A stretch of 64,000 nucleotides of DNA from Hydrogenimonas cancrithermarum (GTDB lineage Bacteria; Campylobacterota; Campylobacteria; Campylobacterales; Hydrogenimonadaceae): the NCBI RefSeq assembly GCF_030296055.1, contig NZ_AP027370.1, forward strand, positions 806,001-870,000, written 5' to 3'. The translations under genes were made by a program, and so were the position numbers. This document shows positions 1-64,000 of this stretch, one piece after another; positions within the stretch are counted from its first letter, which is position 1; the number at the start of each line of letters is the position of its first letter. The notes below the pieces were generated by a model. It was not told the DNA's origin. It searched no databases and worked only from the letters and a program-made list of their open reading frames with translations.

Positions 1-294
1 GCAGTTACCGGCACATACGATATGCTCCGCTTTTGCGCCATAATGTTCGATCAACTCGAAAACTTCGACGCCTGCGCGTTTGAAGCCGGTTCGGCGAACA
101 GCACCCTCGACGATGAGAATATCGACATCGAGACGTTTCGAAGCGACATCTTCCAAGGAGACGCTCGTCGGAAAAAGTGGATGATGCACGAAGTCGAACT
201 GTTCGCACAGCAATCCGAAATCGGTTGCGTTGAGAAACGAGTGGCTGTTGCCGTTGCAGGTAATTCCCTGAAGCCACAGAACTTTAGGCCGCAT
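1..294 (-). CDS. group 2 [NiFe]-hydrogenase small subunit, N-terminal part (partial)
   Basis: The gene runs off the left edge, so only the first 98 residues are visible. They open with MRPKVLWLQGITCNGNSHSF, the N-terminal signature of group 2 (HupS-like or sensory) [NiFe]-hydrogenase small subunits, which pass electrons between the Ni-Fe site and iron-sulfur clusters. There is no twin-arginine signal, so a cytoplasmic enzyme is expected. The proximal-cluster CxxC of periplasmic enzymes is CNGN here (Cys13, Asn16), as known in cyanobacterial HupS; a further candidate ligand, Cys98, ends the visible part. The ATG lies inside the 3' end of the TetR gene with an 11-base overlap, so the two are probably co-transcribed and coupled. 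The family call is strong; uptake versus sensing cannot be decided without the large subunit. Confidence 0.85.
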   Translation of the reverse strand, partial: MRPKVLWLQGITCNGNSHSFLNATDFGLLCEQFDFVHHPLFPTSVSLEDVASKRLDVDILIVEGAVRRTGFKRAGVEVFELIEHYGAKAEHIVCAGNC

Positions 295-886
295 CGCTCT
301 TGAGGGCACGGTAGATATTCTCGGCGATCTCTTCCACATAGCTCTCGATAGCCCGTGGAAGCATCTTCTCTCCATTTAGAAACGCCATACCACCGAGATA
401 GCCCATAAAAAGTCCGAAAGCGCTGAAGAAATCCTGGTTTCTCAAATCCCCTTTGCGAACACCCTCTTCGAAAAAGATCATGATCTCGGTTACAAACGGC
501 GCGACACAGATCATCCCTTCGCATCCGTCGGTGAAGACTTCGCGATTGGCGAGATAGACACGGAGAAAATACTCGATCAGCTGTGGCTGTTCGACACAGA
601 GGTTGAAATAGATCTTCACGATTTCGAGAATCTTCTCTCTCGTCGATACCTGTGTATTGTTGATGAGATGAATTTTTTCACCGAGCAGCGCCGATACATA
701 CCGAATGATCTCCTGCGCGAGCTCTTCTTTGGAAGAAAAATAGTTATAGAGGTTTCCTACACTCATATCCATCTTTTTTGCGATATCAGGAATCGTTGTC
801 GTGTAGAATCCATTTTTGGAGAAAAGCTCGAGCGCGGTCAGCATAATCTCGATTTTTCTCTTCTCTTTTTTACTCAATTTATCCAT
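284..886 (-). CDS. TetR/AcrR family transcriptional regulator
   Basis: A 200-residue protein with an N-terminal TetR-type helix-turn-helix at about residues 10-55 (ALELFSKNGFYTTTIPDIAK, then SVGNLYNYFSSKEELAQ) and an all-helical C-terminal ligand and dimer domain. I chose the ATG giving MDKLSKKEKRKI because the HTH begins soon after it; an upstream in-frame start would add 27 residues with no TetR similarity. The stop overlaps the hydrogenase small-subunit start by 11 bases, so it is probably the first gene of a hydrogenase operon and may autoregulate it. The ligand is unknown. Confidence 0.88.
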   Translation of the reverse strand: MDKLSKKEKRKIEIMLTALELFSKNGFYTTTIPDIAKKMDMSVGNLYNYFSSKEELAQEIIRYVSALLGEKIHLINNTQVSTREKILEIVKIYFNLCVEQPQLIEYFLRVYLANREVFTDGCEGMICVAPFVTEIMIFFEEGVRKGDLRNQDFFSAFGLFMGYLGGMAFLNGEKMLPRAIESYVEEIAENIYRALKSDAA

Positions 887-1010
887 AAATGTAATTTTAT
901 CCAACTTTTCATCCAAATAGGCGCTTGTCGCAAAAAGAAGCGAAAAAGGCTGAATAAAACGGTTCAATCAGTGGTATAATACAAAAAAAGTGATCGAAGA
1001 AGGATAGTGT

Positions 1011-1430
1011 GTGACCGAAGAACTTGAAAAGATCGAAGAGATTTATTGCGAAAAGCGTGAAAAGATACGAAACTATTTGATCGAACTGCTCAAAGAGCAT
1101 GAAAAAGACGACTATTCGCTCGAAGGCCTCAAAAAAGTGGTCAAGGAGACACCTCATCTGATGGTCGCCTACGTGGTGAACGACGACTGCATTCAAGAAT
1201 CTCCCAATATCTACAAAGACCATATAAACAACGAGAAAAAGGGTTTGAACCGCCGCTCTTTCCTCCGATACATTACGACGAAACGCGACAAATATTTCCT
1301 GAGCGATCCTTATTACAATGAAACATCCGGAAAAATCTACGTACTTCTTTATGAAGAGCACGAAAACAAAATGCTCTTTTTCAACTTCGATATCAAAGCG
1401 GTGCTCGAAGAGCTGGGGCTCTGGTATTAA
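1011..1430 (+). CDS. small PDC/Cache-like sensor-domain protein
   Basis: A 139-residue protein starting at GTG after an AAGGA-like site. Residues 1-40 are charged and helical. Residues 50-135 (HLMVAYVVNDDCIQ, YFLSDPYYNETSGKIYVLLY) resemble the PDC/Cache fold of bacterial ligand sensors, including the typical pattern of a disclosed phrase 'SDPY' before a pair of strands. There is no signal peptide, membrane segment or output domain, so if it is a sensor it acts alone in the cytoplasm or with a partner. It is transcribed away from the TetR/hydrogenase genes and converges with the SDR gene, leaving three bases between the stops. The fold call is by eye and moderate; the function is unknown. Confidence 0.6.
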   Translation: MTEELEKIEEIYCEKREKIRNYLIELLKEHEKDDYSLEGLKKVVKETPHLMVAYVVNDDCIQESPNIYKDHINNEKKGLNRRSFLRYITTKRDKYFLSDPYYNETSGKIYVLLYEEHENKMLFFNFDIKAVLEELGLWY

Positions 1431-1433
1431 GCC

Positions 1434-2264
1434 TCACTCCACCTTACGCAACATCCAATCCATCATCGAATCGGGTAGGATTTTTTTCAGCCAGTAAAAA
1501 AGGTGGGTGGGAAAAGTTACCCGGTATCTTCTTTTGGGTGACGGGCTTTCAAGCGCATGCAGCAATGCCTGGGCAACAGCTTCCGGGCCAAGCGTAAACG
1601 GCGCATCTTCACTGCTTCGCAACTGTTTCAGCTTCTTTTCATACAGGTTCGACAACCGGCTCTCTTCTATGTCGATGTTTTCAAGAAATTTTTTCAACGC
1701 ATTGGCTCTGAAGCGGCTTCGAATCGGTCCGGGCTCTATGATACTCACATGCACACCCGTCCCCTCGAGCTCGAGCCTCAGTGTATCGCTGAGCCCTTCG
1801 AGTGCGAATTTGCTGGCGTTATAGGCTCCTCGGTAACGCATCGCCGCAAATCCCAGAACGGAAGAGTTTTGAACGATTCGTCCCTCTTTCGCTTTTATCA
1901 TCATCGGGAGCAGTTTGACCGTCAATTCATGTGTCCCGAAGAGGTTTGTCTCGAATTGTCTGCGCAGTACCTCCCGGCTGAGATCTTCCACCGCGCCGGG
2001 CTGGCCGTATGCTGCGTTGTTGAAAACCGCATAGAGTTTTCCGTCCGTCAAAGCGTGTAAACGCTCTACGGCACGATCGATCGAATCCGATCGGTCAAGG
2101 TCGAGCTGCAACGCTTCGAAACCCTCTTCTTTCAAACGCTCGACATCCTTCTCTTTTCTGGCAGCCGCAATCACACGATAGCCGGCACCAAGAAGCGCAT
2201 GGGCACAGTGATGGCCGATACCGCTCGAACAACCGGTAATCAAAACACTCTTGCTGGAATTCAT
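1434..2264 (-). CDS. short-chain dehydrogenase/reductase (SDR family)
   Basis: A 276-residue classical SDR. The Rossmann dinucleotide motif TGCSSGIG is at residues 10-17, the structural NNAAYG motif near residue 85, a Ser near residue 134 and the catalytic YNASK near residue 148. The C-terminal part (YRVTFPTHLFYWLKKILPD) is typical of the SDR branch that includes lipid and steroid-type reductases. The substrate cannot be read from the sequence. The gene lies downstream of pckA on the same strand, but a hairpin sits between them, so it may be transcribed only by read-through or from its own promoter. Confidence 0.85.
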   Translation of the reverse strand: MNSSKSVLITGCSSGIGHHCAHALLGAGYRVIAAARKEKDVERLKEEGFEALQLDLDRSDSIDRAVERLHALTDGKLYAVFNNAAYGQPGAVEDLSREVLRRQFETNLFGTHELTVKLLPMMIKAKEGRIVQNSSVLGFAAMRYRGAYNASKFALEGLSDTLRLELEGTGVHVSIIEPGPIRSRFRANALKKFLENIDIEESRLSNLYEKKLKQLRSSEDAPFTLGPEAVAQALLHALESPSPKRRYRVTFPTHLFYWLKKILPDSMMDWMLRKVE

Positions 2265-2290
2265 GAATTATTTAAATTTAACAGAGGAAC

Positions 2291-2312
2291 TTCCGCCTCG
2301 AAAGAGGCGGAA
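2291..2312 (-). terminator. hairpin downstream of pckA
   Basis: A perfect 9-base-pair stem (TTCCGCCTC with GAGGCGGAA) closed by a GAAA tetraloop begins eight bases past the pckA stop codon. The following bases on the minus strand are only moderately T-rich, so this may be a weak terminator or a 3'-end stabiliser rather than a classical intrinsic terminator. Confidence 0.6.
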
Positions 2313-2320
2313 AGCGGAGA

Positions 2321-3901
2321 TTAAAGCTGTGGACCTGCAGCGGAAAAGTTGAACTCGCTGCTGGCGTCGTCGTAGCGATGGAAATTGTTCTGAAACATCG
2401 ATGCCAGTTTTTTAAGGCTATCCATATAGGCCTCTTTGTCTTCCCATGTATTGATAGGGTTGAGTACCTGCGTATTGACACCTTCGAGCGTCTTGGGAAT
2501 CTGAAGGTTGAAAATCGGAAGCGTTTCGAATTCACTCGCATTGATCGCCCCGCTGAGAATCGCGTTGATACATCCGCGTGTATCTTTGATGCTCATACGG
2601 TGCCCTATTCCGTACGGTCCGCCTGTCCAGCCCGTATTGACGAGATAGACATTGACGCCGTGTTCATCGATCTTTTCACCCAGCAATTTTGCATAAACGG
2701 TTGGATGCAGCGGCAGGAACGCTTCTCCGAAACAGGCGCTGAAAGTCGCGACCGGCTCGGTGATGCCGCGCTCGGTACCGGCCACTTTGGCGGTGTAGCC
2801 GCTGAGGAAGTAGTACATCGCCTGCTCTTTGGTCAGCTTGCTGACCGGAGGCAAGACACCGAACGCGTCGGCGGAGAGAAAGATGATGTTTTTCGGATGG
2901 CCGCCCATCAAAGTGCATTCATGGTTCTCGATATGCTCGATCGGATAGCTGACACGGGTATTTTCCGTTTTGCTCCCATCGGTATAATCCACATTGCCCT
3001 CTTCGTCTACGACCACGTTTTCGAGCAGCGCCCCTTTTCTGATGGCACCGTAAATCTCCGGTTCACTCTCGGCGTCGAGATTGATCACTTTGGCATAGCA
3101 ACCCCCTTCGAAGTTGAAGACGCCGTTTTCGTCCCAGCCATGCTCATCGTCGCCGATCAGGCGTCGGTTCGGATCGGTCGAAAGTGTCGTTTTTCCCGTG
3201 CCGCTGAGACCGAAAAAGAGAGCGACATCGTCATCCTTCCCGATATTGGCCGAACAGTGCATCGAAAGCTTGCCTTCCAGAGGCAGCCAGTAATTCATCA
3301 TCGTGAAGATACCCTTTTTAATCTCTCCACCATACCATGTCCCTCCGATGATCGCGACATTCTCTTCGATGTTGAAAACGACGAAGACTTCGGAGTTTAG
3401 GCCATGCTCTTTCCATTTTTTGTTGGTGACCTGACAGGCGTTGTAAAGCGTAAAATCCGGTAGAAAGTTTTCCAACTCTTCTTCACTCGGACGAATGAAC
3501 ATATTCTTGACGAAATGAGCCTGCCATGCGATTTCGCTGATTACACGGATCGAACGGCGGCTGCTCGGACTGGCGCCGACATAGGCGTCGGTAATATAAA
3601 GATCTTTTCCCGAAAGCTGTTTTTTTGTGATTTCGAAAAGTTCGTCGAAGATCTCTTTGGAGATCGGTTGGTTGATATCGCCCCAGGCGATATATTTTTC
3701 ACTCGGCGGCTGCTTGACGAAATATTTGTCCTTCGGGCTTCGACCGGTAAAAATGCCCGTATCGACGGTCGTCGCCCCGCTTTTTGTCAATTTCGCCTCT
3801 TTCCGCTCAAGTGTATGGCGGATAACTTCATCGTAGTCAAGGTTGTAGTAAACCTTACCGATATTTTCAAGTCCCAGTTGGTCGAGTCCCTTAGGTGTCA
3901 T
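2321..3901 (-). CDS. pckA: phosphoenolpyruvate carboxykinase (ATP)
   Basis: A 526-residue protein, the usual length for ATP-dependent PEP carboxykinase, which interconverts oxaloacetate plus ATP with phosphoenolpyruvate, CO2 and ADP in the cytoplasm. Visible hallmarks are [10 protein letters not shown] near residue 50, the substrate and metal region YGGEIKKG and MHCSANIG, the phosphate loop [11 protein letters not shown] near residue 233, IGDDEHGW and the C-terminal [10 protein letters not shown] region. In an autotrophic Campylobacterota it would link the C4 pool to gluconeogenesis. The ATG is preceded by GGAAAAGG, and a TATAAA -10-like box lies about 27 bases upstream; msrB is transcribed divergently. 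Confidence 0.97.
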
Positions 3902-3927
3902 AGTACCTTTTCCAATGTTGGTATGTT

Positions 3928-3933
3928 TTTATA
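3928..3933 (-). promoter_or_regulatory. pckA: probable pckA -10 box
   Basis: TATAAA on the minus strand, giving a predicted leader of roughly 20 bases that carries the GGAAAAGG ribosome-binding site. No clear -35 box is visible, as is common for sigma-70 promoters in this phylum. The remainder of the 150-base gap to msrB is AT-rich. Confidence 0.5.
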
Positions 3934-4052
3934 GTGTAATTTTACTCTTTCTTTCTTTGATGAAACAAAAATTACGGCACTATTACGAAAAAACTTTCTT
4001 TTTTTGTGGATTTTATGAAAAAATAACGGAAACAGAGTGAGGAACGGACGCC

Positions 4053-4448
4053 ATGGAAAAAATCATGAAATCGGACGAAAGATGGAAAGCGGAACTGACA
4101 CCGTTTCAATACGAGGTTTGCCGGCTAAAAGGGACGGAACCGGCATTTACAGGGGAATACTACAACCACAAAGGTGACGGAGTCTACCACTGTGTCTGCT
4201 GCGACGCTCCTCTTTTCGACTCCAAAGACAAATACGATTCGGGAAGCGGATGGCCCAGTTTTACACGTCCGATCACACCCGATACCGTTGAAGAACAAGA
4301 AGACAGAAGCTACGGGATGTTACGCACGGAAGTGACCTGTGCCCGATGTGACGCCCACCTTGGCCACGTGTTTCCCGACGGCCCGCCCCCGACGGGACTG
4401 CGCTACTGCATCAATTCGGTCTGTCTGAAATTCGAACCGAGGGGGTGA
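4053..4448 (+). CDS. msrB: peptide-methionine (R)-S-oxide reductase MsrB
   Basis: A 131-residue single-domain MsrB that reduces methionine-R-sulfoxide in damaged proteins. Zinc-binding CxxC pairs are at Cys47/Cys50 (CVCC) and Cys96/Cys99 (CARC), the GSGWPSF motif is at about residues 64-70, and the catalytic Cys119 lies in GLRYCINS. The usual fusion to MsrA is absent. The ATG is preceded by GAGTGAGGA; the second in-frame ATG five codons on is possible but lacks a better site. The TGA stop lies inside the first unit of a 7-base repeat array. There is no signal peptide, so it repairs cytoplasmic proteins. Confidence 0.95.
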
Positions 4449-4479
4449 GGAGCGGGAAGTGAGGAGTGAGGAGTGGAAA
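4445..4479. repeat. degenerate heptanucleotide array (GTGAGGA type)
   Basis: Five consecutive 7-base units: GTGAGGA, GCGGGAA, GTGAGGA, GTGAGGA, GTGGAAA. The msrB stop codon TGA is bases 2-4 of the first unit, so the array starts exactly at the end of the gene. It is followed by about 38 ordinary bases and then a second, different heptad array. Confidence 0.85.
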
Positions 4480-4517
4480 GGTAAGCGGAAATTTTGATGC
4501 AAACCGTTTTTAACGTA

Positions 4518-4629
4518 ATCTTCCATCTTCCATCTTCCATCTTCCATCTTCCATCTTCCATCTTCCATCTTCCATCTTCCATCTTCCATCTTCCATCTTC
4601 CATCTTCCATCTTCCATCTTCCATCTTCC
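4518..4629. repeat. 16 perfect tandem copies of ATCTTCC
   Basis: Exactly 16 uninterrupted copies of a 7-base unit (112 bases; GGAAGAT on the minus strand) fill the space between the convergent msrB and chemoreceptor genes. The array starts three bases beyond the chemoreceptor TAG stop. Because 7 is not a multiple of 3, all three minus-strand frames read the same stop-free heptapeptide WKMEDGR. Perfect copies imply recent expansion by slippage and probable length variation between cells. Confidence 0.97.
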
Positions 4630-4632
4630 ACA

Positions 4633-6582
4633 CTACACCTTGAACTTGTCCATCTCGTTTTTGAGCGATTCGGTCACTTCCTGTAACTCTTTCGATATCG
4701 CTTCGAGTTTGCACGCCAACTCTTCCGTGGTTTTCGCTTCCTGGCTCAATCCTTCGTTTTTCTCTACAAGATCGCTCAGATCGTGATCGATCTGGCGGGT
4801 CTCCTTCTCCGCCTTTTGCGAAAGATCGATCGTCTCTTCGATCCACGCCATCGTCCTATCGGTCTCCTGAACGACCTTCTCCGTCGTTTCGGTCACCAGC
4901 TCCGCATTCTGGGCCATCGAATCGATCTCGTCTCTCGCCTGGCTGACACCTTGGACGATGACGGAAACCGCAGCGTCGATCTCCGTCAACGACTTCTGTG
5001 TACGCTCCGCGAGTTTACGTACCTCATCGGCGACGACGGCGAATCCGCGCCCATGTTCACCGGCCCGTGCCGCTTCGATAGCGGCATTGAGCGCCAACAG
5101 GTTGGTCTGGTCCGCAATCTCCTTGATGATGGCGATGACATCCTTGATCTGATTGGTCTGGTCCGCCAAAGAGGTCACGTTCTGCGCAACTTCTTTCGCA
5201 CCACCCGCATCCTCGACGATTTTCGACGCCATCTGCCTCAGCGTCTTTTGCATGTGATCGAGTGTCCTATAGGTTTGTTCCACATCTTTGGAAGTTTCGG
5301 CGACCGATGCACCCGCGACTCGAAGATCGTTTTTGATCCCGTCCGCCAATACTTTCGTTTCGTGCACCAGACGATTCTGCGCTTCGACGGTTCTCATAAT
5401 TTCGTCGGAGCCGGCTTCGATCGTCTCCGTCACCTGGACCGCCCGCTCCATGGATAGTTTCATGGAGTGGATGATCTTCTGCACTTTTTCGATAAAAGCG
5501 TTGATGGATCGGGCCATTTCGCCGATTTCGTCGTTCGTCCGCACATCGATGCGCCGCGTCAGGTCACCTTCGCCATGTGCAAGATCCCCTATTCGTCGAT
5601 TCAACTCTCCGATCGGCTTCACTACCGTCTTGGAGATGACCACGATCAAGATGGCAAGCATGACGAAATCGACGAGCAGCATGATGACGAGCTGAACGAT
5701 CAAGGCATTGGAGGTATGTTCGATGACACTTTCGATCTCTTCGAGCGGCTTTCCAACCAGCGCATAGCCTACCTCTTCGCCACTGAAATCTTTGATCGGC
5801 AAAGAGACAACGAAGTAGTTCGGGCTTTTGAAAACGGGCTCGAGTTTTTTCAAACCCGCCAGATCGGCAACGAACTTCCCGTCGAACGCATCCTTTTTCG
5901 TCACGACCGCGTACCTTCCCATCAAGGTTTCCCGGGTCTTCAAAAACGTCGCGATGTCGGAAAAGCGCTTGTCCATGACCGTTACGATGTCGATGCCATC
6001 TTTTTTCGCGGTTTTCGAAATAGAGTTGAGCCCCTGGATAAACTCCACGCTTCCAAGATATCGATGCGCTTCGATCACCGGTGCCACACCCCTCAGCACC
6101 AAGCCCGCTCGTCCGACTTCGATGGCTACGAGAGGTACCTCGTTCTCTTTGACCGATACGATGGTTTTCCTGAAACCGCTCAGGTCGTCCCCATACTTTT
6201 CCGGTTTCCAAAGCCTGAGGAACGAGTGTAGGTCGGCGGTATGGACATGGATCTTGATATTTTTGAAATCGGTGTATTTCTTGAATTCGTCATCGATCTT
6301 CGACAACCCTGTGATAGCGAGAGTTCTGTTGTTCTCTTTCAGTGCTTCGATGACGTAGAGGTTGTTGGCAAGATTGATGGCGTTGGTCAGGCCCACCTGC
6401 TTCTTCGCTTCGTATTTTTGCATAAAATAGGTCGAAAGCGCTCTCTTCTCTTTCGCCAAGACATCTTTTCGTATATTCTGGATGGAGTGATAGGAGTTGA
6501 CCACGATGATCCCGGTCGCGACGAGTATCGAAAGAATCAACGGTATATGGATCTTCTGGCCGATTTTAAGATTTTTGAACAT
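4633..6582 (-). CDS. methyl-accepting chemotaxis protein with periplasmic double-Cache domain
   Basis: A transmembrane chemoreceptor of about 649 residues. Membrane segment 1 is at about residues 10-30, a periplasmic domain follows to about residue 295 ([33 protein letters not shown]), resembling dCache_3-type sensors, then membrane segment 2, a HAMP linker ([15 protein letters not shown]) and a cytoplasmic signalling domain with the conserved hairpin tip ([20 protein letters not shown]). It should feed CheW/CheA and the flagellar switch encoded further along. Three in-frame ATGs lie close together; I chose the third because GGGGA lies five bases before it, while the first adds four residues. 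There is no visible C-terminal CheR-binding pentapeptide. The ligand is unknown. Confidence 0.93.
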
Positions 6583-6651
6583 TTTCATCCCCATTTCATT
6601 TCATCAGAAATCGGCATCGCTCCGGAAAAAGTTAACGCATTCTCCTCTCGT

Positions 6652-7209
6652 TCATTTGCGAACCGCTCTTGTGATCAGAAAAGCTATGGAAACGATAATC
6701 GCTCCGCCGATCAACGGCAGCACCCATGGATTCTCCTTCGCCCTATCCAGCATCGAAAGAACCGTTTTCCCTCCAAGGTACGAAACCGAACCGATTGTCA
6801 CGGCCCAGACCGCCGCCGCCAAAAAGTTGAGTATCCCGAATTTCACCGCATCGTACCGTGTCAACCCGATAGCGATAGGCACAAGTGTTTTGACGCCATA
6901 GATGTACTTCTGCAAAAAGATGACCCATGTGCCGTATTTTTTCATCAAAAGATGCGAATAGGCGAGTTTTCTTCGGTGTTTTTTCAAATACTCCAGCATC
7001 TGGTGTCTGTTCGCCCGCGTAAAGAGCAGCAGCGCCTGGTCGCCGATGAAGTTGCCGATAAACGCGACGGCGATGCTCGTGGCGAGATCGATCTTGCCCA
7101 TCGATGCAAGCACCCCGGCCGCAGCGAGTGCGAAAAATCCGCCCCCCAGTGAGTAGAAAAAGAGGATGATATATCCATAGGTCGTCAAATTGTTGAGAAT
7201 CTCTTCCAA
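6652..7209 (-). CDS. DedA family membrane protein
   Basis: A 185-residue protein with several hydrophobic segments and the DedA/SNARE-associated pattern: GNFIGDQALLLFTRANRHQM after the first membrane helices, then KYGTWVIFLQKYIYGVKTLVPIAIG, in which the re-entrant loop residues are recognisable. DedA proteins act in the inner membrane in lipid (undecaprenyl phosphate or phospholipid) translocation and envelope homeostasis. It is transcribed divergently from ovoA with about 70 bases between. The specific lipid substrate is not readable. Confidence 0.85.
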   Translation of the reverse strand: MEEILNNLTTYGYIILFFYSLGGGFFALAAAGVLASMGKIDLATSIAVAFIGNFIGDQALLLFTRANRHQMLEYLKKHRRKLAYSHLLMKKYGTWVIFLQKYIYGVKTLVPIAIGLTRYDAVKFGILNFLAAAVWAVTIGSVSYLGGKTVLSMLDRAKENPWVLPLIGGAIIVSIAFLITRAVRK

Positions 7210-7245
7210 GTCAGGCCTTTTTAGCCGTGATTTTATCCTGTTTGG

Positions 7246-7251
7246 TTAAAA
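7246..7251 (+). promoter_or_regulatory. ovoA: candidate ovoA -10 box
   Basis: TAAAAT lies 27 bases before the ovoA ATG, within GGTTAAAATAGG. The predicted short leader contains GGGAGAG as the ribosome-binding site. The 69-base gap must also hold the divergent dedA promoter, for which no good box is visible. Confidence 0.4.
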
Positions 7252-7278
7252 TAGGCAAAAAACGGGAGAGAGCGTTCT

Positions 7279-9378
7279 ATGATTCCGACTATGCGACCGC
7301 CTTCACTCTACGGAAACGACCCCGAAACGAAACGGGAAGAGATACGCCGTTATTTCCATGCGGCGTTCGATACGTTCGAATCGCTTTTCACTCTGCTCAG
7401 AAACGACGATGTTTTCTATCATCGGCCCGAACCGCTTCGCCACCCGCACATCTTCTACTTCGGCCACACCGCCGTCTTTTTCGTCAACAAACTGCTTTTG
7501 GCGAAGATGATCGACGAACGGATCGACCCGAAACTGGAGTCGGTCTTCGCCGTCGGCGTCGACGAAATGAGCTGGGACGATCTGAACGAGGCGCACTACG
7601 ACTGGCCGAGCGTCGACGCGACGCGCGCCTACCGCGACAAAGTCCGAGAACTCGTCGACCGTCTCATCTCGAGTCTGCCCCTCGAGTTGCCGATCACATG
7701 GGAATCGCCGTGGTGGGTCATTCTAATGGGGATCGAGCACGAGCGCATTCACATTGAAACCTCGTCGGTCTTGATCCGTCAGACCGACATCTCACTGGTG
7801 CAGCCACGTTCCGATTGGCCCCGCTGCAGGATAAGCGGCGACGCACCTGACAACACGCTGCTCCCCGTTCCCGGCAAAAAGGTGGTCATCGGCAAAGCGA
7901 AAAACGACGACTTCTACGGATGGGACAACGAATACGGCCACCACGAAGCCGATATCCCCGACTTCAAAGCCTCCAAATATCTCGTTACCAACGCCGAATA
8001 CATGCCGTTCGTCGAAGCGGGCGGCTACGAAAACGACGAATGGTGGGAAGAGGAGGGGCTGGCATGGCGCAACTTCAAAAAGGCGAAACACCCCCTCTTC
8101 TGGATTCCTGCCGAAAAGGGCTACCGCTACCGTGCGCTTGCCGAAATCATCGAGATGCCGATGGATTGGCCCGTCGACGTCAACTACCATGAAGCGAAAG
8201 CGTTTTGCAACTGGCTCGGCGAAAAGAGGGGCAAAAAGCTGCGCCTGCCGACCGAAGACGAATGGTATCGCCTCTATGCGCGATGCAATGTACCCGACGT
8301 ACCTGAATGGGGCGAAAAAGCGCCCGCCAACATCAACCTCGAGCACTACGCCTCCGCCTGCCCCGTCACGGAGTTTCGTCATGGCGACTTCTTCGATGCC
8401 GTCGGAAACGTCTGGCAGTGGACCGAAACCCCCATCTACCCCTTCGAGGGTTTCGAAGTGCATCCGGTCTACGACGACTTCACGACACCGACTTTCGACA
8501 CTCGCCACAACCTCATCAAAGGAGGTTCGTTCGTCAGTACCGGCAACGAAACACTGAAAAGCGCCCGCTACGCTTTCCGCCGCCACTTCTACCAACATGC
8601 GGGGTTCCGTTACGTCGAGAGCGACTACCAAGAGCGTGTCGGATCGGCATCCTACGAGTCCGATACGCAGGTGAGCCAATACTGCGAGTTCGGCTGGGGC
8701 CGCGAATATTTCGGCATTTCCAACTATCCCGAAACCTGCGCGAAAATCTGTATCGAAACGAGTGTAGGCAAGCCGCGCAAACGGGCACTGGACATCGGCT
8801 GCGCGATCGGACGCAGCACTTTCGAACTGGCAACCGCTTTCGAAAAGGTAACGGGGCTCGACTTCTCCGCCCGTTTCATCGGCATGGCCGAAAAAATGCG
8901 AAACGCGGGACGCATCCGCTATCAGATACCGACCGAAGGGGAGCTGGTCGAGTATATGGAAGCGGTGCTGCCGGAACGTTTGGCGAACGTTGCCGATCGC
9001 GTCGATTTCTGGCAAGCGGACGCGTGCAACCTCAAGCCCATCTTCACCGGCTACGACCTCGTCTTCGCCGGCAACCTCATCGACCGCCTCTACGACCCGG
9101 CAAAGTTTCTGCGCGACATCACGGAACGCATCAACGGCGGCGGCATCCTGGTGCTCACCTCCCCCTACACCTGGCTCGAGGCATACACCCCGAAAGCCAA
9201 ATGGCTCGGGGGCTTCAAGAGAGACGGCGAACCGGTCACGACACTCGAGGGGCTCGAGGCGCACCTCGAACCCGCTTTCCGCCTCGTCGAGACGCGCGAC
9301 GTCGAATTCGTCATCCGGGAAACAGCCCGAAAGTTCCAGCACTCGGTGGCGCAGATGAGTATCTGGGAGAAGCAGTGA
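7279..9378 (+). CDS. ovoA: 5-histidylcysteine sulfoxide synthase / ovothiol methyltransferase OvoA
   Basis: A 699-residue three-domain enzyme for the first and last steps of ovothiol A synthesis: the iron-dependent oxidative coupling of cysteine to histidine, and N-methylation. Residues about 15-175 are the DinB-like domain with the iron-binding H154-x3-H158-x-E160 motif (EHERIHIE). Residues about 180-440 are the formylglycine-generating-enzyme-like fold (GWDNEYGHHEADIPDFKASK, GNVWQWTETP, KGGSFVSTGN). Residues about 475-695 are a SAM methyltransferase (ALDIGCAIGRSTFELA). The ATG follows GGGAGAGAG at good spacing. The next gene starts within the stop codon, and its product matches the expected C-S lyase, which supports the pathway. 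Length and domain order match full-length OvoA. Confidence 0.95.
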   Translation: MIPTMRPPSLYGNDPETKREEIRRYFHAAFDTFESLFTLLRNDDVFYHRPEPLRHPHIFYFGHTAVFFVNKLLLAKMIDERIDPKLESVFAVGVDEMSWDDLNEAHYDWPSVDATRAYRDKVRELVDRLISSLPLELPITWESPWWVILMGIEHERIHIETSSVLIRQTDISLVQPRSDWPRCRISGDAPDNTLLPVPGKKVVIGKAKNDDFYGWDNEYGHHEADIPDFKASKYLVTNAEYMPFVEAGGYENDEWWEEEGLAWRNFKKAKHPLFWIPAEKGYRYRALAEIIEMPMDWPVDVNYHEAKAFCNWLGEKRGKKLRLPTEDEWYRLYARCNVPDVPEWGEKAPANINLEHYASACPVTEFRHGDFFDAVGNVWQWTETPIYPFEGFEVHPVYDDFTTPTFDTRHNLIKGGSFVSTGNETLKSARYAFRRHFYQHAGFRYVESDYQERVGSASYESDTQVSQYCEFGWGREYFGISNYPETCAKICIETSVGKPRKRALDIGCAIGRSTFELATAFEKVTGLDFSARFIGMAEKMRNAGRIRYQIPTEGELVEYMEAVLPERLANVADRVDFWQADACNLKPIFTGYDLVFAGNLIDRLYDPAKFLRDITERINGGGILVLTSPYTWLEAYTPKAKWLGGFKRDGEPVTTLEGLEAHLEPAFRLVETRDVEFVIRETARKFQHSVAQMSIWEKQ

Positions 9379-10541
9379 ACTTCGACCGTATCATCGACCG
9401 TGCAGGCACCTACAGCGTCAAATACGACGAACGCGAAGCGAAGTTCGGCACCGACGACCTCCTCCCGCTCTGGGTCGCCGACATGGACCTCCCTTCGCCG
9501 GAATGTGTCGTGCAGGCACTCCAGCGGCGTGCAGGACATCCGATTTACGGGTACACGGTCTACCCCGATCGCTTTTTCGAAGCGATCGTGCGCTGGATGC
9601 GGCAGCGGCATGGCTGGAAGATCCAACGGGAGACGATCATCCCGATACCCGGTGTCGTGCCCGCCCTCGACTTTCTCGTCACAGCCCTCACCGAACCGGA
9701 CGACGCCATTTTGATTCAGCCGCCCGTCTACCACCCCTTTTTCCGTCTGGCGAAAAACCACGGCAGACGTTCGCTCGAAAACCGGCTCCGCTTCGAAAAC
9801 GGCCGCTACGAAATCGATTTCGACGACTTCAGAAAAAAGGCGAAAGAGGCGAAACTCTTCATCCTCTGCTCGCCCCACAATCCGGTAGGCCGCGTCTGGC
9901 GCCACGAAGAGCTCGAAACGATGGTACACATCTGTCTCGAAGAGAAGTGCCTCATCGTAAGCGACGAGATCCATGCCGATATCGTCTACGCAGGAAACCG
10001 CCACATTCCCACCGCTTCTCTTTCGCCTGAAGTCGCCGACATCACGATTACACTGAACGCCCCCTCCAAAACCTTCAACATTGCAGGGCTGAACACCGCC
10101 TACGCGATCATCTCGAACGACTCGCTCCGACGCCGTTTCGAAACCGAACTGCGCCGTTACGACCTGACCATGGGAAACCTCTTTGGCGTCGAAGCGCTGA
10201 TGGCAGCGTATGAAGGGGGTGAAACGTGGCTCGAAGCGCTGCTGGCCTACCTTCAGGGCAACATCGACTTCGTCACCGGCTTTTTGGCACGTGAAATGCC
10301 CGCCATTCGGCCCATCTCACCCGAAGCGACCTACTTGATGTGGCTCGATTGCCAAGCGTTGGGGATGGATGACGAGAGACTCGAGAAATTTTTTGTCGAA
10401 AAGGCGAAACTGGGCCTCAACACAGGTCTCAGTTTCGGAAGCGGCGGCAGCGGCTTCATGCGCCTCAATATCGGATGCCCGCGTCCGATACTCGAAGAGG
10501 CGATGGGGCGGCTGAAAGAAGCGGAGTACGAAGATGCATGA
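9375..10541 (+). CDS. ovoB: PLP-dependent C-S beta-lyase, probable OvoB
   Basis: A 388-residue fold-type I PLP enzyme of the MalY/PatB cystathionine beta-lyase family. It shows LLPLWVADMDLPSP near the N-terminus, CSPHNPVGRVW, SDEIHADIVY and the Schiff-base lysine in NAPSKTFNIAGLN. The GTG start overlaps the ovoA stop (GTGA), so the two are translationally coupled; this position is the basis for calling it OvoB, the lyase that cleaves histidylcysteine sulfoxide to release 5-thiohistidine. By sequence alone it could be a general cystathionine beta-lyase. Its 3' end overlaps the permease gene by eight bases. Confidence 0.88.
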   Translation: MNFDRIIDRAGTYSVKYDEREAKFGTDDLLPLWVADMDLPSPECVVQALQRRAGHPIYGYTVYPDRFFEAIVRWMRQRHGWKIQRETIIPIPGVVPALDFLVTALTEPDDAILIQPPVYHPFFRLAKNHGRRSLENRLRFENGRYEIDFDDFRKKAKEAKLFILCSPHNPVGRVWRHEELETMVHICLEEKCLIVSDEIHADIVYAGNRHIPTASLSPEVADITITLNAPSKTFNIAGLNTAYAIISNDSLRRRFETELRRYDLTMGNLFGVEALMAAYEGGETWLEALLAYLQGNIDFVTGFLAREMPAIRPISPEATYLMWLDCQALGMDDERLEKFFVEKAKLGLNTGLSFGSGGSGFMRLNIGCPRPILEEAMGRLKEAEYEDA

Positions 10542-11802
10542 CAAACTCGGCCTCAAGGAGCTCATCGCCATCGGTATCGGAAGTATGATCGGCGGCGGAA
10601 TCTTTTCGGTCATGGGGCTCGCCAACGCCATCGCCGGACACGCCACCGTTTTCGTCTTCGTGATGGGCGGTATCATCGCGATGTTCGCAGGCTACAACTA
10701 TGCCAGGCTGGCCGTCACCTATCGGCAGGATGGCGCCAGTTACACCTACCTTCGGCACGCCTTCGCGAACAAACCGATGATCGCGGCCTTCGTCGGATGG
10801 AGCGTCATCATCGGTTACATCGGGACATTGGCGCTTTACGCCTACACATTCGGCGCCTACGGCTCCGCGATGTTGGGATATGCCGACAACGTTCCCATCC
10901 GGATACTTCTGGCGTTTCTCATCCTATCGATCTTTCTTTTCATCAATCTGCAGGGAGTCCGCGAAACGGGCGAAAGCGAAGATGTCATCGTCTTTTTCAA
11001 GGTGGCGATTATGATGACCCTCGGCATCGTCGGGCTCTTCTATATCGAACCCGCCCATTTCAGGCCCCTTTTCGACAAAGGGTTCTCCTCTATCCTGCTC
11101 AGCGGTGCACTCGTTTTCGTCGCGTTCGAAGGGTTCCAACTAATCACCAACACCGTCGTCGAGACCGAGGATCCCGAACGCAACACACCGCTGTCGATCT
11201 ACCTTTCGATTCTCATCGTCACGCTCATCTACATCACGCTGGCCATCTCCGTCATGGGCGTTCTGACACATGAAGAGATTCAGGCCTCCAAAGAGTACGC
11301 GATCGCCGAAGCGCTCAAGCCGATCTTCGGGGAGTGGGGATTCGTTCTCGCATCCATCGCCGCGCTCCTGGCCACCGGCAGTGCGATCAACGGCACACTT
11401 TTCGGTGCGAGCCGGATGCTCGCCGACATCGCCCACGACGGCATTTTTCCATCGATCCTTGCACGAAGAAACCACAAGATGATCCCCTACTACGCGCTGC
11501 TTCTGATGTTCATCCTCGCCGCACTCTTCGTACTTTTCGGAGAACTCGAAAGTATCGTCGCCTTTTCCAGCATCACCTTCTTGCTCGTCTCGCTGGCTGT
11601 CGGCGTGGCAAACTTCATACTTCGGCGAAAAACGGGCTCCAACATCTTCATCGTCACCGCATCCATTCTCCTGATGAGCGGAACGATCGGGCTCATGCTC
11701 TACCACCTCTACCATGAAAATCCAAAGACGCTGATCGATATCGGAATGATCTATCTATTGATCGCGCTGCTCTTTTTCATCTTCCGCATGACCAAGAGAT
11801 GA
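10534..11802 (+). CDS. APC-family amino acid permease
   Basis: A 422-residue inner-membrane protein with about 12 hydrophobic segments and the APC signature in helix 1 (IGIGSMIGGGIFSVMGLA), helix 6 (ALVFVAFEGFQLITNTV) and the intracellular ATGSAINGTLFGASRML loop. It starts eight bases before the end of ovoB, so it belongs to the ovothiol operon. Inference: it imports a precursor (histidine or cysteine) or moves ovothiol; APC proteins commonly carry amino acids by proton symport or exchange. It converges on the next transporter gene with only four bases between stops, so no intrinsic terminator fits there. Confidence 0.9.
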   Translation: MHDKLGLKELIAIGIGSMIGGGIFSVMGLANAIAGHATVFVFVMGGIIAMFAGYNYARLAVTYRQDGASYTYLRHAFANKPMIAAFVGWSVIIGYIGTLALYAYTFGAYGSAMLGYADNVPIRILLAFLILSIFLFINLQGVRETGESEDVIVFFKVAIMMTLGIVGLFYIEPAHFRPLFDKGFSSILLSGALVFVAFEGFQLITNTVVETEDPERNTPLSIYLSILIVTLIYITLAISVMGVLTHEEIQASKEYAIAEALKPIFGEWGFVLASIAALLATGSAINGTLFGASRMLADIAHDGIFPSILARRNHKMIPYYALLLMFILAALFVLFGELESIVAFSSITFLLVSLAVGVANFILRRKTGSNIFIVTASILLMSGTIGLMLYHLYHENPKTLIDIGMIYLLIALLFFIFRMTKR

Positions 11803-11806
11803 TCCG

Positions 11807-13018
11807 CTATCCTTCCGCGGGGATACCGAAAATCACGACCGAAAGAGCGATCGACGCGACAAGCGTATAGCCGAAAAATTTCGCCATGCGCCCAGGGATA
11901 TCGTCGTGTTTGAACGCCGTCATCGCAGCCACCATACTCTGAAGCGCATAGTAGAGCGCAAACGCCCGGGATGCATAGGTGATGATTTCGAAAACGTTGG
12001 AGGTCCAGATGATGAGAAGGCCCCCTGCCGCGATGACCATATAGCCGACCCCCTGGGTGATCCGCTTTTCGCTCAACTCTTCCAGAAGACCGCTTCCTCC
12101 CTGTGCATCCGCCACTGCCGCATCGAACTGGGCGATCAGCGCCAGTGAGACGAGCAGAATCGGCAGAATCGTCGCGATCTGGACCGAAAGGTTGATGATG
12201 GCCGTATCTTGGCCGCTCTGAGGGAGGGGGTAGTTGAAGTAGTAGAGCATCAGCGCAATATAGAGCACATAGATAGCGCCCGAAACCCACTGGGCGTAGC
12301 GCATGGTGCGAATGCGAAGCTCCGGCGGAAACTTTTCGCCCAGATAGCGCGACGTTTCGAATCCCTGAACGACGATGAGCATTCCCAGCACCATACGAAA
12401 CTCATGGAGCCCGGGGGTGTCGCCGCCGGGTGGCAGATGCCAGATGCCATCCTCCCATGCGACATAATTGCCGTAGGCGAGCCCCGCCAGCAGACCGGCG
12501 ATGATACCGAGTTTCAGCGCTTCGAATTTGTCCAGAAAGTTGAAACCCCGGTGATGGCCGTAGAAGGCGATGAAGAGTATGACGGCTGTCGTGACGGTGC
12601 GGGCGAGCGTCTCGTCGACCATGCCAGCACCGCGAAGGAGAAAGTCGCCAAAGAGTGTGAGGTAGTAGGTGACCGACACGATATAGGCGAATGCGAGCGC
12701 CCACTCCGAAAAACGTTCGAACGTCAACGCCACGGCGTGAAGCGTACCGGCTGCCAGCTTCGGTTCGACATAGCGGATGTTGAAACGGATGGCGGAACCG
12801 ATCGCATAGGCTACGAGGACCAGCGATGCCATAGCGAAGACCGCCAGCCGCCCGACACTCATCTGCAGGATCGGCGCGATGACCAAAAAACCGCTCCCGA
12901 TAATCGAAGCGAGTGGAATCGCCATGGCCGTCCACCATCCACTTTTTTCGACCGGCTTGGAAAAAAGAAGGGTCGTGATCAGAAGCGTGACGGCGATGAC
13001 GACGATATTTCCAGTCAT
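11807..13018 (-). CDS. APC-superfamily (LeuT-fold-like) membrane transporter
   Basis: About 403 residues with 11-12 hydrophobic segments. Helix 1 contains SIIGSGFLVIAPIL, with the unwound GSG typical of the LeuT fold, and the central helix has VVQGFETSRYLGEKFPPE, very like helix 6 of APC transporters. I chose the ATG giving MTGNIVVIA because GGAGGGA lies six bases upstream; in-frame GTG and ATG codons five and six codons earlier are less well placed. It follows panE by 14 bases in a carbonic anhydrase-panE operon. The substrate is unknown; its neighbours suggest pantoate/pantothenate, an amino acid or an inorganic-carbon-linked solute. Confidence 0.75.
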   Translation of the reverse strand: MTGNIVVIAVTLLITTLLFSKPVEKSGWWTAMAIPLASIIGSGFLVIAPILQMSVGRLAVFAMASLVLVAYAIGSAIRFNIRYVEPKLAAGTLHAVALTFERFSEWALAFAYIVSVTYYLTLFGDFLLRGAGMVDETLARTVTTAVILFIAFYGHHRGFNFLDKFEALKLGIIAGLLAGLAYGNYVAWEDGIWHLPPGGDTPGLHEFRMVLGMLIVVQGFETSRYLGEKFPPELRIRTMRYAQWVSGAIYVLYIALMLYYFNYPLPQSGQDTAIINLSVQIATILPILLVSLALIAQFDAAVADAQGGSGLLEELSEKRITQGVGYMVIAAGGLLIIWTSNVFEIITYASRAFALYYALQSMVAAMTAFKHDDIPGRMAKFFGYTLVASIALSVVIFGIPAEG

Positions 13019-13032
13019 TTCGACTCCCTCCA

Positions 13033-13950
13033 TCACACCGAAGAAGGCGAACCCTCTTTTTTCAGTGCTTCATAGCACTTTTTCATGAGAGGTACATCGA
13101 TGCCGTGAACGTTGGCTTTTTCCACGATATACCCACTCAGCTGCTCGAGCTCCGTCTCTCCGCCCGCTTCGAAGTCGAGCCACATCGAAGTGGGCGAATC
13201 GTAGGGCACCTTTGCAACCTGTTCGATCACCCGTGCGATGTTGCTTTCGTCCAGTATCGCGCCTTCGGCACGCCCCACGGCCAGAATCTCGTGCAGTATC
13301 GCATCGAGTTCGTCGCGGTGCTCCTCGACGATCGCTCCCATCGGTTTGCCGTAGCAGCTCGTCAGCGTCGCCAGTGCGGCGATCAGCAGATACTTTTTCC
13401 AGACATCGGTCGTCACGGTATCGCTCACTTTCGTCCTGATACCCGCCCGTTTCAATGTGCGCCCCAGACGCTCGACCGCTTCGGGAATTTTCCCGTCGAC
13501 TCCGATGACCACATAGGCCCCTTTCCCTTTGACCGCAACGACACCGGGAGATCGGATATGCGAAACGATGTAGATCGCTCCGTTGGCGACCGGATTGTCG
13601 GGGAAAAGCCGCTTCAACGTTTCGGCATTGCCGACACCGTTTCCAAGCGGCACCAGCAGCGTCTTCGCATTCACGACTGGACGCACCGATTCGGCGGCGT
13701 TTTCGAGGTCGTACCCCTTGGTACAGAAGAGCACGGCATCCATCGTCGTCGCGAAATCGGCCGGATCGTCGGAAAGGGAACGGGGTTTGCTGCAAATCCG
13801 CTCGCCGTTCAATTCGACACAGATCCCCTTTTCGCGGATCGCCGCCAGATGTTTTCCGCGTGCGACAAGAAAAACCTCTTCCCCTGCACGTACCAGCATC
13901 GCCGCCAGAAATCCACCGACACCACCCGCTCCGACAATGGCGATCTTCAC
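13033..13950 (-). CDS. panE: 2-dehydropantoate 2-reductase
   Basis: A 305-residue ketopantoate reductase, the NADPH-dependent step to pantoate in coenzyme A synthesis. It shows the N-terminal Rossmann motif GAGGVGGFLAAML, the KGYDLENAAES region with the conserved Lys, QNGVGN-like LGNGVGNAE, and the C-terminal domain with LTSCYGKPMG and PSMW-like SPTSMWLDFEAGGETELE. It starts with GTG that overlaps the carbonic anhydrase stop (GTGA), so the two are coupled. Some proteins of this fold act on other keto acids, but the motifs fit PanE well. Confidence 0.9.
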   Translation of the reverse strand: MKIAIVGAGGVGGFLAAMLVRAGEEVFLVARGKHLAAIREKGICVELNGERICSKPRSLSDDPADFATTMDAVLFCTKGYDLENAAESVRPVVNAKTLLVPLGNGVGNAETLKRLFPDNPVANGAIYIVSHIRSPGVVAVKGKGAYVVIGVDGKIPEAVERLGRTLKRAGIRTKVSDTVTTDVWKKYLLIAALATLTSCYGKPMGAIVEEHRDELDAILHEILAVGRAEGAILDESNIARVIEQVAKVPYDSPTSMWLDFEAGGETELEQLSGYIVEKANVHGIDVPLMKKCYEALKKEGSPSSV

Positions 13951-14597
13951 TGACCGCTTCCTTTCACCAGCGGGCGGAAGGTGTGGTCGTCGGGATCGTA
14001 ATACTCCACCTCCCCGCTGTCGAGACGGTAATACCATCCATGCAGGTAGAGTCTCCCTTCGGCCACTCTTTCTCTGACATTGGGATAGGTCAGAAGATTT
14101 TGCAGCTGAAAGATCACCGAAAACTTCTCCGTCGCCTCCAGAAGTTCCGCACGATCTCCGGTCGGAACGCTCTTGAGCGCCAGCGTTTTGGCCGGCTCGC
14201 CCAGTTCGAGCCACTTGATCGTGTGGATCATATCCTCCTCGTGGCCGCTGTGATCTTCGTAAAGCGCCTTGCACGCTCCGCAATCGCTGTGCCCACAGAC
14301 GATGACCTCCCCCACTTCCAAATGTTTCACTGCATACTCTATCCCCGCCGCCGTCGAATGGAAGTCGTTGTCGGGCTTGAAGGGCGGCACGAAGTTGCCT
14401 ACGTTTCGAACGACAAAAAGGTCGCCCGGCCCCGTCGAGGTGATGAGATTCGGAAGCACACGCGAATCACTGCATCCGATAAAGAGCGCTTTGGGGTTCT
14501 GCCCCTTTTCTACAAGCTCCAGAAAATCCTCTTCATGCTTTTTGAAATGGATCGTTTTAAAAGCTTCGACCCCTTTTTCCCAGTGTTCCGGTTTCAT
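13947..14597 (-). CDS. beta-class carbonic anhydrase
   Basis: A 216-residue beta-carbonic anhydrase that interconverts CO2 and bicarbonate. Zinc ligands and catalytic residues are visible: Cys42, Asp44 and Arg46 in CSDSRVLPN, then His103 and Cys106 in CGHSDCGACKAL. There is no signal peptide, so it acts in the cytoplasm, supplying bicarbonate or CO2 for carbon fixation and carboxylations such as PEP carboxykinase. It is flanked upstream by a small acidic protein (12-base gap) and coupled downstream to panE. Confidence 0.95.
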   Translation of the reverse strand: MKPEHWEKGVEAFKTIHFKKHEEDFLELVEKGQNPKALFIGCSDSRVLPNLITSTGPGDLFVVRNVGNFVPPFKPDNDFHSTAAGIEYAVKHLEVGEVIVCGHSDCGACKALYEDHSGHEEDMIHTIKWLELGEPAKTLALKSVPTGDRAELLEATEKFSVIFQLQNLLTYPNVRERVAEGRLYLHGWYYRLDSGEVEYYDPDDHTFRPLVKGSGQ

Positions 14598-14609
14598 ACA
14601 GCACCTCTC

Positions 14610-14819
14610 TCAGTAGTTGTCGTACTTACCGGCTTCGACTTCCTCTTTCAGCCTGTCGATCGCCTCTTCCATCGCCGTGATGATGAGCCGTGCCGACTCA
14701 CGGTCGTCGTTTTCAGGAATATCCCAGTCGAATATCTTCATATTGGCCTTGAAGATCGCCCGGATTTCGGTTTCGATCTCACCCTTCATCTTCTCGAACT
14801 CTTTATGCTGTGCATCCAT
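14610..14819 (-). CDS. small conserved-looking protein upstream of carbonic anhydrase
   Basis: A 69-residue, acidic, helical protein without membrane segments or Cys. Sequence features are two amphipathic helices (EFEKMKGEIETEIRAIFKAN and ARLIITAMEEAIDRLKEEVE) joined by FDWDIPENDDRES. A strong GGAAGGA site precedes the ATG and a TATAAT box lies about 30 bases upstream, so it is the likely first gene of the carbonic anhydrase operon. I do not recognise a family. The strong initiation signals and the tight spacing to the next gene make it a real gene. Confidence 0.7.
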   Translation of the reverse strand: MDAQHKEFEKMKGEIETEIRAIFKANMKIFDWDIPENDDRESARLIITAMEEAIDRLKEEVEAGKYDNY

Positions 14820-14849
14820 CCATTTTTCCTTCCACTCGTTTTTTTTTCG

Positions 14850-14855
14850 ATTATA
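14850..14855 (-). promoter_or_regulatory. -10 box of the carbonic anhydrase operon
   Basis: TATAAT on the minus strand, in GATATAATCG, placed so that the transcript would start about 25 bases before the ATG of the small protein and include GGAAGGA. The other side of the gap (to the dgt stop) shows no obvious second promoter. Confidence 0.6.
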
Positions 14856-14921
14856 TCACTCGCATCTACACTTTCTTCTTTAACCGTTCCACTTATGCAT
14901 ATGTCACCCGGAAATGTCGTA

Positions 14922-16394
14922 TCAAAGAGAGATGGCCGATAGCTCCTGAAACTCTTTGAGTGCGAAATCGTCGGTCATCCCGCTGATGTAGTCGAGCAGC
15001 AGGCGCATCCGGTAGTACCACTCCAATATCCTTCGACACTTCCCGTCCATAGAGGCATCGATCGACTCGACACTCTTTTGATAGGCGACGATATGCTTTT
15101 GGGGCAGACGCCGGAAGAGTTTCTGTGCCAGAAGCGTATCGACTTTTTCGTCGTTGCAGAGTTTTTCGAGCGCCTCGGCGGGAATTTCGAGGATCGGCCG
15201 GTAGAGGTTCAGCAATCCCATCAAAATCGCGTGCCCCTTAAGCTCCAGCGTCTCCACTTCGCGGTGTTGATAGATGTGGCGAATCGAGATGTTTCGCAAC
15301 ACATCCACCGCGATACCGTAAGGCGAAGTCGGATCGAGCTCGAGCAACGCATGGTTGAACCTGCCATCGAAGACCGCCTGGTGGTTGTCGAGATAGTTTT
15401 GCGCCACATGCTCCACCAGTCCGCGCGTCAACTCTGCGCGCATCAGCGTCAGAAAGAGGTTGAAGCGGTAAGGCTTGTCGTCCTTTTGCGCCTTTTTGTA
15501 AAGCCTTTCGACCACATCTTCGAACCACCGCTCGTCGCTGCCGACCATTTCGTTCATACGCCTGGACTCTTCCAAAATGAGCCGATAGACCTCGTCCAGA
15601 CTCAAAATTCCCTTGTCCACGGCATCTTCGAGATCGGCTGTCAGGTAGGAGATATCGTCCGCCGCCTCCATGATGTAGGTAATGGGAAAACGGGCGCCAG
15701 GTGCCATCGAGAGAGCTTTCGTCATCTCCTCGACAAATCCCTTCTCGGCATAGTAGAATCCTGGCTTCTTTTTCAGGTAGGAGAGTTCATCGCTTCTTGG
15801 CGGCTTCGCTTCGAATGCGCCCCGCGTATATTTGAGCACGGCAGCCGTCTGGCTATAGGAGAGATTGAGCCTCTGCAGCTTCTCGACCATCCGGATCGCC
15901 TGAGCGTTGCCGTCGAAGCTGGCGAGGTCGTCGAGCAGCATCTGCCTGAACGCTCGGCTCTCCTCGGCCGGCCCCAGAACTCTGTCGACGATCCCGGGCG
16001 CTTCGGTCGCCACCCACGTGTTGATCGCCTCTTCGGCAAAATGGCCGAAAGGCGGGTTGCCGATATCGTGCAGCAGGGCAGCCATCTCCGCGACGGAGAC
16101 GAAGGCGTGCTCGAGCCCCGCGAGCCCACACGCTTCCAACCCGCCACGCTCCCGCAACTTTTTCAAAACCGTTCTGGCGATGAAACGGCTCGTCTGCTGC
16201 ACCTCCAGAGAATGGGTCAGCCGACTTCGTACCGCCGCGTTGAGTTCCAGTGCGAAGACCTGTGTACGTTTCTGAAGGCGCCGAAACGCCGGCGAGGTCA
16301 TGATACGTCCACGGTCGCTTTCGAACGAATCTTCGATATCGTCGATCGGGTAGAGTTTCCTGTCGGTGGTCAGCTTTTTACGATAATCGATCAT
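14922..16394 (-). CDS. dgt: deoxyguanosinetriphosphate triphosphohydrolase (dGTPase)
   Basis: A 490-residue HD-domain nucleotidase that hydrolyses dGTP/dNTP to the deoxynucleoside and triphosphate. The start region RGRIMTSPAFRRLQKRTQVF, the metal His in RLTHSLEVQQTSR, the HD pair in LLHDIGNPPFGHFAEEA and the later MEAADDISYLTADLED are typical dGTPase motifs. I chose the ATG giving MIDYRKKL; an in-frame start 13 codons upstream would lie across the promoter. TATAAT lies only six bases before this ATG and no Shine-Dalgarno is present, so the mRNA is probably leaderless. Confidence 0.93.
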   Translation of the reverse strand: MIDYRKKLTTDRKLYPIDDIEDSFESDRGRIMTSPAFRRLQKRTQVFALELNAAVRSRLTHSLEVQQTSRFIARTVLKKLRERGGLEACGLAGLEHAFVSVAEMAALLHDIGNPPFGHFAEEAINTWVATEAPGIVDRVLGPAEESRAFRQMLLDDLASFDGNAQAIRMVEKLQRLNLSYSQTAAVLKYTRGAFEAKPPRSDELSYLKKKPGFYYAEKGFVEEMTKALSMAPGARFPITYIMEAADDISYLTADLEDAVDKGILSLDEVYRLILEESRRMNEMVGSDERWFEDVVERLYKKAQKDDKPYRFNLFLTLMRAELTRGLVEHVAQNYLDNHQAVFDGRFNHALLELDPTSPYGIAVDVLRNISIRHIYQHREVETLELKGHAILMGLLNLYRPILEIPAEALEKLCNDEKVDTLLAQKLFRRLPQKHIVAYQKSVESIDASMDGKCRRILEWYYRMRLLLDYISGMTDDFALKEFQELSAISL

Positions 16395-16400
16395 AGTGTC

Positions 16401-16406
16401 ATTATA
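16401..16406 (-). promoter_or_regulatory. dgt: -10 box giving a probable leaderless dgt mRNA
   Basis: TATAAT on the minus strand ends six bases before the dgt ATG, so transcription should begin at or within a base or two of the start codon. No ribosome-binding site can fit. Confidence 0.6.
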
Positions 16407-16424
16407 CCAATCGCAACTTTGAGG

Positions 16425-16430
16425 TATACT
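16425..16430 (+). promoter_or_regulatory. -10 box giving a probable leaderless mRNA for the esterase-like gene
   Basis: TATACT ends six bases before the ATG at 16437. It is the mirror image of the dgt promoter on the other strand; the two start codons are only 42 bases apart, so both promoters share one short divergent region. Confidence 0.55.
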
Positions 16431-16436
16431 CAATCT

Positions 16437-17360
16437 ATGAAAATCATCCTATTCCTGTCCATTCTTTTCGGATCGCTCCATGCCGACATGGAAAAATACG
16501 ACCTCTCACCCGCTTCGGCGAAGCGGATGGTCGAAATCCTGGATGCGAAAGCGATCCGTTTTTCTCCCAAAAACGGCATACCGTTCACAGGCGTTTCCGA
16601 CCTCGCCTACGATTCCGAAACGAAAACCCTTTACGCCATCAGTGACGAAGGGTATCTCTACGTCATGAAACTGCGTATCGGCAACGGAAAAATCGAGCAC
16701 GTCGCACTCTTGAAGCGCCATCGCCTGAAAGACGAATCAGGCCGGCCACTTCATGGCAAAAAGTGGCGTGATGCGGAGGGGCTGGCCCTTACGCCCAAAG
16801 GGCTTGCCGTAAGCTTCGAACGCAAACCGAGAATCGTTTTGTACACTCCTCGGGGAGGGTATATGGAAAAAGTGAAAATTTCAAAAATTTTGCAAAAAAA
16901 GTCACACTACCGGGGTAAAAACAGCATGCTCGAAGGGGTGGCCCGGCATCCAGTCTACGGCATCGTCACGGCACCGGAACGTCCACTCGAAAAGCAAGAT
17001 GCCGCCTTTCACACGATCTATGCGAAAATGCGCAGATGGCGCTTCCCCGCCACCGCGGCGCTCACCGCGATCGAAGTGATGCCAAACGGTGATTTTCTGG
17101 TGCTAGAGCGCAGTTACGACTGGCTGACGCGAAGAAGACGCACCATTTTGAGCCGGGTACACAGCCGTAGCTGCGAGCAGAAGGTATGTCGCACAGAACG
17201 CCTCGCCGACCTCGACAGCGAGCAGGGGTGGCATCTGGACAATTTCGAAGGTCTGACACACGTCGAAGCCAACCGATACCTGATGATCAGCGACGACAAC
17301 GGCAATCCGTTTCAAAAAACGGTACTGGTTCTTTTTGAAATTTTCCCTAAATCCGACTGA
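16437..17360 (+). CDS. secreted esterase-like activity of phytase family protein
   Basis: A 307-residue protein with a signal peptide (MKIILFLSILFGSLHA, likely cut after Ala16), so periplasmic. The body is a beta-propeller-like domain with GVSDLAYDSETKTLYAISDEG, WRDAEGLALTPKGLAVSFER, NSMLEGVARHP and DNFEGLTHVEANRYLMISDD, the pattern of the 'esterase-like activity of phytase' (SdiA-regulated/PhyLike) family. Acidic residues at the blade tops suggest calcium binding. The substrate is unknown. It is divergent from dgt, has no Shine-Dalgarno, and ends 11 bases from the convergent DUF2062 gene. Confidence 0.8.
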   Translation: MKIILFLSILFGSLHADMEKYDLSPASAKRMVEILDAKAIRFSPKNGIPFTGVSDLAYDSETKTLYAISDEGYLYVMKLRIGNGKIEHVALLKRHRLKDESGRPLHGKKWRDAEGLALTPKGLAVSFERKPRIVLYTPRGGYMEKVKISKILQKKSHYRGKNSMLEGVARHPVYGIVTAPERPLEKQDAAFHTIYAKMRRWRFPATAALTAIEVMPNGDFLVLERSYDWLTRRRRTILSRVHSRSCEQKVCRTERLADLDSEQGWHLDNFEGLTHVEANRYLMISDDNGNPFQKTVLVLFEIFPKSD

Positions 17361-17371
17361 AATTCGCTCGG

Positions 17372-17863
17372 CTACCGCTTGGCTTTTTTCGTTTTCCGCT
17401 CTTTGTGTACCGAGTGGATCCATAGCCAGTTGACACCGTAATAGACGGTGACGGAAACGACCACGGAGTAAAAGAGGGTTCCGGCATAGAGGGGTATAAA
17501 GATTTCATCCAGGTTCTCTTTAAACCACTCCAGCGTCATCTGGACATCGTGCAGCGGCTCCATACCGAACAGCCACGTTCCCGTCAGATACTCCATATAA
17601 TACATCGGCGGCATCGTCAAAGGGTTGGAGAGCCAAACCATCGAGATGGCGATGGGAATGTTGAAGCGAACGAAAGGTGAAACCGCCAATACGGCGAGCA
17701 TTTGAAACGGCATCGGAATGAACGCTATGAAGATCCCCACCAACAGCGCTTTGGTCACCGATTTTCTGTTGACGGAGAGATACTCCCGTGGAATTTTGTA
17801 CTTTTCGATGAACGCATCGATTTTTTTGTTGCGTTTTTTCTGTTTGAATACTTTTCTGACCAT
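17372..17863 (-). CDS. DUF2062 domain membrane protein
   Basis: A 163-residue protein with a basic N-terminus (KVFKQKKRNKKIDAFIEKYK) and three to four hydrophobic segments. The stretch ALLVGIFIAFIPMPFQMLAV followed by RFNIPIAISMVWLSNPLTMP matches the DUF2062 family of small inner-membrane proteins of unknown function. The ATG directly abuts the stop of a 12-codon upstream ORF that carries the strong ribosome-binding site, so translation is probably by re-initiation. Confidence 0.82.
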   Translation of the reverse strand: MVRKVFKQKKRNKKIDAFIEKYKIPREYLSVNRKSVTKALLVGIFIAFIPMPFQMLAVLAVSPFVRFNIPIAISMVWLSNPLTMPPMYYMEYLTGTWLFGMEPLHDVQMTLEWFKENLDEIFIPLYAGTLFYSVVVSVTVYYGVNWLWIHSVHKERKTKKAKR

Positions 17864-17902
17864 CTACGATACCGGCATCTTCCCGACTGCTGTGCGTTCC
17901 AT
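17864..17902 (-). CDS. 12-residue leader ORF abutting the DUF2062 gene
   Basis: ATG to TAG encodes MERTAVGKMPVS. It has a strong purine-rich site (GAGAGGAGAG) just upstream and a TATAAT box at 17925-17930, and its stop codon is immediately followed by the DUF2062 ATG (TAGATG). The DUF2062 start itself has no site of its own except within the leader (CGGGAAGATG region). Leader peptide or translational-coupling ORF are both possible. Confidence 0.5.
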   Translation of the reverse strand: MERTAVGKMPVS

Positions 17903-17924
17903 CTTTCTCTCCTCTCTCTTCTAA

Positions 17925-17930
17925 ATTATA
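17925..17930 (-). promoter_or_regulatory. -10 box of the DUF2062 transcript
   Basis: TATAAT on the minus strand within TTCTATAATTTAG, about 23 bases before the leader ORF ATG. A TTGACA-like hexamer is present but only seven bases upstream, too close to act as a -35. Confidence 0.6.
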
Positions 17931-17949
17931 GAATTTTTGTCAACCGGTA

Positions 17950-19218
17950 TCAAGGGATCCACATTTCACCGATAAAAAGTCCCGCCCCCATGACGCCCAA
18001 TGTCAAAACGAAAAACTGTGTCATCCTCCAGCCCAGTTTAACCCCTCCGAGCCAGTAGACGATACCCAGTTTCACGAGGGAATTGACGACGGACGCGATA
18101 ACGATGCCGTTCATCGACGCGATCGTTTCGAGCCTCTCTTCTTTGGCCATCTGACTCAGCGAAAGTGTGATGGCATCCACATCGGTGATCCCTGAAAAGA
18201 GAGACACCACATAGACTCCGACATTCCCGTACCGTGTCTGCACGAATGCGATGGCTCCGTAAACGATACCGAAGAGTATGCCGAATTTGATCGCTTCGCT
18301 CAACTGCAGCGGATTTTTGGTGATCGCGGGGGCTTCGAACGTGATCTCCGCAGCCTTGGAGTGAATGTAGAGCCAGTAGCTGAAAGCCAAACCACTCAGA
18401 GCCGCCCCCATGTAAGCGGGCGTCAGACGCCAAGCCAACTCGGGATGGATAACGAACGCTTCGAAAAGGACACGGAAATACATGAAGGTCGAAGCGACCG
18501 CGATGCCTCCGGCATAATTGTTGATGAGCGTATACTGGTGCCGGAACATCCGTGAGAGCGAGATCGATACGGCCGTCGAAGAGATGAGCCCTCCCGCCGC
18601 ACCGGTCAAGAAGACGCCATGTTTTTGTCCCAAGACTTTTATCGCCACATAACCGATGAACGAGATGCCTGCGATGATGACGGCCATGAGCCAGGTTTTG
18701 TAGGGATTGAAGAGATGATAGGGTCCGACCATTTCGTCCGGCAGCACCGGAAGTACGATGAAGCTCATCGCCAGGAGCAAAGTCACGGCGTGAATGTCGG
18801 TTGGGCTGATATGGGTTTCGAACTGCTGTAGCCTCGGTTTGATTTCGAGCAGAACGATGATGACGACTCCGATGAAGATGGCGTAGTTTTCCAGATGATA
18901 CCACACCATCACTCCGAGAAAAAACGTGACCAATGCGGCGATCTGTGTCGTCATACCCCATTTGTTCTGCTGTTTCACTTTCATGATGTAAGAGATCGCG
19001 ACCATCGATGCGAAAACGAGGGTCGATGCGAGTACGAAACCATGAACGTACTTTTCGATCCAGCCGGAGAGGAACCCTCCCAACGCGATAAGTGCGAAAG
19101 TACGGCTTCCGGCGAAAGCCTGTTCCCCTTTGTAGAGATAGGTCATCGTACGCTGCATCCCGATCATGAATCCGAGTACCAGTACGATAAAAAGCGATTT
19201 CAGTATCGCATAATCCAC
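17950..19218 (-). CDS. MgtC/DUF4010-type membrane protein
   Basis: A 422-residue, strongly hydrophobic protein with about 12 membrane segments. The N-terminal region (LKSLFIVLVLGFMIGMQRTM, then GSRTFALIALGGFLSGWIEK) resembles the MgtC/SapB N-terminal domain, and the remainder (PYKTWLMAVIIAGISFIGYV, GAAGGLISSTAVSISLSRMF) resembles DUF4010. The GTG start is chosen because AAGGAGAG lies at ideal spacing. It is 63 bases downstream of the antiporter/ATPase fusion on the same strand. MgtC-type proteins are linked to Mg2+ limitation and membrane ATPase control, which makes a role with the fused pump plausible but unproved. Confidence 0.8.
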   Translation of the reverse strand: MDYAILKSLFIVLVLGFMIGMQRTMTYLYKGEQAFAGSRTFALIALGGFLSGWIEKYVHGFVLASTLVFASMVAISYIMKVKQQNKWGMTTQIAALVTFFLGVMVWYHLENYAIFIGVVIIVLLEIKPRLQQFETHISPTDIHAVTLLLAMSFIVLPVLPDEMVGPYHLFNPYKTWLMAVIIAGISFIGYVAIKVLGQKHGVFLTGAAGGLISSTAVSISLSRMFRHQYTLINNYAGGIAVASTFMYFRVLFEAFVIHPELAWRLTPAYMGAALSGLAFSYWLYIHSKAAEITFEAPAITKNPLQLSEAIKFGILFGIVYGAIAFVQTRYGNVGVYVVSLFSGITDVDAITLSLSQMAKEERLETIASMNGIVIASVVNSLVKLGIVYWLGGVKLGWRMTQFFVLTLGVMGAGLFIGEMWIP

Positions 19219-19281
19219 ATCACTCTCCTTCGATCGAAGAAACGAACTTCCTTTGGTATGACGCAATCGCCGTATTCCGTC

Positions 19282-22200
19282 TCAACTTCTCTTTTTCAGA
19301 ACCCACCACTCGAACGCTTTGTACAATTCTACCACGACAAAGATCGGAAGTGCCACTTCGAAGATGAGAAGCCAATCCTCCCATCGCAGCGGTACCGTAT
19401 GCAGAGCGTTTTGCAAAAACGGTACATAGACGGCAGCCACCTGCGCACCGACCGTCAACATCCACGCACCGAGCACCCACGGATTCGTAAAAAAACCGAT
19501 GACCGGTATCGGGGCATGCAGACTTCGGTAGTTGAAGACATTCATCTTTTCGAGAACGATGATGCCGGTAAAGGCGACTGTCTGCGCCAGTGCCACCGCT
19601 TCATGCTCCGGAAGGCCGGATGTGAGATAATGGTGGAAAAGCCAAAGTGAACCACCACCGATATAGCCACCAAGCAAAATGATCATCAAAATCCCGCGAA
19701 GCTCCAGAAACGGGGCGTTGACCGAATGGGGTGGCCGCTCCATGATCCCTTTTTCCGCCGGTTCGAGCCCGAGTGCCACAGCCGTCAATCCGTCTGTGAC
19801 GAGGTTCATCCACAAAATCTGTACCGGCAGCAGAATCAGCGGCCCTCCCAACAGGATGTTGACGAATATCGCGATCACCTCGCCTGTATTGGAAGAGAGA
19901 AGATAGGTAACGAATTTTTTGATGTTGTCATACTGTCGTCGACCCTCCTTGACGGCTCCCACGATCGAGGCGAAATTGTCATCCAACAAAATCATGTCGG
20001 CGGCTCCTTTGGCGACATCCGTTCCCCGCCGTCCCATGGCGATTCCGATGTCGGCTTGTTTGAGCGCCGGCGCATCGTTGACGCCATCCCCCGTCATCGC
20101 CGTAACCAGTCCCTCTCGCTGAAGGACTTTGACGATACGTAATTTGTCCTGGGGCGTGGTTCTGGCAAAGATGACACCCTCTTTGAGCGCCCTGCTCAGT
20201 TCTTCGTCCTCCATGCCGGCAAGTTCACTGCCGGTCACTGCCCGCGTCGCATCGAGTCCTACCTCCTTGGCGATCGCCAGTGCCGTCAACGGTGCGTCAC
20301 CGGTGATCATGACGACACGGATACCGGCTCTTTGTGCCGTACGAATCGCTTCGGGCACCTCCGGGCGCGGCGGGTCGATAATACCAACGACCCCCAACAG
20401 CGTCAAATCCTTTTCCACATCTTCGGGATCCAACTTCGTCTCGGGCGGCAACACCCGCTTGGCCATGGCGAGCGTCCGCAATCCACGTTTGGCCAGCTCG
20501 ACATAGCCCTCTTCGAAAGCTTTTCGCATATGTGTATCGAGCGGCTTCCTGTCGTTGCCGTCGAAATAGTGCGATGCACGCGCCAACAACACTTCGGGTG
20601 CCCCTTTGACATAAGCGACTTTCTGCCCTTTTTCCTCCACAATGACCGTCATCCGCTTACGTTCGGAATTGAACGAAAATTCACTGACGATTTTCGGCTC
20701 CCCGGGAACCAGCCAAGCTTTGTACGCCGCAACGATCAAAGAGGCTTCCGTCGGTTCTCCGGCGATTTTCCATCCATCTTTTTCTTTGCGTAAAGAAGCG
20801 TGGTTGCAGAGCAGCCCGGTTTTCAGAAGCAGCAACAGGTCTTTCCGCCCTTTGTAATTGACCCGTTCGCCATGCGTTTCGAAATGCCCGGCAGGATCGT
20901 ACCCGCTTCCGGTCACGTCGATCTCTCCATTGAACAGCCAGATCTTTTTGACCGTCATCTGGTTCTGTGTCAGAGTTCCCGTTTTGTCGGTACAGATGAC
21001 ATTGGCGCTTCCGAGATTTTCGGCCGCCTGAAGACGCCGAAGCAGTGCATGCCGGCGCACCATCGCCTTGACACCGAGCGCCAGCGTGATCGTCACGACG
21101 GCGGGAAGCCCTTCCGGTACGACGGCCACGGCAAGTGAAACGCCTGTGAGAAACATCTCCATCAGATCCTTGCCGAAAAGGTACCCTACGATCGCCACGA
21201 GTGCCGAAATGGCGACGGAGAGAATGCCGAGTTTCTTGCCTAGAAGCGCCAATCTCTTCTGAAGCGGTGTCTGTGCCTGCTTCACTTCACTGGTCAGTTT
21301 CGCAATCTTGCCGAACTCCGTATTCATTCCCGTTGCAACGACGATCCCTTTTGCGTAGCCGTTCGTAACGTTCGTGCCCATCCATGCCATGCTCCGCCGT
21401 TCGGCCAGTGGCGCCGCCTTCAGCACCGCTTTGACCGCTTTGGTTACGGAAACAGATTCGCCAGTGAGTGCCGATTCGTCGATTTTGAGATTGACCACCT
21501 CGATCAGTCGAAGATCGGCGGGAACCCGGTCGCCGATTTCGAGCAGTACGATATCGCCCGGTACCAGCATGGCCGCGTCGATTTCCGCCTCTTTGCCGTC
21601 ACGAAGCACCTTGCATCGGGGCGAAAGCATCTTCTGCAACGCTTCGATCGCCTTTTCGGCTTTGAACTCCTGTACGAATCCCAAAATACCGTTGAGAATC
21701 ACGATCGCCAGAATCGTAACGGCATCGCCCATCTCCCCGATCGCAAACGCGATCGCCGCCGCCGCCAGGAGAATAAGGATCAGTACATCGGTAAACTGCC
21801 GCAACAGAATTTTGTACCATCTCTCTTGCCGAGCCGCTTCGATTCGGTTGGGGCCGAATGTCTCGAGGCGCCTCTTCGCTTCGTCGACGGACAAACCATT
21901 TTTGGGATCGGTTCGAAGCAGTTGAAGGAGCGCATCGACCGGTTCCGCATGCCAGGCGACGGGAGCTTCGGCGATCGGTTCGGTTTCCGATGTAACGGGA
22001 GGGGCGATCTCTCCCACCAACACAGGACGCCACCTCGCGACAAGCATGGAGAATGTCAGCGGCACGATAATCGTCGAAACCGAGGAGGCCGCTACAAGTG
22101 CCGTGAAGAGTTCGATATCGATCAACTGTGCATCGAGCAGAAGTTTAGCGACGATGATCTCCGTCGTCAATCGGGCATTGAGGCCGATACCGATCGTCCA

Positions 22201-23220
22201 TGCCTCTTTGACAGTGAGCTTCTTCATCGGCACCATCAAAAAAATACCGACGATTTTACCTACGAAGGCCGCCAAAAAGAGCAAAATCGCCAATTCAGGC
22301 GCATCGATCAGCCCTTTCAGATCGACACTTATTCCGACCCAAAGAAAAAAAACGATGCCGAAAAATCCGTAACCAATAGCCCGTATCGCACGGGTCGCAC
22401 GTTCCCCCGCCACCCCCGCATCGTCAAAGACGGGATGCATCAGTATCCCCGCCACGATGGCGCCAACTACCAGGCCGAGATCGGCATATTCGGCAAACCC
22501 GCCAAAGATGAAAAGCGTAATGATCATCAGCATAATCAGATTGGAGACTTTGATCCGGGTCCAGTGTGAAAGCGGTATCAGAACATAACGGCGGGCGAAC
22601 CAGGCCACAATGGTGAAAATCGCGATATTAAGTGCGATATCGACGATCTCCTTCGTATCGTTCGTAATCACACCCGTTTTTGTGCCAATCCAGACCGACA
22701 CAAAAGCGACCAGAAAAACTTCGATGACATCGTCTAGCACACCGGCTCCAACAATATAGTTGCCCACTTTGGTCCGGATAAGATCGAACTCGTCGAGAAT
22801 CGGAACGATGACCGCCTCGGCAGTCGGCATACGGGTAATTCCGATGACGAATGCCAATAACCACCCATATCCGAGCCAAAGCATAACGCCGACCCCCATC
22901 ATAAACGGGACAACGGTGTTGAGCAGCGTCGCGAGAACGATGTCGCCGCTTTGGCTACGCATCTCCTTCATATCGATCTGCAGGCCAATGAAAAAGAGGA
23001 GAAAAAGGACGCCCAGATCCGCCAAAACGGTAAAAATATCGCCATTTAAGCCCGTCGTCAGAATCTCTCCAATCGCAGTATAGTGAAGCCCCATTGCAAC
23101 GAAAAGCGCCGCGAGAATCCCAGGAATTTTCAGGCGTTCGAAAAAACCGGCAAGAAAATAGGTAAGGCCGAATAGAAGAGAGAGCAGTAACAAAAATTCA
23201 CCCAACACTTGATCATTCAT
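19282..23220 (-). CDS. fusion of CPA2-type cation:proton antiporter and Ca2+-type P-type ATPase
   Basis: A single uninterrupted 1312-residue ORF. Residues 1-395 are a Kef/CPA2-like antiporter with about 12 membrane segments and the paired acidic residues Asp163/Asp164 in GAGVLDDVIEV. After a Pro/Glu-rich linker (about 396-422) comes a complete P2-type ATPase: N-terminal cation-ATPase domain from about 423, TGES near 588, VPEGLP in helix M4 (Glu703), phosphorylation site DKTGT (Asp745), TGDGVNDAPAL hinge, SSNTGEVIAIF in M5 and WMNLVTDG in M6. The M4/M5/M6 residues (Glu, Asn/Glu, Asn/Thr/Asp) match the Ca2+ sites of SERCA/PacL-type pumps. No TrkA-N domain is attached to the antiporter. No frameshift is involved and the start has an AGGA site. 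Ca2+ export coupled to antiport is inferred. Confidence 0.9.
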   Translation of the reverse strand: MNDQVLGEFLLLLSLLFGLTYFLAGFFERLKIPGILAALFVAMGLHYTAIGEILTTGLNGDIFTVLADLGVLFLLFFIGLQIDMKEMRSQSGDIVLATLLNTVVPFMMGVGVMLWLGYGWLLAFVIGITRMPTAEAVIVPILDEFDLIRTKVGNYIVGAGVLDDVIEVFLVAFVSVWIGTKTGVITNDTKEIVDIALNIAIFTIVAWFARRYVLIPLSHWTRIKVSNLIMLMIITLFIFGGFAEYADLGLVVGAIVAGILMHPVFDDAGVAGERATRAIRAIGYGFFGIVFFLWVGISVDLKGLIDAPELAILLFLAAFVGKIVGIFLMVPMKKLTVKEAWTIGIGLNARLTTEIIVAKLLLDAQLIDIELFTALVAASSVSTIIVPLTFSMLVARWRPVLVGEIAPPVTSETEPIAEAPVAWHAEPVDALLQLLRTDPKNGLSVDEAKRRLETFGPNRIEAARQERWYKILLRQFTDVLILILLAAAAIAFAIGEMGDAVTILAIVILNGILGFVQEFKAEKAIEALQKMLSPRCKVLRDGKEAEIDAAMLVPGDIVLLEIGDRVPADLRLIEVVNLKIDESALTGESVSVTKAVKAVLKAAPLAERRSMAWMGTNVTNGYAKGIVVATGMNTEFGKIAKLTSEVKQAQTPLQKRLALLGKKLGILSVAISALVAIVGYLFGKDLMEMFLTGVSLAVAVVPEGLPAVVTITLALGVKAMVRRHALLRRLQAAENLGSANVICTDKTGTLTQNQMTVKKIWLFNGEIDVTGSGYDPAGHFETHGERVNYKGRKDLLLLLKTGLLCNHASLRKEKDGWKIAGEPTEASLIVAAYKAWLVPGEPKIVSEFSFNSERKRMTVIVEEKGQKVAYVKGAPEVLLARASHYFDGNDRKPLDTHMRKAFEEGYVELAKRGLRTLAMAKRVLPPETKLDPEDVEKDLTLLGVVGIIDPPRPEVPEAIRTAQRAGIRVVMITGDAPLTALAIAKEVGLDATRAVTGSELAGMEDEELSRALKEGVIFARTTPQDKLRIVKVLQREGLVTAMTGDGVNDAPALKQADIGIAMGRRGTDVAKGAADMILLDDNFASIVGAVKEGRRQYDNIKKFVTYLLSSNTGEVIAIFVNILLGGPLILLPVQILWMNLVTDGLTAVALGLEPAEKGIMERPPHSVNAPFLELRGILMIILLGGYIGGGSLWLFHHYLTSGLPEHEAVALAQTVAFTGIIVLEKMNVFNYRSLHAPIPVIGFFTNPWVLGAWMLTVGAQVAAVYVPFLQNALHTVPLRWEDWLLIFEVALPIFVVVELYKAFEWWVLKKRS

Positions 23221-23278
23221 AGCCGGTCCTACACTTTTATCACTTTTTCTATTTTACTCCCAACTCTCTTAAAAGCTC

Positions 23279-23953
23279 TCAAGACCCTGAAACGGCTGTG
23301 GCAAACGCGCCAAATATCTTCCGGCTGTGCCACGCATAGGGCATGAACTCAGGATGCCATTGCAATCCCAATACAAACCTTCCCTCTCGCTGTTCGATCG
23401 CCTGAACGATACCATTACGATCATACGCGGCCACGTGAAGCCCTTCTCCGATCCTGTCGACGGCCTGATGGTGAAGGGCGTTCACTTTCAGTACCGGAAC
23501 ACCGACAATCTGATGAAGGCGCGATACCCGTTCGATCGTTACCTCCCGCAGCGGCAAAGGTGTTCTTGGATGTGGATGTTCGAGCGGAAGATCTTCGATG
23601 TGAGGATGCAGTGTTCCATGATGAAAAAGGTTGATAAGCTGCATACCCCGGCAGATACCCATCACGGGAAGGTTTTCCTGTTGTGCTCTTTCCAGGAGAA
23701 AAAGTTCCATCTCATCGCGTTTGGGATCGCTTTTCACGATGGATGGGTGCTCGTATCCTCCGTACGTGGAGGGATCGATGTCGATACCTCCCGTTATCAA
23801 TACGCCGTCCATTCGTATACCGGGGTCCCATGAGTGAGGATGAAAGAAACGGGCTTTCAGCCCATACAGCGCCAGCAGAAAACGGCTCATATACCATGCC
23901 GTCCGACTCCCCCGTTGGGAGCCTGTAACGATGACTACCCTTTTTCGACCCAC
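23279..23953 (-). CDS. class I glutamine amidotransferase / gamma-glutamyl hydrolase (peptidase C26)
   Basis: About 224 residues with a glutamine-amidotransferase fold. Visible are the oxyanion region DGVLITGGIDIDPSTYGG, the nucleophile Cys in MGICRGMQLINL, a His in NALHHQAVDRIG and the His/Glu pair in LGLQWHPEFM, matching the PuuD-like C26 family, which cleaves gamma-glutamyl amide bonds. I chose the GTG start because GGAGGTGA lies six bases upstream; an in-frame ATG seven codons earlier is possible. The gene overlaps the amidoligase 3' end by 19 bases, so the two are translationally coupled and probably act in one pathway of gamma-glutamyl amide synthesis and trimming. Confidence 0.88.
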   Translation of the reverse strand: MGRKRVVIVTGSQRGSRTAWYMSRFLLALYGLKARFFHPHSWDPGIRMDGVLITGGIDIDPSTYGGYEHPSIVKSDPKRDEMELFLLERAQQENLPVMGICRGMQLINLFHHGTLHPHIEDLPLEHPHPRTPLPLREVTIERVSRLHQIVGVPVLKVNALHHQAVDRIGEGLHVAAYDRNGIVQAIEQREGRFVLGLQWHPEFMPYAWHSRKIFGAFATAVSGS

Positions 23954-24945
23954 GCCTTCACCTCCTTCAGCCATTGATCTTTTTGAAAAAAGTGAAACGG
24001 TGAATCGAGATACTCGAGAAATCGGTCACCGAGCCTTTTCATCGCCACCTCGTCACTCGCCAGCCTCTCGACAAGCACCCAGCTGTTCCATGCGTCACAG
24101 GTACACCATGCAGCTTCATCGACACGGGAGTTCGGCAATCGGTAGTGATAGGTCGGGCGTGCCGATATCTTTTCTCCCTCCATCTTCTCCATGACCCGGT
24201 CGATGTCGATCCATGCCAGCAGCGGCAGCAGATCGAGGGCCCGGTTTCGGGTCGGGTTGTACGCCAGATAATCGTCGATAAGCTGCGGCATTGTCGGGTC
24301 GTAAGCGGAATCGAGTACCCGTTCGATATACCCTTTGTCGAACGGATCGATGTAAGGTGTCAGACGCCGCGTCATATCGGGCTTGATCGTTTCGACAAGA
24401 TAATCGTAAAGCAGAAAAAAGGCTCGAAGCGTCTTGAGTATCTCATCCACCGTGATCCGCGCCGCTTCGGGATTGATATGAAATCCGAATGCATAGAGAG
24501 GATCGGCTTTCGTCCCCATCGCGCCGTAACACCGCAGTGCCTCTTTGACCGTTTCGATCACATCGATTCTGTCCAGTGGAAGAGGTGAAGTCGAAACTTC
24601 GTACGGAACGACCGTCTCACTCAAATCCGCGATGAACCGCTCGATCGCTTCGATGGTATCTTTTTCGAGTGCCTGATCGAGCCCGATATGGTGGAGCCAA
24701 TGCTCGAGTCCCGACTCCACGAGAAACTGAAAATCGAGAACGAGTGTAAAAGTTCCATACTCGGTATCCCGGATTTTGTAGTGGTAGGGGTTGATGACAT
24801 CGACTCTGCCGCCCACTGTCTTCAAGATGACAGCGGCACTCTTTGTCAGCGTCAATCCCGCATACTCGAGTTCGAAACCGACACTTCTGAGCTCTCCCTG
24901 GGCATTGGTCCGCATCGGCGGCTGTAAAAATCTCTCAAGCATCAT
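23935..24945 (-). CDS. amidoligase-family (glutamine-synthetase-like) enzyme
   Basis: About 336 residues of the COOH-NH2 ligase 'putative amidoligase' family. Recognisable are the metal-binding acidic strand VGFELEYAG, KIRDTEYGTFTLVLD, VPYEVSTSPLPLDRID and the His motif YAFGFHINPEA, all typical of the glutamine-synthetase-like fold. These enzymes use ATP to join an amine to a carboxylate; substrates are mostly unknown. The coupling to a C26-type amidotransferase is a documented genomic theme for the family. The start is chosen at the first ATG of MMLERF; it has no ribosome-binding site, but TATAAT lies six bases before it, inside the end of the flavoprotein gene. An in-frame GTG five codons earlier is less likely. 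Confidence 0.85.
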   Translation of the reverse strand: MMLERFLQPPMRTNAQGELRSVGFELEYAGLTLTKSAAVILKTVGGRVDVINPYHYKIRDTEYGTFTLVLDFQFLVESGLEHWLHHIGLDQALEKDTIEAIERFIADLSETVVPYEVSTSPLPLDRIDVIETVKEALRCYGAMGTKADPLYAFGFHINPEAARITVDEILKTLRAFFLLYDYLVETIKPDMTRRLTPYIDPFDKGYIERVLDSAYDPTMPQLIDDYLAYNPTRNRALDLLPLLAWIDIDRVMEKMEGEKISARPTYHYRLPNSRVDEAAWCTCDAWNSWVLVERLASDEVAMKRLGDRFLEYLDSPFHFFQKDQWLKEVKAWVEKG

Positions 24946-24951
24946 AATTAA

Positions 24952-24957
24952 ATTATA
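24952..24957 (-). promoter_or_regulatory. -10 box giving a probable leaderless amidoligase mRNA
   Basis: TATAAT on the minus strand overlaps the last codons of the upstream flavoprotein gene and ends six bases before the amidoligase ATG. No Shine-Dalgarno is present, so an internal promoter making a leaderless amidoligase-C26 transcript is plausible. Confidence 0.5.
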
Positions 24958-26089
24958 CACTTTTTGCGGCGACGACGGCTGAAGAGAAAGCCCATTGAAA
25001 GTTGTAGCCTCCCAGCCGTCCGGTTACATCGACAACCTCGCCCGCGAAATAGAGCCCGTCCACCAGACGGCTCTGCATCGTCTCCGGATCGATTTCATCC
25101 GTCGCTACCCCTCCTTTGGTCACCTCCGCTTTGGCATAGCCGAAGGTACCGGCCGGTGCGAATGCATAGGACTTTAAAAGAGAGAGGCGCTGTTTCTGCC
25201 CTTCCCTCATCGAACGGTACGGAATATTCGGCAGTGCAAGCGCACTGAAAAAGGCTTTGACAAACCTTTTTGGAAGCGGGATCTGCGAAGCGGCCGTTTT
25301 GGCAGAAGAGCCAAAAAGAGATTTGAATCTTCGCCCCGGAAGAAAATCGACGGTGATTTTTCCCTGGTTCCAGTAAAGCGAAGCATCGAGCAACACAGGG
25401 CCACTGACACCCCTGTGAGCGAAGAGAATATCGCCTTCGAGCAGGCGCCGCCCAACCTGAACGGTCACGGAAAGCGAAAGGCCGCTGAGCTCTTTCATCC
25501 ATACCTGTTCGGGTTGAAGCGTCAGCCCGACAAGGGCGGGGCGCAGCGGTACGATTCCGTGCCCGAACGATTCGGCAATTTCGTAACCGATACCGGTCGC
25601 TCCGACGCTCGAATAACTCAACCCCCCGGTGGCGATCAACAGCTTTTTGGCGTAAACCTCTCCTTTGGAAGTTTCGACGACGAAAAGTTCTCCCGGTTTT
25701 TGGGCTCCAAAGATCTCCGTTTCGTACGATATTTCTACCGATGGCGCTGCTCGAAGCAGCAGGTCCGTCAACGCTTGTGCACGATCGGGACAGAAGTACT
25801 GGCACTCTTTCCGCACGACGGGTTCGAGACCATGATGACGCAAAAAAGCGATCAGCGCTTCGTTGTCGAATCGGTTGAGAACCTTTTCAACGAATTTTGG
25901 ATCGCCTAGATAATAAGAGGATGAGAGATTTTGGTTGGTGATATTGCAGCGTCCGCCGCCCGAGATTGCGATCTTGGCGCCCGGACGGGAATTGTGTTCG
26001 AGAATGAGCACCTTTCGCGAGCGTTGGTGGGCGGCAGCCATCAGGCCCGCCGCACCGGCTCCCAGGATAATCAGATCATACGGCAACAC
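24953..26089 (-). CDS. BaiN/HI0933-family NAD(P)/FAD-dependent oxidoreductase
   Basis: A 378-residue flavoprotein. The N-terminal dinucleotide fold IILGAGAAGLMAAAH is followed by the family signature SGGGRCNITN near residue 45, a mid-protein LLIATGGLSYSSVGATG and the C-terminal FAD motif DGLYFAGEVVDVTGRLGGYN. Members include BaiN and are often mis-named aminoacetone oxidases; the physiological substrate is usually unknown. Its 3' end carries the probable promoter of the amidoligase gene, and it lies three bases downstream of the helicase gene, so it may be co-transcribed with that. Confidence 0.9.
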   Translation of the reverse strand: MLPYDLIILGAGAAGLMAAAHQRSRKVLILEHNSRPGAKIAISGGGRCNITNQNLSSSYYLGDPKFVEKVLNRFDNEALIAFLRHHGLEPVVRKECQYFCPDRAQALTDLLLRAAPSVEISYETEIFGAQKPGELFVVETSKGEVYAKKLLIATGGLSYSSVGATGIGYEIAESFGHGIVPLRPALVGLTLQPEQVWMKELSGLSLSVTVQVGRRLLEGDILFAHRGVSGPVLLDASLYWNQGKITVDFLPGRRFKSLFGSSAKTAASQIPLPKRFVKAFFSALALPNIPYRSMREGQKQRLSLLKSYAFAPAGTFGYAKAEVTKGGVATDEIDPETMQSRLVDGLYFAGEVVDVTGRLGGYNFQWAFSSAVVAAKSV

Positions 26090-26092
26090 GGT

Positions 26093-27580
26093 TTAGTAGC
26101 GACGGCCGCCACCGCTTCTTCGGCGATTTCCGCCGCCACCGCCGCTGCGGCGTTTGCGGTTGCCGCCTTTTTTCGATTTCTCGCCGACACCGCTCATCGC
26201 CATCAGACGCTCGACCTCATCCTGACTCAGCCCGATGCCACTTCCCTGCCGAGACAAAATACCCTTGTCGAGAATCATGGAGATCAGTTTATAGGCAACT
26301 TTTTGGGGTGCCATCTCGTTCTCGAGCACTTCGTATATCTTCACCGCTTCCTGGTTGATATCCTGTTCACGAACGGCGTCGAGAAAGCGCTCGGCGACGT
26401 TTTCCGCAGATTCACCGCCTTCGTCGACGAAGCCGTACTCCATCTTCGTACCGACCTTCTGCCGGATACGCTCGAGCTCTTTGAACTCCAAAGGGGTCAC
26501 CAGCGTGATCGCCGTCCCCTTCTTGCCCGCGCGTCCCGTACGGCCGATGCGGTGAACGTAGCTCTCCGGATCGAACGGAATGTGATAGTTGAAAACGTGA
26601 CTGACGTTCTCGATGTTGAGCCCGCGCGCCGCGACGTCGGTCGCGACCAGGATGTCGATATCTCGCCCGCGGAACCCTTTGATCACCTCCATGCGCTCAC
26701 GCATCTCCATGTCGCCGTGAAGGCCTCTGGCGTTGACGCCCTGTGCCTGCAGAAGCTCCGCCACCCGGTCGACTTCGCGTTTCATGCGACAGAAGACGAT
26801 CGCCTTTTCGGGCTCCTCTTTATCCAGAAGTCTCACGATCGCATCGTCACGGTCTTTCTCTTCGATGACGTAGTAGAGCTGGCGGATATCCTTGTTGGTC
26901 GTCTCTTTCTTGGTAACGGATACGAATTTCGGCTCATGCAGGATGTGGCGTGCCAGGTCTTTGATGGGTTCGGGCATCGTCGCGGAGAAAAGCAGGGTTT
27001 GACGCTGCTGCGGAAGATAACTGAAGATCTCTTTGATGTCGTCCAGAAAGCCCATGTCCAGCATTTCATCGGCCTCGTCCAGAACGACGATGGAGGGGTT
27101 GAAATCTTCGAGTTTTCCGCTGCTGAGCATATCCAGAAGGCGGCCAGGCGTCGCGACGACCACCTGTGCCCCACGACTGATCAGGTCGAGCTGCCGGCGA
27201 TAACTTTGTCCGCCGTAGACGCTGACGGTGCGAATCCCCGCGAAACGCCCGAGGCTGAAAAGTTCGTCACTCACCTGTGTCGCCAGTTCGCGCGTCGGGG
27301 TAATGACCAACATATCGACACCGTTGCGCCATTCGATATTGTTGAGCGCCGGCAGACCGAACGCCGCCGTCTTGCCCGTACCCGTATGCGCCTGTCCGAC
27401 GACATCGTGGCCTTCGAGAATCAAAGGTATGACCTTCTCCTGAATCGGGCTCGGCACTTTGAATCCCATACGGTCGATCGCACGCATGATCGGCTGTTTG
27501 AATCCGAAATCGGAAAAACTCATCGTGGATTGCTCCGGCTGCTCTTCTTGTGTCTGTTGTTCGATTGTCTCTTGTTCCAT
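26093..27580 (-). CDS. DEAD-box ATP-dependent RNA helicase
   Basis: A 495-residue DEAD-box helicase (CsdA/DeaD/RhlE type). In order: acidic Gln/Glu-rich N-terminus, Q motif FSDFGFKQPIMRAIDRMGFK, motif I AHTGTGKTAAFG, PTRELATQ, DEAD box VVLDEADEMLD, SAT (FSATMPE), and motif VI HRIGRTGRAGKKG. The basic C-terminal tail is Gly/Arg-rich (RSGGGGGNRRRSGGGRRY), typical of RNA contact. I chose the ATG giving MEQETIEQQ; upstream extension has no family resemblance. A structured leader of over 200 bases precedes it, as often seen for cold-shock helicases. Roles in ribosome assembly and mRNA decay are expected. Confidence 0.93.
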   Translation of the reverse strand: MEQETIEQQTQEEQPEQSTMSFSDFGFKQPIMRAIDRMGFKVPSPIQEKVIPLILEGHDVVGQAHTGTGKTAAFGLPALNNIEWRNGVDMLVITPTRELATQVSDELFSLGRFAGIRTVSVYGGQSYRRQLDLISRGAQVVVATPGRLLDMLSSGKLEDFNPSIVVLDEADEMLDMGFLDDIKEIFSYLPQQRQTLLFSATMPEPIKDLARHILHEPKFVSVTKKETTNKDIRQLYYVIEEKDRDDAIVRLLDKEEPEKAIVFCRMKREVDRVAELLQAQGVNARGLHGDMEMRERMEVIKGFRGRDIDILVATDVAARGLNIENVSHVFNYHIPFDPESYVHRIGRTGRAGKKGTAITLVTPLEFKELERIRQKVGTKMEYGFVDEGGESAENVAERFLDAVREQDINQEAVKIYEVLENEMAPQKVAYKLISMILDKGILSRQGSGIGLSQDEVERLMAMSGVGEKSKKGGNRKRRSGGGGGNRRRSGGGRRY

Positions 27581-27846
27581 GTTTATGGTTCTCTTTGTAT
27601 TGAAGTATAGCTTCGACCAACGGTATAGGCATACTTTCACACCGGTAGATTGTAGCAAGGCAAAAGAATGCGTTTTTTATTGATCAAAGTCTATTTACCG
27701 ACGGCACGCACATCATGCTCCCTAGCTTTGTGCCCTCGGTGCCCATCTGGTAAACATACTCGAAATGAAGTATATTTGTAGTCGACGGGAAGGACTGACC
27801 ATATCGGTCAGGTGTTAGGATGGCGCATTATACCATAATTCAAGAT
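27581..27846 (-). promoter_or_regulatory. structured leader region of the RNA helicase gene
   Basis: A 266-base gap between comF and the helicase without a convincing gene. It contains one strong hairpin: ACCGAGGGCAC (27740-27730 on the minus strand) pairs with GTGCCGTCGGT (27707-27697), ten pairs with one G-G mismatch and a 22-base loop. A smaller hairpin is CTGACC/GGTCAG at 27797-27813. No T-run follows either, so they are not terminators. The comF stop is directly followed by two TTGAATC-like heptads. A long 5' UTR that senses temperature or autoregulates the helicase is the most likely role. Confidence 0.45.
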
Positions 27847-28413
27847 TCAAGCCCGATCGACATCCGCCAAAACGAATGCACCGAGAAGATCGACGCCATG
27901 TTGCAACAACCGGCCATGCGCTTCCTTCAGCGTCAGCCCCGTGGTAATGATGTCATCGACCAGTACAGCGTCGATATTCGTTGGACCTGTATAGCGGAAA
28001 TCTCTCGGGTTTTGAACTCTGAATGCAAGCGGCTGACCCGAATAGGAGAGACGGTTTTGGGCATGAAGACGGCCAAAAAGAGGACGATAGCCGTACCGTT
28101 TCAATCCTTTGGCCAGTATCGCCGTGTGGCTGTAACCGCCGGACGGATCGTCGTCCACGGGAATCGCGAAGGTCGTTCTTTTGGTTTGCGACAAGGCTTT
28201 GAACGCCTCTTTGGCGAGTATACGGTAGATGAACCAGCCGTGCGGCAGGTGCTTTGTCAGAAGAAAGGGCTCGATCTCGTCATAGGCGTAAAAGCTGATA
28301 ACCTCGAGGCCCGTTTCGAGTTTTCGGATGCGCGGTTCGGGTTTCAGATAGTGTTCGCGGCAGACGCTGCAGAGGAGGGAGAAAGAGAGACGGCGGCAGC
28401 TCAGGCAGCGCAT
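27847..28413 (-). CDS. comF: ComF family phosphoribosyltransferase-like protein
   Basis: A 188-residue ComF protein. An N-terminal zinc-finger-like pair, CLSC (residues 3-6) and CSVC (residues 15-18), is followed by a phosphoribosyltransferase domain with the PRPP loop VLVDDIITTGLTL near residue 155 and a conserved GYSHTAILAKGL-type region. ComF proteins act with the DNA uptake machinery in the cytoplasm in natural transformation, probably with single-stranded DNA. The ATG lies at the edge of an inverted heptad-repeat region that separates it from lepA. Confidence 0.88.
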   Translation of the reverse strand: MRCLSCRRLSFSLLCSVCREHYLKPEPRIRKLETGLEVISFYAYDEIEPFLLTKHLPHGWFIYRILAKEAFKALSQTKRTTFAIPVDDDPSGGYSHTAILAKGLKRYGYRPLFGRLHAQNRLSYSGQPLAFRVQNPRDFRYTGPTNIDAVLVDDIITTGLTLKEAHGRLLQHGVDLLGAFVLADVDRA

Positions 28414-28415
28414 TA

Positions 28416-28500
28416 TCGAGTGTTGAGCATTGAGTTTTGAGTACTGAGAACAAATACCTTCCGCTTTCTCAACACTCAGCCCTCAACACTCGATTCTCAG
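28416..28500. repeat. two facing arrays of degenerate heptads between lepA and comF
   Basis: On the minus strand, after lepA, five units read CTGAGAA, TCGAGTG, TTGAGGG, CTGAGTG, TTGAGAA; then come 17 bases; then five units of opposite polarity read CTCAGTA, CTCAAAA, CTCAATG, CTCAACA, CTCGATA. The first unit contains the lepA TGA stop. The arms can pair: CGAGTGTTGAG at 28417-28427 is the exact reverse complement of 28482-28492. The structure could terminate or stabilise the lepA transcript. Confidence 0.85.
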
Positions 28501-30290
28501 TCTATTTTGAGGACGGCAAGGAAGGCATCCTGCGGCAGCTGCACCTTGCCGATCGCCTTCATCCGCTTTTTACCCTCTTTCTGTTTCTCGAGAAGTTTAC
28601 GTTTCCGGGTGATGTCGCCACCGTAACATTTGGCGGTGACGTTTTTGCCCATCGACTTGACCGTCTCACGGGCGATGACCTTGTTGCCCACACTGGCCTG
28701 CACCGCCACTTCGAAGAGCTGGCGAGGGATCAGCTCTTTCATCGTCTTGACCAGTTCTCGGCCTCTGGATTGTGCCTTTTCGCGCGGAACGATGATACTG
28801 AGTGCATCGACCACATCTCCGGCGACACGCACATCCAGTTTCACGAGGTCGCCTTCGCGGTAATCGATCGGTTCGTAGTCGAAACTGGCGTACCCTTTCG
28901 TCGCGCTTTTAAGCTTGTCGTAGAAATCGACGACGATCTCGTTCATCGGCACGGCATAGACCAACATGACACGATCTTCGTTCAGGTACTCCATCTTCTC
29001 CTGGACCCCGCGGCGGTCGGCCATCATCGTGATGATGTTGCCAAGAAACTCTTTGGGCGTGATGATCGTCGCACGGACGTAGGGTTCGTAGATCTTTTCG
29101 ATCTTGCTGGTGTCGGGCATTTCGCTGGGGTTTTGCACCTCCACTTCGGTCCCGTCGGTCAGCTCGACCTTGTAGACGACCGTCGGCGCCGTCGCGATCA
29201 GGTCGAGGCCGAATTCGCGCTCGAGCCGCTCTTTGACCACCTCCATATGGAGCATACCCAAAAAGCCGACTCGGAAGCCGAAACCGAGCGCCACGGAGCT
29301 CTCCGGCTCGTAGCTGATAGAAGCGTCGTTGAGCTTCAGTTTGTCCAGCGCGTCACGCAGCTCTTCGAACTTGTCCGTGTCGATCGGGTAGAGGCCGGCG
29401 AAAACGAAGGGCCTGACCTCCTTGAATCCGCCTACGGGCTCCTTGGTCGGATGTTTGGCATCGGTGATCGTATCGCCCACGGCGACGTCGCTGACATTTT
29501 TGAGGCCCAGCACGACGATTCCGACTTCACCCGTCTTGATCTCGTTCGTCTTGGTCGGCTTGAGCGGATGGGGATAGGTGAGGCCCAGCACCTGGTGCTT
29601 CTTGCCTGTCCCCATGATGAGTACTTCCTGTCCCTTTTTGATCGAGCCATCGAAGACGCGTACGAGCGCGAGCGCACCGAGATAGTTGTCGAACCAGCTG
29701 TCGTAAATGATCGCTTTGGTCGGTGCCTCTTCATCACCCTGCGGCGCAGGAACACGGTCGACGATCGCATCGAGCAGTTCACGAATCCCCTCCCCCGTCT
29801 TGGCGCTGGCATAGATCGCTCCGCTGCAATCGAGCCCGATCGTCTGTTCGATCTCTTCGACAACACGGTCGGGGTCCGCCGCGGGGAGGTCGATCTTGTT
29901 GATGACGGGAATGATCTCCAGATCATTTTCAAGCGCGATGTAGACGTTCGCGATGGTTTGCGCCTCCACGCCCTGTGATGCGTCGACAACCAGCAGCGCC
30001 CCTTCGCTCGAAGCGAGCGATTTGCTCACTTCATAACTGAAATCGACGTGGCCGGGGGTATCGATCAGGTTCAAAATATAGGGTTGGCCATCCTTGACGT
30101 AGGTCAGACGAACGCTCTGCGCTTTGATCGTGATACCACGCTCCTGCTCGATATCCATCGTGTCCATCATTTGCGTGCCGAGCTCCCGCTCGGTGACGGC
30201 CCCACACTCCTGGATAATCCGGTCGGCCAATGTACTCTTGCCATGGTCGATGTGGGCGATAATGGAGAAGTTACGGATATTTTTCTGCAC
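28497..30290 (-). CDS. lepA: elongation factor 4 (back-translocating GTPase LepA)
   Basis: A 597-residue translational GTPase, the normal LepA length. G1 is [14 protein letters not shown] near residue 12, G3 DTPGHVDF, G4 NKIDLPAAD, and the LepA-specific C-terminal region ends [20 protein letters not shown]. It acts at the ribosome, and is often reported to aid initiation or recover stalled ribosomes under ionic or acid stress. The start is GTG with an AAGG site, eight bases from the prs stop, so the two are likely one transcript. Confidence 0.97.
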
Positions 30291-30298
30291 AGAAAACC

Positions 30299-31228
30299 TT
30301 ATGAAAAGAGCGAATTAACGCTCTCGTTGTGATAGACACGGCGGATCACTTCGGCAAAGACCGGTGCGGCGGGCAGTACGGTGATCTTGTCGCAAGCCTC
30401 TTTGAGCGGCAGCGTATCGGAGACGATCAATTCGTCGAGTTCGCCTTCACGGATGCGCTCGTATGCCGGCCCGCTGAGTACCGGATGGGTACAGCAGGCG
30501 ATAACGCTTTTGGCGCCATGCTCTTTGAGCGCCGCGGCACTTTTGACGATGGTGCCGGCCGTGTCGATCATATCGTCGACCAGAACCACATTTTTACCTG
30601 CCACGTCACCGATGATGTTCATGACTTCCGACACGTTCGCCTTCTCGCGGCGTTTGTCGACGATCGCCATATCGACGCCGAGGCGGCTGGCGAAATAGCG
30701 TGCCCGTGCAACGCCACCGATATCGGGGCTCGCCACGATAAGATCGTCGAGATTTTTCGATTTGATGTGGTTGATGAAAAGAATTGCACCGTAAAGGTTG
30801 TCGACCGGAATGTCGAAAAAGCCCTGGATCTGTCCGGCATGCAGATCCATCGTGATCACACGGTCGATGCCGGCCGTCTCGATCAGGTTGGCGACCAGCT
30901 TCGCCGTGATCGGCACGCGCGGTGCGGCTTTTCTGTCCTGCCTGGCATAACCGAAATAGGGAACGACGGCATTGATCGATTTGGCCGAACTGCGGCGAAG
31001 CGCATCGGTCATGATCAGCAGTTCCATCAGATTGTCGTTCGAGGGCGCTCCCGTGGACTGGATGATGAAGACATCGCGGCCCCGAACGCTTTCACTGATC
31101 TGACAACCGATCTCGCCATCGCTGAAACGGCTGATATTGGCACCGCTCAGCGGTGCGTCAAGATATTTGCTGATCTCCGCAGCAAACGACTCCGAAGCGG
31201 TCCCCGCAAAAATTTTGTATCCGCGCAT
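30299..31228 (-). CDS. prs: ribose-phosphate pyrophosphokinase
   Basis: A 309-residue PRPP synthetase that converts ribose 5-phosphate and ATP to PRPP for purine, pyrimidine, histidine and NAD synthesis. The flexible-loop [11 protein letters not shown] region, the metal/ATP motif [18 protein letters not shown] and the PRPP-binding loop [17 protein letters not shown] are all present. The ATG giving MRGYKIF is preceded by AAAGG; an in-frame TTG two codons earlier is unlikely. A TATAAT box lies about 30 bases upstream. Confidence 0.96.
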
Positions 31229-31257
31229 CTGCAACCTTTTACTGTTTTATTGGCGCG

Positions 31258-31263
31258 ATTATA
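31258..31263 (-). promoter_or_regulatory. prs: -10 box of prs
   Basis: TATAAT on the minus strand in GGGTATAATCG; the predicted leader of about 25 bases holds the AAAGG site. The heptad repeat at 31283-31310 lies just upstream, in the -20 to -50 region. Confidence 0.65.
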
Positions 31264-31282
31264 CCCAATGATGCCTCTTAGA

Positions 31283-31310
31283 GAGTTAAAAATTAAAAGT
31301 TAAAGGTTGG
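31283..31310. repeat. short degenerate heptad array upstream of prs
   Basis: Units GAGTTAA, AAATTAA, AAGTTAA and a decayed AGGTTGG, the same unit type as the 7-copy GAGTTAA array near 62.8 kb. It lies between tRNA-Pro and the prs promoter and is the only array here not attached to a protein stop codon. Confidence 0.6.
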
Positions 31311-31358
31311 ATTTTTTTGGGAAGTTTAAAATGGAATTTCATGCGTTGAAAAATGTTA

Positions 31359-31437
<79 letters not shown>

Positions 31438-31482
31438 CGCAATGCAGGGTGGAATTTTACCCTGCCTTTCCTTAAATTCACA

Positions 31483-32514
31483 TCATTCCGCAGTGGTAAT
31501 CCAGCCGCCGCCCAAAAGTCTATCATCTTCATAAAACACGGCAGCCTGCCCGGAAGCGACGCCAAAAACGGGTTCGGAAAGTTTGACAAGCGCTTTACCA
31601 TCCTCTTTTACCTCGACATGGCACGGCACCCTTTTTGTCCGGTAACGAACCTTTACGTCACACGCGAACTCTCTCCGGCCATCCATGAGGTTCACCCCTT
31701 CTATCTCGATTTGCCGGACTTCGAGTGCGCTGTGCGGGGTAACGACGATCTGATTCGTTTCCGGCAGGATCTCTTTGACATAGTGTGGTTCGTGTGCACC
31801 TTTGACAAAAAATCCTCGCCGTTTTCCTATCGTGTAGTGCATAAAACCTTTATGGTGTCCGATCACATTGCCCTCGGTATCCAGCACCTCACCGGGCATA
31901 TCCACGGGGATGTGTTTTTTCAAAACGTCGATATAGGTCGTTTCGACGAAACAGATTTCGCTCGACTCCTTCTGGGTCGCGAAACTCTCCAGCGCCTCGA
32001 TCTTCGCCGCATAAGCTTTGACATCCTCTTTTCTCCACTCACCGAGTGGAAACAGAAGCCGGGGAATGATCTTTTTGTCGATGTCGAAAAGGAAATAGCT
32101 CTGGTCTTTCGTCTCATCCAGGGCTTCGAGGATATAGGTGCCGTCATGACGCACATAGTGTCCCGTTGCAAGATAATCCGCTCCGATTTCATCGGCATAC
32201 TCGATCATCTTTCCAAACTTGATCTGCCGGTTGCATTTGGCACAGGGATTGGGTGTCAAGCCCTGCCGATAACTTTCGACAAATGGTTTGTAGACCGCTT
32301 CTTCGAAATCTTTCGAAAGATCGAGCATTTTCGCTTCGATACCGAGATACGCCGCAACATGCAAAACGCGTCTGAAATTCTCTTCATGATAACCCGGCTT
32401 TTCATGAAGCTTCATATAGACACCCTCGACCTCGTAGCCGGCATCGAGAAGCAGTTTCGCCGTGACGGTCGAATCGACGCCGCCACTCATTCCGACAAGT
32501 ACTTTTTTCTTCAT
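31483..32514 (-). CDS. mnmA: tRNA-specific 2-thiouridylase MnmA
   Basis: About 343 residues. It inserts sulfur at U34 of tRNA-Lys, -Glu and -Gln. Visible are the ATP pyrophosphatase loop [15 protein letters not shown], the first catalytic Cys in [13 protein letters not shown], the second in SSEICFVE, and [10 protein letters not shown] chose the ATG giving MKKKVLVG, with GGTGA upstream; an in-frame ATG six codons earlier is possible. It lies downstream of tRNA-modification-neutral flagellar genes with a 346-base gap and probably has its own promoter. Confidence 0.95.
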
Positions 32515-32860
32515 TTCGTTCACCGTTTTCATCGGATGTAGTCCATCCTGGGATATTCCAATACCGGTCCCGGCTATGCATTATCACTTCAAAACAAAAG
32601 AGAAGCCATTGGCTGCAAGAGAGAACCTCGCAGGTATAGCCAAAATCACGTCAAAAAGGTTCAGTGAAATCAGATGACGGCTTTTGACCCGAGGGGCGAA
32701 TGGCTTTGCACCCTATTGTGGCACCAGCGTACATTGGAAGCTGTCCGTAGCGCTTACGACACGCTTTCTTGTCTTATGAAGCAAACCATTCGTTTAAAGT
32801 GACGATGTTTGGCTGGGAGAAATTTGGTATAAGTAAATATACTATCTATTTTTCAAAAAA
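32515..32860 (-). other. 346-base gap between fliY and mnmA with structured-RNA signs
   Basis: No protein gene is convincing here. On the minus strand a hairpin at 32609-32643 pairs TTGGC with GCCAA and TGCGAG with CTTGCA, and a second at 32650-32688 pairs GTCAAAAG with CTTTTTGAC. A near-palindrome GTAAGCGCTAC lies near 32750. Candidate -10 boxes (TATATT, TATACC) lie near the fliY end. It matches no tmRNA, SRP RNA or RNase P signature that I can recognise. Long mnmA leader, small RNA or decayed DNA remain possible. Confidence 0.35.
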
Positions 32861-33730
32861 TCAAGACTTGAGTGTTTCTAGACGATCCCGTTTGGAACCG
32901 ATATGGGTAATCTGAACACCGAAATTTCCGTCAACGATCACTACTTCGCCGTAAGCGATAACCTTGTCGTCGACAAGAATTTCGAGAGGATCGTTCGCCA
33001 GCTGATCGAGTTCGATCACCGATCCGATATCCATCGAAAGGACGTCTTTAAGAAGCATCTTTTTGCTTCCGATGCGTACACGAAGCGGCAGCTTGACATC
33101 GAGAATCAGGCCGATATTTTTCATCTCCGACTGATCGACGGGAACCGTTTCGGACGTTTCGGAAGCGGGCACAGCCGGTGTGGCCGGCGCCGCGGAGGCA
33201 GATGGCCGAGAGGCATCCTCTTTATCGACCAGCGGCATGAGATTCTCATCCAGCAGCGTCATAAAAATGCCATTGATGACACCCAAAGAGAAGTTGTAGG
33301 CCAACAGCGTCGCATACTCGCTGATGTCGATATCCTCCCCTTCCTCGTAAAATTTGATCTCTGTCACTTCAAAGGAGAGCTCAGGAAACTCTTTTTGCGC
33401 CTTCATCGCCGTCGCAAGGGCCCCGAAAATATTGGAGACGATCTCTTTGACCGCATCCAGGTCATCACTGTCCATCGTCGGTTTGCTCTCGCCTTCACCA
33501 CCGAGCATCATGTCCGAAAGCGCCGTACCGAGCATCGGAGAGATCGCTATGGCCATCTTGCCGTTCAACTCACCCGTGACACGAATGGTTACCAAAGACA
33601 TTGGCGCGATGACATTCGGAATATCCGTTACCGGCTCTTTCTCTTTGAATTTCACATCGGGGCGCTGCCCCGTCAAACCTTCGATGGTTGCGGCCGTCTC
33701 GCGTGCCAGCAGTTCGATCCAATCAGCCAT
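32861..33730 (-). CDS. fliY: flagellar motor switch protein FliY
   Basis: A 289-residue protein. Residues about 10-180 resemble the CheC/FliM-like middle domain (MSLVTIRVTGELNGKMAIAI, SDMMLGGEGE) and, after an Ala/Pro/Ser-rich linker (about 182-205), a FliN-type surface-presentation domain follows (ILDVKLPLRVRIGSKKMLLK, ELDQLANDPLEILVDDKVI). FliY works with FliM and FliN in the C-ring that sets rotation direction; some FliY proteins also dephosphorylate CheY. It overlaps fliM by eight bases at the end of the flagellar operon. Confidence 0.92.
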   Translation of the reverse strand: MADWIELLARETAATIEGLTGQRPDVKFKEKEPVTDIPNVIAPMSLVTIRVTGELNGKMAIAISPMLGTALSDMMLGGEGESKPTMDSDDLDAVKEIVSNIFGALATAMKAQKEFPELSFEVTEIKFYEEGEDIDISEYATLLAYNFSLGVINGIFMTLLDENLMPLVDKEDASRPSASAAPATPAVPASETSETVPVDQSEMKNIGLILDVKLPLRVRIGSKKMLLKDVLSMDIGSVIELDQLANDPLEILVDDKVIAYGEVVIVDGNFGVQITHIGSKRDRLETLKS

Positions 33731-34802
33731 TGACGACCTCCTCGTTCTCGTTCAGTGTATTGGCCAGACGCATCCGACGTTCCTGTTCGATCTCCTGCAG
33801 AATCTTTTTGACCTCATCTTTTTCATCGACGATCAATTCGGTCACCTCGAGGGATTTTCTGAAGCGCCGCAGTCCAATTTTGCCGATAAAACGATCCTTG
33901 CCGTCGGCATTGATCACCGCCGTGTCGTCAGCCGGGCGGTCGAGCCGGATAATGTCGCCCTGTTTGAGGCCGAGAAGTTCGCTCAGACTCAACTCAGCAT
34001 CACCCAAAAAGGCGTTGACCGTCACTTTCGCTCCGCCGACGAGTGCCTTGAGTTCCTTGTTTCGACTCTTTTTCGCACTTGTTTCCGTCAGCATGAAGTC
34101 TCGGCTTCCGAGTTTGTTCAAAATCGATTCGAGCGTGATGACAGGATAACAGATATTCATCATTCCGCTTGAATGGCCAATGACGATCTCCATGACCACC
34201 ATCACGACGATCTCGTTTTGCGCGACGATCTGAATGACGTTGGGGCTCGACTCTTTGGATTCTATATTGGGATAGAGGTCGATCACCGGTCCCCACGCCT
34301 CCTTGAGGGTTCCCATGATAATACGCAGAATGGAGTCCATCAGATTGAGTTCGATATCGGTGAACTCCCGTGTCGTCTCATACGGTTCGCCGGTTCCGCC
34401 AAGCAACCGGTCGACCATCGGAAAGGCGATGGAGGGGTTGATCTCCAGAATGCCGCTGCCATCGAGCGGTTTCATCGAAAAGACGTTGAAACTGGTGGGG
34501 CTCGGCAAGCTCATCAAAAATTCGCCGTAGGTCATCTGGTCGACCGAATGAAGCTGAATTTCGACGATCGATCGCATCACAGACGAGATTTGGGAAGCAA
34601 GCGACCTGGCCATCTTGTCGTGAATCCCGCGAAAGGCCCTCAGCTGCTCCTTGCTGACACGGTTGGGGCGCTTGAAGTCATAGAGCGTGATCTGCCGCTG
34701 GTCGAAAACCTCCTCTTCGCTCTCGAGCGCTTCGGGAGTTCCTTCATCTTCGACCGCTTCGAGCAGCGCATCGATCTCTTCCTGGCTCAGTATATCTGCC
34801 AT
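33723..34802 (-). CDS. fliM: flagellar motor switch protein FliM
   Basis: A 359-residue FliM. The extreme N-terminus MADILSQEEIDALLEAVE is the CheY-P-binding motif, the middle domain contains LLGGTGEPYETTREFTDIEL (torque/FliG contact), and the C-terminal FliN-like domain is VGGAKVTVNAFLGDAELSLS with GDIIRLDRPADD. It forms the C-ring with FliG, FliY and FliN. It lies four bases after fliA and overlaps fliY. Confidence 0.97.
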   Translation of the reverse strand: MADILSQEEIDALLEAVEDEGTPEALESEEEVFDQRQITLYDFKRPNRVSKEQLRAFRGIHDKMARSLASQISSVMRSIVEIQLHSVDQMTYGEFLMSLPSPTSFNVFSMKPLDGSGILEINPSIAFPMVDRLLGGTGEPYETTREFTDIELNLMDSILRIIMGTLKEAWGPVIDLYPNIESKESSPNVIQIVAQNEIVVMVVMEIVIGHSSGMMNICYPVITLESILNKLGSRDFMLTETSAKKSRNKELKALVGGAKVTVNAFLGDAELSLSELLGLKQGDIIRLDRPADDTAVINADGKDRFIGKIGLRRFRKSLEVTELIVDEKDEVKKILQEIEQERRMRLANTLNENEEVVNG

Positions 34803-34806
34803 CTTC

Positions 34807-35490
34807 CTACCCTATGCTATCTCTGATTTTCGTTATGACACGCTTGTGCACCTGGGAGATCCTCGAGGGTGTGATATCGAGAATCTCCGAAATCTCTTTG
34901 TAGGTCAATTCTTCGAAATAGTACATCTGCATAATGAGCTGATCGCGCCTCGGCATCGTCTCGAGAATCTCCTTGATCTTCTCGATCAGCTCCTCCTGTT
35001 CGATCTGTGAAAAGGTATCTTTCTGGTCACTCTCGAGCTGGTCGTCAAGGGGAAGAACATTGTAGATCGCGGCGACACGGCGCGCCTCTTTGATCTTCTG
35101 TTCATCCTCATGCAAAACAGCGGCGATATAACTGTTTTCCGGTTCCACACCGTGCTCGTCCATATACTGCGCGATAATTTCGTCGATCATCTTGATCAAT
35201 TTCCGGTTGGCGCGGCTGACAATGTCGAGCGAACGGAGATAATCGAGCATCGCCCCGTAGACACGTGTTTTTCCATATCCCCAGAAGGAGTCGTTCTGGT
35301 TCTTGTCATAGCGTCTTGCAAGTTTGATCAATTCTTCGGCTCCGATACTGACGAGGTCGTCGAACTCGACGGACCGGGGCAAGCGCTCTTTGAGACGGTA
35401 GGCCATCGCCTTGACAGCCGGCAGATATCGAACGGCGAGCTCATCCTGATAGTGGCGAATCTGGTCGTGATAACCTTTGTTCATCAGCAT
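34807..35490 (-). CDS. fliA: flagellar sigma factor FliA (sigma-28)
   Basis: A 227-residue sigma-28 factor. Region 2 is visible as RLPRSVEFDDLVSIGAEELI and GYGKTRVYGAMLDYLRSLD, region 3 near residue 90-120, and region 4 ends with YKEISEILDITPSRISQVHK. It directs RNA polymerase to late flagellar promoters (flagellin and motor genes). It lies between a small membrane protein and fliM, the order known from Campylobacter and Helicobacter relatives. No FlgM gene is in the window. Confidence 0.96.
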   Translation of the reverse strand: MLMNKGYHDQIRHYQDELAVRYLPAVKAMAYRLKERLPRSVEFDDLVSIGAEELIKLARRYDKNQNDSFWGYGKTRVYGAMLDYLRSLDIVSRANRKLIKMIDEIIAQYMDEHGVEPENSYIAAVLHEDEQKIKEARRVAAIYNVLPLDDQLESDQKDTFSQIEQEELIEKIKEILETMPRRDQLIMQMYYFEELTYKEISEILDITPSRISQVHKRVITKIRDSIG

Positions 35491-35817
35491 TCAGCTCCCC
35501 TTCTGCGCATCTGCCGTTCCGTCGTTTTTGGAGATATAGGCATAGTTGGCATCCACTTCCGCTTCACGATGGAGAAGCTGATTGTAGAAATAATCGAGCT
35601 TCTGGTCAAACGCCTCTTTCTCGAAAGGAACTTTTCCAGACTCCATGAAACGCACGAAGAGTGCGATACTCACATGTGCCATCATATAGAAAAAGAGTGT
35701 CGAGAAAACCACGACAGAGAGGATGTCGAACGGATCGTTCTGGCTGAAAAAACCGATCATCAACCCGATAAAAAATCCGAACACCAACCAAAAAGCGATA
35801 AAATTGTTCTCCCGCAT
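35491..35817 (-). CDS. small membrane protein of the flhG-fliA cluster (Cj0062c-like by position)
   Basis: A 108-residue protein with two hydrophobic segments near the N-terminus (FIAFWLVFGFFIGLMIGFFS and FDILSVVVFSTLFFYMMAHV) and an acidic, charged C-terminal tail. A gene for a small membrane protein is found at this place in other Campylobacterota; its role is unknown. I chose the ATG giving MRENNF because GGGGATGG lies just before it; an in-frame TTG overlapping the flhG stop would add seven residues. It is directly followed by fliA. Confidence 0.75.
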   Translation of the reverse strand: MRENNFIAFWLVFGFFIGLMIGFFSQNDPFDILSVVVFSTLFFYMMAHVSIALFVRFMESGKVPFEKEAFDQKLDYFYNQLLHREAEVDANYAYISKNDGTADAQKGS

Positions 35818-35834
35818 TCCATCCCCGTTCAAGA

Positions 35835-36704
35835 TCAAAATTGCCCCAGCAGCTTTTTGAAAAAGATACCGATGCCACTCTCCTTTTGACCTTCAAGCAT
35901 TTTGTGTTCCTTTTTATCGCCAAGTGCTTTGGCGATTGCCTCGATATCTCCGGCTGGTGCGATATTGGAGAGCTCTTTGCAGACCAGAACCCTCTGTTTG
36001 ACACTGCGGGCGACATAAGGATCGCTGCGAACGGATCCCAAAAGTTTCAGCTCCAGATGATCTCCGATATTCCCAAGTGCCACCTTTTTGATCGTATCGA
36101 ATATCTTCAGCCCCTCTTTCGCACTTTTGACCTGATTGATAATCATCAAAATATCGTTTTTGATTCTGCTGACGACCTTGACCATAGCATAGGCATCCGT
36201 AATGGCCGCAGGATCCGGTATCGTTACGACGACGACGTCATCGGCAGCCTTGAGAAACATTTGTATCGTATCGCCGATACCGGCACCCGTATCGATAATC
36301 AGAAAATCGAGGTTTTCAAGCATTTGTGCTTCATCGATAAAACGGCTGACGATCGTCGCATCGGAAAATTTCAATATTTCGTCACCACTTTCGCCTGGAA
36401 TCAGCCAGAGATTCTCTTCGAGAGGAAGAATGATCTCTTCGAACGTGGCCTCGGCCTTGAGAACGTGAAGTATGTTTTTTTCAGCCCGTACATTGAACAT
36501 GACATCGAGATTCGCCAGGCCGATATCGGCATCCATTATCCCGACTTTGAAACCTTTTCTTGCCAGGACATAAGCGATATTGGCACTCAGAGTGCTTTTG
36601 CCGACACCCCCTTTCCCGCTCGTTATCGCCACAACGCGGGTCGCACCGGCCGGACGTTGCTGCGCATCCATCAGTGCTTCGAGTTTGCTTGCCTGCGTAC
36701 TCAT
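35835..36704 (-). CDS. flhG: flagellar number regulator FlhG (MinD-like ATPase)
   Basis: A 289-residue ParA/MinD ATPase. The deviant Walker A TSGKGGVGKSTLSANIA is near residue 29, the switch motif MDADIGLANLDV near residue 58 and the Walker B-like FLIIDTGAGIG near residue 134; a basic/amphipathic C-terminus (GIGIFFKKLLGQF) may bind the membrane. FlhG works with FlhF to set flagellar number and, in Campylobacter, division site. The start overlaps the flhF stop by four bases (ATGA). Confidence 0.95.
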   Translation of the reverse strand: MSTQASKLEALMDAQQRPAGATRVVAITSGKGGVGKSTLSANIAYVLARKGFKVGIMDADIGLANLDVMFNVRAEKNILHVLKAEATFEEIILPLEENLWLIPGESGDEILKFSDATIVSRFIDEAQMLENLDFLIIDTGAGIGDTIQMFLKAADDVVVVTIPDPAAITDAYAMVKVVSRIKNDILMIINQVKSAKEGLKIFDTIKKVALGNIGDHLELKLLGSVRSDPYVARSVKQRVLVCKELSNIAPAGDIEAIAKALGDKKEHKMLEGQKESGIGIFFKKLLGQF

Positions 36705-38026
36705 TTATCACCTCTTTTCGCTTCGCCTTCCATCAAGCACTGGACCAGATAGTCACTGTCGGCGCACATCAGATCATCCGGGACCTCCTGCCCGATAGAG
36801 AGATAACTGACCGGTTTTTCGGTTTCGTAGACGAGTGAAAAGATATTTCCAAAACCACGCGTCTCATCGAGTTTGGTGAAGATCAGCGTATCGATCCCGA
36901 GTGGAGAGAAGTTGCGATAGATCGTACGCAGATCCTCCAACTTCGTCGGCGCACCCATGACAAGGTTGACATCGATACCGACGTCGGTGTGCGAGGAGAG
37001 AAACTGCTGGAGCTTGTCGATCTTCTCCTTGTCGTATTGGCTGCTGCCGACCGTATCGATCAGGATGATATCCATATGTTGCAGTGTCTGAAGCGCCGTG
37101 ATGAACTCCGGCGGATCGACGACCGCTTCGATCCCGATACGCATCATCTTCGCATACTGCATCAGCTGCTCCACCGCCCCGATACGGTAGGTATCGAGCG
37201 TAATGATGCCGACTTTGTATTTCTTTTCCATCATGTAGGCGTAGCGGGCTGCCAGTTTCGCCAGCGTCGTCGTCTTCCCAACCCCCGTCGGCCCAACCAG
37301 CATCATGACCTTCTTCTGCGGCGGTATAAGTTCACGCTCGAGACGCACAGGAACCATCTTTCGCAACAGCGTCTGGAAATAGCGGCGAACCGTTTTGCTC
37401 GAAGCGCGCATCTGCAGCGGCATATGTTCCAGTGTCAGCCGCATGATCTCGTCCAGGTGATGGGAATCCATCCCGCTCGTTTTCGCGATGCGGTAAATCT
37501 CGGCGAACTCCGGGGGAATCGTACCCGAACCAGCCGGTCTCTTCTCCTCCCAGACCATGTTCTGTATCAGTTTGACTTTGTCCGCAAGTTTGAGAAGCTC
37601 GCTCTTGATATCCTTGAGCTCTTCGATCTCTTTGTTTCCGCCCGAGACAGAAGCATGCTCCTCTTCGACTTCCACCTTCACTCTCGGCCTGCTCTGCGGC
37701 TGCGGCCTGGAGACATTGGCGATTTCGGAAATCTGGCGCGCAGCTTCGGAGATATTGACAAGAACCTCTTCAGGATCATCCAGCATGCGTGCATCGCGTG
37801 TCGTCTTTTTACGCGGGTGGCTCTTTTCCCTCCGCTTTCGGGAGGAAACCTCGTTATCCGGCACCGTATCTTCGATTGCCACGACGACTTCATACAACGC
37901 GGGCTGCGTGAGGCTCTTTTTGCGTATCTGCTTGGTGCTGACGACAAGGGCATCTTCTCCGCACTCCTGCTGCGCCGCTTTCAGCGCCTGTGCAGGTGTA
38001 GGTGCCGTGAACGTCATCAATTTCAT
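36701..38026 (-). CDS. flhF: flagellar placement GTPase FlhF
   Basis: A 441-residue SRP-type GTPase. The N-terminal B domain begins MKLMTFTAPTPAQALKAAQQ, a variable charged linker follows (about 60-135), then N and G domains with G1 LVGPTGVGKTTTLAKLAARY, DTVGSSQYDKEK and FTKLDETRGFGN. FlhF places the new flagellum at the cell pole and is needed for flagellar gene expression in this phylum. It overlaps folK and flhG by four bases on either side. Confidence 0.96.
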   Translation of the reverse strand: MKLMTFTAPTPAQALKAAQQECGEDALVVSTKQIRKKSLTQPALYEVVVAIEDTVPDNEVSSRKRREKSHPRKKTTRDARMLDDPEEVLVNISEAARQISEIANVSRPQPQSRPRVKVEVEEEHASVSGGNKEIEELKDIKSELLKLADKVKLIQNMVWEEKRPAGSGTIPPEFAEIYRIAKTSGMDSHHLDEIMRLTLEHMPLQMRASSKTVRRYFQTLLRKMVPVRLERELIPPQKKVMMLVGPTGVGKTTTLAKLAARYAYMMEKKYKVGIITLDTYRIGAVEQLMQYAKMMRIGIEAVVDPPEFITALQTLQHMDIILIDTVGSSQYDKEKIDKLQQFLSSHTDVGIDVNLVMGAPTKLEDLRTIYRNFSPLGIDTLIFTKLDETRGFGNIFSLVYETEKPVSYLSIGQEVPDDLMCADSDYLVQCLMEGEAKRGDK

Positions 38027-38508
38027 ACTTTACCGTCCTTCAAAAATCGGAGCGGAATCATCACTGAATCGCGCTCGTGAAACTTCGGATGCGGCACTTC
38101 GAGCCGCATCGTTTTCAAACGCATATCATCGTAAAAGATTATATCCAAATCGAGTGTCCTCGGAGCGTTCTTGAACGTTCTTCTTCTACCGAAGCGCTTC
38201 TCCACCCAAAGCAGATAGCGTATGAGTGCCAGCGGATCCAGGTTTGTTTCAACCAGCATGACGGCATTGAGAAAATCGGGCTGATCCAAAAAACCGAACG
38301 GAGGATTCTTCAACAGCGGCGACGTCTTCAACACGCGTACGCGGCCGTTTCGCTGCCAATAGGCAACGACTCTCCCAAACCGTGCCGCGACATCGCCGAC
38401 GTTTCCACCGATTCCAATGACCGCCCGATGGGCCATGCCATGCGATCTGAAAACGACGGGGAAATATTTCGCCTCGATGAGCGAAAGCCTCTCGTCACGC
38501 AGTTCCAT
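38023..38508 (-). CDS. folK: 2-amino-4-hydroxy-6-hydroxymethyldihydropteridine pyrophosphokinase
   Basis: A 161-residue HPPK, which pyrophosphorylates the pterin in folate synthesis. Family motifs are IGIGGNVGD, NAVMLVETNL, WVEKRFGRRRTFKNAPRTLD (up to LDLDIIFYDD) and LEVPHPKFHERDSVMIPL. There are about 28 extra residues before the usual start, a known trait of some members. The ATG overlaps the peptidase stop (TGATG). FolB is encoded near 58.5 kb, so folate genes are dispersed. Confidence 0.93.
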   Translation of the reverse strand: MELRDERLSLIEAKYFPVVFRSHGMAHRAVIGIGGNVGDVAARFGRVVAYWQRNGRVRVLKTSPLLKNPPFGFLDQPDFLNAVMLVETNLDPLALIRYLLWVEKRFGRRRTFKNAPRTLDLDIIFYDDMRLKTMRLEVPHPKFHERDSVMIPLRFLKDGKV

Positions 38509-39533
38509 CACAATATTTCAGCCCTGCCTGAACGCATCAACACCATATCCTCGATCCGGATGCCGAACTCCCCGGGGATGTAGATGCCCGGTTCGATCGT
38601 GAAGACCATGCCGTCTTCGACGATCGTCTTGCCGCGTGCAGAGATGTAGGGCATCTCATGAATGTCGAGACCTACGCCGTGGCCTGTGGAGTGGACGAAG
38701 TATTCGGCCATGCCTCCTTTTTCAATCACTTCACGCGCCAGACGGTCGATCTGCGCACCGGTCATGCCGCTGCGGGCCTTCTCGATCGCCATGTCGTGTG
38801 CCTTTCGGACCAAATCGTACGCCTTCTGTATCTTTTGCGATGCGAACTTCTGATCATCCCCAAAAGTCATACCCTCTTTCACATGGACCGTCCGTGTTCG
38901 GTCCGAACAGTAACGCCTGTATTTCAGCCCCGCATCGACCAGCAGCAGATCCCCTTCTTTGAGCACCACATCGGTCGGAAGCGCATGCGGTTTGGCAGCA
39001 TTGGCGTTGATGGCCACGATCGGATCGAAACTGAGGTCGTATTCGCCGTAGTGGCTCAACGCCGCTTTGGCTTCGAAATGGAGACGCTTTTCCCGCCTTT
39101 CACATCCGGAAAGGTTGAGATAGTTCGCGAAAGCGTCGAATCCTTCGCGACCCAGCTCGGCCGCCTTTTTCAAAAGTGCGATCTCTTCCTCGCTCTTGAC
39201 GATGCGTTTTTGATGCGAAAAATCGGGTTGAGGTGCGAAATGGGTATGGGGAAGCTTTCGTTTAAGCCCCTCGAGCCCCTGTACGGTCCAATCTTTCGGA
39301 TCAAAAACGAGCCGCATGACACGATGGCTGCGAAGCAGCGAACGCGTCGCTTTGAGCAGGTCGCTCGCTTCGATGACCTCGGCGTTTCGAACCTGCTCTT
39401 TCGCTTCGACAGTGTAGCGGCTGTCGGTAATGAGCCACTTTTCGCTTCCCAGAGAAAGGAAAACCGCATTGTCGCTGCTGTAGCCGCACTCGTAGTAGAT
39501 CGCGTTTTCGTCTCTGAGAATGTAGTTCATCAT
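38508..39533 (-). CDS. pepQ: aminopeptidase P family (Xaa-Pro) metallopeptidase
   Basis: A 341-residue pita-bread-fold M24 peptidase that removes N-terminal residues before proline or splits Xaa-Pro dipeptides. The N-terminal creatinase-like domain is about residues 1-110; metal ligands lie in LLVDAGLKYRRYCSDRTRT (two Asp), HSTGHGVGLDIHE (His), FTIEPGIYIPGEFG (Glu) and the final GIRIEDMVL (Glu). The ATG overlaps the aroQ stop (TAATG); the next codon is also ATG. PepP and PepQ roles are not separable by eye, so the symbol is tentative. Confidence 0.85.
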   Translation of the reverse strand: MMNYILRDENAIYYECGYSSDNAVFLSLGSEKWLITDSRYTVEAKEQVRNAEVIEASDLLKATRSLLRSHRVMRLVFDPKDWTVQGLEGLKRKLPHTHFAPQPDFSHQKRIVKSEEEIALLKKAAELGREGFDAFANYLNLSGCERREKRLHFEAKAALSHYGEYDLSFDPIVAINANAAKPHALPTDVVLKEGDLLLVDAGLKYRRYCSDRTRTVHVKEGMTFGDDQKFASQKIQKAYDLVRKAHDMAIEKARSGMTGAQIDRLAREVIEKGGMAEYFVHSTGHGVGLDIHEMPYISARGKTIVEDGMVFTIEPGIYIPGEFGIRIEDMVLMRSGRAEIL

Positions 39534-40018
39534 TACGCCTGCTGTCCCTCGGCCTGCTTTTGCTGCATCTCTTTCATCGCCTTGATTTCGTTGAGAATCT
39601 GTAGCATCGCGACCATCGCGAGATGGTAGCTGAAGGGGCCAAAGCCACTGATCTGTCCGGCGCATACCGGAGCGATCAGACTCTTGTGGCGAAACTCTTC
39701 GCGCGCGTGGATGTTGGAAATGTGCACTTCGATGGCAGGAAGCGCCACGGCCGCCAGCGCATCGCGAATCGCGATCGAGGTGTGGGTATAGGCTGCCGGG
39801 TTGATGATGATGCCGTCCGCATCGCCCAGACACTCCTGAATCTTGTCGACCAGTTCCCCTTCGAGGTTGCTCTGGAAAAACTCGATATCCACACCGTTTT
39901 GCTGCGCGAACCCACGCATCTGCTCATGTATCTGCTCCAGTTTCATCGGTCCGTAGACATTCTGTTCGCGAACCCCAAGCATATTGAGATTGGGGCCTTG
40001 GATCACCATGATTTTCAT
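39533..40018 (-). CDS. aroQ: 3-dehydroquinate dehydratase, type II
   Basis: A 161-residue type II dehydroquinase of the shikimate pathway. Visible are [20 protein letters not shown] with the catalytic Tyr, [18 protein letters not shown] and [17 protein letters not shown] with the catalytic His. The ATG giving MKIMVIQG has AAGGAAA upstream; an in-frame start 20 codons earlier lies in the divergent promoter region. It is the first gene of the long operon that continues through folK to fliY. Confidence 0.95.
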
Positions 40019-40066
40019 TCTTTTTCCTTGGTTTAAAATTTTATGAGATATTTTACCTATCTTTGC

Positions 40067-40072
40067 CATAAT
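40067..40072 (+). promoter_or_regulatory. mqnX: -10-like box of mqnX
   Basis: CATAAT lies 11 bases before the first in-frame ATG and 23 before the one I prefer, which would leave a leader of about 17 bases containing GGAA. It sits in the 77-base region between divergent aroQ and mqnX. Confidence 0.4.
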
Positions 40073-40095
40073 CTTCACTAAAAATGGAATACCTC

Positions 40096-41310
40096 ATGAA
40101 AATCGTAGCAGCGAAATGGCTATTCGACGGTGAAACGGTTCAAAGCGACCGCGCCGTCGCCTTCGATGAAAAAATTGTCGCACTCGGTGCGCCGGAGGAG
40201 TTGAAAGCGGAGTATCCGAACGCGAAGTTTTTCGAACTCGACAGCCGCACCGTCTTGATGCCCGGACTCGTCAACCCCCATGTACACCTCGAATTCGGCG
40301 CCAATACGACCCATCTGAAGTTCGGCGATTTCATGCAATGGCTCGAGAGCGTCATCGCCCATCGCGACGAACTGACCGAAGCGTGCAAAGCGGGCTGCTA
40401 CAAACGCCAGATCGATGCGATGCTTGCAAGCGGGACAACCACCTTCGGAGCCGTCAGCAGTTACGGGAAGGAGATGCGCGCCTGCAAGGCGGCACCTCAG
40501 CGTGTTGTCTTTTTCAACGAGGCGATCGGTTCGCAGCCCGCCGCCGTCGATGCGCTCTATGCCGATTTTGAGCTGCGGCTCGAAGAGAGTCGGACGATGG
40601 CTTCGGAACGGTTCATCCCGGCCGTCGCCATCCATGCCCCCTACTCGGTACACCCGGTTCTGATCAAAAAGATTTTGAAAAATTACGGCGACCTGCCGCT
40701 GTCGGCCCACTTTATGGAGTCACCTGCCGAAAAAGCGTGGCTTGAAAGAGGAGAAGGGCCCTTCAAACCCTTTTTCGAAAACTTTCTCAAGCAGACTGCA
40801 CCGCTCTGTTTTCCCGAAGAGTTCCTGCAGCTTCTGAAAGGAAAACGTGCCCTCTTGACACATGCCGTCCATGCCGACGAGAAACAGCTTCGAATGATCG
40901 CCGAAGATGGCCACACGATCACCCACTGTCCTCGCTCCAACCGGCTTCTCGGATGTGGACGGATGAAACTGGAAAAGGTGGAAGAACTACAGATACCCTG
41001 GCTGCTCGGAACGGACGGCCTCAGTTCCAACACATCTCTGAGCCTCTGGGACGAAATGCGCGCAGCCGTCATGATGCATTGCAATGCCGAACTGGAGAAC
41101 ATTTCACTCGAACTTCTCAAAGCGGTGACATCGAGAGCTGCAGACGCACTGGATCTTCCGGTCGGGCGCTTGGAAAGAGGGCGTTGGGCGGATCTTATCG
41201 TCGCACCGCTCCCCGACGATCCAGAATCTCCCGGCCAGCTTCCCCTGCAGCTGATTCTTCACACAAAGCGTGTCGAACATCTCTATATCCAAGGAGAAAA
41301 ACATGTCTGA
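40096..41310 (+). CDS. mqnX: aminofutalosine deaminase (amidohydrolase family)
   Basis: A 404-residue metal-dependent deaminase. Metal ligands are seen in NPHVHLEFG (HxH), PLSAHFMESPAEK (His), LLTHAVHADEKQL (His) and GTDGLSSNTSLSLWDEMRAA (Asp), the chlorohydrolase/adenosine-deaminase-like pattern. In Campylobacterota the family member in this position of sequence space is the 6-amino-6-deoxyfutalosine deaminase of menaquinone synthesis; other purine deaminations are possible. A first ATG four codons upstream is also in frame; I prefer MKIVAAKW, preceded by GGAATA. It overlaps sppA by eight bases. Confidence 0.82.
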   Translation: MKIVAAKWLFDGETVQSDRAVAFDEKIVALGAPEELKAEYPNAKFFELDSRTVLMPGLVNPHVHLEFGANTTHLKFGDFMQWLESVIAHRDELTEACKAGCYKRQIDAMLASGTTTFGAVSSYGKEMRACKAAPQRVVFFNEAIGSQPAAVDALYADFELRLEESRTMASERFIPAVAIHAPYSVHPVLIKKILKNYGDLPLSAHFMESPAEKAWLERGEGPFKPFFENFLKQTAPLCFPEEFLQLLKGKRALLTHAVHADEKQLRMIAEDGHTITHCPRSNRLLGCGRMKLEKVEELQIPWLLGTDGLSSNTSLSLWDEMRAAVMMHCNAELENISLELLKAVTSRAADALDLPVGRLERGRWADLIVAPLPDDPESPGQLPLQLILHTKRVEHLYIQGEKHV

Positions 41311-42175
41311 TTTTTTCAAAAAACTCTTCGCTCCCATTACCGCTACGCTCGACTTCATTCAAAAATACTTCAAATCGCTCCTTTTTCTGCTCATTCTACT
41401 GCTGATTCTGGCTCCCGCGGGAACGGAGTCGGTCAAACCGCCGAATCTTGCTTCCGTCAACCTGTTCGGACCGATCCTGAGTGCCGACAAAATCGTCAAA
41501 GAGCTTGAAGAGCTCTCCGAAGAGAAGAGCATCAAGGGGGTTCTTCTGCTTGTCGACTCTCCGGGCGGCGCCGTCGCCCCCTCCGTAGAAATCTCACTGG
41601 CCGTCAAACGCCTCAAAGAGAAAAAACCGGTCGTAGCCTACGCCGCGGGAACGATGGCCAGTGGAAGCTACTACGCTTCGATATGGGCCGATAAAATCGT
41701 CGCCAATCCCGCCGCCACGATCGGATCGATCGGCGTGATTATGGAGGGGATGAATATCCGCGGACTGCTCGACAAGGTCGGGGTGAAACCCCAGGTCGTC
41801 AAAGCGGGCCGATACAAGGAGGCGGGAACACCTTTCAGAAAGTGGACGCCGGAAGAGCGCAAAGAGATAGAGACCCACGTTCTGGATATCTACCAAATGT
41901 TCGTCGACGACGTCGCCAAAGCCCGCCGGCTTGACCCGAAACATCCCGAAAGATTTGCCGATGCCAAAATCTTCATCGCCCGAAAGGCGAAAGAGATCGG
42001 ACTGATCGATCAGATCGGCTCGATCAAGGAAGCGAAAGAGCTGACAAAAACGTTGAGCGGCGTCGAGGAGGCCCATTGGAAAGAGAAGAGCAAGTGGGAA
42101 CAGTATATAGAAAACCTTGCCGAAGAATCGACGAAAACATTTGTCAATCAGTTGAAAGGATGGGCAATCAACTAA
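41303..42175 (+). CDS. sppA: signal peptide peptidase SppA (serine protease S49)
   Basis: A 290-residue inner-membrane protease that degrades cleaved signal peptides. One N-terminal membrane anchor is at about residues 24-42, followed by the S49 domain with VDSPGGAVAPSVEI, the nucleophile Ser in AAGTMASGSYYASIWADKI and the general-base Lys in VVKAGRYKEAGTPFRKW. The single S49 domain is the short SppA form, which acts as an oligomer. The ATG has AAGGAG upstream and starts eight bases before the mqnX stop. Confidence 0.93.
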   Translation: MSDFFKKLFAPITATLDFIQKYFKSLLFLLILLLILAPAGTESVKPPNLASVNLFGPILSADKIVKELEELSEEKSIKGVLLLVDSPGGAVAPSVEISLAVKRLKEKKPVVAYAAGTMASGSYYASIWADKIVANPAATIGSIGVIMEGMNIRGLLDKVGVKPQVVKAGRYKEAGTPFRKWTPEERKEIETHVLDIYQMFVDDVAKARRLDPKHPERFADAKIFIARKAKEIGLIDQIGSIKEAKELTKTLSGVEEAHWKEKSKWEQYIENLAEESTKTFVNQLKGWAIN

Positions 42176-42265
42176 ACTTCCACTCCTCTGCCGAACATAG
42201 AAATATAAAGAGGAAATTTATATGAAAAAAATTATGATGTAATATCTTCCAACAAGGAGTGACCA

Positions 42266-42688
42266 ATGAAAAGAATCGGATTGGTGACAACCGTTTTGGC
42301 TTCCGTAGCGGCAATGACTTTGAGTGCATCGGGAGATATCAAGGATGCGGCGAGCCTCTATAAAGAGCGCTGTGCCAACTGTCATGGAGTGAAAGCGAAC
42401 GGTGTACCGAAGATCAAGGTTTCCCCGGGCATCGAACCGCATGAAGCCGATGCAAAAGGTATCGCCTCCGAAGAGAAACTTGATATCTACGGACCTCCTC
42501 TCAACCATTACACCAAAGATGAACTTCTGAAAAAACTGTTTTATCTGAGACATGACGATTTTGACAGCGGTTCCTCTCACTCGATCATGAGAAAGAACCT
42601 TAAAGAGATCGAAAAACGTGAAGGGGCGATATCCGACGAACAGATGGCAGACTATATCTACAATACATTCGGTCGGAATGCCAAATAA
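42266..42688 (+). CDS. periplasmic monoheme c-type cytochrome
   Basis: A 140-residue protein with a signal peptide (MKRIGLVTTVLASVAAMTLS, cut near Ala21) and one class I heme c site, C36-A-N-C39-H40. Axial methionine candidates lie near residue 108 (SSHSIMRKN). The C-terminal helix DEQMADYIYNTFGR is typical of small electron-carrying cytochromes c. It has an AAGGAG site and its own transcription unit. An odd 6-codon ORF (42222-42242, MKKIMM) with its own AGAGGAAA site lies just upstream, perhaps a leader or relic. Partner oxidase or reductase is unknown. Confidence 0.9.
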   Translation: MKRIGLVTTVLASVAAMTLSASGDIKDAASLYKERCANCHGVKANGVPKIKVSPGIEPHEADAKGIASEEKLDIYGPPLNHYTKDELLKKLFYLRHDDFDSGSSHSIMRKNLKEIEKREGAISDEQMADYIYNTFGRNAK

Positions 42689-42730
42689 ACGAAATTTCAA
42701 AAATTCGTTATCGGGTTTCACTCCCGTTTT
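42688..42730 (+). terminator. weak terminator after the cytochrome c gene
   Basis: AACGAA pairs with TTCGTT at 42688-42709, and a following CGGG/CCCG hairpin at 42712-42726 is followed by TTTT. Both stems are short, so the call is tentative. Confidence 0.35.
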
Positions 42731-42788
42731 CGTGTAATGTAAAATGTAATCAGGATATATTGTTTAAAAGCAAAAGAGGAAAAGAGAG

Positions 42789-42812
42789 CGAAGCGGCACG
42801 CGCCGCTTCGCC
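42789..42812 (-). terminator. intrinsic terminator of the RRM protein gene
   Basis: A perfect 10-base-pair stem, GCGAAGCGGC with GCCGCTTCGC, and a 4-base loop, located six bases past the RRM gene stop and followed on the minus strand by TCTCTTTTCC and further T-rich sequence. Confidence 0.85.
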
Positions 42813-42818
42813 AGTAGA

Positions 42819-43097
42819 TTAAAATCGGTTAAAATCGCCTCGCGGCTGGCGCGGTTCGCGGGGTCGTGCTTCATTGACACGAAGGCTGCGTCCACCGACA
42901 TCTTTGCCGTTGAGCGCTTCGATCGCTTCGTTCGCTGCATTGTCGTCAGGCATTTCGACAAAGCCGAAACCTTTCGATCGTCCGGTCTCTCTATCGTTGA
43001 TAATACGTGCGCTGCTAACTTCGCCATATGCTTCGAAAACTTCTCTCAGTTCACCATCATCCATTCTGTAAGACAGGTTGCCAACGTAGATATTCAT
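42819..43097 (-). CDS. small RRM-type RNA-binding protein
   Basis: A 92-residue protein made of one RNA recognition motif: RNP2 is IYVGNL at the N-terminus and RNP1 is KGFGFVEM near residue 46, followed by an Arg/Pro-rich tail (RPREPRQPRGDFNRF). It belongs to the small Rbp family of bacterial cold- or stress-induced RNA chaperones. The ATG giving MNIYVGN has GGAGAAG upstream. A TATAGT box and an AT-rich leader of about 65 bases with AAAATTTTT repeats precede it, which suggests temperature-sensitive expression. Confidence 0.92.
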   Translation of the reverse strand: MNIYVGNLSYRMDDGELREVFEAYGEVSSARIINDRETGRSKGFGFVEMPDDNAANEAIEALNGKDVGGRSLRVNEARPREPRQPRGDFNRF

Positions 43098-43165
43098 TCT
43101 ACTTCTCCAAATAAAAAACTCTTCCATCCATAAAAATTTAAAAATTTTTATAAAACGGATGAAAC

Positions 43166-43171
43166 ACTATA
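43166..43171 (-). promoter_or_regulatory. -10 box of the RRM protein gene
   Basis: TATAGT on the minus strand in GGTATAGTG, giving a leader of about 65 bases rich in A and T before the ribosome-binding site. The rest of the 179-base gap up to xseA shows no gene. Confidence 0.5.
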
Positions 43172-43276
43172 CCATAAAGTCGATTACAGGAATAACACAA
43201 GTGAAGCTTTGGCCGGAAGTCCGGGGAAATGGATGGAAGTGTTACGAAACCAACCATCTAAAATCGATGCAGCGAA

Positions 43277-44536
43277 TCAGCTTTCATTGGAACGAATCGA
43301 TTCTATTCTCGCTTCAGCGACGAATTTTCCATCTTCGAGCCTGACACGGTCACCCTCCCTTATACTTTCCAATGTTGTGACGCGGCTATCTTTGACAAGC
43401 TGTACGAAACCGGGACGCAGTTTATGGCGGGGGTCAAGTGATATGAGCTGCGCTTCGAGAGATTGGAGCTGCTGCCCTTTTTTCTGAAACAATTGCGTTT
43501 TGGCATACTCAAGCTGTATTCCAAGAGGCCGTAGCGACTCCTCTTTTTGTTGTAAAACCCTACGCATCTGTCTATGCATCTGCACTGCAAGCTGTCGGAT
43601 ATCCTGTAGCTGTATCGTGATCTTCTTGCTGATGGCATGCTGTTCCAGCTGGCGTTGGGCACTCTGGAGCGACTGGGTTTTCAACAAGAGGATCTGATGC
43701 ATCCGGCGCTCCATCCGCTCCATCATCTCGTCGAGGGCGTAGAGCATTTCGATTTTGTCGGGCAGTATCTGCTCCATCGCCGCACTTGGCGTTGGGGCAC
43801 GCATATCCGCCACAAAATCGCTGATGAGCGTATCGACCTCGTGACCGACAGCGGAGACAACCGGTGTTTTACATGCCGCGATAGCACGGGCAACAGCCTC
43901 TTCATTGAAAGCCCACAGGTCCTCGAGACTTCCGCCGCCCCGGCCAACGATTATGACATCGGCGCCCAGCGTGTCGGCATAGGCGATATGGGAGGCGATC
44001 TCTTGCGCCGCTTCGGCTCCCTGCACCAGCGTATCGACAAGGGTGATCTTCACCAACGGCCACCGCTTCGACGCGACCCGGATCATATCCTGAATCGCCG
44101 CACCGGTTTTGGAAGTAACGACGACGATATGACGAATCGTTCGGGGAATCGCTTTTTTACGTTCGGAAGAGAAAAGCCCCTCGTCGGCCAGCCGTTTCTT
44201 GAGCTGCTCGTAGGCGACGGAAAGCGCACCGGCCCCGTAGGGTTCAGCCGTCTGTACCATCATCTGGTAGTTTCCACGCGGGACGTAGACGGTGATCGCA
44301 CCACCGAGAACGACATGCTGTCCCGCTTCGAGACGGAAACGGAGGTTGCGGGCATTGGAGCGGAACATCACGCATGAAAGAGCGCTTCGGTCATCTTTGA
44401 TCGTGAAGTAGATGTGGCCGCTCGTATGGTAGGTCACCTGCGAAATCTCTCCCTCGACGCGTATTTGGATAAATGTCGACTCGAGCAGTGACTTGATCTG
44501 CTCATTGAGACGGGAGACGGTGATCGGATGGGTCAT
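43277..44536 (-). CDS. xseA: exodeoxyribonuclease VII large subunit
   Basis: A 419-residue protein. The N-terminal OB fold begins ITVSRLNEQIKSLLE and contains VEGEISQVTYHTSGHIYFTIKD; the catalytic domain has VTSKTGAAIQDMI and the conserved VIIVGRGGGSLEDLWAFNEE with SAVGHEVDTLISDFVAD; a long coiled coil follows (about 270-360). ExoVII degrades single-stranded DNA from both ends with the small subunit XseB, whose gene is not in the window. It lies at the end of the infB-ribD operon, 14 bases after ubiE. Confidence 0.96.
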   Translation of the reverse strand: MTHPITVSRLNEQIKSLLESTFIQIRVEGEISQVTYHTSGHIYFTIKDDRSALSCVMFRSNARNLRFRLEAGQHVVLGGAITVYVPRGNYQMMVQTAEPYGAGALSVAYEQLKKRLADEGLFSSERKKAIPRTIRHIVVVTSKTGAAIQDMIRVASKRWPLVKITLVDTLVQGAEAAQEIASHIAYADTLGADVIIVGRGGGSLEDLWAFNEEAVARAIAACKTPVVSAVGHEVDTLISDFVADMRAPTPSAAMEQILPDKIEMLYALDEMMERMERRMHQILLLKTQSLQSAQRQLEQHAISKKITIQLQDIRQLAVQMHRQMRRVLQQKEESLRPLGIQLEYAKTQLFQKKGQQLQSLEAQLISLDPRHKLRPGFVQLVKDSRVTTLESIREGDRVRLEDGKFVAEARIESIRSNES

Positions 44537-44550
44537 CGTGCTCGAATCAC

Positions 44551-45267
44551 CTATTTTTTGGCGATGAGAAGGGTCGAGATGCCCATCGAAAAGGATTCGG
44601 TATATTGCATTGTGAACCCGGCGTTTTCGAGCTCTTTTTTGAGCATGTCGGTCGTCAAAAACCCTTCGATGGAATCGGGCAGGTAGCGGTAGGCTTCGTA
44701 GTTTCGGCTCACCAATCCGCCAAGACGTGGAAGAATGCTGTGCATGTAGAAATCGACGATCTTGCCCTTGAGGCCGCGCTCTTCGCGCTTGGTAAATTCG
44801 AGGATGACCACCATTCCACCCGGTTTGAGCACACGGTAGAACTCGTCGATCGCCTCCTGGCGGTCCACGACATTGCGTATACCGTAGCTGATGGAGAGGA
44901 TGTCGGCCGTATTCTCTTCAATCGGCATATCCTGTGCCTTGGCGACAACGAATTCGGCATAGTCGACCTTCTCTTTCGCCACTTCCAGCATCCCTTCCGA
45001 CGGATCGACACCGATAAAGCGTTGAAACGTCGCCCCGGCCGCAGCCCCACGATCTCTCCACCACTGCAGCATGTCACCCGTCCCGCACGCCACGTCGAGC
45101 ACCGTGAGCCCCTCGCTTCGATCGAGCAATTCGAATGTCTTGTCACACCCTTTTTTTCGCCACGACTTGTCGATTCCCATACTCAAGACTCTGTTGGTCA
45201 CGTCGTAAGTCGACGCGATCTCGTCGAACATCGAAACGATTTTTTCCTGCTTCTGATTTTTATCCAT
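44551..45267 (-). CDS. ubiE: demethylmenaquinone methyltransferase UbiE/MenG
   Basis: A 238-residue SAM-dependent C-methyltransferase, the last step of menaquinone synthesis. Family motifs are FDEIASTYDVTNRVLSMGID at the N-terminus, the SAM site VLDVACGTGDMLQWW, SISYGIRNVVDRQEAIDEFY and GGMVVILEFTKREERGLKGK. With MqnX at 40.1 kb it supports menaquinone-based respiration by the futalosine route. It is 29 bases downstream of ribD. Confidence 0.95.
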   Translation of the reverse strand: MDKNQKQEKIVSMFDEIASTYDVTNRVLSMGIDKSWRKKGCDKTFELLDRSEGLTVLDVACGTGDMLQWWRDRGAAAGATFQRFIGVDPSEGMLEVAKEKVDYAEFVVAKAQDMPIEENTADILSISYGIRNVVDRQEAIDEFYRVLKPGGMVVILEFTKREERGLKGKIVDFYMHSILPRLGGLVSRNYEAYRYLPDSIEGFLTTDMLKKELENAGFTMQYTESFSMGISTLLIAKK

Positions 45268-45296
45268 AAAACGCTACCTTCTCTTTTCGATGGGTT

Positions 45297-46298
45297 CTAT
45301 TTTCTCTTCAACCACATCATCGCATCGTCTCCACTCCGTCTGTGATGCAGCATCTCGAAATTTTTCCCGCCATTATAACAGGTTCCATCTTTAAGGAAAG
45401 GGGCGACAAAAAGCACCATCCAGTCGATCTCGTTTCGAAGCGCGCGAAGGGTGCCTTCACCCCCTTCGATCATGATCAGGCCCCGGTCCGGAAGATTCGG
45501 TGCGAATGCGACCGCTCTGCCTGCCACTTCAAAAAGAGGAATCTTTCGGTCGATCGAACCGGGATGTTTCGTAAAGATCGTCACGTCGGGGGCTTTGCCG
45601 CCGACGAGGCGGCTGTCGAGCGTGGGACGATCGACGCGCACCGTATTCCCGCCGATTACGAGCGTATCGATCTTCGTACGCACCCGATGGACCCAGCGTC
45701 TGGAGGCTTCGCAGCTTATGACGCCGCCGTCGATCACACCATTGAGTGTCTGTGCCAGTTTGAAAAAGACGAATCGTCCTGTCTGCCATTTCACGAACGG
45801 CTCGATCAACGCTTCGCACGCCGCCCGTTCGATCCCTTCAAGCACTTCGATACCCGCTTCGGCGAGTCGTTTCGATCCGCCGGCGGCATGGGGATTGGGA
45901 TCCATCGCACCGATGACGACCCGCTTGAATCCAAGTGCCGCAATCAGGTCGGCACATGCAGGTGTTTTCCCCGTATGGCTGCACGGCTCGAGCGTCACAT
46001 AGATCGTCGCATCGCGAAAAAGATCTTTGGCACGCAGAGGAAGTTCGGTATGGAGCCGATGGGCATCGTCGCATCGGGCAAATTCGGTGTCGCCGCTAAG
46101 GGCAATATAGGCATCACGGATCGTGAGGACTTCGGCATGTGCTTTGCCGGCCTCCCTGTGGGCGTTGACGGCAAGCAACTCTCCGCAAGGGCCGACAACG
46201 GCGGCACCGACGGCGGGATTGGGATAGGTTAGAAGTTGGTAGTTCCACGCCTCGGCCAGTGCGAGGCGCATAAAAAACGCGTGGCCGGGCGCTACCAT
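45297..46298 (-). CDS. ribD: riboflavin biosynthesis bifunctional deaminase/reductase RibD
   Basis: A 333-residue two-domain enzyme. The N-terminal deaminase has the zinc motif KAHAEVLTIRDA and PCSHTGKTPACADLI; the C-terminal reductase contains TLNGVIDG and RRWVHRVRTKIDTLVIGGNT. A roughly 25-residue insertion lies in the deaminase part (GDTEFARCDDAHRLHTELPL), which is unusual for the family. It overlaps rimP by seven bases. Confidence 0.94.
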   Translation of the reverse strand: MVAPGHAFFMRLALAEAWNYQLLTYPNPAVGAAVVGPCGELLAVNAHREAGKAHAEVLTIRDAYIALSGDTEFARCDDAHRLHTELPLRAKDLFRDATIYVTLEPCSHTGKTPACADLIAALGFKRVVIGAMDPNPHAAGGSKRLAEAGIEVLEGIERAACEALIEPFVKWQTGRFVFFKLAQTLNGVIDGGVISCEASRRWVHRVRTKIDTLVIGGNTVRVDRPTLDSRLVGGKAPDVTIFTKHPGSIDRKIPLFEVAGRAVAFAPNLPDRGLIMIEGGEGTLRALRNEIDWMVLFVAPFLKDGTCYNGGKNFEMLHHRRSGDDAMMWLKRK

Positions 46299-46720
46299 TC
46301 AAAGTAGGTGCGGGCTTTTCGAATCTCGTTCAGTGGAAAGCGCTCTTCACCCTGTGAAGTTTCGAGAACGACTTCACCATTCTCGAAACCGAGCAGTTTC
46401 CCTTTGACTTTCTCTCCGGAACTCAGCTTCAGGTAGATCTTTTCACCGACGGAATTTTCGAAGTGTTCCGGCCTTTTCAGTGTTCGCTCCACACCGGGCG
46501 AACTCACTTCCAGATAGTACTGTCCGCTGACCGGTGGGTAGACGTCGAGCATTGGCGAAAGATCACGGCTGATATCGGCGCAAAGATCGAGATCCACACC
46601 CCCATCTTTGAGAATGTAGACTCGGTAGACGGTATGGCCGTCCTCATTGACGATCTCCGTATCGTAGAGTTTCGCACCGTGCGACTCGACAACCTTTTTA
46701 ACCTCTTCTTCGACACTCAT
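46292..46720 (-). CDS. rimP: ribosome maturation factor RimP
   Basis: A 142-residue RimP that assists 30S subunit assembly. The N-terminal alpha/beta domain ends with DLDLCADISRDLSPMLD and the conserved YYLEVSSPGVERTLKRPEHF; a C-terminal SH3-like domain follows (VKGKLLGFENGEVVLE). It overlaps rbfA by four bases and ribD by seven. Confidence 0.95.
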   Translation of the reverse strand: MSVEEEVKKVVESHGAKLYDTEIVNEDGHTVYRVYILKDGGVDLDLCADISRDLSPMLDVYPPVSGQYYLEVSSPGVERTLKRPEHFENSVGEKIYLKLSSGEKVKGKLLGFENGEVVLETSQGEERFPLNEIRKARTYFEW

Positions 46721-47076
46721 TTGTTCAACTCTTTCTCTATTTGTGCAAAAAGCTCATCCATTCGTTTGACGCGGTCGAGCTCTTTGTCGAATTTGAAATG
46801 AAACTTTGGCGATTTGAACCACCCTTCCGCTTTGAGGCAGTAGGCTTCAAGCCCTTTCGAAACTTTTCTCAATTGCTTGAGAATCTGCTGCTGTTCCGCT
46901 TCATCGATTCCCGTGGGATCGAGATAGACATCCGCATCGCTTCTTCCCTTGCTGCAGATCACTTCCGTCACGGTTAGACCGCGCAGACGCTCATCCCCAA
47001 GTTGCGACAACGCCTCGGGAATCAGCTCGCGCAGGATCGAATCGGCACGTTTGCGCTTGATCTCTTCGGGAGTCAT
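46717..47076 (-). CDS. rbfA: ribosome-binding factor A
   Basis: A 119-residue KH-fold protein for 30S maturation. It has the N-terminal RADSILRELIPEALSQLGDE, the middle SDADVYLDPTG strand and the C-terminal FKFDKELDRVKRMDEL motif. It lies between infB and rimP with four-base overlaps on both sides. Confidence 0.93.
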   Translation of the reverse strand: MTPEEIKRKRADSILRELIPEALSQLGDERLRGLTVTEVICSKGRSDADVYLDPTGIDEAEQQQILKQLRKVSKGLEAYCLKAEGWFKSPKFHFKFDKELDRVKRMDELFAQIEKELNK

Positions 47077-49778
47077 AGCGTCGCTTTCTCCTCTTTCTCT
47101 TCATAGGCTTCGATTACGTCACCGACCTTGATGTCGTTGAAGTTCTCCAACATCAGGCCGCACTCATACCCTTTCCCGACCTCTTTGGCATCCTCTTTGA
47201 AACGTTTCAAAGAACTGATGCGCGTATCGTAGATGACAACACCGTCACGGATAAGTCGTGCTTTGGCATTTCGCTTGATGACCCCGTCGGTAACGATACA
47301 TCCGGCAATCGTTCCAACCTTCGCGACACTGAACGTTTCGCGCACTTCGGCCTGCCCGATACCCTCTTCACTGATGACCGGGCTCATAAGGCCGCTCAGC
47401 AGCGCTTTGACGTCGTCGATCAGATCATAAATGATCGAATAGGTCTTGATCTCGACACCCAACTGCTTCGCTTTCTGCTTGATCGCCGCCGTCGGTCGAA
47501 CGTTGAAGCCGAGAATCACCGCGTTTTCATCGGCATTGGCCAGCGCGACGTCACTTTCGGTGATCCCGCCCACACCGGAATGGATAATATTGATCTTGAC
47601 CTCTTCATTCTTCAGCTTCTCGAGACTTCCCTTGATCGCTTCGAGCGATCCCTGAACATCGGCTTTGACAATGACCGGAAGGGATTTGATCTTGCCCTCG
47701 GCAATCAGGTTCCCAAGCTCGTCAAGCGTCACTTTGGTGCTCTTGCTGAGCTCTTTCTGGCGCAGATACTCTGCACGTTTCTGTGCCAATTCGCGCACCT
47801 GCTTGTCGCTGTCCATCGCGACCATGATCTCTCCTGCATCCGGCACTTCGTTGAGTCCGACAACGACCCCAGGATCGCTTGGACCGAGTTCTTTGATCTG
47901 CTTACCCAGATCGTTCAGGATGGTTCGTACACGCCCGAATGTCCTTCCGCAGATCACATGGTCCCCCACGTGCAGCGTACCGTTTTTGACGATAACGGTC
48001 GCAACCGGCCCACGCCCTTTTTCGAGTGAGCTTTCGATAACAACCGCTTTGGCATTCCGTTTGGGGTTGGCTTTGAGCTCCATGATCTCCGCCTGAAGCA
48101 GAATCGTCTCCAAAAGGTCGTCGATCCCCTGTCCCGTTTTGGCAGAGACTTCGACAAACTCATACTCGCCGCCCCAGTCGACCGGCATATATCCGAGTTC
48201 GGCAAGCTGCGACTTGACCATGTCCGGGTTTGCGTCCGGTTTGTCGATCTTGTTGATCGCGATGACCATAGGTACTTCGGCCGCTTTGGCATGGTTGAGC
48301 GCTTCGATCGTTTGCGGTTTTACACCGTCGTCGGCAGCGACGACGATAATGACGATATCGGTCGCCTGCGCACCACGGGCACGCATTTCGGTAAAGGCTT
48401 CGTGACCCGGGGTATCGATAAACGTAATTTTTTTGCCATCTTTTTCAACTTGATAGGCACCCACGTGCTGAGTGATACCGCCTGCTTCGCGTTCGGCCAC
48501 TTTTGTCTCGCGAATCTTGTCCAGAAGCGATGTCTTACCGTGGTCGACGTGCCCCATGATCGTAATGACAGGGGGGCGCTCTTCGAGATATTCGTCAGGA
48601 ATCGCATCATACGCCGCGACATAGTCGAGCTCGTCGAGCGGATTGATCGTTTCAACCTCGACACCGAACTCATCCGCCAAAATCTCTATCTCATCTTTTT
48701 CGAGGAAATCGTTTTTGGTCACCATTTTGCCGAGACCGAAAAGGATTTTGATGACCTCACCGGTCGAATGCCCCACTTTTTCGGCAAACTCATAGACCCG
48801 GCAATCTTCCGGAATTTTGACGACCGTTGGAGTCGCTTCCGTTTTTTCCATACGGCGTTGTCGTTTTTTTGGTGTTGTTCTACTCACGCTTCGTTTTCCT
48901 CTGCTTTGCGGTCCCCGTCGTCCAATCGGCTGTTTCGGCCGCGGCTGTTCCGGCTTGAGTGTCGTTGGAGATTTCGGTTCTTCCATGCTTCGGAGCTCTT
49001 CACTGAAATCGGGCAGAACCACTTCTTCCGTCGCATAATCGACACTGATACCGCCGATATCGCGATCCTCAAGTAGACTCAATTTTACACCGCTCTCTTT
49101 CGAACCCGGCGCCGGCGCCGCTTTTTTCGCCTTTTTCTTCGCTCTTTTTGCGGCGATCGATTCGTCTACAGCGGCGATAACCCGGTTCTCTTTTCCGATT
49201 TCGCTCTTTTTGATTGTCGGTGTTTCCGTAACCGGCTCAACCTTTGGACGCTTCTTTTTGACAATAAAGATACCACGGCGGCGCTTGACAGAAGCCTGTC
49301 CAAGCGTCTCTTTCTTTTCACTCTCTTTCACCGGTCTCTCTTCAGGTTTCGGCTCGGGCTTCGTTTCCGTTTCCGGTTCGGCCTTCTCTTCGGCTTTTTC
49401 TTCCGGCATCTTTTCGGCAGCGACCTTCGTTTCCGGCTGCTTCTCTTCTTTTTCGACGGCTCTCTTCTCTTTTGGGGCTTCGGCCTTGGCCTCTTCCGCT
49501 TTTTCCGGTTCAGTCTTCGATACCTTTTCCGCTGTCGGTTTTTCTACGGCCTGTTCTACGGCCTCTTTCTCTTTCTCGGGCGCCGGAGATTTTTTGGGAG
49601 CGGCTGACGCCGGAAGTGTTCCGGTCATCACATAGTTCACAATATTCTGCGCATCTTCCGGAGAAACCCCGCTCGAAGCTGTTTTGACATCCAGTCCCAT
49701 CTCTCGGGCTTTTTCCACAACTTCTTTGCTTTTAATCCCCAGTTCATCCGCTATTTCATGGATTCTTACTTTACCCAT
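47073..49778 (-). CDS. infB: translation initiation factor IF-2
   Basis: A 901-residue IF-2. The N-terminal IF2_N domain ([20 protein letters not shown]) is followed by a long Lys/Glu/Pro-rich low-complexity linker (about 55-320), a second IF2_N-like segment ([20 protein letters not shown]), the GTPase domain with [30 protein letters not shown] and NKIDKPDAN, and C-terminal domains II-IV. It delivers initiator tRNA to the 30S subunit. It overlaps ylxR by eight bases and rbfA by four. Confidence 0.98.
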
Positions 49779-50016
49779 TCGCTACCATCTCCTTAATATG
49801 TTCGCCCAATTCGATCGTTAGATATGTTTTGTTGTTGCACTGCTTTGCGAGCCGTTTGGCAAGCTTTTTATCATGGATACAGCTGTGACAGAGATAAAAA
49901 CTCCTGCCATACCCTTGAAATGGTTGTATCTGATTGTTTTGACACTGAAGCCGTATAAGCTGAGCCTGCAAGTAGCGGCCGCGGCAATGGATGCACATTC
50001 TAACCGGATCGGACAT
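49771..50016 (-). CDS. YlxR-family nucleic-acid-binding protein (DUF448)
   Basis: An 81-residue YlxR protein: RMCIHCRGRYLQAQLIRLQC at the N-terminus, GRSFYLCHSCIHDKKLAKRL in the centre. The CxxC pairs (CIHC, CHSC) suggest zinc binding. The family sits before infB in many bacteria and has been tied to RNase P and transcription regulation elsewhere. The start is ATG, and the gene overlaps infB by eight bases. Confidence 0.88.
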   Translation of the reverse strand: MSDPVRMCIHCRGRYLQAQLIRLQCQNNQIQPFQGYGRSFYLCHSCIHDKKLAKRLAKQCNNKTYLTIELGEHIKEMVANG

Positions 50017-50037
50017 AATCGTGCAATTATACCAAAA

Positions 50038-50919
50038 TTAATCTCTAAACAGAACCCCGTCGTTGTCGAAGTCATAAATCGCACAACGGAACGAAGGAAA
50101 ACGGGCTTTGAATTTTTCAAGTAGCGGCTGGGCATCCTCTTTATAGGTCATGTTGAAAAAGGTCGATCCGCTACCTGAAAGCGTACTCATCAACACATTG
50201 TTTTCAATGGCGAGTTTCTGCACGTCGAAAAGCTCCGGGAGGTTTTTCATGCGTGCCACCTGATGAAATCTGTCCCGTGCCGCGATGCGCAGCATCTCCC
50301 ACGACTCGTTGAAAAAGCAAGCGGTCAGCAGGGAGGAGTGGCTGAGATTGTAGATGGCATCCTCTTTGCGATAGCTCTTTGGAAGCGTTGTGCGCGAATG
50401 AGCCGTCGAAATCGGCTTGTCCGGAATGACCACCACCGCTTTGAGGTAGCCGGGAATCCGCTTTTTCTGGCTGTAGACTTTACGATTTTCAACGACGGCG
50501 ACATTGAATCCGCCCATTACGGCCGGCGTGATATTGTCAGGGTGGTGTTCGTAATGCAGCGCCAAGTTGAGAAGTTTGCGTTTGGTGATATTGACGCCTG
50601 CCGCACTGTAGGCGGATGCGATGGCACTGACGATGACGGCCGAAGAGCTTCCCAAACCTCGTGAAAGCGGAATCTGGTTGTAAAACTTGAACCTGAAAAT
50701 TCCGCGCTTTCCCGTGAGGTGACGATAGTGATCGTTGAAGATATTGATAAAGAGGTTGTTTCCTTTGAGACGCGGATTGTTCGCACCCTCCCCTTTGATC
50801 GAGACACTGAAAAATTTTGAGGGCTGGATATGTACACGGTTGCGAAGCGACAACGAGAGTCCCAGTGTATCGAACCCTGGTCCTAAGTTGGCACTGGTGG
50901 CAGGTACACTGATGATCAC
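50038..50919 (-). CDS. thrB: homoserine kinase
   Basis: A 293-residue GHMP kinase of threonine synthesis. The start [20 protein letters not shown], the ATP loop [16 protein letters not shown] near residue 87 and the C-terminal [11 protein letters not shown] are diagnostic of ThrB. Its place between tsaB and ylxR is conserved in the phylum. Confidence 0.95.
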
Positions 50920-50976
50920 ACGCCTCTCCTGAAAAAAGTTGAAGTATTTTAGTCTATCTTTGCTTAGAAGCCGATA

Positions 50977-51465
50977 TCAAACGGCTGGAAGAATATAGAG
51001 AGGTTCGTTCTCCTGTGAAAAAAGCGTTCGATCGAGACGCAGGGGCAGGGAAAAAGAGCCAGAGACACCATCACACCTCCGATCGATGACGATTTCACCA
51101 TCGCTCTTCACAAAATAGCTTCTGCCGATTGCTTTGATAGGTCGATTTTCATTGAAAGCGAAAGCGTCCGAGGCATAAAGAGGGATATCCAGCGCGATCG
51201 AAAAGGTTTTCGCCATGACGTATGTCACTTTGATCGCCATAAAACTTCCGGGCCCTCTGGCATAGTAGAGGGCTTTGAGGTTGTAACGGTAGCGGACGTC
51301 ATGAAGTATCGCAGGCAAAGCGCTTGAGGTTTTCTCCCGCCGTTCATACCTCTGCACCAGGTGCCCGTCGACATAAAGGCCCACCAGCAGCGGCGATGTG
51401 ACTCCGATGATCAGAAGTTCGGCATCCGGTATCGTATCAGGCGAAGCTTCTGGCAAATTCGGCAC
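50977..51465 (-). CDS. tsaB: short TsaB-like protein (tRNA t6A synthesis)
   Basis: A 162-residue protein with the TsaB-type strand IIGVTSPLLVGLYVDG and the diagnostic YARGPGSFMAIKVTYVMAKT. Most TsaB proteins are nearer 220 residues; this one lacks most of the second domain, as is common in the phylum. TsaB works with TsaD and TsaE to make threonylcarbamoyladenosine at A37 of tRNA. The start is GTG with a good GGAAGAG site and overlaps the lpxC 3' end by 29 bases. Confidence 0.78.
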   Translation of the reverse strand: MPNLPEASPDTIPDAELLIIGVTSPLLVGLYVDGHLVQRYERREKTSSALPAILHDVRYRYNLKALYYARGPGSFMAIKVTYVMAKTFSIALDIPLYASDAFAFNENRPIKAIGRSYFVKSDGEIVIDRRCDGVSGSFSLPLRLDRTLFSQENEPLYILPAV

Positions 51466-52324
51466 TCTCTTCCACTTGAAGCGTCACAATTTCGTAGGCA
51501 CTCTCATCTGCAAGCAGTGCGACAGTCAGCTGATGGTTGAGCCCATGGCTTCCTGCAAACGCCTCATATGCACCGAGAATCGGCCGGCCAAGCAGTTTCA
51601 TGTCTCCCATCGCATCGAGAATTTTATGACGTACAAACTCATCTTCGAAACGTAGCCCTTCGGGATTGAGTACTTTCGTATCGTCAAGGACGATCGCATT
51701 TTCAAGACTTCCGCCCAGGGCCAGGTTCTTGCTTCGCAAATACTGTACCTCTTTCAGAAAACCAAACGTCCTCGCACGGGAAATCTCCTGAACAAACGCA
51801 CTTTTCGAGAAGATAAATCGTCGGTGCTGCTCAGCGATGACAGGATGTTCGAACCGGATCAGAAAATCGAAACTCGCTGTTTCGGACGGTTTGAGAGAGA
51901 CGTACTTTTCGCCTGAACGTACCGTTACGGCTTTTCTGATCCGAAGAATCTCTTTGCCCGCATTTTGTTCCGCCATTCCCGCTTCATCGAGCATCATGCA
52001 GAAACTCGCGGCGCTTCCATCCATGATCGGCATCTCGGCATCGTCAAGGATGACACGCATATTGTCGATACCGTAGGCATAAACGGCTGATAGAAAATGC
52101 TCGATCGTTGAAACGTTCGCGCCATCTTTCCCTATCACCGTCGCCATCTGTGTATCGACGACATACTCCGGCCGAAGCGGTATCGAGACGCCGAGATCTT
52201 CTCTGTAAAAGACGATTCCGCTTCCCGCTTCAAGCGGCTCGAGACGCAAATGAACCGGTTTCCCTTTGTGCAGACCGATTCCGACGCTCTCGACCGGTTT
52301 GGCAATCGTTCGCTGTTTTATCAT
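51437..52324 (-). CDS. lpxC: UDP-3-O-acyl-N-acetylglucosamine deacetylase
   Basis: A 295-residue LpxC, the committed step of lipid A synthesis. Zinc ligands are seen in STIEHFLSAVYAYG (His) and VRHKILDAMGDMKLLG (His and Asp), with the catalytic His in the late GSHGLNHQL. The ATG giving MIKQRTIAKPVE has AAGG upstream. It is the first gene of the lpxC-tsaB-thrB-ylxR-infB unit. Confidence 0.95.
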   Translation of the reverse strand: MIKQRTIAKPVESVGIGLHKGKPVHLRLEPLEAGSGIVFYREDLGVSIPLRPEYVVDTQMATVIGKDGANVSTIEHFLSAVYAYGIDNMRVILDDAEMPIMDGSAASFCMMLDEAGMAEQNAGKEILRIRKAVTVRSGEKYVSLKPSETASFDFLIRFEHPVIAEQHRRFIFSKSAFVQEISRARTFGFLKEVQYLRSKNLALGGSLENAIVLDDTKVLNPEGLRFEDEFVRHKILDAMGDMKLLGRPILGAYEAFAGSHGLNHQLTVALLADESAYEIVTLQVEESAEFARSFA

Positions 52325-52435
52325 ACCTTCATCCTCATCTTCCCATCCCAAAATGGGAGTTTCACTCCAAAAACAATACTTGCATTTTAACTCATATTAC
52401 CACATCGACCATTAAACATACGTTCGGTATTAAAA

Positions 52436-53815
52436 TTAATTATTCTCTTTGCGTTCGATCATTTTCCGTGCCGTATCAAAAACATTTGTGATGTTATCTT
52501 TTATCCAATGGGCATCCATCCACTCCACCGGGCGAACTTCGACCCCCTGCACAAGAACTCCGAAATGCAGATGGTCGCCGAGCGCGAGGCCAGTTTTTCC
52601 GGTTTTTCCGATCACTTCGTTTTTCGCAACGGTATCGCCTTCCGTCACATAGAGTGTCGAACAGTGTCCATAGAGCGTATAGAGTCCGAGGCCGTGATCG
52701 ATCAGTGGCATATTTCCATAGATGCCGTTGTACCCTGCGAAAACCACCCGTCCCGGGTTGGAGGAGCGCACTTCGGCCATTTTGACACTCGCAAGATCGA
52801 GCCCGAGATGGTACGACTCGCTGACGCGTTTGCCTTTATAGTAGTAGAAACGATGGTCGCCGAAACTCGCTACTTTTTTGCCATTTTTTAGAGGGTAGAA
52901 AGGTTTCACGCTCCATCGGCGTATCAACTGGTCCGAAACATTCGAGCTCAACTTGTGAATCAACGCTTCATTCTTCGACCGAATATCTTCGTTTATGATT
53001 TTGAATCGCTCCACCGGATCCGAAATATTGGCTGTCTCATCGAACTGGCTCGAAAGATCAGCGATTTTTCCATTTAAAAAACGGTCTTTGAGTGTAATAT
53101 TGGAGCGGCGGTATCGATAATTTTTCAAATAGAGAGGAATATGGGACTTTGTAACATTCTCCGCCATATCCGTCGCTTCAACCCATGCTCTGAATCTTTT
53201 TTCCGTCACAGGCCAGGCGATCAAAGCCGCATAATACCCCGGTTTGTAAAAGGGTTCCGCCCTGAAGGTTTTTCCGAAACTGGTATGCACGGCGACCTCT
53301 TTGAGATGCTCGTCTTTGGCACTGAAAACAACCAGTGCACTTCCGCCCTGTGTAATCTTGTATGAATTGGCAAGCACATAGGCAGAAGGGCGAAGCGCAT
53401 CGATGGTAATCGCGACGCTTTTCGAAGCATGGTTTCCTTTGAAGAGGTTCCAGCGGCTCGCATCGGTCGTCTCGATCTTCATCACGGCACTCTTTGCACG
53501 CCTGTCCCATCCGGCTCGCGGTAATGTCACCGAAACAGTGACCTCTTTGCGTGGCGTTTCCAGTTCCGTCTGGACAACCGTAAAATCGCTCTTCCCGTCA
53601 TTCAGTACGACCGTGTAACTCCGTATGCCGCTGTCATCTTTAAGCTGTACCGAAATCGGCTTTTTCAGATTCCAGTAGAGTGTATCGGGTACATCTATCT
53701 GCGGTGCGTTTCTCTCGAACATGGGAGAGTTTGCAAGATAGACGACACCGCCTATGACTGCTAAAAAGACGACGATAAGCAAAGTCGTACCGATATTGTT
53801 CTTCTTTCTTCTCAT
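52436..53815 (-). CDS. M23-family metallopeptidase (membrane-anchored)
   Basis: A 459-residue protein with an N-terminal membrane anchor (residues about 7-27, TTLLIVVFLAVIGGVVYLAN), a central Ig-like region and a C-terminal LytM/M23 domain: SYHLGLDLASVKMAEV (His and Asp), LYTLYGHCSTLYV and the metal motif GDHLHFGVLVQG. All zinc residues (HxxxD, HxH) are present, so it is likely an active peptidoglycan endopeptidase; M23 enzymes shape the helical cell in relatives. Its ATG overlaps nrnA by four bases. Confidence 0.92.
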   Translation of the reverse strand: MRRKKNNIGTTLLIVVFLAVIGGVVYLANSPMFERNAPQIDVPDTLYWNLKKPISVQLKDDSGIRSYTVVLNDGKSDFTVVQTELETPRKEVTVSVTLPRAGWDRRAKSAVMKIETTDASRWNLFKGNHASKSVAITIDALRPSAYVLANSYKITQGGSALVVFSAKDEHLKEVAVHTSFGKTFRAEPFYKPGYYAALIAWPVTEKRFRAWVEATDMAENVTKSHIPLYLKNYRYRRSNITLKDRFLNGKIADLSSQFDETANISDPVERFKIINEDIRSKNEALIHKLSSNVSDQLIRRWSVKPFYPLKNGKKVASFGDHRFYYYKGKRVSESYHLGLDLASVKMAEVRSSNPGRVVFAGYNGIYGNMPLIDHGLGLYTLYGHCSTLYVTEGDTVAKNEVIGKTGKTGLALGDHLHFGVLVQGVEVRPVEWMDAHWIKDNITNVFDTARKMIERKENN

Positions 53816-54771
53816 AATTTCATTTCCCCTTCTATCATCTTCAATAATTTTTCTATAAGCACATCACGTTCCATGCCCCTGACAATAAAACCTGCGGCGC
53901 GGATATGACCGCCGCCGCCAAAACGTTTGGCTATCGCGCTTACATCGACATTCGTCTTTGAACGTAGAGAGACTTTCAGCGTTCCATCCGACTCCTCGCG
54001 GACCAAAAAACCCACCTCAACCGTGGCGAGCGACCTGGCGTAATTGACCATATCATCCGTTTCGTTGACAGTGGCTCCCGAGGCACGCAACATTTGTTGT
54101 GTCACATCGAGTCCGGCCACACGACCCTGCAGATAGAGTGTCAGCGTCTCCAGAACTTTGGGCAGCAGCCGAAGTTTGCTCAGCGGCTGATTCTCTCTGA
54201 ACATTCTGGCTGTCCATTCGGCATCGGCACCCAGACGAAGCAGTGCCTTGGCAAAATCGAAAACCCTCTCGCAAACACCTTCATATCCGAAAAAGCCGGT
54301 ATCGCTGAGAAGTGCCGCATAAAAGTTGATCGCCGCGTTTTTCGGTATCTCCCAGCCAGATGCCGTCACCAGCCTGAAAGCGGTTTCGGACGCACTGGCG
54401 AAATGAGGTTCCACCAGATTGATATCGCCATACCCGGTATTGCTGCGATGGTGGTCGATATTGATCAGTTTCGCACTCTCCGGGCGTTCCACCCCCAAAC
54501 GATCGAAGCTGCCGCAATCGACGCTGATCATGAGATCGACGTCAGGACGCAGCTGTTTTTTGATCTTTTCAAAACCCGGCAGAAACGAAAGTATCTGCGG
54601 AAGCGGATCGCTCATATTGACAATATCGACACGTTTGCCAAGCCCCTTCAATATCCACCAAAGCCCCAATCCCGTACCAAGTGCATCGGCATCGGGATTG
54701 AGATGCCCGATTATCGCGATATGGCGCGCCTCTTCGACGGCTCTTTTCGCTTTCATATACGCTGTTTCCAT
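53812..54771 (-). CDS. nrnA: DHH-family phosphoesterase (NrnA-like oligoribonuclease/pAp phosphatase)
   Basis: A 319-residue DHH/DHHA1 protein. Manganese-binding motifs are IIGHLNPDADALGTGLG, MISVDCGSFDRLG and the DHH motif NIDHHRSNTGYG; the C-terminal DHHA1 signature is RFGGGGHIRAAGF. NrnA degrades short oligoribonucleotides and 3'-phosphoadenosine 5'-phosphate. It lies between flhB and the M23 peptidase on one strand. Confidence 0.92.
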   Translation of the reverse strand: METAYMKAKRAVEEARHIAIIGHLNPDADALGTGLGLWWILKGLGKRVDIVNMSDPLPQILSFLPGFEKIKKQLRPDVDLMISVDCGSFDRLGVERPESAKLINIDHHRSNTGYGDINLVEPHFASASETAFRLVTASGWEIPKNAAINFYAALLSDTGFFGYEGVCERVFDFAKALLRLGADAEWTARMFRENQPLSKLRLLPKVLETLTLYLQGRVAGLDVTQQMLRASGATVNETDDMVNYARSLATVEVGFLVREESDGTLKVSLRSKTNVDVSAIAKRFGGGGHIRAAGFIVRGMERDVLIEKLLKMIEGEMKL

Positions 54772-54795
54772 GGCGGAATTTTATCCTAACTCTTC

Positions 54796-55851
54796 TCAAA
54801 GCGCCCTTTTGCTTTTATAAACGAAGGCCAACACTTCCGCAACCGCCTGATAGAACTGTTCCGGAATCTCCCGGTCCACCTCGACATTTTTGTACAACTC
54901 CCGTGCCAATGGCGGATTCTCGACAATCTGTACATGATTTTCTCTCGCGATCTCCTTGATTTTCAAAGCGATCAAATCGGCACCTTTGGCCACAACTTTC
55001 GGTGCATGGGCTTCCCCCTCTTTATACTTGAGTGCGACGGCGAAATGGGTCGGGTTCGTAATGACCACATCGGCATTGGGGACTTCGGCCAGCATCCGTT
55101 TGCGTGCCATCTCCATCTGGATCTGACGAATTTTCGCCTTGATCTCCGGATTTCCGTCGAGCTGTTTCATCTCATCCTTGATCTCCTGCTTCGACATCCG
55201 GAGTCCTTTGAAATAGTTGTAGCGTACAAAAAGAAGATCGATCAGTGCCAAAACCATCAAAAGCACAAGCATCACAGCCGCAAGCATCATCGCACGATCA
55301 GCAAGCCACGAGATCTGATGTGCCAGCGGGGCATGAGAAACAGAAACGAGCTCTTTGATGAACCCCAGAAAAACGGTGAATGCAACACCGAAAACCGCAG
55401 CCACTTTCAAGGTGATTTTGATGCTTTCCAACAGCTTTTTAAGCGAGAAGAGATTTTTCGCCCCTTTGATCGGGTCGATCTTCGTCAGATCGGGTACAAG
55501 CGGTTTGGTCGTGAAGACAAACCCGAACTGCGCCCATGCCGCGAGCATTCCGGCAACGGCCACCGGAAGTGCGAGCGGAAGGACCATGATCAGAACCTGA
55601 ACAACCGTATGGAGTGTGATTTCAAGCAGAAGAGCGGGGGTGAGTTCGACACCGACAAAGTTGATGTAGTAACGGTAGAGTGTCTCGAGGCGATCGAAGA
55701 TCCAGCCCGTCAGGGCGACAAAGGCGATAACGGCTACAAGAAGGGTGATGAAGCCCGAAGTGTCCATACTCTTGGGAACATTTCCCTCTTTTTTGGCGTC
55801 TTCGATCTTCTTGGGGGTCGGTTCTTCGGTCTTCTCTAAATCATCTGCCAT
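54796..55851 (-). CDS. flhB: flagellar export apparatus protein FlhB
   Basis: A 351-residue inner-membrane FlhB. The start MADDLEKTEEPTPKKIEDAK is typical, four hydrophobic segments follow between about residues 30 and 210, and the cytoplasmic C-terminal domain holds the autocleavage motif VVITNPTHFAVALKY. It controls the export switch from rod/hook to filament subunits. Its ATG directly abuts the stop of a 60-codon ORF (TAGATG). Confidence 0.96.
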   Translation of the reverse strand: MADDLEKTEEPTPKKIEDAKKEGNVPKSMDTSGFITLLVAVIAFVALTGWIFDRLETLYRYYINFVGVELTPALLLEITLHTVVQVLIMVLPLALPVAVAGMLAAWAQFGFVFTTKPLVPDLTKIDPIKGAKNLFSLKKLLESIKITLKVAAVFGVAFTVFLGFIKELVSVSHAPLAHQISWLADRAMMLAAVMLVLLMVLALIDLLFVRYNYFKGLRMSKQEIKDEMKQLDGNPEIKAKIRQIQMEMARKRMLAEVPNADVVITNPTHFAVALKYKEGEAHAPKVVAKGADLIALKIKEIARENHVQIVENPPLARELYKNVEVDREIPEQFYQAVAEVLAFVYKSKRAL

Positions 55852-56034
55852 CTACTTATCACACGTTTCCATATTGATTGCAACCGTTACGCTATCGAAA
55901 TCTGAGCGCAATCTGGTTTCGCGTGGGCCCGCTACCGAAGCAACCACAGCGGTAGATAGCCCAAAAAGCTTCGCTTCTTTGGCGTATCGTCCGAAAATCG
56001 TCAGGTGACGATTTTCATAGAGAGGTCGATCCAC
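55852..56034 (-). CDS. possible 60-residue protein between nadC and flhB
   Basis: A GTG-started ORF whose stop is immediately followed by the flhB ATG (TAGATG). It overlaps the nadC 3' end by 34 bases, and its start shows no ribosome-binding site. The middle, FGLSTAVVASVAGPRETRLR, is not recognised. Direct abutment with flhB argues for translation; the weak start argues against. An alternative is that only a shorter downstream part is translated as an flhB leader. Confidence 0.35.
   Translation of the reverse strand: MDRPLYENRHLTIFGRYAKEAKLFGLSTAVVASVAGPRETRLRSDFDSVTVAINMETCDK
55993..56016. other. perfect inverted repeat across the nadC stop codon
   Basis: GAAAATCGTC and GACGATTTTC, ten base pairs with a 4-base loop; the nadC TGA is inside it. 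No T-run follows. It could weaken transcription into flhB or protect the nadAC mRNA end. Confidence 0.6.
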
Positions 56035-56822
56035 CGCGACTGATGGATGATACTGCCGGAGCTGATCGCATCGACACCGGTGAGTGCCACCTCCCGGATA
56101 TTCTCGAGGGTGATGTTACCGCTCGCTTCAAGCAGCACACCGGGATAGTTTTCATTCCGATAAAGAACGACCTCCCGAATCTGTGCTATCTGCATATTGT
56201 CGCACATCACGATATCGGCACCGACATCCATCGCTTTGGCGGCGGCATCGACACTTTCGCACTCGATCTCGATCTTCGTCGTAAACGGGATTTTACGCCG
56301 TGCACGTTCTATGAACGCTTCCAGGTCGTCAATGAGACTCAAATGGGTATCTTTGAGCATCAGTGCATCGTCAAGCCCCATACGGTGGTTGACCGCACCG
56401 CCCACACGCACCGCATATTTTTCGAAGTTGCGCAGCATCGGACGCGTCTTTCGTGTATCGAGCAGCAGCACATTCGTCCCTTCGAGCGCCTTGATATAAG
56501 GTTGTACCTGCGTAGCGATAGAACTGGCATGCAGCAGCATGTTCAAAAGGGTACGCTCCGCCGCCAACAGATCGGCAGCATCGCCCATCACTTTGAGAAT
56601 GACATCACCCCATCCAAACGCTTCGCCGTCGCGTTTATGCCAGTAGAGCTCCAGGTTGCAAAACTGTGCCAGCGCTTCGAGATAGGGTTCACCCGCCACG
56701 ATTCCTTCGCTTTTGGCGATAACCTGAGCCGTCGCTTCTTTCTTCGGTGCGACCCTCCCGAACAGATCACCCCGTCCGATATCTTCGAGCAGAACCTCTT
56801 TCACAAACTCCTGGATAATCAT
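56001..56822 (-). CDS. nadC: nicotinate-nucleotide pyrophosphorylase (carboxylating)
   Basis: A 273-residue quinolinate phosphoribosyltransferase. Motifs are LLEDIGRGDLFGRV, the DTRKTRPMLRNFEKYAVRVG substrate site, NHRMGLDDALMLKDTH and LEASGNITLENIREVALTGV. It makes nicotinate mononucleotide from quinolinate and PRPP, directly after NadA in the pathway. It overlaps nadA by four bases. Confidence 0.96.
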   Translation of the reverse strand: MIIQEFVKEVLLEDIGRGDLFGRVAPKKEATAQVIAKSEGIVAGEPYLEALAQFCNLELYWHKRDGEAFGWGDVILKVMGDAADLLAAERTLLNMLLHASSIATQVQPYIKALEGTNVLLLDTRKTRPMLRNFEKYAVRVGGAVNHRMGLDDALMLKDTHLSLIDDLEAFIERARRKIPFTTKIEIECESVDAAAKAMDVGADIVMCDNMQIAQIREVVLYRNENYPGVLLEASGNITLENIREVALTGVDAISSGSIIHQSRWIDLSMKIVT

Positions 56823-57817
56823 AATTCAAACATTCTTTCCAGAGCGACTTTCGCCCATTTTCTGGTCTTTTCATCCACCTGGATCTCGTTGACGACTTCA
56901 CCCTTTTCAATCTCTTTGAGGGTTCTGTAGACATCTTCGAGCGTCGTCTCGTTCATCGTGGGGCATTCCGGCTTGGTCGAAGAGAGGACATAGATGTTCT
57001 TGTCGCGCATCCGATGGACAAGGTTGTACTCGGTACCGACCGCCACCTTCTGCTCTTCGGGAAGTTCGTTGACATATTTGATGAGCTGGCTTGTCGAACC
57101 GCAGAAATCGCTCACCGCCACGACAGCCGGATCGCACTCCGGATGGACGGCAATCTTGATACCCGGATAGCGTTTGCGGTAGAACTTCACGTCATCGACC
57201 GTAAAGAGCTGATGCACGGAGCAAAATCCGTCGTAGCAGATGATGTCGGCTTCGTTTGGGTCTTTTCCGTCACCGATGACGCACGACTTGAGCCCCATCA
57301 TGTTGGCCACGTTCTGCCCCAGGCACCGGTCGGGAATGAAGAGGATCTTTTTGCCGCTCGCAAGCCCCTTTTCGATAATCTTGTAGGCGTTGGAGCTGGT
57401 GCAGACCATACCGCCCATTTCACCCACTTTGGCCTTCACTTCGGCACTCGAATTGATGTAAGTGATCGGCAGGATATCTTCCTTTTTAATCCCCGCTTTT
57501 TCCATAAATTCGACCGATTCGTCATAGTAAGTGCTGTCGATCATCCGCGCCATCGCGCAGCAAGCGATTTTTGGCATCGCCACCCGCTTTTCGGGAGCGA
57601 TGACTTTAACACTCTGCCCCATAAAGCCGACGCCGCAGAAAACGACCCACTCTTTGTCGTCCGCTTTGCAACGGCGGGCGAGTTCGAGGCTGTCGCCGGT
57701 AATATCTGCCAGTTCGAAAACTTCGTCGCGCTGATAGTAGTGCGCTACGAGCGTGACAGGCAGTTTCTCTTTGAGTTCAAGAATCTTCTCTTTCAGTTCA
57801 TTGTGTTCCAAAATCAA
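56819..57817 (-). CDS. nadA: quinolinate synthase A
   Basis: A 332-residue iron-sulfur enzyme that condenses iminoaspartate with dihydroxyacetone phosphate. Visible are VAHYYQRDEVFELADITGDS, CGVGFMGQSVKVIAPEK, VCTSSNAYKI, HPECDPAVVAVSDFCGSTSQ and KPECPTMNETTLEDV, which include the three cluster cysteines. NadB is not in the window. It is divergent from plsY with a 67-base gap. Confidence 0.96.
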   Translation of the reverse strand: MILEHNELKEKILELKEKLPVTLVAHYYQRDEVFELADITGDSLELARRCKADDKEWVVFCGVGFMGQSVKVIAPEKRVAMPKIACCAMARMIDSTYYDESVEFMEKAGIKKEDILPITYINSSAEVKAKVGEMGGMVCTSSNAYKIIEKGLASGKKILFIPDRCLGQNVANMMGLKSCVIGDGKDPNEADIICYDGFCSVHQLFTVDDVKFYRKRYPGIKIAVHPECDPAVVAVSDFCGSTSQLIKYVNELPEEQKVAVGTEYNLVHRMRDKNIYVLSSTKPECPTMNETTLEDVYRTLKEIEKGEVVNEIQVDEKTRKWAKVALERMFEL

Positions 57818-57847
57818 TCCTTAATAGCGGTATAACCATTTTTTCTC

Positions 57848-57853
57848 TATAAT
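57848..57853 (+). promoter_or_regulatory. plsY: -10 box of plsY-folB
   Basis: TATAAT in CTCTATAATTGAC, about 31 bases before the plsY ATG. The leader carries AAAGAGA as the ribosome-binding site. Confidence 0.6.
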
Positions 57854-57884
57854 TGACTCTAATTTTACCATAAAGAGACCGTTC

Positions 57885-58511
57885 ATGGAATTTCTGACCA
57901 ACCCAAATATTATATTCTATCTTGCAGCCTACCTTGTCGGCGGCATTCCTTTCGGCCTTATTCTGGCCAAAATGTTTGCCGGCGTCGATATCAAGCAAAG
58001 TGGCAGTCAGAGTATCGGCGCCACCAATGTCCTTCGTGTCGTCAAACAGAAAAATCCCGCCCTGGCCAAAAAACTGGCGATCGCCACCGTGCTCCTTGAC
58101 GCATTCAAAGGTATCGCGGTCCTCTTGGTCGCCAAACTGGCAGGGATGCCCGATGCAACGCTTTGGGCGATCGCGGTACTCGCGGTCGCCGGTCACTGTT
58201 TCAGCCCCTACCTGATGTTCGAAGGGGGCAAAGGTGTCGCTACCGGCGTCGGCGTACTCGCCTTTATGATGCCCGATGTTACAGCCATCGCGCTAGTCGT
58301 GTGGTTCGTTCTCGGCAAAACGCTGCGTATCTCGTCTCTTGCATCGCTTGGTGCGCTGGCCGCTTTTATCGTTGCGAGTTACATTCTCTATCCGGACGTT
58401 CCAAACATTCACTCTCACGCCCCGATCTGGATCATCGCCATTGTTGTCGTCTATAAACATACTCCGAATATTGTCAGGCTGCTGAGTGGACGGGAGAAGC
58501 GCGTCGCATGA
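57885..58511 (+). CDS. plsY: glycerol-3-phosphate acyltransferase PlsY
   Basis: A 208-residue inner-membrane enzyme that acylates glycerol 3-phosphate from acyl-phosphate. The three PlsY motifs are present: GGIPFGLILAKMFAGVDIKQ with SGSQSIGATNVLR, the AGHCFSPYLMFEGGKGVATG loop, and a C-terminal YKHTPNIVRLLSGREKR. It has about five membrane segments. It overlaps folB by four bases. Confidence 0.95.
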   Translation: MEFLTNPNIIFYLAAYLVGGIPFGLILAKMFAGVDIKQSGSQSIGATNVLRVVKQKNPALAKKLAIATVLLDAFKGIAVLLVAKLAGMPDATLWAIAVLAVAGHCFSPYLMFEGGKGVATGVGVLAFMMPDVTAIALVVWFVLGKTLRISSLASLGALAAFIVASYILYPDVPNIHSHAPIWIIAIVVVYKHTPNIVRLLSGREKRVA

Positions 58512-58843
58512 CGATCTCCATCCGTTCCCTTCATTTTCAGGCGATCATGGGGCTTCTCGATTTCGAGCGTACATCGCCCCAGTGTATCGAAGTCGATTGC
58601 GAAATTGCTTACGGCTATCAAAAAGAGGAAAGAAGATTTCTCGATTACGCCGAAGTGGCTTCTTTGATCGAGTCAACGATCAAACAGGAAAAATTTCTTC
58701 TTGTCGAAGATGCTCTCGAAACGCTTTTTGGGCTCCTGAAAGCCAAATTCCCCCAAATCGAAACGATAAATATTACAATATGCAAACCCGACATACTCCC
58801 TAATTGTCGGGTCTGCGTCACCGATTTTCGCTCCTATCTTTAA
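58508..58843 (+). CDS. folB: dihydroneopterin aldolase
   Basis: A 111-residue small aldolase-fold protein of folate synthesis. It shows the N-terminal ISIRSLHFQAIMGLLDFER, with the GLxxxER pattern of FolB, YAEVASLIESTIKQEKFLLV with the catalytic-Glu/Lys region, and ALETLFGLLKAKFPQIETIN. It is shorter than most FolB proteins but keeps the core. The ATG overlaps the plsY stop (ATGA). Confidence 0.85.
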   Translation: MTISIRSLHFQAIMGLLDFERTSPQCIEVDCEIAYGYQKEERRFLDYAEVASLIESTIKQEKFLLVEDALETLFGLLKAKFPQIETINITICKPDILPNCRVCVTDFRSYL

Positions 58844-58883
58844 ATTTTTTTGAAAAATAGTTTAAAACAATCTAAAAATATGC

Positions 58884-58889
58884 TATAAT
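58884..58889 (+). promoter_or_regulatory. extended -10 promoter of the CosR-like regulator
   Basis: TGCTATAAT: an extended -10 (TG-N-TATAAT) about 35 bases before the ATG, with AAGGA as the ribosome-binding site. The upstream sequence is AT-rich with phased A/T runs. Confidence 0.75.
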
Positions 58890-58924
58890 CCCGCTTAAAT
58901 TTTTCACCCTAAGGACTGCTGACT

Positions 58925-59605
58925 ATGCGCATACTGATCGTAGAAGATGAAACCACGGTAAACAAAACCCTCTCCGAAGGACTTAACGAGTTCAACTACC
59001 AGACCGACTCGGCGGAAAACTTCAAAGACGGAGACTACTATCTCGATATCCGCAACTATGACCTGATTTTGGCAGACTGGATGCTTCCGGATGGCAACGG
59101 CCTCGAACTGATCCAAAAAGCCAAAGCGAACAACCCGAAAACCGCCGTCATCATCCTTTCGGCACGCGACGACAAAGAGAGTGAAATCGAAGCACTCGAG
59201 GCGGGCGCGGACGACTACATCAAAAAACCGTTCGACTTCGACATCCTCATCGCCCGCATCAAGGCACGCCTGCGATTCGGCGGAAGCAACGTCATCGAAA
59301 TCGACGATCTGAGCATCAATCCCCAGGAAGAGAAGGTCGTTTACAAAGGAAAAGAGATCGAACTCAAAGGAAAGCCGTTCGAGGTTTTGACCCACCTTGC
59401 ACGCCACCGCGACGAAATCGTCTCCAAAGAGCAACTGCTCGATGCGATCTGGGAAGAGCCTGAACTGGTAACCCCGAACGTCATCGAGGTTGCGATCAAC
59501 CAGATCCGCCAGAAAATGGACAAACCTCTGGGTATCCAGACGATCGAAACGGTTCGACGGCGCGGCTACCGTTTCTGCTACCCTCAAAAGAACAGCGAAG
59601 ACTAA
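58925..59605 (+). CDS. cosR: OmpR-family response regulator, HsrA/CosR type
   Basis: A 226-residue response regulator. The receiver domain keeps the acidic pair (Glu7, Asp8), the phospho-acceptor Asp51 in LADWMLPDGNG and Lys101 in YIKKPFDFD; the C-terminal winged helix (about residues 125-220) contains KGKPFEVLTHLARHRDEIVS and NVIEVAINQIRQKMDKPLG, nearly identical to what I recall of HsrA (H. pylori) and CosR (C. jejuni), essential orphan regulators of oxidative stress and growth. HsrA lacks the phospho-acceptor. Here a kinase gene follows, so phosphorylation control is possible. The gene name rests on recalled similarity. Confidence 0.88.
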   Translation: MRILIVEDETTVNKTLSEGLNEFNYQTDSAENFKDGDYYLDIRNYDLILADWMLPDGNGLELIQKAKANNPKTAVIILSARDDKESEIEALEAGADDYIKKPFDFDILIARIKARLRFGGSNVIEIDDLSINPQEEKVVYKGKEIELKGKPFEVLTHLARHRDEIVSKEQLLDAIWEEPELVTPNVIEVAINQIRQKMDKPLGIQTIETVRRRGYRFCYPQKNSED

Positions 59606-59612
59606 ATCAATG

Positions 59613-59635
59613 GAAGGGAGAGAGTTTCTCCCTTC
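59613..59635 (+). promoter_or_regulatory. intercistronic hairpin between regulator and kinase
   Basis: GAAGGGAGA pairs with TCTCCCTTC (nine base pairs, 5-base loop) seven bases after the regulator stop. No T-run follows, so it is more likely an RNA-stability or partial attenuation element that lets the regulator be made in excess of the kinase. Confidence 0.55.
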
Positions 59636-59665
59636 GCCACCATACCGCTTCAACAAAGGCACCTT

Positions 59666-60982
59666 ATGGCCGATAACCGCAGCATCCGAAACCAGTTTCT
59701 AACCCAGCTTATCATCGCATCCTCCATCCTTCTTATCATCTTTTCAACCATGCTCTATGCCTATATCAAACAGTCGATCTATGACGAGCTTTCGCAACAA
59801 CTGGTCAAACAGGCGCGTTACATTGTCCAAACTTTTCCGGATTATGCAGAGGGAGAGAAGATCGATGCCAAAAACCTAAAAAACGCATTACAGATAACGG
59901 CGAAGGTGATTCCGCCCCCGCACCGCTTCTACAGCTCCATCGAATGGAGGGAACGCGAAACAAACGGCCACTACTTCATCGACCTCATCTATCCGTACAA
60001 TTTCAAATCGCAGACCTATCTGCTTGTCAGTAAAGATATCACCAATATCGCCCGAATGCTTAAAAAGATCCTCCGTTCCATTATCATTATCAACCTCATC
60101 AGCCTCATTCTGATCGTTTTGTATGCATTCGGCCTCTCCGCAATGCTTTTGATGCCGATTACACGGCTCACGAAAAAGCTTTCGTCGCTCAACGAAAATT
60201 TTCTCACCACCATCGACACCAAAACATTGCCCGAGGAGTTTGTACCGCTTGGCGAATCTATCAACCGGCTCATCAACCGTATCCAAACCTTCGTCAAGTA
60301 CCAAAAAGAGCTCTTCATCGGTGCAGCCCACGAGCTTAAAACCCCACTCAATGTGATGAAACTGAAAAACGATGTCACCCTTATCAAAAAACGAGAGCCT
60401 GAAAAGTATATCGAAGCGCTACAGCTGTCGAACAAGACGATCCAAGAGATGAATCAAATGATCAGTTCGATCCTTGAAATCGGACGCCAGGAGGGAGCAC
60501 ATTTCGAACTTCCGCAGACTGTGGACATCATCGACTTCATCCGAAAGAAAGGAGAGGATTTCGCGCTGCTCGCAAATTCCGAAAACAAAACGGTAACACT
60601 CGATCTCGAACCGCAAAACCTCGTCGGATGCATTCAGACAACTCTGTTGAACCAGATATTGCAGAATTTCCTTCAAAACGCCATCAAATTCAGCCCCAAA
60701 GGCAAAACGATTCTCTTGCGAACCCGCCAGATCGACGACAACAAAATAAAACTCGAAGTTATCGACGAAGGTCCGGGAATCGATGAGAGTATCGATCTCT
60801 TCGCACCGTTTAAACGCGTAGGCAATGCCCCGGGTGCAGGCCTGGGCCTCTTTCTTGCCAAATCGGCAGCCGATGCAATGGGTGCACAGATTTCACTGAA
60901 AAACCGTACTGATGGCCAAAGCGGAACGGTGGCCACACTTATCTTCGCCACAACACCACAGTGCGAACTACCGAATCACTAG
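59666..60982 (+). CDS. membrane sensor histidine kinase
   Basis: A 438-residue kinase. Membrane segments lie at about residues 11-34 and 137-162 around a periplasmic domain of about 100 residues, then a HAMP-like linker (MLLMPITRLTKKLSSLNENF), a dimerisation/H-box with His222 in AAHELKTPLNVMKLK, and the ATPase domain with NFLQNAIKFSPKGK (N box), DEGPGID (G1) and GAGLGLFLAKSAAD (G2). It follows the CosR-like regulator by 60 bases, so it is its probable partner. The ligand is unknown. Confidence 0.92.
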   Translation: MADNRSIRNQFLTQLIIASSILLIIFSTMLYAYIKQSIYDELSQQLVKQARYIVQTFPDYAEGEKIDAKNLKNALQITAKVIPPPHRFYSSIEWRERETNGHYFIDLIYPYNFKSQTYLLVSKDITNIARMLKKILRSIIIINLISLILIVLYAFGLSAMLLMPITRLTKKLSSLNENFLTTIDTKTLPEEFVPLGESINRLINRIQTFVKYQKELFIGAAHELKTPLNVMKLKNDVTLIKKREPEKYIEALQLSNKTIQEMNQMISSILEIGRQEGAHFELPQTVDIIDFIRKKGEDFALLANSENKTVTLDLEPQNLVGCIQTTLLNQILQNFLQNAIKFSPKGKTILLRTRQIDDNKIKLEVIDEGPGIDESIDLFAPFKRVGNAPGAGLGLFLAKSAADAMGAQISLKNRTDGQSGTVATLIFATTPQCELPNH

Positions 60983-61020
60983 ATCTTCTTTGTTTAAGGT
61001 ATGGTTAAGGTTACATAGGT

Positions 61021-61026
61021 TATAAA
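61021..61026 (+). promoter_or_regulatory. candidate -10 box of the ferredoxin-ppx unit
   Basis: TATAAA in GGTTATAAATC, about 31 bases before the ferredoxin ATG; the leader carries GGAAGG. Confidence 0.4.
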
Positions 61027-61057
61027 TCTCGGAAATTTAATTCGGAAGGTTTACTAT

Positions 61058-61309
61058 ATGGCATTGATGATTACCGATGAATGTATCGCATGCGATGCAT
61101 GCCGCGACGAATGCCCCAACGGAGCGATCGAAGAGGGAGACCCCATCTACATCATCGATCCGGACCGATGCACCGAGTGTGTGGGTCACTACGATGAACC
61201 GGCATGTATCGCCGTGTGTCCGGTCGATTGTATCGTTCCGGATCCGGACAATGTTGAAAGTGTCGAGGAGCTGAAGTTCAAGTTTGAACATCTGCAAAAA
61301 GAGCTGTAA
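61058..61309 (+). CDS. YfhL-type 2[4Fe-4S] dicluster ferredoxin
   Basis: An 83-residue ferredoxin. Eight cluster cysteines are in the YfhL/Allochromatium-type pattern: Cys9, 12, 15, 19 in the first motif and Cys38, 41, 50, 54 in the second, which has the characteristic eight-residue insertion between Cys41 and Cys50; Cys58 is an extra Cys. The C-terminal helix SVEELKFKFEHLQKEL is typical. It would carry low-potential electrons. Its TAA overlaps the ppx ATG by one base (TAATG). Confidence 0.95.
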   Translation: MALMITDECIACDACRDECPNGAIEEGDPIYIIDPDRCTECVGHYDEPACIAVCPVDCIVPDPDNVESVEELKFKFEHLQKEL

Positions 61310-62772
61310 TGGCCAAACGCACCGCCATCATCGATATCGGATCCAATTCCGCCAGAATGGTGGTGTTTGAAAGAACGAGTCGTTACGGCTTCTATCTTCT
61401 CAACGAGACCCGCAGCCGCGTTCGCATCAGCGAAGGTGCCTACGAAAAAGGTGGGGAACTCCAACCTGAAGCGATGGAGCGTGCATTTTCCGCTCTTGCC
61501 CAGTTTCTCGATATCGCAAAAAGCTACAAAACCAGAAAAATCCTCTGTGTCGCCACTTCCGCTGTCAGAGACGCATCCAACAAAAAACTCTTTTTACAGC
61601 GTGTCGAACGGGAACTCGGACTTCGTATCAAAATTGTCGATGGGGAAAAAGAGGCATGGCTCGGCGGTATCGCCGCCGTCAATCTCTTGCCTGTCAAAGA
61701 TGCGATCACCATCGACATCGGCGGTGGATCAACCGATATGGCGCTCATTCGTAACAGGTGTGTCATCGAAACATTTTCGCTCGATATCGGGACCGTCCGG
61801 CTCAAAGAGCTCTTTTTCGACAAAAAACGGCCGATAGAGGAGGCAAAAGAGTTTATTGACACAGCGCTCGCCTCGTTGCCAAAATGTTTCCATTCGGATC
61901 TTGCAGTGGGCATTGGCGGTACGATACGTGCGATGGCCAAAGCGATCATGCAGCGCAACGATCACTCGATCGACAAAATACACGCTTTCACGTTCTCCGT
62001 GGAAGAAGAAAGCAAATTTATCAGAAAAGTGGCCCATGCATCGGTCATGAAACTCTCCAAATACGGGATCAAAAAAGATCGTCTCGACACAATCCGCCCG
62101 GGTGCGCTCATCTTTTTGAGTGTTCTTGAAAAGATCGGTGCGAAAGAGGTGATGACGAGCGGTGTGGGTGTTCGAGAGGGTCTCTTTCTGAGCGACCTTC
62201 TTCGTAACAGCAACCACCTCTTCCCCGCAAATTTCAACCCGAGTGTCCGGAGCCTACAGGATAGATTCTGCGTGGATACGAAACTGGCCACACACATCGC
62301 TGCAACGGCAAGAAAACTCTTTTTTGCCCTCAAAGATCCATTCGATCTGCCCGATACGGCACTCAGATACCTTGAAATTGCGGCAAAGCTTTCCCAAATC
62401 GGTATCCGCCTCGATTTTTACGCTTATCACAAGCACAGTGCCTATATGATCATGAACGATCTTGATTTCGGTTTCACTCACGAAGAGATGATTCTTGTCG
62501 CCACATTGATACGTTTCAACAAACGACGTCTTCCCAAAGAGAGTTTCACAAAGCCGCACAAAAGACTTCTGCCCGACGGCAATACACTCTCATGGCTAAG
62601 CTATATCGTCTCGCTGGCGCAAACCATCCATATCAGCCGTGCACGTGAACAGATCGATGCCGACTACCGTAACGGCGTGCTTACAATAAACGCTCCGTTC
62701 GACACCTACCTGGCCAAAGAACGTGTCAAAGAGCTTGAAAAACCGGCACCGATCGCTGTGGAATTTGTTTGA
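61309..62772 (+). CDS. Ppx/GppA exopolyphosphatase-pppGpp phosphatase family protein
   Basis: A 487-residue sugar-kinase-fold phosphatase. The phosphate motifs IDIGSNSARMVVFER at the N-terminus and TIDIGGGSTDMALI near residue 140 and the ACTS-like VATSAVRDASNK are present; a C-terminal HD-like helical domain follows (about 320-487, YAYHKHSAYMIMNDLDFGFT with His). It hydrolyses polyphosphate or converts pppGpp to ppGpp; the two cannot be told apart by eye. It is coupled to the ferredoxin upstream. Its TGA stop is the first part of a GAGTTAA array. Confidence 0.92.
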   Translation: MAKRTAIIDIGSNSARMVVFERTSRYGFYLLNETRSRVRISEGAYEKGGELQPEAMERAFSALAQFLDIAKSYKTRKILCVATSAVRDASNKKLFLQRVERELGLRIKIVDGEKEAWLGGIAAVNLLPVKDAITIDIGGGSTDMALIRNRCVIETFSLDIGTVRLKELFFDKKRPIEEAKEFIDTALASLPKCFHSDLAVGIGGTIRAMAKAIMQRNDHSIDKIHAFTFSVEEESKFIRKVAHASVMKLSKYGIKKDRLDTIRPGALIFLSVLEKIGAKEVMTSGVGVREGLFLSDLLRNSNHLFPANFNPSVRSLQDRFCVDTKLATHIAATARKLFFALKDPFDLPDTALRYLEIAAKLSQIGIRLDFYAYHKHSAYMIMNDLDFGFTHEEMILVATLIRFNKRRLPKESFTKPHKRLLPDGNTLSWLSYIVSLAQTIHISRAREQIDADYRNGVLTINAPFDTYLAKERVKELEKPAPIAVEFV

Positions 62773-62819
62773 GTTAAGAGTTAAGAGTTAAGAGTTAAGA
62801 GTTAAGAGTTAAGAGTTAA
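62771..62819. repeat. seven perfect tandem copies of GAGTTAA
   Basis: Seven uninterrupted 7-base units beginning inside the ppx stop codon (TGA = 62770-62772, so the GA starts the first unit). Same unit type as the decayed array near 31.3 kb. A T-rich stretch with TTTTTTGAAAAAA follows at about 62852-62866. Confidence 0.95.
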
Positions 62820-62876
62820 GAACGGTGGCTCGCTACCGGAAATTTGTCAAGCTTTTTTGAAAAAAATTCTTACGAG

Positions 62877-62894
62877 CGACGGCTTATGCCGTCG
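62877..62894 (-). terminator. hairpin downstream of bamA
   Basis: CGACGGC/GCCGTCG with a 4-base loop, two bases past the bamA stop; a run of seven T follows on the minus strand about ten bases later. A probable terminator, less certain because of that spacer. Confidence 0.55.
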
Positions 62895-62896
62895 TG

Positions 62897-64000
62897 TCAA
62901 AACTGCGTTCCCATCGTAAATTCGAAGCTGGAAGTCTGATCTCCCTCTTTTTCCATCAGCGGCCTTGCGAAGATGAGGCTTATGGGCCCCATCGGAGAGA
63001 ACCATTCGATCACGGCACCTGTACCGGCACGCTTCTCTTCCGTAAAGGAATCCTCACCGATCATACCGTAGTCGAAGAAGAAGGCCAGTCGCATTTTGGC
63101 GGCTTCGACAAGAGGGATACTCGCTTCAACAGAGTTTGAAAAGGTATATTTTCCTCCCAGAAGGTAGCCATTGTCATCCTTTGCCGAAATAGAGCCGGAT
63201 TGATAACCTCTGACGGTACGGATACCACCCATGAAGAATTTTTCATTGATCGGAAGTTTTTCATCCCACGGAATCGCACCGAGACGTGCCTTGTATCGCA
63301 AGATCAGATCATAATTGAGATAGTCGTCCATTCCATGGAATATGGAAAAATTCATATAGTTTTTGTTGTACTTCGCATCCCCGCCGATTCCGGCATACTC
63401 CGCACTGATACCGAAAATCATTCCGTGGCGCGGCAAATAGTAGTCATCCGTATTGTTGAAACGCAGACTCGGCGTGATGGCACTGGTGGCGAATGTCGTA
63501 TCGTTGTAAAGGTCGTAATCCGGGTAATCGGTGTTCATTCCCGTCAATTGTGTATCGAAATATTGGTACATCAAACCGGCATGCCAATAGCGTGCGATCT
63601 GACGTCCGACAGTCACCGATCCCCCTTTTCTTTTTTCAGTGTAGTCGTAGGACTCGTATTCGGAGTTATAAATATTGAAACCGGTGCTGTAGTCACTGTC
63701 GAAGATACGGGGATTGGTGATATTGAAGTTGAAATTGCTGCGGTACCTTGAGAAATCGACACTCAATCCCATCGAAAGCCCGCTTCCGAAAACGTTCCTG
63801 TCATTGATCGAGGCATTGATAATGAAACCGTCGTAACTGCCGTAACCGCCGCCAAGCATAATATTTCCGGTCTGTGTCTCTTTGACGTTGACGACCAGGT
63901 CCATTTTATCTTCACTGACACGTCGCTCGTCGATAATGACATTTTCGAAATACCCGGTTCGCATCAGTGCGGCTTTCGAATCTTTCAAATCGGTCAGGTT
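62897..64000 (-). CDS. bamA: outer membrane protein assembly factor BamA, C-terminal part (partial)
   Basis: The last 368 residues of BamA; the N-terminus with most POTRA domains lies beyond the right edge. The visible part starts within the last POTRA domain (LKDSKAALMRTGYFENVIID) and is followed by a 16-strand beta barrel, with GNIMLGGGYGSYDG, the conserved loop-6 motif MGGIRTVRGYQSGSI (VRGY for the usual VRGF) and the closing FEFTMGTQF, which ends in Phe as outer-membrane proteins do. BamA inserts beta-barrel proteins into the outer membrane. An Omp85 relative other than BamA is less likely. Confidence 0.9.
   Translation of the reverse strand, partial: NLTDLKDSKAALMRTGYFENVIIDERRVSEDKMDLVVNVKETQTGNIMLGGGYGSYDGFIINASINDRNVFGSGLSMGLSVDFSRYRSNFNFNITNPRIFDSDYSTGFNIYNSEYESYDYTEKRKGGSVTVGRQIARYWHAGLMYQYFDTQLTGMNTDYPDYDLYNDTTFATSAITPSLRFNNTDDYYLPRHGMIFGISAEYAGIGGDAKYNKNYMNFSIFHGMDDYLNYDLILRYKARLGAIPWDEKLPINEKFFMGGIRTVRGYQSGSISAKDDNGYLLGGKYTFSNSVEASIPLVEAAKMRLAFFFDYGMIGEDSFTEEKRAGTGAVIEWFSPMGPISLIFARPLMEKEGDQTSSFEFTMGTQF

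Follow-up and report, generated by a model that had tools for sequence, protein, structure and literature searches.

Structure of the fusion locus

The locus lies in a stretch of 64,000 nucleotides analysed as a whole (the window), where one open reading frame (ORF) on the reverse strand starts with ATG and runs for 1312 codons without interruption (Table 1). As judged by Pfam, the 1312-residue product consists of a Na_H_Exchanger domain (PF00999, residues 19-395, 144.9 bits against a gathering cutoff of 26.2), which places it in the CPA superfamily, followed by Cation_ATPase_N (423-491), E1-E2_ATPase (530-723), Hydrolase, Cation_ATPase and Cation_ATPase_C (1127-1303) domains, each above its cutoff. 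The ATPase domain set is complete from residue 423 to 1303. The motifs listed in the preliminary description were all found where claimed: D163/D164 in the antiporter, and TGES at 586-589, DKTGT at D745 and TGDGVNDAPAL at 1043-1053 in the ATPase.

Table 1. Position of the fusion gene, its functional residues and the partner gene in the window.
Feature	Position	Strand	Basis
Fusion gene, CPA2 antiporter - linker - P2A ATPase	19282..23220	-	ORF, Pfam domains, 25 further intact copies among genomes of the order
Antiporter half, residues 1-395	22036..23220	-	PF00999 at 19-395; NapA 4bwz best solved relative
TM4 signature T(R)MPTAEAV, residues 129-137	22810..22836	-	Holds invariant Glu135
E135, invariant Glu in unwound TM4	22816..22818	-	38/38; V or I in NapA and same-order CPA2s
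D163-D164, DD ion site	22729..22734	-	Aligns with NapA D156-D157; 38/38, ATPase-less copies included
K322	22255..22257	-	Aligns with NapA K305; invariant, 38/38
Linker, residues 396-422	21955..22035	-	Variable length and sequence by alignment; low pLDDT
P2A ATPase half, residues 423-1312	19285..21954	-	Pfam; best NCBIfam TIGR01522
E703, SERCA E309 equivalent, M4	21112..21114	-	PEGLP motif; 33/33
D745, phosphorylated Asp of DKTGT	20986..20988	-	33/33
M5-M6 ligands N1111, E1114, N1139, T1142, D1143	19792..19890	-	SERCA1 alignment; 33/33
E1224, SERCA E908 equivalent, M8	19549..19551	-	Alignment to SERCA1 (weakly scoring stretch); 33/33
MgtC-DUF4010 partner	17950..19218	-	PF13194 and PF02308; start by homology

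A search of 60 relatives returned ten more full-length fusions. When 399 genomes of the host's order were searched with the antiporter half, matches were obtained in 36 genomes from five families, and in 26 of the 399, the host included, the fused frame is intact and 1300 amino acids or longer. The other 25 intact fusions contain no stops and are 58-86% identical to the window protein, and several of the carriers have single-contig assemblies. A few copies are frameshifted or split (loci L082, L098 and L108), a point in favour of an artefact of assembly or annotation, with a stop missing between two genes. However, given 26 intact copies at 58-100% identity, several of them in single-contig assemblies, the chance that the fusion is such an artefact is negligible. 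The conserved full-length frames also exclude a frameshift or stop between about residues 395 and 425, and the uninterrupted 1312-codon fusion proposed from the sequence of the window is thus confirmed by the ORF, by Pfam and by the 25 further genomes.

A primary pump and a secondary exchanger are as a rule two separate proteins. No published description of a CPA-P-type ATPase fusion was found in the open literature searched. Both halves belong to known families; the architecture, the series of variants described below and the signature of the antiporter subfamily are, as far as checked, new.

The halves are joined by a linker that varies from 20 to 30 residues across the aligned copies. In a structure model of residues 1-1196 (truncated and built from a shallow alignment; pTM 0.51) the linker is predicted to be disordered, with pLDDT below 50 at residues 404-419.

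The antiporter half

The nearest solved structure to the antiporter is NapA (4bwz, 2e-15), followed by KefC. Under the published rule for CPA2 proteins, position 5 is not Glu and position 8 is Lys (PMC6181914); these positions are A159 and K322 here, supporting the earlier assignment as CPA2-like. The score with the NCBIfam CPA2 model TIGR00932, 96.7 bits, lies below the cutoff of 238.3. Positions 6, 7 and 8 are occupied by D163, D164 and K322 in all 38 copies. According to Masrati et al., a D-D-K triad predicts electrogenic exchange (PMC6181914), and the antiporter is on this basis probably electrogenic.

The label 'Kef-type' given in the preliminary description was rejected, since KefC has a QD motif and a C-terminal RCK domain (PMC11150392), whereas the fusion protein has a DD motif and no RCK domain, with NapA as its closest solved relative.

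Where the other CPA2s of the order read TATSIGIT (NapA and the order CPA2s share ATS(I/V)GI), the fusion family has the TM4 signature given in Table 1, which also differs from KefC and may mark an undescribed CPA2 subfamily. A further family-specific glutamate, E167, lies one turn from D163 by the DD motif and has no counterpart in NapA or the same-order CPA2s. The antiporter would be an exporter of Na+ or K+ driven by the proton gradient, the ion identity being not safely assigned because the invariant E135 and E167 lack a NapA counterpart.

The ATPase half

The complete A, N, P and M domains together with TGES, DKTGT and TGDGVNDAP place this half among the P2A ATPases. The best NCBIfam models were both missed narrowly, TIGR01522 (PMR1) with 771 bits against a cutoff of 798 and TIGR01116 (SERCA) with 667 against 703. 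In a residue-by-residue alignment, N1111, E1114, N1139, T1142 and D1143 match SERCA1 N768, E771, N796, T799 and D800, and with the equivalents of E309 and E908 all seven ligands of the SERCA-like two-site type are present. The side-chain Ca2+ ligands of sites I and II are invariant in all 33 fused or paired ATPases; of the 12 unlinked P2A ATPases that these searches also gave, only three keep the D800 equivalent. Given this invariance, the C-terminal half is by its residues a Ca2+-type P2A ATPase with both SERCA Ca2+ sites, in agreement with the Ca2+-type P2 assignment made earlier.

The MgtC-DUF4010 gene

The next gene on the strand encodes, as previously proposed, an MgtC/DUF4010 protein, with both domains above cutoff (PF13194, 204.1 against 30 bits; PF02308, 60.8 against 31.4 bits). 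The longest form of its ORF covers 17950-19266, with a TTG at 19266; alignment with relatives indicates that the likely start is instead the GTG at 19218. The predicted structure is of moderate confidence (pLDDT 77.6, pTM 0.62), and no solved structure matched its fold at E <= 0.001.

For 22 of the 23 fused loci measured in relatives, the likely DUF4010 start, picked by homology, lies no more than about 30 nt from the stop of the fusion gene, which is strong evidence that the two would be read from one transcript. A promoter and terminator scan gave a signal near chance. Among the 36 genomes with the antiporter, 24 have the fusion with DUF4010 directly downstream, and two have the fusion with DUF4010 about 1.7 kb off, beyond genes on the opposite strand. 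Four have an antiporter without ATPase and an adjoining DUF4010 gene, one has the antiporter alone with no DUF4010, one has a split antiporter/ATPase pair, three have a broken fusion with DUF4010 still next to it, and in one the locus ends at a contig edge. The DUF4010 gene adjoining the broken or frameshifted copies at L082, L098 and L108 (genomes G319, G277 and G065) is itself intact. Farther neighbours (GATase, amidoligase and DUF2062) are not conserved outside the genus. Upstream of the fusion gene in the window (23279-26089, reverse strand) lies a cluster of GATase (peptidase C26), amidoligase-like and FAD-binding genes that is common within the genus.

A lone DUF4010 gene persists in some fusion-free genomes and is nested in the same DUF4010 clade. 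Of 39 antiporter-free DUF4010 loci sampled, only eight had an ATPase within four genes, and a rule that DUF4010 always stands by ATPases was therefore rejected. A P3A H+-ATPase of the host genome (TIGR01647, 924 bits, cutoff 615) has a second, distant DUF4010 gene one gene behind it (L167 4187-9034; G000:C1 about 81186-86033). Pairs of this kind adjoin directly in related genomes, and at L156, L158, L164, L179 and L185 DUF4010 stands right beside a P-type ATPase. The P3A neighbour lends independent support to a link between DUF4010 and membrane ion pumps. The poorly understood MgtC/DUF4010 family is thereby tied to defined transporters of two kinds, the antiporter-Ca2+ pump here and a P3A H+ pump at the other locus.

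The compact module suggested in the preliminary description stands as a conserved two-gene unit. Control of the ATPase by MgtC/DUF4010 is not the simplest reading of it, because DUF4010 remains with the antiporter also where the ATPase has been lost. We infer that DUF4010 serves as an accessory protein in the membrane, either to the antiporter or in local ion homeostasis.

Origin and loss of the fusion

Outside the order, the antiporter and ATPase occur without DUF4010 as separate adjacent or overlapping genes, in three of 136 Aquificota genomes and in MAGs titled Deltaproteobacteria. Split pairs were also found inside the phylum, in a Sulfurimonas MAG and in the genome G134. All linked ATPases, fused and split alike, group in a single clade (100/100 support) that excludes the unlinked P2As. 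The split copies are interspersed in the antiporter tree, and fusion or fission would therefore have occurred at least twice. The best reading is an ancient operon pair that became fused into one polypeptide in Campylobacterota.

ATPase-less antiporters are nested within the fused copies in at least three places of the antiporter tree, indicating at least three losses of the ATPase half with the antiporter kept. They retain every key residue and usually stand with DUF4010. Their dN/dS of about 0.05-0.11, a value that is itself only rough with dS near saturation, points to strong purifying selection. The order of retention is thus DUF4010 > antiporter > ATPase.

In the Aquificota (L071, L192 and L193), genes for a further P-type ATPase, an amino-acid-permease-like transporter and an Nramp transporter are clustered with the pair. 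The lone antiporter of L103 is likewise followed by a similar permease. At L070, a universal stress protein (Usp) gene (1742-2203) sits between the split antiporter and ATPase genes. Carriage on mobile elements was rejected, as the antiporters in plasmid records were all distant ones with less than 60% identity and the viral contigs yielded nothing but ATPase relatives of 38% identity or less. The Ligilactobacillus acidipiscis plasmid pLAC2 (L220 3944-8059) carries an ordinary NapA-type antiporter followed by a P-type ATPase on the same strand. This pairing apparently arose independently, because its products are only about 24% (antiporter) and 35% (ATPase) identical to the fusion halves.

Functional interpretation

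The protein is rather probably a bifunctional cation exporter, in which a Ca2+ pump and a NapA-like exchanger work largely independently and share dosage, place and control. By residue homology, the C-terminal P2A half would export two Ca2+ for each ATP in countertransport with H+, and the N-terminal half would export Na+ or K+ on the proton gradient, probably electrogenically. Both exports would run in parallel, the independence of the halves being suggested by their evolution. The benefit of fusion would lie in a fixed 1:1 dosage, co-localisation and common control, for which obligate coupling is not required, and a homodimeric antiporter would carry two pumps.

The preliminary description had proposed that the halves couple their fluxes or compensate each other's charge. 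In its strict form, this would mean a single complex in which the antiporter offsets, ion for ion, the charge or protons that the pump moves. The adjacent or fused pair across phyla fits this, as does the reasoning that Ca2+ pumping is electrogenic and that a 2H+:1Na+ exchanger moves net charge oppositely (from PMC6181914). However, the variable linker with its predicted disorder, the split genes elsewhere and the recurrent loss of the ATPase (three or more events, the antiporter remaining under selection) argue against a coupling, mechanical or by ion channelling, that is obligate. Protons are unlikely to be balanced directly, since a normal proton gradient would drive them inward through both halves. 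Such tight coupling is, on balance, unlikely, though a fused copy could still couple its halves. The pairing across phyla suggests some functional link, which 'co-regulation' would explain only loosely.

The ATPase is attached just past the last antiporter helix, which is the place of the RCK domain in KefC (PMC11150392), and a regulatory influence of the ATPase on the antiporter is therefore possible. That the ATPase is mainly regulatory, its E1/E2 motions gating the antiporter as RCK gates KefC, is nevertheless very improbable, as every transport ligand and every catalytic residue that a working pump needs is kept (33/33), ATPase-less antiporters persist and the two are separate genes in other phyla. 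A different division of labour, in which both halves carry Ca2+, the Ca2+/H+ exchanger with low and the pump with high affinity, would give a role to the invariant E135 in the TM4 crossover and to E167, both absent from NapA and same-order CPA2s. We regard it as improbable, since CPA2s of known function carry monovalent ions and the D-D-K triad is of the Na+/H+ exchanger type (PMC6181914). There is likewise a small chance that the protein is a hybrid primary/secondary transporter, with a P-type pump and an elevator-type antiporter sharing a substrate or cycle in one chain; a Ca2+ pump with a Ca2+/H+ exchanger, Glu135 of TM4 making the CPA2 half divalent-selective, would be an example. If the hybrid existed, the fused, split and ATPase-less variants would form a ready-made series for testing pump-exchanger coupling. 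A natural single-chain pump-exchanger with unfused pairs and ATPase-less versions makes the question of physical coupling directly testable.

Comparison with known systems

Salmonella MgtC inhibits the F1Fo ATP synthase, to which it binds, and is co-encoded with the P-type ATPase MgtB (PMC6658541, PMC3641672). The mgtC-mgtB operon thus resembles the present locus in combining an MgtC-family gene with a P-type ATPase. The differences are the extra DUF4010 domain of the partner protein here, the Ca2+ type of the ATPase and its fusion to an antiporter, and the retention of DUF4010 beside the antiporter after loss of the ATPase.

Among antiporters, the electrogenic Na+/H+ exchanger NapA of Thermus, also a CPA2, shares the sequence family, the DD motif and the lysine equivalent to K305. 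Its TM4 crossover reads LVATSVGI as compared with RMPTAEAV in the fusion, which further has the invariant E135 and E167 and the attached pump. The K+/H+ exchanger KefC likewise consists of a CPA2 transporter followed by a C-terminal module on the cytosolic side, but combines QD with RCK where the fusion combines DD with a whole ATPase (PMC11150392).

The ATPase half has all domains of the P2A pumps SERCA1, LMCA1 and SPCA1, with TGES, DKTGT and TGDGVNDAPAL, and the SERCA ligands of both sites; unlike these pumps, it bears an N-terminal antiporter. LMCA1 has one Ca2+ site, site II, its site I being filled by Arg795 (PMC11977196), as opposed to the two of the fusion ATPase, and the M5 site I motif missing in SPCA1 is present in the fusion.
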